Source of the DNA: a virus | IMG/VR virus record: IMGVR_UViG_3300049491_000089 | Span: 1-23,597 of that record | Length of the DNA: 23,597 bases | Direction: 5' to 3' (one strand) | Shown: positions 1 through 23,597 of the stretch, one piece after another | Numbering within the stretch: the first letter of the stretch is position 1 | Layout of the letters: each line of letters opens with the position of its first letter | Notes under the pieces: generated by a model | What the model was told of the DNA's origin: nothing | The model's input: the letters and a program-made list of their open reading frames with translations, nothing else | Database searches by the model: none | Position numbers and translations under genes: made by a program

Positions 1-1559
1 GTGTTAGATGCAGTGCGTGTGGCAAGACCAGTGGATGCAAGTCCTTCAACAGCAGACAAGTCATCTGCAAGTGCAAGAGTGATAGAACCACTTGTTGTGA
101 TTGGCCCACCAGAAACTGTGATACCTGCAGCCGGCGCAGTTAGGTCAACTGATGTGACTGTGCCCGTTCCGCCAGCTGCGATCCACTTAAGACCTGTAGC
201 CTGTGTTGAGTCTGCTGATAAAACTTGACCATTTGTTCCAACTGCTAATCGTGCATCAACAGTGGTGTATGTAAAGATGTCACCCTTAGTTGTAAGTGGG
301 CTGCTGCTGCCTCCCGGTGGCGCAGCCCAAGACCCATCGGCACGTAGAAAGTTTGTTGTGCCGCCGCCTGACAATGGAACTACGCCAGCAACAGCCGCAC
401 CAAATAGGTTAGGTGTGATAGTGATGGTGCCGCTTGTTGTGACTGGTGATGATCCGACAGTTAGAGCAGCAGAGTAGGTGCCGCTTGAAGAAACACCAAC
501 TGATGTGACTGTTCCGGTGTTAGCTGTATAACCACTTGGGTTAGTTGCGTTGTAAGGTGTATAACCTAATGCAGTTGTGATGTCACCAGATGCCACCGCA
601 GACGTAGCTGTCACAAGGCCTTTAGCGTTAACTGTTACCTTGCGGAATGTGTCAGTTTGTGGTGAAGCATTAACTGTAGCAAGTGTTGTTGTGATAGAGG
701 TAGCGCCAGAACCAGATAAGTCACCACTCAGTGTGATTGTTTGATTGCCAGTAAGGAATGTGCTTGTATCAAGCGACCAAGTATTTGCAGCAGTCTTCTT
801 TAGGAAACCAGATGTGCCAGACAAAGCGGCAATAGCCTCAAGGTCAGCATCAAGAGTTAATGTGATATTGCCACTTGTTGTGATTGGTGACCCACTGACT
901 GCAAGTGCAGTCGATCCGACAATACCAACTGATGTGACTGTGCCCGTCCCACCGACTACAACCACTGCAACCAAAGTAGTGATTCGCGCTACAACCACAT
1001 CGTTAAGATTTAATCCGGTTGTAAATGTGAATGTGGTTGAAGTTGTCTCTGTATAGTCAACTCCGACAATCTGTTCTGCACCGTTTACATAAACTTCTAA
1101 ATTATCGCTGCCGATTGTGTAGACAGTTCCACCTGTTAGAGCAAAGGCAGTCTGTCCTGCTGTTGCTGTGAAGGTTTGGACTTCGAAGCTTGCTGTGTAA
1201 GGAGGGTTAGTTTCGGCAGCCTGAGATTCGACGTCTTGAAGCATCATTACAATGCGGTCAAGGTCGTCATCAAGTGTTTGTGCTCTTAATGCACCACCTT
1301 CTACATAGTCTGTTGTTCTTGTTCGCGATACGTTTCTTTGTAGTTTAACCAATACACCAGCAGTAGGTGGATCAGCAAATGTCAATGTTCCGCCGGAATC
1401 ATCACCGACACCTAAGATAGAAAATCCGCCAGAGGTTTCAACACCATCAAGAAAGACTTCTAAGTCACCCTCTTGAAGGATTCGGAATGGAAATGCGAAG
1501 TCAACTGCGGAGCCTGATGCAATATAGGTGACAAGCGATGTTTGTGCAGATACGGTCAT
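1..1559 (-). CDS. Tail fibre protein with T7 gp17-type N-terminal anchor, C-terminus cut by window edge
   Basis: A reading frame stays open on the minus strand from an ATG at 1557-1559 through the left edge (519 codons visible). The first ~115 residues match the neighbouring tailspike: a PFRIL segment, VKLQR, then TTDYVEGGALR and LDDDLDRIVMMLQD. This is the pattern of the T7 tail-fibre N-terminal domain that docks on the tail. A second small beta domain follows (TATAGQTAFAL ... NLEVYVNGAEQIVGVDYT ... FTTGLNLNDVV), then repeated GTVTSVG / PITTSGNITLTL modules typical of phage fibre shafts. The receptor-binding end is outside the window. A Shine-Dalgarno AAGGAG lies 14 nt before the ATG, rather far, and overlaps the stop of the upstream tailspike gene, so translation is probably coupled. 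The fibre role is strong from anchor and repeats; its receptor is unknown. Confidence 0.85.
   Translation of the reverse strand, partial: MTVSAQTSLVTYIASGSAVDFAFPFRILQEGDLEVFLDGVETSGGFSILGVGDDSGGTLTFADPPTAGVLVKLQRNVSRTRTTDYVEGGALRAQTLDDDLDRIVMMLQDVESQAAETNPPYTASFEVQTFTATAGQTAFALTGGTVYTIGSDNLEVYVNGAEQIVGVDYTETTSTTFTFTTGLNLNDVVVARITTLVAVVVVGGTGTVTSVGIVGSTALAVSGSPITTSGNITLTLDADLEAIAALSGTSGFLKKTAANTWSLDTSTFLTGNQTITLSGDLSGSGATSITTTLATVNASPQTDTFRKVTVNAKGLVTATSAVASGDITTALGYTPYNATNPSGYTANTGTVTSVGVSSSGTYSAALTVGSSPVTTSGTITITPNLFGAAVAGVVPLSGGGTTNFLRADGSWAAPPGGSSSPLTTKGDIFTYTTVDARLAVGTNGQVLSADSTQATGLKWIAAGGTGTVTSVDLTAPAAGITVSGGPITTSGSITLALADDLSAVEGLASTGLATRTASN
146..941 (-). repeat. Degenerate GTVTSV fibre-shaft repeat, three copies
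   Basis: A 16-bp core, caactgatgtgactgt on the plus strand, occurs identically at 146-161, 497-512 and 926-941 (spacings 351 and 429 bp). It encodes GTVTSV in the tail fibre. Each copy is followed in the protein by a variable stretch and a (P)I/V-T-T-SG-x-I-T segment, so the repeat is a protein module of about 30 residues. Such repeats may allow recombination between fibre genes. Confidence 0.75.
1287..1318 (-). repeat. Copy 1 of duplicated tail-anchor coding segment
   Basis: This 32-bp stretch encodes the TTDYVEGGALR region of the tail fibre. It matches 3429-3460 in the tailspike gene at 31 of 32 positions. Similarity extends beyond it at protein level over the whole ~115-residue N-terminal anchor, so one anchor arose by duplication or is kept similar by recombination. 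Confidence 0.8.
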
Positions 1560-1577
1560 TCTTTTTCTTATGGCTCC

Positions 1578-3707
1578 TTAAATTCCGACTACAAAGAAGT
1601 TAAATCCATACGACTGTCCGGCTGCTGGTGTGCCGATGTATGCGACAGTGAAGTAAGTCGCAGTCTGATCAACAACCTGCCAGTTGCCTGTTCCAGACGC
1701 TATTGTTTGATAGCCAGAAACAATGACAGTCGGAATCGTCGAATAGGACGCAGGAACTGGCGACTGGTAAGTGACCTTGATAGTTGGATTCGCTGCAGGT
1801 GTTCCTGCTGCGTTAACACCAACTGCACCAGCGGCATTTGTGCCGGATGTGTAGTTCATTGTTGATGTTGACCAGCCGGTTAGTGTCACGTTTGCATTCG
1901 TGATCGATGTGCCGTTTGTTGCATTGAAAGATGCACAAGTAAGCTCACCTGTAGTGTTGACGCTTGTTGCACCAGCAAACGCACCACCAATAGTCAATGC
2001 ACCGCCTGCACCAGTTCCGCCGAGTGTTAAAGCACCCGCAGCACTACGAAGAAGATAAACGTCAGTGCCGACCGAACCGCTACCAAAAGCTAAGGTTGCA
2101 TCGTTGCCTAAATATGCGGTGGGATAATCAACTAATGTATCTTTGAATAGGTTGATAGTTCCAGCACCGGCTGTTGCCGAGACTACCAAGGCTCCATTGC
2201 GTACATATAATGCATTTCCATAGACGTCTGGGGTTTCAAACGACAGGCCGACAATCTCGCCATCTCGTATATTTAAAGTTTTATTGCCGAGGTCTTGGAG
2301 AGTAAATCGATCACTCTGTGTGCCTGTTTCATCTAACACAGGAGAGCAACCAATAAACACATTACCACGACAGTCGCCGTCGGCTACCGTTGCTTGATAT
2401 GCAGGAACAACTAAGTTATCTGAATAGCCACTGAGTCCGATAACTGTGTTGTTGCTGGAAGTTGTTAGTTTCAATTGACGTGATGCGGTATTTGGTAGAT
2501 TGTATGTCCATAGCCCTTTAATTGTTGAACCATAGCACGCATCCATAAGAATGCCGATTCCCGGTTTCGAAGCATCAATATATGTGTTAACTTCACTACC
2601 TCCGCTATTGAATGAGAACCCAAAGCAGTTTTTAAACTGGTAAGAAATATTGCAATTATCTGCTGCGCCGCCGTTGATAACAAAATAGCCGTGACCTTCA
2701 AATGAGAATCCAGATCCTATTGTGTCATTGGCATAGCAACCATTCCATACTGTTGATGTTCCGCCGACATATTCAGACGAGAATCCTTCAACACGAATAC
2801 CGCGCGTTCCACACAGTTCCGTAATGACACTATCAAACACGCTTGTAATTGGAATTTGTAGACGTAATCCCTGTGTTGGAAATTGCTTGATGCGAACATT
2901 AGACATCACTACGCCGTAGAGCGCGGTGCCATCACTCTTCAATAACTGTAAACCAGAACTTGTTAGTGCAGCAGCTTGGCCGGGACCTATAACTGAGAAG
3001 TTTCTCCATTCTGAAGCTGATGCATCAGTAAATACAAATGCATTACCCGTCAATGTTGTCCCACTAAAGATTGTTGATAGTGGACCATCACCAATGATAC
3101 CCATACAGTTTGGAGCAGAAGCATTTGAAATTGCTCCTGTAATCTTGTATGTGCCTGCAGGTGCATAGATAGGTTGTTTAAGAGCCGATGCTGCTGCCAT
3201 AGCTGCAAGGATTGCACTTGTGCAATTTGTTGTACCGTTACCAACAGCACCATAGTCAGTAATGTTAGTTAAAATTGCGCCAGATAGGCCACCACTTATT
3301 GCTGATACCAATGCTGTCACAGCATCGAGTTCATCTTGGAAACCTTCAAGTTCTTGATCCACAATTGTGTCAAAGTCTTGAATCATCATTACTGTACGAT
3401 CCATATCGTCATCAAGTGTCGCTGCACGTAATGCACCACCTTCTACATAATCTGTTGTTCGATCAAATGGTGTGATACGTTGTAACTTTACGATTGTTCC
3501 TGCACCCGGTTTTGCTCCTGCTGTAAAGGTAACATTTCCACCAGCCTCATTACCTACACCACTAAGTGTATATCCGCTGCTATAAAGTACGTCATCGACA
3601 TACACTTTTAAATCGCTAGAAGTTAGAATTCGAAACGGATAAGCAAAGATTGTTGTTGATCCATTTCCGTTATAGGTAATTAAAGGTGTTTGGGTTGAAA
3701 CTGGCAT
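1578..3707 (-). CDS. Tailspike: T7-type anchor fused to pectate-lyase-like beta helix
   Basis: 709 aa. Residues 1-115 are the gp17-type tail anchor (PFRIL at 24-28, TTDYVEGGALR at 84-94, LDDDMDR at 98-104). Residues 111-140 are a probable short coiled coil. At 146-190 the sequence NITDYGAVGNGTTN ... PIYAPAGTYKI is the classic N-terminal signature of pectate-lyase-3-type phage tailspikes (right-handed beta helix). The following Gly/Asn-rich segment to ~470 fits the helix. The last ~100 residues form a separate C-terminal domain, perhaps for trimerisation. This architecture is typical of depolymerases that digest capsule or O-antigen, but no catalytic residues can be assigned by eye. It starts 38 nt after the terminase stop with an AGAGG site and a GATAAATA box upstream. 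The next gene downstream is the tail fibre, so the phage carries two receptor-binding proteins. Confidence 0.88.
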   Translation of the reverse strand: MPVSTQTPLITYNGNGSTTIFAYPFRILTSSDLKVYVDDVLYSSGYTLSGVGNEAGGNVTFTAGAKPGAGTIVKLQRITPFDRTTDYVEGGALRAATLDDDMDRTVMMIQDFDTIVDQELEGFQDELDAVTALVSAISGGLSGAILTNITDYGAVGNGTTNCTSAILAAMAAASALKQPIYAPAGTYKITGAISNASAPNCMGIIGDGPLSTIFSGTTLTGNAFVFTDASASEWRNFSVIGPGQAAALTSSGLQLLKSDGTALYGVVMSNVRIKQFPTQGLRLQIPITSVFDSVITELCGTRGIRVEGFSSEYVGGTSTVWNGCYANDTIGSGFSFEGHGYFVINGGAADNCNISYQFKNCFGFSFNSGGSEVNTYIDASKPGIGILMDACYGSTIKGLWTYNLPNTASRQLKLTTSSNNTVIGLSGYSDNLVVPAYQATVADGDCRGNVFIGCSPVLDETGTQSDRFTLQDLGNKTLNIRDGEIVGLSFETPDVYGNALYVRNGALVVSATAGAGTINLFKDTLVDYPTAYLGNDATLAFGSGSVGTDVYLLRSAAGALTLGGTGAGGALTIGGAFAGATSVNTTGELTCASFNATNGTSITNANVTLTGWSTSTMNYTSGTNAAGAVGVNAAGTPAANPTIKVTYQSPVPASYSTIPTVIVSGYQTIASGTGNWQVVDQTATYFTVAYIGTPAAGQSYGFNFFVVGI
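3429..3460 (-). repeat. Copy 2 of duplicated tail-anchor coding segment
   Basis: Partner of 1287-1318, with one mismatch in 32 bp, inside the tailspike anchor domain. Neighbouring bases coding for the DDD-x-DR-x-VMM segment are also similar between the two genes. Confidence 0.8.
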
Positions 3708-3734
3708 TGATTTGTTTTCCTCTTCTTATTGTTC

Positions 3735-3742
3735 TATTTATC
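3735..3742 (-). promoter_or_regulatory. Late-promoter-like box GATAAATA before tailspike
   Basis: GATAAATA on the minus strand in the 38-nt gap between the large terminase and the tailspike, 27 nt before the tailspike ATG. It belongs to a set of six similar boxes (see findings). The promoter role is inferred from position and likeness to the T4 late box TATAAATA. Confidence 0.4.
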
Positions 3743-3745
3743 GAA

Positions 3746-5311
3746 TCAGAAGCTAACGCTGTCCACTTCACATTCAATACTGCCTCCGCTAACAGCAGAT
3801 TGCCACTGGGTTGCACGATTTCCGTAGTGACCTGCCTTGATTCGAATTGGCTGCGATAGGATTGCCATAGCAACAGAGTCGATAAAGTCATCCTTACCTC
3901 TACCTGCTGTCTTGTGGTTGAAGTCGCGTAACTGTGTTCTGAATGGAGTTTCCATCACAGACTTATGTGCATGAATCAACCCAGAAGCTAAAGCAACTTC
4001 ATAAGCGTGTACGATCTTCTCAAGCTTGTTTTGGCTTGTTGGCTTACCTTCGCAGGTGATACCTTTACCCGTAGCATGCTTACGGAACAGCGGCGGCAAC
4101 AATCCACCGACTCCGTTTGTTTCAATCACGACGTGCGAAACTTCATTCTTCTTCATCTCGTTGATAACTTGGATACACTGCTCGTCACCATCACCGGTTA
4201 GCTTGATTGCTCTGTGGATAAAGTAGTGACCATCATCTGTTGTAAACACAATTGCAAGTACACTGTCGTCAGTTGATAGCTTTGCAAGCGATGGGTCCCA
4301 AAAGCAACTTGCACCCATAATGCGTTGGTCGTTGATCTTTGCCAGTCCTGATCCATTTGACTGGATAATCTCTATGTCGTGTGTGTAAACAGAGATGAGT
4401 GAAGGATCAAGAACTGTGTCGTCTGGGTTATATGGCTGTAGCAGATACTGAGATAAGAAGTGACCCTTAGTGCTCGATCCGTCTTGTTTCTTCTTGATCT
4501 CTGCTACGGTAAAGCGTGCAGGCCAAGTAGGTGTGCCAGTGAAGTTTGGAAACTCGCCCTCGACATCTTCCATCACAGCAATCTTGAGTGAGCTACAACC
4601 AGTGCGGAATGGTTCTTCCTTGCCCGATGTACCTTCAAGTTCTGTATAGATGGAATCAAAACTGTGTGGTGTGCCTACAAATAATTCATATCCGCCTGGA
4701 ACCAGAATGTGTGTTGGTTCATCAAGCTTCTCGCGTAACTTCTCTCTCTCAAGTTCTGTACGGCTGTTCTTTGGAACCTCTGTGTCGTCATAGATGATCC
4801 AGTCAGCACGCGCACCGGTGATGTTAGACATAACACCCCAGGAAGTGACACTTGCATTTCTTCCGTCAGTGCTACCATTGACGTACAAAAAGTCTGTACG
4901 CCAGGGTTTATCTTTATTGTGTAGGTGCTTTGCTAACGGGTGACGTTCAATGATGCCAGCAACGTCAGTGGTGATCTTCGTGGCTGTCTTCTTATCCGCA
5001 GATAGGATTAAGAATCTTAGTGTTGGGTCTTGGGTTAGCATCCATACAACAAACAAACCAACAATAGTTGACTTAGCTGCACCACGGAAGATTTGAAGTA
5101 GCCCAGTATGATTTTCCCAATCGCTGTGATCGGAAAGGAAATCAAGAACATCAAAGTGGAAGTCTGGAATATCCCACTTTGGAACTTGCATCTGTGCCCA
5201 CACAGCAAAGAACTGGTGGAAGGTGACTTCTTTCTTTTTAGCTTTAGTTGCCTTTGGTTCTAGTGGTGGCATTGAGTTGCCATCTACTCTCTTGGTATAT
5301 TTGGATGGCAC
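3746..5311 (-). CDS. terL: Terminase large subunit (DNA packaging ATPase/nuclease)
   Basis: 521 aa, of the T7 gp19 type. It pumps DNA into the prohead at the portal and cuts concatemers. Visible motifs: Walker A variant FRGAAKST at 75-82 (T7 has FRGIGKS), Walker B WIIYDDTE at 171-178, and the coupling-like ELFVGTPHS at 209-217. A C-terminal RNase-H-like nuclease carries acidic residues in CFWDPS (D339), VVIETNG (E397) and KDDFIDS (D474, D475, D478). T7 gp19 is longer (586 aa). The listed start is GTG at 5309-5311, 3 nt after the stop of the preceding gene and with GGAAGGGG 13 nt away. An ATG 13 codons later (5270-5272) is possible but has a poorer ribosome site. The family call is very secure. 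Confidence 0.97.
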   Translation of the reverse strand: MPSKYTKRVDGNSMPPLEPKATKAKKKEVTFHQFFAVWAQMQVPKWDIPDFHFDVLDFLSDHSDWENHTGLLQIFRGAAKSTIVGLFVVWMLTQDPTLRFLILSADKKTATKITTDVAGIIERHPLAKHLHNKDKPWRTDFLYVNGSTDGRNASVTSWGVMSNITGARADWIIYDDTEVPKNSRTELEREKLREKLDEPTHILVPGGYELFVGTPHSFDSIYTELEGTSGKEEPFRTGCSSLKIAVMEDVEGEFPNFTGTPTWPARFTVAEIKKKQDGSSTKGHFLSQYLLQPYNPDDTVLDPSLISVYTHDIEIIQSNGSGLAKINDQRIMGASCFWDPSLAKLSTDDSVLAIVFTTDDGHYFIHRAIKLTGDGDEQCIQVINEMKKNEVSHVVIETNGVGGLLPPLFRKHATGKGITCEGKPTSQNKLEKIVHAYEVALASGLIHAHKSVMETPFRTQLRDFNHKTAGRGKDDFIDSVAMAILSQPIRIKAGHYGNRATQWQSAVSGGSIECEVDSVSF

Positions 5312-5314
5312 GCT

Positions 5315-6031
5315 TTATCTGATGCCCCTTCCGCGTAGCGATTCAGCGGCCACTTCAAGTAGCTTCTCTGTTTCGTCGACCAATTCACCATCCTCAATCA
5401 TGTTCTTTTCTGCCTGTTTAAGTCTCTCGCTTAAATCAAAGATATTGTTGCGAATCCAGAATGCATCTTTAATGAAGTTCACACGTTGCTTGTAAACAGC
5501 AAGACTTAGTTCGTCTGTGTGGATTTCGTGTAATGAAGTTGCAGCGTGGACAAGTGCAGCATCTTGAATCTGCTTGTCTAACACCGCTGCTGTAACCTTC
5601 ATCTGGTCTGGTAATGACAGGCTGTCAAAATCACCCTTACGACGCAACACTTCTGCAACCTTGTAGGCATTAGTTGTGATTGCAATTTCATCCTTGCGTA
5701 GTTGTGCTACTGCGCGGACATGTTGATAAGAGTTTTGCCAGTGAACCCAATACCTCGCAATAGCATCTTTCTCTGCCTTTGGAAGTAGTTTAGTTTCGGG
5801 AATCTCGTCAAGCTCAGCACGGGTAAGCACAGCACCTGTAGGGCTGCGTCCGTCTTGGATGAGCATAAAGATTGCCTCGAAGCGTTTAGGGATCTTCATT
5901 TCCCTTGCTTCGAACTCGACGTGGTTGTCTGGGATTTCTATGAGACGACGACGACCTTTTAATTGGTCTTCTGGCTTGCGTTTGCGCCCTGGGCGGGCTT
6001 GGATAAGTTTTTCTTCTTCGATGGTATCCAC
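5315..6031 (-). CDS. Probable terminase small subunit
   Basis: 238 aa, highly charged and mostly helical, directly upstream of the large terminase with a 3-nt gap. It has a basic N-terminus (PGRKRKPEDQLKGRRR) and a long C-terminal helical region (LSERLKQAEKNMIEDGELVDETEKL) suited to oligomerisation. I recognise no domain; the role is inferred from position, length and charge. T7 gp18 is much shorter (89 aa), so it is not a simple orthologue. The start is GTG at 6029-6031. Its AAGGAG site is 10 nt upstream, in the loop of a perfect 8-bp hairpin. The same start block occurs before the 79-aa gene at 19107-19346. Confidence 0.65.
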   Translation of the reverse strand: MDTIEEEKLIQARPGRKRKPEDQLKGRRRLIEIPDNHVEFEAREMKIPKRFEAIFMLIQDGRSPTGAVLTRAELDEIPETKLLPKAEKDAIARYWVHWQNSYQHVRAVAQLRKDEIAITTNAYKVAEVLRRKGDFDSLSLPDQMKVTAAVLDKQIQDAALVHAATSLHEIHTDELSLAVYKQRVNFIKDAFWIRNNIFDLSERLKQAEKNMIEDGELVDETEKLLEVAAESLRGRGIR

Positions 6032-6047
6032 GATGGGGCATCTCCTT
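6018..6047 (-). repeat. 30-bp direct repeat covering RBS and GTG start, copy 1
   Basis: These 30 bases are identical to 19333-19362. On the minus strand the block runs from the AAGGAG ribosome site through ATGCCCCATC to the GTG start and the codons for Met-Asp-Thr-Ile. It is far longer than expected by chance for two unrelated genes 13.3 kb apart. Confidence 0.9.
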
Positions 6048-6058
6048 TAAGTTGCCCC
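6034..6058 (-). promoter_or_regulatory. Hairpin with the terS ribosome binding site in its loop
   Basis: Arms ATGGGGCA and TGCCCCAT are exact complements (8 bp) around a 9-nt core. On the minus-strand RNA the AAGGAG site is exposed in or next to the loop, and the stem ends 2-3 nt before the GTG start. No U-run follows, so it does not look like a terminator. It may control translation of the small terminase or be an RNase III processing site. Confidence 0.55.
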
Positions 6059-6059
6059 A

Positions 6060-6067
6060 TATTTATC
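6060..6067 (-). promoter_or_regulatory. Late-promoter-like box GATAAATA before terminase genes
   Basis: GATAAATA on the minus strand in the 41-nt gap after the 1413-aa gene, 28 nt before the GTG start of the small terminase. Same octamer and almost the same spacing as before the tailspike (27 nt) and the 79-aa gene (27 nt). Confidence 0.4.
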
Positions 6068-6072
6068 ATTCC

Positions 6073-9000
6073 TTACTTGTTTAGGTTCCTATCTGCTGGT
6101 AAGCCACCTAAAGCTTCTTCAACATAGTCCAGACCACGACGTAACCAGCCGATGTTTTGGAATGGAATAGCGCCGCGGATGGCGTGAATGTCCTTGTCTG
6201 TGACATCACCGTCTGCTACTCCTGTTGCGGCTTTAATTACTTGGCTACCATATCCGTATGCAGGACCAAGCAACTTTTCAACAGGACTAATTGCCTCGTA
6301 TTTAGGGAAGATTTCCTTTTCAAGTGATTCTGGGAACAATTGCCTTGCCTCGTCGCGTAGTGGGTTGATCTTGCTACCTGCGAGCTTCGACATAGTGACA
6401 AATGCATCTTGTGCTGTTGCAACATAGCCGGTCTTCGCAAGAATCTTCCAACCAGTTAGTGTTGCCTTATCTGTGTCGCCGAAGTAGTGATCCATGCTTG
6501 TATTGCGACCACTGATGGTGTCGTATGCATACAAACTTGCGAAACCCCAAAAAGCGTAGTTGAGTGTTCCTGTCACTACACGGCTGAACTCGCGATTTTG
6601 CAGTGATGATAGGAACGTGCTTTCGTGAGCTTGGTTGTTGAATGCCTTGTATCCGTTGTATAGACGACCAATGAAGTTCTCAGTCATAAACTTGGAGCCC
6701 GATCCAATACTTGGAATGTTCAGCGCGTGCTCAGTATGTGCATATACAGAAGAACGGAAGATGCGAATTGCTTCGTCATCGGTCCACTTTTCAAGTCCTG
6801 CAAACTTCACTCCATCAACATCGTCTGCGTGTAATGCTGCCTGCTTTGCAATACGCTCAAGCATTGCCTTATCAATATAGAACTTAGCCAAGTCAGTGCG
6901 TGTTGTGCTCGATAAGTTGTCCCATCCCTTAGCTGCTGCATCAAGAATGTGTTGTGTGCTCGCTGCTGACGCGATGGTGCGGCCCACACGTGACCAGCCA
7001 TCGATTAACGAAACTTTCGCAAACACATCTTGGGTATGCTCAAGCCCACGATCCAACATTTGTGTTGCTGGACTCTTGAATCCTTTGTTTGGATTCATTG
7101 AGTTAGCAAGTTCGTCACCAAGCTGTCCTTCACGCACTGCACGATCAACCAGTGTCGATAGCACACCCATCTGCTTTGCGTTAGCGGCAATGTCCTTGCG
7201 GAAGTCGCTGCTGAATGCTTGTGCAATAATTTTGTAGGTGCGGCCTGTTCCGAAGTTTCTTGCTACTGATGCGACGTCGCCCAGGCTGTTTGGAAGTGCA
7301 GACGAACCAAGTTGTGCCATACCGGCTACAGACTTCACGCGTGATGTCCACTCATTTAATGTTTGCATTGTCGGGTCTCTAACATCCGGTGCCTGTCTTT
7401 TCAAACGACGCATAGCGAAGTCAAGTTCGGCACGATCCTTTGCAAGTTCACGCGATAGTTCGGAAATCTTGTTTGCAGCCTTTGTGCTATTGACTCCGTA
7501 CTGTGTATTGATCGCTGCAACACGTTGCTCAAACTCGGTTTGAATTTGCTGTGCAAGGTCGTTGAAACTCACACCTGCTTTGGCAAGTTCAATGTCAACA
7601 ACAGCTTGGCTGATGTGATGTAGTTCTGTAGCAAGAACGTCATCGTGCGTGTAGTTGACAATGAACCGATCGTCAATGTTAAGTGTTCTACCCTTGGTGT
7701 ATTCACCGGGCAAGTCGAGATTCTTCTTTAGGTCGCCAAGAGTGACTGTTGCGTCTTCGTTGAGCAACTTGTTTACGACACGCTCTGCATAGTGTTCGAG
7801 GTCTCCAACGTCCGTTGCCGTGCCCGGGTTGCGTGCTTCCCACCCCTTGATTAGTGCCTGCTTGAATCCTTCTCTGTCGCCCATAATGCGGCCCTTGTCG
7901 AATGTGCGCGACAGGTAGTGCGAACCATCTTCATAGGCAAACTTATGTGTAGTGCTGGATGGTTGTAGATTCTCAAAGTCGGCCTTAGCTTTCTCTACTG
8001 CCGCAGATGCGTTTGCATATTCCTTTCGTAGAACTTCGAGATCATCTAACTTGCCTGGAATCTGTTGCAGCGGTGTGCCTGCAAGTTCCTTCTCTACTGT
8101 TGCAATCTCTGCACGCAATGCAGTTAGCTCGGGAGAGTCAACTACAGATGCCGCAACTGTTGGTTTGACAGCAGAAGGTGTTGTTGCACTTTTAGGTTTA
8201 GTCAACCACGGTGCATAGGTTCTCTCTTGTGCAATCTTTCCTATAGCAGTCTGAAAGTTTTCATTAGAAATATCCACCTTATTTTTTTCTGCTATTTCCA
8301 CGACTACAGATTTTGGTAGTTTTGTTGTGTCATCGTGCATATGTAAAGCAATTGCTGAAATCATTCTCGGATCATTATATATTTCACGAATTGTTTTTTG
8401 TTCTTTAGCCGAAAGCTTCTTATTCTTATAACCATATTCCTTCATATAATCATCGAGCGTATAGTCTGTATAGAATCCTTGTTCCTGTGCTTTGACACGG
8501 GATGCTTCAAGTTCAATAGCCTTTTTAGCGGCGCTGTCTGCACCTTGCAATCTATTTCTAACTACCTGATTGATAGCAAAATGTTCGTCGTCGGTAACTG
8601 CTCTACCGTAAAGTTGATCGGCTTGCTCACGAGACACTAACCAGTTTTCTAATGGTGTGTCTTTTCCAAACTGTCGGGAACCAGGGATCTTGTCTGCTGC
8701 AACCATTATTGGATGATCAGGACCAAGTTCGCTAACGATGGCGGCGGCTTCCGCATTGATACCATTAGATACCTTGAAAGCTTCTAATTTAGTGGCAGCA
8801 GCGGAATGCTCTCCTATTTGTTTTGGAGTTAGTTTTACCTCACTAGATGCAACCGGTGTTGCCGCAGTCGCTGCATTAGACTCTAATGTCTTAGACTTTG
8901 TCTGTAGCTCAGCAATCTTTGCTTCAAGTGACTTGTGTTTTTCGGTCTTTGCAAAAGTTGCCTTGCCACCATCGGCTGATGTTGCAATCTCTGCTTCTAA

Positions 9001-10314
9001 GTTCTTGATTCGCGTTTGTAGTGACGTTAGTTTAACTGCAATACCGTCGGCAGCTTTTGTCGGATCAACCACACGTTGACCAGTAGCAAGATCGATAAGT
9101 TCTTTCTTATCAGCCAGTCCAAAGTCAATCTTGTCTGCATCCAATTTGGCACGAACGTCTGCACCTTTCTGCACACGTTGAACAACTTCTGGCATTGTGT
9201 TGCCAAGGCTTGTGTCATCGGCCATGTAAAGTTTCATCACACGATCAAACGAGTTGCGTGTGAGTTTGTAGTTGTCAGGCAAGCTTGCATCTTGCGCCTT
9301 TAACGCGGCAATGATTATTTGGCTATCGTATGTGCCACCCTCAACTTTCTTGAACCATGCATCTCGCAAGTTCTTGTCTGCTTCAATTAGTTGTGTATAG
9401 AGATCACCTGCACGCTGGCCAACTGCAACTTCGATAGGGACTTGGTTAGCAACTCCTGCTGCATTCTGTTCTGTAGCCATGCCTGTACGTAGCAATGTGT
9501 TTTGCGCATTGCGAACTGATAGGAATTCCGATGTGCCAAGACGCTGGTTGGCTGACTTGGTGAAGGGCAGGGAGAAGCGAGCGATAGGCTCTGTCCAACT
9601 CTTCGGAATGAACGGTATGGATGCAAGCTTTGCGTCTGCCATCGTGCGTTGTGTTGCGGCAGCAGCACCTACAGAACCGCCTGGAGTGCGTGGTAGCAAG
9701 CTCAGGCCTTCGTCAGCCAACATCTTGTCTAATGCAGCGTTGCCGAGCTTGTTGCTGATAGCCTTACCTGTAGCGCCAAGCGGAGCACCGACCACAGCAG
9801 CACCGCCAATGTTCAGTGCGCTCTCTTCCCAAGTGCGGCTGACCTGGTTGCTGTGCAGGATTGGTTCGGTTAACGCGGTTCCAAGGACTGCACCAGCAGA
9901 TCCCTTGACAGCAGCCATACTCAATGTTGCGGCCTTGCCAACACCGATATAGTTAAGTGGGTTAGTTAAGCCAACAAGAAAGTTTGTGCCAAGCCCGGTT
10001 ATAAACGACTGGTTGTCCATAATGGCCTTGTTCTCTTGTTCCTTTGTGTATTGTTTAACTAAATCGTCTGCGTGTTCCTTATTGCGTGCAACAGAAACAA
10101 GCGGCCAATACATCTTGTCGTAGGTTCTGAAATCAAACGAATGATCGTCTGGATATTCAAGGGAAGGGCGCACCTTAGATGGAACCCAAATACTTTCCTG
10201 GTCCCAGGTAGCTTTTATCCCCTCAACGAATCCCGTTTGTGTCTTTGGTTTTACAGCCGGAACTGTTGGATCGTTAGACGCTGTGCCCCATGCGGTTGTG
10301 TTTAGAATTGGCAT
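6073..10314 (-). CDS. Large internal virion/ejection protein (T7 gp16 position)
   Basis: 1413 aa, the largest gene, last of the three-gene ejection set. T7 gp16 is 1318 aa. Residues ~105-190 are hydrophobic and glycine-rich (TGLGTNFLVGLTNPLNYIGVG), as in large podovirus inner-core proteins. The middle is helical with long coiled-coil stretches (IKNLEAEIA..., LEAKIAELQTK, IATVEKELAG, AELDFAMRRLKRQ). The C-terminal third has another hydrophobic patch (LNYAFWGFASLYAY). I see no convincing N-terminal transglycosylase motif, which T7 gp16 has. Codons for about residues 560-700 are unusually AT-rich. The ATG directly follows the gp15-like stop (no gap), with AAGGAAG as ribosome site. Such proteins are ejected into the host envelope to form the DNA channel. 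Role confidence rests on size, order and composition. Confidence 0.8.
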   Translation of the reverse strand: MPILNTTAWGTASNDPTVPAVKPKTQTGFVEGIKATWDQESIWVPSKVRPSLEYPDDHSFDFRTYDKMYWPLVSVARNKEHADDLVKQYTKEQENKAIMDNQSFITGLGTNFLVGLTNPLNYIGVGKAATLSMAAVKGSAGAVLGTALTEPILHSNQVSRTWEESALNIGGAAVVGAPLGATGKAISNKLGNAALDKMLADEGLSLLPRTPGGSVGAAAATQRTMADAKLASIPFIPKSWTEPIARFSLPFTKSANQRLGTSEFLSVRNAQNTLLRTGMATEQNAAGVANQVPIEVAVGQRAGDLYTQLIEADKNLRDAWFKKVEGGTYDSQIIIAALKAQDASLPDNYKLTRNSFDRVMKLYMADDTSLGNTMPEVVQRVQKGADVRAKLDADKIDFGLADKKELIDLATGQRVVDPTKAADGIAVKLTSLQTRIKNLEAEIATSADGGKATFAKTEKHKSLEAKIAELQTKSKTLESNAATAATPVASSEVKLTPKQIGEHSAAATKLEAFKVSNGINAEAAAIVSELGPDHPIMVAADKIPGSRQFGKDTPLENWLVSREQADQLYGRAVTDDEHFAINQVVRNRLQGADSAAKKAIELEASRVKAQEQGFYTDYTLDDYMKEYGYKNKKLSAKEQKTIREIYNDPRMISAIALHMHDDTTKLPKSVVVEIAEKNKVDISNENFQTAIGKIAQERTYAPWLTKPKSATTPSAVKPTVAASVVDSPELTALRAEIATVEKELAGTPLQQIPGKLDDLEVLRKEYANASAAVEKAKADFENLQPSSTTHKFAYEDGSHYLSRTFDKGRIMGDREGFKQALIKGWEARNPGTATDVGDLEHYAERVVNKLLNEDATVTLGDLKKNLDLPGEYTKGRTLNIDDRFIVNYTHDDVLATELHHISQAVVDIELAKAGVSFNDLAQQIQTEFEQRVAAINTQYGVNSTKAANKISELSRELAKDRAELDFAMRRLKRQAPDVRDPTMQTLNEWTSRVKSVAGMAQLGSSALPNSLGDVASVARNFGTGRTYKIIAQAFSSDFRKDIAANAKQMGVLSTLVDRAVREGQLGDELANSMNPNKGFKSPATQMLDRGLEHTQDVFAKVSLIDGWSRVGRTIASAASTQHILDAAAKGWDNLSSTTRTDLAKFYIDKAMLERIAKQAALHADDVDGVKFAGLEKWTDDEAIRIFRSSVYAHTEHALNIPSIGSGSKFMTENFIGRLYNGYKAFNNQAHESTFLSSLQNREFSRVVTGTLNYAFWGFASLYAYDTISGRNTSMDHYFGDTDKATLTGWKILAKTGYVATAQDAFVTMSKLAGSKINPLRDEARQLFPESLEKEIFPKYEAISPVEKLLGPAYGYGSQVIKAATGVADGDVTDKDIHAIRGAIPFQNIGWLRRGLDYVEEALGGLPADRNLNK
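8221..8460 (-). other. AT-rich island inside the large ejection protein gene
   Basis: By hand count the four 60-base lines from 8221 to 8460 have about 30-35 % G+C, and the next 120 bases about 42 %. Sampled lines elsewhere in the same gene have 55-63 %. The encoded part is rich in Lys, Asn, Ile and Tyr (EYGYKNKKLSAKEQKTI, EIAEKNKVDISNENF). The frame is intact across it. This suggests an acquired segment or a relaxed linker; I cannot identify a domain. Confidence 0.6.
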
Positions 10315-12642
10315 TTACTTCCTTGGTGTGTGATCGACTAACCACTTAGTTACATTACCTAATCCAGCTGATGGGGATTGACTTTTTACACGACGTGCTT
10401 GTTCATCTGCAGCTTTGGATGCTGTCTCTGCTGCTTTTTGTTCCCAATAGCGTTGGTTGTCTTTAATCTCTTGTGAAGCTGCTACTGCTACATCAATCTT
10501 CTTCTTGTTCGCTACCTCTGCAACGGCTGCCAAGTCTTCGCGTGTTGTGTAGAACTGGCGTGTGTTGTCAGTGATACGAGTTAGCATTCCGCTGCTTGCA
10601 TCCTTTACATAGACATCATAGGTAGGTGTTGGAACACCGTTGACAGTCTTGATGCCACTAAACACTGGCAGAATGTCTTTTCCCATTGTTTCGGGGAAGT
10701 CACGGTTGATCATTGTCACTGCTACTTCTTTAGAACCAGTGAATGAAGTTAATGGATACTTCTCTACCTTCTCGCTAAACTTGCTAATGCCAGTTGTGCG
10801 ATTCTTAGCCATGTCTTGTCGGAACAAATCAGCCGCAAGCTTTGTGTCGCCGTTTGCTAACGAGTAGGCATCTTGCCATTGAGCCATAAAGTCTTGCTTC
10901 ATAGCAGCACTCATCTTGCCAGGGTCGAACCCGGCAGCCTTCATTGCTCCCTCGGCAGCAGCCATTTGTGGCTTGTCATCTGCGACAGCACGTAGCTTCT
11001 TCTCTACATCCGGTGTGTTCTTTGGGCGTGTTAGGAATGCTAATGCTTCGGTTGGTGACTGTCCCATTTCCAGGCGGTTGATCACACCAGCAAAACCATC
11101 TGGCAAATCTTTGTATAGACCTTGTTGTGCTTTGGACGAGTGACCTTTGATAGCCAATAGATTGCTAATGCCGCGCTTCTGTGCCTGTGGGTCTTGTGAA
11201 CGTAGATCGTTTTGAATGCTGCCTAACACTGAAGTAGGAACTGCACCAGCCTTATCAATTTCCATCAGGTGAGCTTGGCCAACAACATTACCGCCGTCAA
11301 AGAAACCTTGCAGCATGCCATTTTTCTTCCACACACTATCAATAGCTCCGCTGGAAACATCAACACCGTTATCCATACGTAGTTGTGCAATGGTTTCGCG
11401 TGTCTTGCGTTCTGACGCTAAACGTCGTTGCTCAACTTCGTTTGCGTGAATCTTAGAAGTGACATTGCCGTAAGCAACATAAGCCTTCTTTACAGCTTGT
11501 GGATCATCCTTGATGTCTGGATTTTCAATCAACTTGTTAAATGCAGATAGTGCCGACTTATGTGACAATCCACCAGCTTCGGCTTGGATTCCTAACTGAA
11601 CTTGCCAAGTGTCAACGTTGTCCTGCACGCGCTCAAGACGTGCTCTGGTTGCTTCGTTGACCATCTTGTTGTGATCGACAACAGATGCCTTTGCAAAGTC
11701 CATGATGTACTTCTCGCCCTTATTTTGCAGGCGTAACTTTTCTTGTTCGCTGATAGGCAATTGCGAAATGATCGAATTGAATCGCCCAAGTTGATCTCCA
11801 ACAAGAATGCCAACAGGACCATCCTTTAGATTTTCTGTTGTGACAATTCCACCGGGGATCTTTGCAAGTTGCGATTGTTGTAGTGTCTCTTCAAAACCTG
11901 ATAATGCCGACGCTTGCAATTTGCCCAATGCTGCTGCCTTAAGCTGCTGTGCTCCTGCTGCACCATATGTTGCGTAGGCTACAGGTGACTCATAGCGTCC
12001 AACAATATTTTTAGATGCTGCTGCAACGTTTTCCGGTGTAGGTTCAACAACCACCTTGTCAATAACCATCATGTCTGATTTTGAGTCATTCAACTTGGAT
12101 TGCTCAACTACACGTGGGCGTACAACCTTTTCCTGATATTGCATACCCGAACGCACTTTATATTCGGTTAGGTTATCAGTGACAGCCTTAGAAACCTTAC
12201 GTTGTGTAAAATTGTATTGTTGATGGATTGCATCAATTGCTGTATCTCTTTCTAGCTCGTAGATTTGTTGCTGCTCTGCGGTGCCTTTCTTTGCATACTC
12301 GGGGTCAGCATCGAGGCGCGCGCGCAACTCAGCATCCTTCTTATCAATTTCAAGAAACATAACTTTAGCGCGACTGTCTTCTTCGGCAGTGCGCAGATTA
12401 TCCATATAGGTTGCTGTGTCTTGAATGCTGGAAACAACTTGTTCTACTGCCTGTGCGCGTGCTTTGTTTTCAATACCAGCAGAAGGATTCGCAACACCAC
12501 CCCAACCGTTTGGAGTTGATGGCAAGTTTGCAAACTGCTCTGTCTGATTACCAAACGAGCGAGTTACGTTTTCCGTGCCATCACTCTGTCCACCCGGATA
12601 CATTGGTTTGTTCAATAGATTGTCTGAAATGCGAATTGTCAT
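10315..12642 (-). CDS. Internal virion/ejection protein (T7 gp15-like)
   Basis: 775 aa (T7 gp15: 747). It is helical, charged, soluble-looking and without membrane segments, as expected for the periplasmic tunnel component of the T7-type ejectosome. Features: a variable Gly/Asn/Pro-rich N-terminus (residues 1-60), coiled-coil-prone stretches (EEDSRAKVMFLEIDKKDAELRARLD; RRLASERKTRETIAQLRMDNG) and a basic C-terminus. The gene sits between the gp14-like and gp16-like genes, as in T7. It begins 3 nt after the gp14-like stop with AAAGGGG as ribosome site overlapping that stop, and its own TAA abuts the next ATG. Identification is mainly from order, size and composition. Confidence 0.82.
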   Translation of the reverse strand: MTIRISDNLLNKPMYPGGQSDGTENVTRSFGNQTEQFANLPSTPNGWGGVANPSAGIENKARAQAVEQVVSSIQDTATYMDNLRTAEEDSRAKVMFLEIDKKDAELRARLDADPEYAKKGTAEQQQIYELERDTAIDAIHQQYNFTQRKVSKAVTDNLTEYKVRSGMQYQEKVVRPRVVEQSKLNDSKSDMMVIDKVVVEPTPENVAAASKNIVGRYESPVAYATYGAAGAQQLKAAALGKLQASALSGFEETLQQSQLAKIPGGIVTTENLKDGPVGILVGDQLGRFNSIISQLPISEQEKLRLQNKGEKYIMDFAKASVVDHNKMVNEATRARLERVQDNVDTWQVQLGIQAEAGGLSHKSALSAFNKLIENPDIKDDPQAVKKAYVAYGNVTSKIHANEVEQRRLASERKTRETIAQLRMDNGVDVSSGAIDSVWKKNGMLQGFFDGGNVVGQAHLMEIDKAGAVPTSVLGSIQNDLRSQDPQAQKRGISNLLAIKGHSSKAQQGLYKDLPDGFAGVINRLEMGQSPTEALAFLTRPKNTPDVEKKLRAVADDKPQMAAAEGAMKAAGFDPGKMSAAMKQDFMAQWQDAYSLANGDTKLAADLFRQDMAKNRTTGISKFSEKVEKYPLTSFTGSKEVAVTMINRDFPETMGKDILPVFSGIKTVNGVPTPTYDVYVKDASSGMLTRITDNTRQFYTTREDLAAVAEVANKKKIDVAVAASQEIKDNQRYWEQKAAETASKAADEQARRVKSQSPSAGLGNVTKWLVDHTPRK

Positions 12643-12645
12643 TCT

Positions 12646-13197
12646 TTACCCCTTTGGTGCCGGTGCTGTGTTCTTTGCGTATCCGCCTGCTAATGCCGAT
12701 CCTGCACTCAACAATCCACCAATCATTGCTGCATTGCCTGCTGCAAGTTGTGAACCTGCTTGTGCACCAAATGCTTCAGCCTTGTTCTGCGCTGCTCTGA
12801 TGCCCAATCGGCCATCCATACGCTTAGACGCTGCCGCATTGACACCGCTATAGAGGGCTGCAAGTGCATCTGCGCTTGAGAGCATATCCAGCTGGTCCAG
12901 TGCGGCCTGTGCCGAACCTTCGCCAATCATTACGCCCGAGCCCGACTGAGCAACAACAATGGTTCCGCGCATCAATAGCGACTGACGCTTGATCTGATCT
13001 GCTTGCTGGCGTGCAGCAAGTTCTACATCTTGAGCTTCAACATTGTTAAGTGCTTCATTCATCGCACCTTCGCTAATTGCAGATGCGCCAGCTAAACGTG
13101 ACTGTCCGGCTTGCTTCTTAGCGGCTTGATTGGCTTGATAACCGCCGTATGCGGCGGTTGCTACTGCTGTGCCTACAGCGATCCATGCCATTGTCAT
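12646..13197 (-). CDS. Internal virion protein (T7 gp14-like)
   Basis: 183 aa (T7 gp14: 196). The N-terminus has a hydrophobic Ala/Gly helix (WIAVGTAVATAAYGGYQANQAAKKQ). A helical central part follows (AISEGAMNEALNNVEAQDVELAARQQADQIKR), then RGTIVVAQSGSGVMIGEGSAQ and a Gly/Ala-rich hydrophobic C-terminus. This AYGG/QAxxAKKQ start and GSGV core are typical of the smallest podoviral ejection protein, which forms the outer-membrane pore. Its start overlaps the stop of the cupin-like gene by 4 bp (ATGA). A GGTAAATA box lies 31 nt upstream inside that gene. Confidence 0.85.
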   Translation of the reverse strand: MTMAWIAVGTAVATAAYGGYQANQAAKKQAGQSRLAGASAISEGAMNEALNNVEAQDVELAARQQADQIKRQSLLMRGTIVVAQSGSGVMIGEGSAQAALDQLDMLSSADALAALYSGVNAAASKRMDGRLGIRAAQNKAEAFGAQAGSQLAAGNAAMIGGLLSAGSALAGGYAKNTAPAPKG

Positions 13198-13736
13198 TGT
13201 TTATTCCTCTCCAGAAGTCGTTCCATCATATTTACCGGAATCAGCAAAGGTTCGACGATTGATATCTCGCTTTCTACTTCTTCAACGGTAGTTGCGTCGG
13301 TTTTGTGGTAAGTTACCCAGGTTGTCTCCTCGTGGATAAACAACAAACGCTTCTCGCCTGCGGGTGACCAAAACTTAACGTCACCCGCCATATCTTCATA
13401 ACCGCGCTCAGTGAAGCAAGTACAGAAGCCCTTCGTCATATGGACAAGATGCTCCATTGAATGACGTTTGCCTACGATGATGAATCCGGCAGGCATAGTC
13501 AGTTCACGTCTGTAGACACCATCGCTAAACGAATGGATTGGAGCAAGTTCATTTCCCCATAACTTGATAGGCACATCAGCACGCTCACACATACCCTGCA
13601 CCACGTAGATCATTTCACGACGTTGCATGTCATCATCGGACACCGGCAACGCACAAAACTCTTCAAACGTCTTGATGTGTTGTGGACCTTGTAGAGATAA
13701 GTTAGATACTTGTGGGTGAACTGTTAAATCAATCAT
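13194..13736 (-). CDS. Cupin-like small phage protein
   Basis: 180 aa. Residues ~75-147 look like a single cupin beta-barrel: RRELTMPAGFIIVGKRHSMEH (His92 and His96), HMTKGFCTCFTERG (turn glycine 103), then FWSPAGEKRLLFIHEETTWVTYH ending with His144. The spacing of HxxxHxxH, a glycine turn, the PAGxKR motif and a late TxH follows a cupin-like protein common in phage structural clusters. A metal could be held by the histidines. The function in virion or infection is unknown. It overlaps both neighbours by 4 bp (ATGA), so it is translated with the GNAT and gp14-like proteins. Confidence 0.6.
   Translation of the reverse strand: MIDLTVHPQVSNLSLQGPQHIKTFEEFCALPVSDDDMQRREMIYVVQGMCERADVPIKLWGNELAPIHSFSDGVYRRELTMPAGFIIVGKRHSMEHLVHMTKGFCTCFTERGYEDMAGDVKFWSPAGEKRLLFIHEETTWVTYHKTDATTVEEVESEISIVEPLLIPVNMMERLLERNKQ
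13229..13236 (-). promoter_or_regulatory. Late-promoter-like box GGTAAATA before gp14-like gene
   Basis: GGTAAATA inside the 3' end of the cupin-like gene, 31 nt before the gp14-like ATG. It is the same octamer as before tail tube A. It is the only member of the set inside a coding region and the weakest on context. Confidence 0.28.
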
Positions 13737-14182
13737 TTGTCATCCCACTCAAACACATAACCGCGTTTCACAAATCCCATTTTTTCAAATAATGCTGCTA
13801 CTCTTTCGGTCTTAACACCTGTGCTATTTGCAAGAATGATTTGCTTTGCTCCCTTTTCCTGAGCTTGCTTTACATAAGCCTTGATAAGTTGCAATGCAGT
13901 TCTGTTGCCACGATGTTCGGGAGCCAAGAAAAGTGCGTAGTCGGTGGCTTGAATATCACTGCCAAACCATTGTTGGTGGAGTGAAGCCATAATGCCGCCC
14001 TGTATCTCGTAGTCTTCTTCAAAGACAATCAAAATACCTGCATCAACACAAATGAGTGTTGACATCAACTCTGCAACTTTAGCCTCGTCAAACTCATATT
14101 TTGCGAAGATACTTTCCTTGTGCATGAGTCTCCCGAGTGCAACCATTGCAGGAATGTCTTCTTTCGTTGCGTCCCTGATCAT
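13733..14182 (-). CDS. GNAT-family N-acetyltransferase in the T7 gene 13 position
   Basis: 149 aa. Standard GNAT layout: MIRDATKEDIPAMVALGRLM (alpha1), a beta hairpin ILIVFEEDYEIQGGIM, beta4 DYALFLAPEH, then the acetyl-CoA loop HRGNRTA at 90-96 (R/Q-x-x-G-x-G/A type). Motif B is AALFEKMGFVKRGYVFEWD at 129-147. The motif A loop has Asn/Arg where the second glycine is common, so activity is plausible but not assured. T7 gp13, a virion assembly factor between genes 12 and 14, is itself described as GNAT-like, so this may be its equivalent with the cofactor loop kept. The substrate is unknown. The start overlaps the tail tube B stop (TAATG) and the stop overlaps the cupin-like start. Confidence 0.85.
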   Translation of the reverse strand: MIRDATKEDIPAMVALGRLMHKESIFAKYEFDEAKVAELMSTLICVDAGILIVFEEDYEIQGGIMASLHQQWFGSDIQATDYALFLAPEHRGNRTALQLIKAYVKQAQEKGAKQIILANSTGVKTERVAALFEKMGFVKRGYVFEWDDK

Positions 14183-16500
14183 TAGTTCACCGCAGCTTCG
14201 ATAACCACCCCGAGTACGGCGAAACCGGTTGGTGTGTCGTTGGTGATTAAGATATTGTTAGGTGAACGCCATCCTAAATTCTTAACACGTTTATCGCCCG
14301 TGAATGGAATTACAGATTGATTTAACAAGTCACCTGCATTACGAAACGGAATAGCAACACCATTGATGTTTGCATTTACCGTGTCTTGGAACTTGATTAG
14401 GATGTCAACGACACTCTTTGCTTTCGCTGCTGTAGATTGCGATGCATCACCAAACTCTGGATCAAGTAGTTCCAATGTTGTTGTATATGGCAATCCGATA
14501 GTTGCGTATTCAACTGGATACTCAAGAGTGACAGTGCCACCAGTAACTACCATGTTAGGGTGAACAACGCCATACACTGAAGTGCTATCTTCCTTAACAA
14601 GTGCGGTGACAGTCATACCTTCCAAATGTGATAGGCCAGTGATTGAGCTTGTTGCCACGCCATCATATATAGCCGAACAGTCGGAATAGACTGTATCTAC
14701 ATCTTCGTAGTCGAAATACTCGATATAGCGGCGTGTGGCTCCATTGACTGTACGGTTAACAATGAAGTAAACATCATCCGATCCAGTACCCGGCACAGTC
14801 CCAACAGATTCAAATAATCCATTTGTTGTATGACGTGACCAGGCAGTAGTTTCAAACTCGCGTGCAAGTGTTAGGCTACACAGCACACCGTCACTACGTA
14901 CAATCCATGCGATATAGTCGGGATCACTTGCAAATGCCATATCCACAAATGTTGCACTACGGGTTAGATGTTCAGCAAAGATGGTGATGTCTGGTGCTAC
15001 GTTAGCGTCTTCTGTAACGCTGTAGCTGATGGCGCGCATCTTCTTGCCATCGCGCTGTAGGAATGCCACTTCGCGTCCGATACGTAGCGGCTTAACATTG
15101 TTAGAGCCGTTGCGTGTGTGATCCTTAATGACGTTAGAACTGATACCAGAAATAGCAAAGTTATTTGGACCTGCCATACTGAATTCGGTCGATGTTGTAA
15201 GTGGCATCAAACTTCTTGCTGATACCATGTGTGTGATGGCGTTGTAGTCGTTACCCGCAATCTGCACAATCACACCATCACTATCCTTATTGCCTACTGT
15301 GAAGTTCAAATAGTCACCAGCAGCAGATCCCCAAATGTGTTGTGGGAACTGTGTGCTACCACCAAAAAACAAACGCTGTTCGAAGAAACTAACTGTTTGT
15401 GGGTAGTTGTCTGCTTTCCAATATGCAATCGCATCACCCGATACCGAACCTGTTACGCTCCATTCTTGTCTTGCTGAAGAACTAAATGTGCAAGTGATGG
15501 TCCAAGTTTCAGTAGTGGTGCTGCCTGGCATTGACGCGACACCGGCAATCTGTCCATTACCCACAGCCGAAGCCTCGACCCATACATGCGCTGTAGTGCC
15601 GAGGGTTGCAATTGTCGCAGTTTGCTTCCAGTAATTGTCACTGTTGACAGTGCCATCGATGACTTGAACGTAGGCACCATTACACTCGGCAGCCGTATCC
15701 ATATCTGTTGCTCTTGTCCATGCACCAGCAGCAGCTACATAGATACCATCATCTGCCGCGGTAGTTTGGTCTTTCACCAATACTCGATCACCAGCAACAA
15801 GCACGCGACCATCAATTGTTAGCAAGCCGGTTAGGGCTGCAAGGTTTTCTGTTGTGGCAACAGTAACGGGAGTCTTAACAGTTAATCCATTTACAGGGCC
15901 AGTGATAGTTGTGATTGCACCAGCAGTGGTTGCGATAGTGAAGTATTCGCCTTCTTGAAATACATCCGAACCGTTGATGATCTTGAATGTGATAAAAGCA
16001 TTGCTGAAAGTAACATCGCTAACTGCGTTATAGGTGAATGGGATATCTGTTAGAGTCCAACTTGTATCGCTAACACGTTGCAGTAGCTTTGGAAAGTAGT
16101 TCGGATGAACCAAATACATGGTGTTGCCGGATTGCGCATATTGCACATCCTCTAATTCTGCCTCTGTATATGGAACTGTTAGTTCATAGCGTGTCCCCGG
16201 TGAAGTCTCAACATATGCGCGATCTTTCAGGAATTGAATCTTTCCGCCGTTGAACACCAGCACGAACTTACGCGATGTGCTGTATACAAACGGAATTAGT
16301 CTTCCTGCCTGTGCTTCAGTTTTAACCGCGCCTACATACATGGTTCCGCGACGCTTTGTGGCGCCACCGTGAACTAAACTGTATGCGTTCTCTTCTGTCT
16401 TTGTTGCTTTGCTGTATGCGGCAAGGTCAACACGCGCAAGTAGGCGTGGACTAATTTCACCGAACTCGAATGATGTTTGGTAGCGGGTAAGTTTAGCCAT
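14182..16500 (-). CDS. Tail tubular protein B / tail nozzle (T7 gp12-like)
   Basis: 772 aa (T7 gp12: 794). The N-terminus has the family hallmark: FEFGEISPRLLARVDLAAYS at 11-30, the NAYSLVHGGATKRRGTMYV segment at 38-56, then FVYSTSRKFVLVF. A later block QTVSFFEQRLFFGGSTQFPQ (368-387), followed by W-GSAAGDYLNF, is also typical. Residues ~211-312 are an inserted domain (VATTENLAALTGLLTIDGRV ... VLVKDQTTAADDGIYV ... WTRATDMDT), a mobile phage module usually seen in fibre or baseplate-associated proteins. The protein forms the distal tail tube to which fibres attach. An AAGAGG site is 7 nt before the ATG; the gene follows tail tube A after 3 nt. Confidence 0.93.
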   Translation of the reverse strand: MAKLTRYQTSFEFGEISPRLLARVDLAAYSKATKTEENAYSLVHGGATKRRGTMYVGAVKTEAQAGRLIPFVYSTSRKFVLVFNGGKIQFLKDRAYVETSPGTRYELTVPYTEAELEDVQYAQSGNTMYLVHPNYFPKLLQRVSDTSWTLTDIPFTYNAVSDVTFSNAFITFKIINGSDVFQEGEYFTIATTAGAITTITGPVNGLTVKTPVTVATTENLAALTGLLTIDGRVLVAGDRVLVKDQTTAADDGIYVAAAGAWTRATDMDTAAECNGAYVQVIDGTVNSDNYWKQTATIATLGTTAHVWVEASAVGNGQIAGVASMPGSTTTETWTITCTFSSSARQEWSVTGSVSGDAIAYWKADNYPQTVSFFEQRLFFGGSTQFPQHIWGSAAGDYLNFTVGNKDSDGVIVQIAGNDYNAITHMVSARSLMPLTTSTEFSMAGPNNFAISGISSNVIKDHTRNGSNNVKPLRIGREVAFLQRDGKKMRAISYSVTEDANVAPDITIFAEHLTRSATFVDMAFASDPDYIAWIVRSDGVLCSLTLAREFETTAWSRHTTNGLFESVGTVPGTGSDDVYFIVNRTVNGATRRYIEYFDYEDVDTVYSDCSAIYDGVATSSITGLSHLEGMTVTALVKEDSTSVYGVVHPNMVVTGGTVTLEYPVEYATIGLPYTTTLELLDPEFGDASQSTAAKAKSVVDILIKFQDTVNANINGVAIPFRNAGDLLNQSVIPFTGDKRVKNLGWRSPNNILITNDTPTGFAVLGVVIEAAVN

Positions 16501-16503
16501 TGA

Positions 16504-17064
16504 TTAGCCTCTTACCGCGATATAGATTGAATCGTCACCGCCTAACTGATCAGGCACATCCTCAGTAGAATCGATATGCTTTGCAAGTTTTAGTTTCTGA
16601 TTGTAGATTGCATACATTGAATCTGCTGACGACTGAGACTTAGTTAGTGCATAGGCCATATCAACCGCCATGCGTTGTGCCATTAGGTCAGTGAACGATG
16701 CATCCCAGTCGGGACTGTCAGTAACATCATAGATATATTTGATCTTGCATACTGTCTCATCAGTTAGAATCCTGCGGCCCTGAACTCTAAAGTTTGGGTT
16801 ACCATAGAACTGAAGAAGCCGTATATAGTCAGATGGAAGCTGATACGCATAGTCATACTCGAAAGCGGTGTATCCGCTGATCTGATTTAGCTCTACATCC
16901 TTACAAGCAAAGTTCCAGGCATGGTCACGTAGGCAAGCACGACGTGCAATATCCCATGTCACGACTGCAAGCTTCTGTTCGGCAGTACCGTCTGTTAGGC
17001 TTGTTATTGTGTTTGCGCCAATGCGACTAAGAGCAAGGTTTGTGATTTCAACTTGAGACGCCAT
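16504..17064 (-). CDS. Tail tubular protein A / adaptor (T7 gp11-like)
   Basis: 186 aa (T7 gp11: 196). N-terminal VEITNLALSRIGANTITSLTDGT at 5-27 is the usual start of podoviral adaptor proteins. It is followed by ARRACLRDHAWNFACKDVEL (41-60, the conserved R-x-x-HxWNFA segment), YAYQLPSDYIRLL, and the DLMAQRMAVDMAYALT helix. It forms a 12-mer ring between portal and nozzle. The ATG has an AGGGAG site 6 nt away. The upstream gap holds the capsid terminator and a GGTAAATA box, so this gene probably opens the tail operon. Confidence 0.92.
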   Translation of the reverse strand: MASQVEITNLALSRIGANTITSLTDGTAEQKLAVVTWDIARRACLRDHAWNFACKDVELNQISGYTAFEYDYAYQLPSDYIRLLQFYGNPNFRVQGRRILTDETVCKIKYIYDVTDSPDWDASFTDLMAQRMAVDMAYALTKSQSSADSMYAIYNQKLKLAKHIDSTEDVPDQLGGDDSIYIAVRG

Positions 17065-17083
17065 TTAATTCTCCCTTTATTGT

Positions 17084-17091
17084 TATTTACC
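17084..17091 (-). promoter_or_regulatory. Late-promoter-like box GGTAAATA before tail tube A
   Basis: GGTAAATA lies between the capsid terminator (17125-17146) and the tail tube A ATG, 19 nt before the start codon. A box just downstream of a terminator and upstream of a gene is the arrangement expected of a re-initiating promoter. Confidence 0.45.
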
Positions 17092-17124
17092 AATCTTGTG
17101 GAGAACTACTGCACACACAAAAGG

Positions 17125-17146
17125 AAAGGCACCCGAAGGTGCCTTT
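17125..17146 (-). terminator. Intrinsic terminator after the major capsid gene
   Basis: Perfect 9-bp stem, arms AAAGGCACC and GGTGCCTTT, with a CGAA loop on the plus strand, which is UUCG in minus-strand RNA. CCTTTTG follows on the minus strand. It starts 21 nt beyond the capsid stop. Confidence 0.85.
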
Positions 17147-17167
17147 GTTAGTCCTAACCTATTCGAC

Positions 17168-17989
17168 TTAGATGTCCACTTCAAACTCTATGACGCCAGC
17201 TGTGTCAACGATTGAAGCACCAAGGGAAACAATGCCCTTGATCCACCAAGCGTGCTTATCTGGAGACCATTCAATGAATGTCTTCATGTTCGAACCAATA
17301 GCAACACCAAGAGCATCACGGTGGAATGCTAGGTTGACACGAGTGTCAGGTGTTGGTGTTGTATTCAGAGTCAGATAGCTTGTTGGAACTTCAACAACCT
17401 TGAATCCAAGGAATGTATCAATTTCACCGCGGACAAGAGCCTTAACGCTGTTATAGTCGGACGAAGTGATTCCGGTTGTGTTTAGCAAGTCTTCCATTGC
17501 GTTTCCACCGAAAACAATTGTGCGGCCGTCAGCTGGAACAATGCCATCATCAAATGCACGCTTAACTTCAAGCCAACGAGCAACAGTCATTGCGCCCGAG
17601 TTGGTTGTTGCTGTAACGGAACCTGCTGTTAGAGCAGTGATGATTACGTCGTCAATCTTCTTACCGATTGCGTACGAAACAGTCTTTGTATACTCTTGCT
17701 TGATGTCGACGTTAGTCTTCAATAGGTCAAGGTCGTCAACCAATACTGTCGCATAGCTGTCTGCCAATGTGACATCTGTATAGGTGTGAGCTGGTTCTAG
17801 AACTGTTAGGTCTGCGTTACGTGTCTTTGTGTAGGCAGTAACTGCGCCTAGCTTTTGGAAGCGTGTTGAGTTGCCAACAACACCTTCGCGCTTACGCACT
17901 GCGCCCAATAGGCGTGATGCGGATTGATACGAATGCTTTACTTCATCGCCGAATTGCGTGATAAAGCTCTGGTCGATTGTGATAGCCAT
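17168..17989 (-). CDS. Major capsid protein
   Basis: 273 aa, shorter than T7 gp10A (345). It lies between scaffold and tail tube genes, the fixed position of the shell protein. The sequence fits a small HK97-type capsid: an N-terminal arm (MAITIDQSFITQFGDEVKHSYQ), an RFQKLGAVTAYTKTRNADL loop, a LVDDLDLLKTNVDIKQEYTK spine-helix region, IVFGGNAMEDLLN, GFKVVEVPTSYL and VNLAFHRDALGVAIGSNMK. The C-terminal block with AFHRDALG is common in podoviral capsid proteins. The gene is isolated by a terminator on each side and has a ~145-nt leader, as expected for the most abundant product. Ribosome site GGGAG, 10 nt before the ATG. Confidence 0.9.
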   Translation of the reverse strand: MAITIDQSFITQFGDEVKHSYQSASRLLGAVRKREGVVGNSTRFQKLGAVTAYTKTRNADLTVLEPAHTYTDVTLADSYATVLVDDLDLLKTNVDIKQEYTKTVSYAIGKKIDDVIITALTAGSVTATTNSGAMTVARWLEVKRAFDDGIVPADGRTIVFGGNAMEDLLNTTGITSSDYNSVKALVRGEIDTFLGFKVVEVPTSYLTLNTTPTPDTRVNLAFHRDALGVAIGSNMKTFIEWSPDKHAWWIKGIVSLGASIVDTAGVIEFEVDI

Positions 17990-18135
17990 TTTGAATGGTC
18001 TCCCTTACTTGATTTAGTTTTTGCTTTTGCGTGTCCGTAAACCTACGGGGCATTGACATCTACTGGATCAATTGGGGCCTAATGGCGTATCCGAATCCTT
18101 TCGACGGTCGAAACTAGTTATCTCTCGACAATTGA
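17990..18135 (-). promoter_or_regulatory. Capsid gene leader with operator-like palindrome
   Basis: This ~145-bp non-coding stretch lies between the upstream terminator and the capsid ATG, so it must hold a promoter if the terminator works. It contains an exact 15-base inverted repeat at 18099-18113 (arms TTTCGAC and GTCGAAA around one base). A weak relative of the late box, ACTAAATC, is at 18011-18018, 21 nt before the ATG. No sigma-70 or T7-type promoter is obvious. Confidence 0.4.
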
Positions 18136-18160
18136 AAAAGCCGCTGTTTAGGCGGCTTTT
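18136..18160 (-). terminator. Intrinsic terminator upstream of the major capsid gene
   Basis: Perfect 9-bp stem AAAAGCCGC / GCGGCTTTT with a 7-base loop. On the minus strand it ends in GCGGCTTTTT; the plus strand also has a T-run, so it could act in both directions. It starts 3 nt after the stop of the 57-aa gene. Confidence 0.85.
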
Positions 18161-18163
18161 GTG

Positions 18164-18337
18164 TTATTTCTTATCTTCTACTTTAGGTTCTGGTGGTTTC
18201 TCTTCTTCCTTCTTACCAAAAATTCGATCCCATCCATCCTTATAGGCTTCAGTTGGTGCACGAGACACAAGGCGTGCCCCTGTGATTTCGTTGACCGCTG
18301 CTGTAGCCACTTGGCCCGATCCTGGACCAAAGCTCAT
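18164..18337 (-). CDS. Small protein coupled to scaffold, unknown function
   Basis: 57 aa. The start chosen is the ATG at 18335-18337, which overlaps the scaffold stop (ATGA) and has GAGGA 7 nt upstream. The frame also opens 7 codons earlier but without a better ribosome site. The sequence has a Gly/Ala-rich N-terminal part (MSFGPGSGQVATAAVNEITG) and an acidic/basic Pro-Lys-Glu tail (KKEEEKPPEPKVEDKK). No family recognised. Its place between scaffold and capsid suggests a head assembly or minor head role. Confidence 0.65.
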   Translation of the reverse strand: MSFGPGSGQVATAAVNEITGARLVSRAPTEAYKDGWDRIFGKKEEEKPPEPKVEDKK

Positions 18338-19110
18338 CGTGTGTTCCTCTGATACCAATCAGTCACCATTGCGTGCAGTTCGCGATCACCATTGCGGTAC
18401 TTGTCCGACTTCATGATTTCTGCAATCTCGGACTGAGTCTTACCAGCTGACTTGCTTGCACCATTGTTCTTACCTGCCATGCTGTCTTCGCCTACTTCGC
18501 TTCCCATACGTGCAAGTAGCTTCATGACTTCTGGATGATTCCAAACAGGGTCTTCCGGGTTAGCAGATGAAGGTGCAAAGGCTTCAAAACCAGTACGGGC
18601 AGCTTCAATATTGGTGTCGTACGCTTGACCCCATTCTGTCTTTAGTGCGGTAGCAGTCTTATCTGCTGACCAAACTAGCGAATCAACAATGCCCATGTGA
18701 GTCTTTAGAGCAAACTCGTATTGAGACTGCGATAGACCCGCCGCAAATGCTGCTTCCTTGAACTGCTTCGAAGCTTCGGGATCGATGTCTCTTTCACCAA
18801 AGTCAAATTGATACTCGTCGGCAGCAACTGGTGGCAATGTTGGCTTGCTGCCAAGCTTCTTCTCAAGGTTTGTGTATGCCTTGGTTAACTTTTCATAGTT
18901 AGGTGTGCCATCCGCGTTCTTATACTTGGCAGGGAAGGGGTCTGCTTCTGTCTTCGTTACTTCAGTCTTTGGGGCTTCCTGCGTCTTAACAACATCGTCA
19001 GCAGGTTTAGCTGCTGCCGCATCGCTACCTCCAACTGCTGGAGCAGATGCTTGCGCACTGCTTGCTTCCACTGGTGCTGTTTTCGCTTCTTCATTAGTTC
19101 CGTCGCTCAT
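18334..19110 (-). CDS. Capsid scaffolding protein
   Basis: 258 aa (T7 gp9: 307). It is Ala/Lys/Glu-rich with a low-complexity N-terminus (residues 1-60, EEAKTAPVEASSAQASAPA), then PAKYKNADGTPNYEKLTKAY and KPTLPPVAADEYQFDFGERD, then helical segments (QFKEAAFAAGLSQSQYEFAL). The Y-x-F-DF and LSQ-Q patterns are shared by podoviral scaffolds. The basic C-terminal end probably binds the capsid protein. It lies between portal and capsid genes, overlapping the 79-aa gene by 4 bp and the 57-aa gene by 4 bp. Confidence 0.85.
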   Translation of the reverse strand: MSDGTNEEAKTAPVEASSAQASAPAVGGSDAAAAKPADDVVKTQEAPKTEVTKTEADPFPAKYKNADGTPNYEKLTKAYTNLEKKLGSKPTLPPVAADEYQFDFGERDIDPEASKQFKEAAFAAGLSQSQYEFALKTHMGIVDSLVWSADKTATALKTEWGQAYDTNIEAARTGFEAFAPSSANPEDPVWNHPEVMKLLARMGSEVGEDSMAGKNNGASKSAGKTQSEIAEIMKSDKYRNGDRELHAMVTDWYQRNTR

Positions 19111-19346
19111 GATTCTTCATTTCCTTGTTTTAACTCGCGCTCCAATCTGTCGCGCTGTAGTTGAATGAAGAAGATGACCGATCGCTGTCCCTCTCGATAC
19201 GCTAAATCCAGCGCGTCGAGTGGTTGCTTTGCGGGCTTATCGTAGAATTGAGCCCATAAGTGGTCTAAGATGGCAATGCCTGCGGCATTCTTGTTGAAAA
19301 CCTCGTTGTAGAGGCCGGGTAACTTATCTCTGTCGATGGTATCCAC
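19107..19346 (-). CDS. Small conserved-position protein between portal and scaffold, unknown function
   Basis: 79 aa, helical (LPGLYNEVFNKNAAGIAILDHLWAQFYDKP ... FIQLQRDRLERELKQGNEES). The start is GTG at 19344-19346, with AAGGAG 10 nt upstream. An ATG within the same block ends after ten codons, so GTG is preferred. The stop overlaps the scaffold start (ATGA). Small proteins in this slot occur in many podoviruses; the size and the F-x-x-G-x-x-x-L-x-x-L pattern look like such head-gene companions, but I cannot name a function. Its start block is identical to that of the probable small terminase. Confidence 0.7.
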   Translation of the reverse strand: MDTIDRDKLPGLYNEVFNKNAAGIAILDHLWAQFYDKPAKQPLDALDLAYREGQRSVIFFIQLQRDRLERELKQGNEES

Positions 19347-19362
19347 GATGGGGCATCTCCTT
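19333..19362 (-). repeat. 30-bp direct repeat covering RBS and GTG start, copy 2
   Basis: Identical to 6018-6047. Here the bases upstream differ, so no hairpin can form around the ribosome site. Both copies begin a protein MDTI-(E/D) and both have a GATAAATA box about 12 nt further upstream. Confidence 0.9.
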
Positions 19363-19373
19363 ACGTTGAGTTT

Positions 19374-19381
19374 TATTTATC
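19374..19381 (-). promoter_or_regulatory. Late-promoter-like box GATAAATA before head genes
   Basis: GATAAATA in the 37-nt gap between portal and the 79-aa gene, 27 nt before its GTG. It would drive the 79-aa, scaffold and 57-aa genes up to the terminator at 18136-18160. Confidence 0.42.
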
Positions 19382-19383
19382 CT

Positions 19384-21063
19384 TTAGACGCCCAAAGAGA
19401 GCTCTGCTGCAGGGTTAGGTTCTTGAGCCGGTGCTTTAGCCTGTGCTTCTGCTTGAGCCATAGCTACTTGCTGCTGATTCATCGCCTGACGTTGCTTCTC
19501 ACGTGTGTAGCGAATCTTCTTCACTGCACCTTCGTCATTCAACAACTCCGGATCAACAGCTAACAAGTCACCAAACTTCTGCACAATCTTGTCGAAGTTA
19601 ATGAAGTCCAACACTTCTGGCTTTGTTTGTGCAACTTGACCAACACGCGCAGTCATTTCATCAATAGCTTGTAGTTCTTGCATCTTTTGCGAACGAGCCA
19701 ACGGCGAACGATATTCAATTTCCAACGTACCTTTCCCAGCACGCAGCGCATTGATTAACGAATCCGGCATTGCAGATAACATATTTGCTCTAAATGCCAA
19801 TCCAAATGCACGTCCAACTAAGTGAGTTAGAAACTCTGACTGCAAACGTGCAAAGATAGGACCAAGAATCTGTCTAACTTGATTGTTTCTGGTTTGAACT
19901 TCGGTAGCGGTCTGGATTGCCTTCTCAGTCGGGCCCAATTGATCAGCCAACAACATACGACGAATTGAACCTTGCTTAGCCATAATTTGCTCAGTAGCAA
20001 AGCGAACATCTCCACCCGATCCGAGAGGCATCAAGTTATCCATATCACCAACAGGAATCACACGACGAGCACCAAACTTGATTGTGTTTGGATTGATAAC
20101 TCCGTCATCCTTAACCTTAAACATACCAGTAATGTGCATGTCCATGTTAAGCAACAAGTTCTCTTGAATCTTGTTCAGTGATTTAATGTCCGGTAAAGCA
20201 TCGAACACAGGTCCACGTGCATAGTCAGTATCGGGAATCTTCAACCAACGTGGAACCACAACAGGCATTTCGTGGAAGCCACCTTCTTTAACTACACTGC
20301 CACAGTCTGCAACGTATAGCGATTCCCAAGGCAAGGTCTTAATCAACCTATCACCTGTCATCTGCTTGCCGTTCTTAATGCGTGGGCGAATGCAAACCAC
20401 AAACTTAAACATCTTTGTATCGTTGGCATTGTCTGTATAGACACGTTGAATACGCTCTGGTAACTTATCAAATCCAAACTCCAACACTGCTTCTTGCGCG
20501 GTATAGTTGAATTCCCTATACACAGAGTCAACATAGCCTTTGTTCAGTGTTTCTTGGCAATACAGGTGATGTAGTGGCCAAGTCTCGAAGTGATACTTGC
20601 CATCCTTTAGTTCACAATAGATACCAGCCATACCAGCAATCATCTGATGCATTGTGAATTCCAGTGCTTCAGTGTCGTAATTGCTTGAGTGGATCATAGT
20701 GTGAATACGCTCTGCCGCATCCTCCAACCATTCCTTTCCATCTTGATCTAACTCTTCTTCATCCAACAGTTGTGGCGCCAAATCAAACCAACGTGTGTTA
20801 GGTGGAGTGAGTGAACTAAGGACTGAGCTTGAAAGCAATCTAACTGCATCAGTTGCAGTTGAGTCAAATAGTCGCGCTTGCTTTGCTCGTGAAGTCTGTG
20901 CATTAGAAATACCGTCATTCCCGCTATCCTTGAATCCAGCACCAAGACTTGGATATGTGTAGTCGTAGCAGTCTTGATATTCTTGATCCAAAGGATTGCG
21001 AATTGCCTTTAGCTTTTCGTATTGCTTTAGAACTGCTTTGCCTTTCTCTTCGTTATATTCCAT
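19384..21063 (-). CDS. Portal / head-tail connector protein (T7 gp8-like)
   Basis: 559 aa (T7 gp8: 536). The block LFDSTATDAVRLLSSSVLSS (65-84), followed by LTPPNTRWFDL, is the signature of the podoviral head-tail connector family. Further family features: MHQMIAGMAGIYCEL, PRWLKIPDTDYARGPVFDAL, LNKIQENLLLNMDM, TATEVQTRNNQVRQILGP and YRSPLARSQK. The C-terminal tail is Gln/Ala-rich and probably disordered. It forms the dodecameric ring through which DNA is packaged and ejected. Ribosome site AGGGA 6 nt before the ATG; 15-nt gap to the upstream gene. Confidence 0.95.
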   Translation of the reverse strand: MEYNEEKGKAVLKQYEKLKAIRNPLDQEYQDCYDYTYPSLGAGFKDSGNDGISNAQTSRAKQARLFDSTATDAVRLLSSSVLSSLTPPNTRWFDLAPQLLDEEELDQDGKEWLEDAAERIHTMIHSSNYDTEALEFTMHQMIAGMAGIYCELKDGKYHFETWPLHHLYCQETLNKGYVDSVYREFNYTAQEAVLEFGFDKLPERIQRVYTDNANDTKMFKFVVCIRPRIKNGKQMTGDRLIKTLPWESLYVADCGSVVKEGGFHEMPVVVPRWLKIPDTDYARGPVFDALPDIKSLNKIQENLLLNMDMHITGMFKVKDDGVINPNTIKFGARRVIPVGDMDNLMPLGSGGDVRFATEQIMAKQGSIRRMLLADQLGPTEKAIQTATEVQTRNNQVRQILGPIFARLQSEFLTHLVGRAFGLAFRANMLSAMPDSLINALRAGKGTLEIEYRSPLARSQKMQELQAIDEMTARVGQVAQTKPEVLDFINFDKIVQKFGDLLAVDPELLNDEGAVKKIRYTREKQRQAMNQQQVAMAQAEAQAKAPAQEPNPAAELSLGV

Positions 21064-21078
21064 TCCGTATCCCTGTTC

Positions 21079-21507
21079 TTATAATGCCATCTGTCTTGAA
21101 GTTCCACCACGCACCGGCTGTATAGTTGCTCTGTTAGATAGAATGGTGTTTGCTGCAGGAGTGGTTCCAACGCTACCAACGGAAGTTGCTGCATTAGCAA
21201 TATATGGACTTGCCGCCGATGAAATACTCCTTGGCCTCAAAGTCACACGCGACAACAATGTCTTGCCAGCACGCTCTTCCGCAGTTGACCCAGCTACAGA
21301 TCCAAACCCTTCACCACTTGTTAAGCGAAACACAGTATCCAAAGCTGAACGTGCTTGTTCAGCTAGGTCTGCCTTAGCACTTAAGTCGGCCTGCTGCTGT
21401 GCATGAATGGCATCGCGGATAGCACGAGTTTCTTTCTTAGCCGCAGCTACATACGGATCTTCATTAGGATCCTTTGCATTCGGTGGTGCTACATAACCCG
21501 CTGGCAT
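21079..21507 (-). CDS. Small structural-region protein, unknown function
   Basis: 142 aa. The N-terminal half is helical and charged (DPYVAAAKKETRAIRDAIHAQQQADL). The C-terminal half is Ser/Thr/Ala/Gly-rich and low-complexity (SVGSVGTTPAANTILSNRA). It begins right after the stop of the 105-aa gene (TAA then ATG), with GGTGGAAG as ribosome site, and precedes the portal gene. In T7 this slot holds small virion or tail-assembly proteins (6.7, 7.3); an analogous role is possible from position only. Confidence 0.6.
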   Translation of the reverse strand: MPAGYVAPPNAKDPNEDPYVAAAKKETRAIRDAIHAQQQADLSAKADLAEQARSALDTVFRLTSGEGFGSVAGSTAEERAGKTLLSRVTLRPRSISSAASPYIANAATSVGSVGTTPAANTILSNRATIQPVRGGTSRQMAL

Positions 21508-21825
21508 TTAACTTCCACCAGGAGCAATTAGCGTCGCACGTTTTGCTTTCTTAGATGACTTGCTCTGTGAGTCTTCCAGAGACATGAGTCCGTCGCCCTC
21601 TTCAGACGCAAGTCCTGCAAGTAATGTTCTATTCTTAGCACGACGAGCAGCATCGGCATTAGCCATGCCAACTTGATCTGCGACGATCTTTGCGTTCTCT
21701 TGTTGTTTGTTTAAGTCACGCTCTGCTTTTAAGCGATCAGCTTCCGCTTGCGCTCTTGCTTTAGATGCGTTCTCTTGGGCTACCAGTTCAGCACTGGATG
21801 GTCCACTTGATCCACCACCACACAT
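21508..21825 (-). CDS. Small MCGGG-type virion-region protein, first gene of the late block
   Basis: 105 aa from the ATG at 21823-21825, chosen because GGAGGG stands 6 nt upstream; an ATG 10 codons earlier has no such site. It begins MCGGGSSGPS, then a helical Ala/Lys/Glu region (ASKARAQAEADRLKAERDLN ... ADAARRAKNR), and ends SKKAKRATLIAPGGS. A Met-Cys start with a glycine/proline turn and a basic end recalls T7 gp6.7 and similar ejected small virion proteins upstream of the portal. Similarity is by pattern and position, not proven. It is the first leftward gene from the control region. Confidence 0.6.
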   Translation of the reverse strand: MCGGGSSGPSSAELVAQENASKARAQAEADRLKAERDLNKQQENAKIVADQVGMANADAARRAKNRTLLAGLASEEGDGLMSLEDSQSKSSKKAKRATLIAPGGS

Positions 21826-21874
21826 ATCAATCCCTCCAATAAGGTAAAGTTCCAAAACACTACCGGTTTCGAAC

Positions 21875-21882
21875 TATTTATA
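21875..21882 (-). promoter_or_regulatory. Late-promoter-like box TATAAATA before the first late gene
   Basis: TATAAATA, exactly the T4 late promoter box, on the minus strand 49 nt before the ATG of the 105-aa gene. No -35-like TTGACA is visible about 17 nt upstream. Confidence 0.45.
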
Positions 21883-21964
21883 CCTTCTTGAAGATTGAGT
21901 GAGTGATTGGCTGGTGAAGTGGTTGGAAAGGTGAGAGCTTATGGTTGCACTTTAGTGAAAGAAC

Positions 21965-22075
21965 GGTCAGTCGGTGAAATTGGGACGCTTAAGCGCGGTC
22001 AGTCGGTGAAATTGGGACGCTTAAGCGCGGTCAGTCGGTGAAATTGGGACGCTTAAGCGCGGTCAGTCGGTGAAA
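21965..22075 (+). repeat. Tandem 32-bp repeats (3 perfect copies plus 15-bp partial)
   Basis: Perfect units at 21965-21996, 21997-22028 and 22029-22060, then the first 15 bases again at 22061-22075. Each unit starts GGTCAGTCGGTGAAATTGGG and ends with the perfect palindrome CGCTTAAGCG (21986-21995, 22018-22027, 22050-22059). 32 bp is about three helical turns, so all copies face the same side of the DNA. The units touch with no spacers. Confidence 0.95.
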
Positions 22076-22481
22076 GATTCCTAAAAGTGGTATGGTAGAG
22101 AAAGTGTGTATTTTTTCTAACATCACTTTCTTAAACAGTAGTCCATGCTCTTTTTCACGTTACTTTCTAAAGTGTTAAACGTTTTTCAAAATTAGTCTCA
22201 CATAGAGACCTTTCACGATTCGAGAACTGTTTACCTACCAAGAACGCCCATCACTTCAAGTGTCCGCGCATTTAGACTGACAATGAGATGTAAGTCTGAC
22301 AGCAATGTCACAGCACAGTTGAGGTGCGGAAATCGTGTGTTAGATCAATAGCCTATATGGCCACAGTTGTATATTGAGTACGAAACCACTTAAGAACTGT
22401 GGGATCTACCACGAAAGACTAGGCTTATATAACTTTTAGTTGGATCAGCTGTGAATGATCGTGGATGATAAGTGGTAAACT

Positions 22482-22548
22482 TCACCGACTGACCATTGGT
22501 TCACAGTCTCATATCACCGACTGACCATACCTCTACCATAGTCTGACC
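22482..22548 (-). repeat. Inverted, phased copies of the 32-bp repeat core
   Basis: The core GGTCAGTCGGTGA reads on the minus strand at 22482-22494 and 22514-22526, again exactly 32 bp apart. A shorter copy, GGTCAGAC, is at 22541-22548 and ends 22 bp further. Sequences between the cores are not conserved, so only core and spacing are kept. Confidence 0.88.
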
Positions 22549-22704
22549 ATTCACATCACATGCCCAAAACAGCACCAAAACCTACCTTCGACCGTGTAAT
22601 TTGCTATGCATCTGCTTCAAAGCTATCTACTTACGGTCAAGATCAGTTCAAACCACTCACTCCCATATTTCTACACAAATAATCTACATACAAACTCCCT
22701 GGAT

Positions 22705-22728
22705 CATTACAAGCTAAGGCTTGTAATG
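22705..22728. repeat. Perfect hairpin 1 of cluster
   Basis: Ten-base arms CATTACAAGC and GCTTGTAATG around the loop TAAG. No T-run follows on either strand, so a simple intrinsic terminator is unlikely. Confidence 0.85.
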
Positions 22729-22737
22729 TCAAGACTT

Positions 22738-22759
22738 ATGTTGTGTGACAACACAACAT
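22738..22759. repeat. Perfect hairpin 2 of cluster
   Basis: Nine-base arms ATGTTGTGT and ACACAACAT around the loop GACA, starting 9 nt after hairpin 1. Confidence 0.85.
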
Positions 22760-22769
22760 CAGCCACGTA

Positions 22770-22782
22770 AGGGCGACGCCCT
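22770..22782. repeat. Short GC hairpin 3 of cluster
   Basis: Arms AGGGC and GCCCT around the loop GAC, 10 nt after hairpin 2. Confidence 0.65.
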
Positions 22783-22852
22783 ATCTATATCTAAGCGAAT
22801 CCTGTGTGAGAGTCCTGTACGAGAACTATAGAACTGTGGAGTCTTTGCTTAC

Positions 22853-22882
22853 TTGACTTCTCTATTGCATAACTGATATCTT
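22853..22882 (+). promoter_or_regulatory. Possible host sigma-70 promoter for rightward genes
   Basis: TTGACT at 22853-22858 and TATCTT at 22877-22882 with an 18-base spacer, about 90 nt before the first rightward start. The -10 is a weak match (4 of 6). Confidence 0.3.
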
Positions 22883-22973
22883 CTCGACTGTCACGTATCT
22901 AACATGTGTTTTGCTCGTGTGCAGCAGATTGTCTGTTGTATGTGTGCGGCAGCGTGGCACGAAAGTGTTTTAT

Positions 22974-23267
22974 ATGTTTAGTGATATGATGATTGAATGC
23001 ACGTTTGATGGTGCAGTGAGTGAAGTTGACTTTAACAAGCACATAGAAGATATGTGTTGCCAGTTAGATGAGCAAGTCAACTACGTGTTAGAGATCGATG
23101 ACAGCAACAAGAAGGTCTACATCAACCTTGAAGCTGGGCGAAATCCTAACTGGGAGATTGATGTTGCGCATATGGGGATTCGCGGGATGCGGCCTATGTT
23201 TCAACGCCGTGAAGTGTTTTGCAAGTGTGGTGCTACTGACTGCTCTGATGCGGAGGTGCAGAAATGA
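22974..23267 (+). CDS. Small rightward protein with Cys-rich end, unknown function
   Basis: 97 aa from the ATG at 22974, with a weak GAAAG site 8 nt upstream. The frame is open from an ATG at 22911, but that extension (CSRLSVVCVRQRG) does not read like the rest and lacks a ribosome site; ATGs at 22986 and 22989 are alternatives. The body is acidic (CTFDGAVSEVDFNKHIED; NYVLEIDDSNKKVYINLEAG) and ends in FCKCGATDCSDAE, whose three cysteines could bind a metal. No family recognised. It is the first gene of the rightward arm and overlaps the next gene by 4 bp. Confidence 0.65.
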   Translation: MFSDMMIECTFDGAVSEVDFNKHIEDMCCQLDEQVNYVLEIDDSNKKVYINLEAGRNPNWEIDVAHMGIRGMRPMFQRREVFCKCGATDCSDAEVQK

Positions 23268-23473
23268 ACGCAATCATTATTGATGAAAGCTTTACTGCGA
23301 CAAGTGAACAGCAGATCCGAGACTTTGCTTTAGCTTACCAAGTCTATATGCGAGCACTTGAGATTGCGGGTGATGATGCAGATGTGATCGCAATGGTTCA
23401 CAGAGCAGCACACAAAGCAATGGGTGGCCACTTCGAGACTTCACGCAAATGCTGGGAGTTGATGTATGGCTAA
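23264..23473 (+). CDS. Small helical rightward protein, unknown function
   Basis: 69 aa, starting within the previous stop (ATGA), with a good GGAGG site 7 nt upstream. It is mostly helical (SEQQIRDFALAYQVYMRALEIAG; VIAMVHRAAHKAMGGHFETSRKCWELMYG). No domain recognised. Small overlapping genes like this are typical of phage early regions. Confidence 0.75.
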   Translation: MNAIIIDESFTATSEQQIRDFALAYQVYMRALEIAGDDADVIAMVHRAAHKAMGGHFETSRKCWELMYG

Positions 23474-23597
23474 GTCACACCCTGCTATTGTTGATTTAGA
23501 GTTAGAAGATTGGTTGAAGCAAAATATGCGGATTCCGTTGCTGCCACAGAAAGCAATCAATCGTGCTGTGGCAGGCATACTTCGTAAGCACGGCTAT
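23466..23597 (+). CDS. Start of a further rightward gene, cut by window edge
   Basis: 44 codons visible from the ATG at 23466-23468 to the right edge, with GGGAG 7 nt upstream and an 8-bp overlap with the previous gene. It begins MAKSHPAIVDLELEDWLKQN and continues MRIPLLPQKAINRAVAGILR. Too short to assign. Confidence 0.7.
   Translation, partial: MAKSHPAIVDLELEDWLKQNMRIPLLPQKAINRAVAGILRKHGY

Follow-up and report, generated by a model that had tools for sequence, protein, structure and literature searches.

IMG/VR record IMGVR_UViG_3300049491_000089 is a linear viral record of 23.6 kb, and the window analysed here covers its whole length, positions 1 to 23,597. Judged from its sequence, the source virus is a podovirus, present here as a fragment, that is related to epsilon15- and VP2-like phages and is probably temperate. 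A leftward late operon encodes the terminase, tail fibres, internal virion proteins, tail tube A and B, capsid and portal. By the portal, the nearest named phages are Yersinia YeP4-6, Acinetobacter phages, Alcaligenes phage Piluca and the Pelagibacter and Vibrio VP2-type podoviruses, at 31–38% identity. Two adjacent tail fibre genes (3–1559 and 1578–3707, both on the minus strand) have matches to the same PHROG families, confined to their first ~110 residues, and so appear to share an N-terminal anchor and to differ beyond it. An acetyltransferase-family gene (13733–14182, minus strand) lies within the structural operon, between the tail and internal virion genes.

The first gene of the late operon (21508–21825, minus strand) encodes a 105-aa MCGGG... 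protein that also stands at the operon head in the relatives found. Between it and the rightward small genes lies a 1,163-bp non-coding gap (21826–22988), placed correctly between divergent arms by an earlier sequence-only reading of this DNA, in which no convincing gene could be discerned. The rightward genes start at 22989, ~0.6 kb before the end of the record at 23597. The first of them (22989–23267, plus strand) encodes 92 aa; neither it nor the second has a family match, and single-sequence folds of both proteins were uninformative. No Rfam or tRNA match was obtained for the gap region, and its BLAST comparison with phage and plasmid records returned nothing relevant.

All copies of the core motif GGTCAGTCGGTGA reside in this single gap: six exact copies, four forward and two reverse, and one partial copy. 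The core is an asymmetric, non-palindromic 13-bp sequence, directly repeated in the left array (21964–22075, plus strand), where four copies, at 21965, 21997, 22029 and 22061, stand in 32-bp tandem units (CGGTCAGTCGGTGAAATTGGGACGCTTAAGCG) whose spacer contains the palindrome CGCTTAAGCG. These units had been described as perfect, and TRF indeed reports a 32-bp unit in 3.5 copies with a 100% match. The right array lies on the minus strand and comprises copy 1 (22482–22494), with an extended match of 23/27 to the first copy of the left array and its flank, an exact copy 2 lying 32 bp further out (22514–22526) and, 22 bp beyond that, the partial copy (22536–22548; 9/13 bases). The core positions given by the sequence-only reading for both strands all proved exact, as did the right-hand spacing of 32 and then 22 bp, and the short copy that it saw ending at 22548 is this 9/13 match. 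At 10.5 bp per turn, the two steps correspond to 3.05 and 2.1 helical turns. The inverted right set is 408 bp from the left set, and the nearest facing cores are 421 bp apart centre to centre, or 40.1 turns, a phasing that chance gives about once in five. Each array points inward, away from its nearest operon.

Because the 32-bp repeats are perfect, spacers included, the left array is a recent tandem expansion; duplication of entire units made its spacers identical, and it therefore counts as approximately one independent site. Beyond the core, the right copies have little in common, so that what is conserved is the asymmetric core of 13 bp and the step of 32 bp. Two earlier statements need to be narrowed in this light. 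The core is kept in right-hand copies 1 and 2, as claimed, but copy 1 also retains flanking sequence; and the proposal that phase was kept while the spacer was lost applies to the right array, with its two full copies and one partial, but not to the left, where the spacers are identical by duplication. Elsewhere in the 23.6-kb record no further copy was found at up to two mismatches, and the matches with three mismatches (four, versus 4.7 expected) are at chance level. In each of 30 Markov-resampled windows the commonest 13-mer occurred twice, versus the six occurrences observed.

Several other elements share the gap. Directly inside the left array is an AT-rich (69%), easily melted stretch (22076–22200) with two 21-nt T-rich near-repeats (22114 and 22151); it is the second least stable 100–150-bp stretch of the window and falls within the least stable 0.1%. 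The 10-bp element TATGGTAGAG (22091–22100, plus strand) has an inverted copy inside the right array, at 22531–22540. Consecutive hairpins occupy 22705–22783, between the right array and the first rightward gene, with a perfect 10-bp stem (22705–22728), a perfect 9-bp stem (22738–22759) and then a short GC stem, GGGCGACGCCC; the DNA fold of this region has a z of -4.8. As RNA, the interior of the gap reaches a z of -3.9 with the arrays, and a structured RNA is not favoured, as the interior folds weakly once they are excluded (z -2.4 and -0.8). Two one-mismatch DnaA boxes occur in the gap (22450 and 22669), with no enrichment over the window, and sigma-70-like promoters within the gap are at chance level. 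GC skew, proposed earlier as a check, gave a cumulative curve without a usable extremum.

Portal and capsid searches yielded six relatives with the same operon head: L007/G001, L008/G002, L148/G005, L228/G003, L230/G004 and L143. Matches to the MCGGG pattern in L134, L135 and L137 belong to unrelated phages and were set aside. L143 (portal 65% identical) is a 3-kb contig from a MAG labelled Caldisericota, and is probably a phage contig put in that bin by composition. The core itself, which the sequence-only reading proposed to look for in related genomes, is not conserved: GGTCAGTCGGTGA is absent from the gap in six of six relatives. Its spacing was recovered in part, since a ~32-bp step recurs with other sequence in the L008/G002 gap but not in L148 or L228, and L007 has 43 bp. 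The 748-bp gap of L008/G002 (portal 70% identical) holds two separate direct-repeat pairs, unlike GGTCAGTCGGTGA in sequence and each 15/17 identical, one at 32 bp and the other at 33 bp. The first pair has an apparent third, weaker member and contains one GTCGGTGA, oriented as the left array of the window. The whole of G002 (34 kb) contains just three such pairs, two of them in the homologous gap, where the arrays adjoin some of the least stable DNA of the contig; the gaps of the relatives also hold some of their contigs' least stable DNA.

Such spacing is rare elsewhere. In 2,258 chunks of 748 bp taken as controls from other viral loci, one pair at 31–34 bp was present in two and two pairs in none. 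In non-coding runs of at least 250 bp (~50 kb), the sole pair outside the podovirus family of the window was spaced at 45 bp, and the matches at 32 and 33 bp came from a second locus of G002 itself. In the other relatives, L007 has a single pair in its gap, in L230 pairs spaced by 31 and 34 bp occupy an adjacent non-coding stretch, the gaps of L148 and L228 contain no such arrays, and L143 is nearly without a gap. Conservation of a ~32-bp spacing, as a predicted feature of the family, is thus supported by one clear relative, L008/G002, and a phased asymmetric core together with a ~32-bp step in that gap fits a predicted protein–DNA array on one face of the helix. As a separate observation, L148 and L228 carry 11–12-bp perfect dyads with 7-nt spacers in the homologous gap.

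Upstream of the late operon lies a late-promoter-like box, TATAAATAG (21874–21882, minus strand). The motif TAAATA[GC] occurs ~30–80 bp before the first late gene in the window and in six of six relatives with a readable operon head, and is repeated before many other late genes, commonly ~30–35 bp from the start codon. It is found 39 times on the late strand versus 4 times on the opposite one, and rearranged versions of its six letters show no such strand excess. Further sites in the window are at 3734–3740, with TAAATAT variants near 6065 and 13234 (all on the minus strand), and the motif is also present in G001, G002, L148, L228, L230, L143, L149 and L150; it is not enriched among 77 more distant capsid relatives. 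No conserved -35 element accompanies it, and its sequence is similar to that of the T4 late box, TATAAATA (PMC2984593). This motif makes transcription of the podovirus group predictable.

Taken together, the gap may be viewed as a cis-acting control region in which the two arrays would be iteron-like sites for one phage DNA-binding protein, most likely a replication initiator; this reading is preferred tentatively, at somewhat less than an even chance. A phage protein would occupy the four left sites next to each other on a single helix face, distort and melt the AT-rich stretch and then load the replisome, while the right set might be a site for control or looping, either holding back firing or tying it to the transcription of the operons on both sides. 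Consistent with an origin are the confinement of the core to the gap, four direct asymmetric repeats in helix phase, the adjoining AT-rich unstable DNA and the ~32-bp arrays in the G002/L008 gap, such spaced pairs being nearly absent from viral controls. Against it stand the lack of a visible initiator gene in a record that ends at 23597, the DnaA-box and GC-skew results, the two relatives without arrays (L148, L228), the nearly gapless L143 and the 43-bp spacing of L007.

A further point against it comes from G003 (L235, 3895–4285), where the 8-mer GTGATACA occurs in five copies within 390 bp, in both orientations, with one more elsewhere in 28 kb. Within the stretch examined, the 60 bp of lowest stability are enclosed by the cluster, which has primase-like and DUF5906 (SF3-type) helicase genes directly downstream and by this anatomy is likely a replication origin. 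It lies ~1.3 kb from the homologous gap of G003, outside it, so the family can carry origin-like anatomy, yet the gap need not be an origin. A P4-alpha-type origin was rejected for the window, where no primase-helicase is visible, DUF5906 having been found in G003 only. GCGAAGC mini-hairpins were likewise discarded as a common origin feature, being genome-wide in G002 and absent from the window.

Many plasmid iterons are spaced ~22 bp apart, and the P1 and F plasmid origins have a second, separate repeat cluster. Plasmid iterons are mostly direct repeats that bind monomers in phase with the helix (PMC5043065). Like the gap of the window, iteron origins of the P1, F and RK2 type have asymmetric direct repeats in helix phase beside an A+T-rich stretch (PMC5043065), but the window has a 32-bp step, no Rep gene that could be seen, no DnaA-box enrichment and a tailed-phage setting between late and early genes. 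In the Vibrio cholerae satellite PLE, several repeat families lie in one non-coding region, and one of them proved to be the iteron of the initiator (PMC7145576). The presence of several repeat families within one intergenic region is shared with the window, whereas the PLE iterons are semi-palindromic RepA_N sites, and neither a RepA_N gene nor a similar repeat was found in the window. Lambda-type origins also have tandem sites at helical multiples, but such repeats in the related phages Piluca and vB_EcoM_APEC are spaced by 22–23 bp inside genes of the replication module, and an origin with ~22–23-bp iterons within the initiator gene does not agree with the 32-bp non-coding array of the window.

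The sequence-only reading had offered origin iterons and early/late operators as alternatives. A phased asymmetric core in a divergent gap fits both, while the absence of the core from relatives, one half of the refuting condition set by that reading, counts against the proposal as it was made. Control of transcription is a close rival, to which we give roughly one chance in three; the arrays would be upstream activator or repressor sites for switching between the late (leftward) and early (rightward) promoters of the divergent pair, perhaps through looping. The arrays sit between divergent operons and retain helix phase. The left set starts ~85 bp upstream of TATAAATAG, and in L008 and L007 the nearest arrays precede that box by 120–210 bp. 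Promoters, too, are compatible with helix phasing and with DNA that melts easily. Three relatives, G002, G003 and G005, encode tyrosine integrases, so a lysogeny switch is likely somewhere in these genomes. On the other hand, four perfect tandem copies with a distant inverted set exceed the usual needs of a regulator, the core is not palindromic, unlike the sites of dimeric repressors, sigma-70-like promoters in the gap are no more frequent than by chance, and neither the window nor the scanned early proteins of the relatives yielded a recognisable regulator or repressor. We prefer an origin over regulation on account of the direct repeats, the absence of dyad symmetry, the perfect tandem duplication on the left, the easily melted DNA and how large the gap is.

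Particular regulatory systems agree less well with the arrays. Piluca, a related temperate phage, has a 24-bp repeat pair between its CI and Cro genes, likewise in a divergent control region, but the window has an asymmetric core, a 32-bp step and no CI or Cro gene beside the gap, and operators of this type were rejected. The stoperators of mycobacteriophage L5 have an asymmetric 13-bp core scattered along the genome; the core of the window is of the same type, but its six copies are confined to one gap, with none elsewhere at up to two mismatches. Promoters of a single-subunit phage RNA polymerase, which would repeat one motif before many genes in their reading direction, were discarded as well, the core occurring in one gap only and the arrays pointing away from the nearest operons.

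A more inclusive hypothesis joins the origin to transcription. Across the family, the gap preceding the late operon would hold a nucleoprotein element of two clusters phased at three turns, with rapid turnover of its DNA sequence and retained spacing, and this element would couple the start of replication to a T4-late-like promoter (TAAATA[GC], without a conserved -35 box). As a whole we regard this as rather unlikely. Should the spacing prove conserved as the sequence drifts, co-evolution of an initiator or regulator with its binding site would be tractable in this group.

Less probable still is that the left 32-bp array is a neutral slippage expansion of one site, only one left and two right sites being of importance. 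The identical left spacers do speak for recent expansion, but slippage leaves unexplained both the common inverted core 408 bp away and the independent ~32-bp arrays in the G002 gap, and we consider this very unlikely. In some attP regions, arm sites form facing arrays of one short core. Integrase arm-type sites flanking a central crossover, or another recombination site, would match such an arrangement and the integrases of the three relatives, but attP normally lies beside int, which is ~5 kb (G005) to ~9 kb (G003) from the head of the late operon or at the far contig end (G002) and was not found within the window, and the ~590-bp span is large, which makes this the most improbable of the readings weighed here.

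Phased repeat arrays in phage control regions are of a known kind; the core sequence of the window is new. A 14-mer scan of viral contigs returned 119 stretches, and among the 80 listed all were single matches, about as expected by chance. A scan for two cores 16–46 bp apart returned 16 stretches, none of which resembles the gap by eye; by the same inspection the matches look like repeats within coding sequence, L248 being unclear. Most likely, the arrays dock a phage protein that would start or control the copying or reading of the genome, an ordinary device previously unmapped in this phage group. The gap is probably the centre of control in an uncultured group of podoviruses with almost no nameable early gene, and the 13-bp core at 32-bp steps provides a concrete DNA bait for finding the binding protein. 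Among the relatives, G002 also carries (L144, 668–1856) a weak cyclase-domain match, below the Pfam cut-off, beside a gene for a PycTM-domain effector, which together look like a candidate Pycsar-type defence pair on a related phage or prophage.
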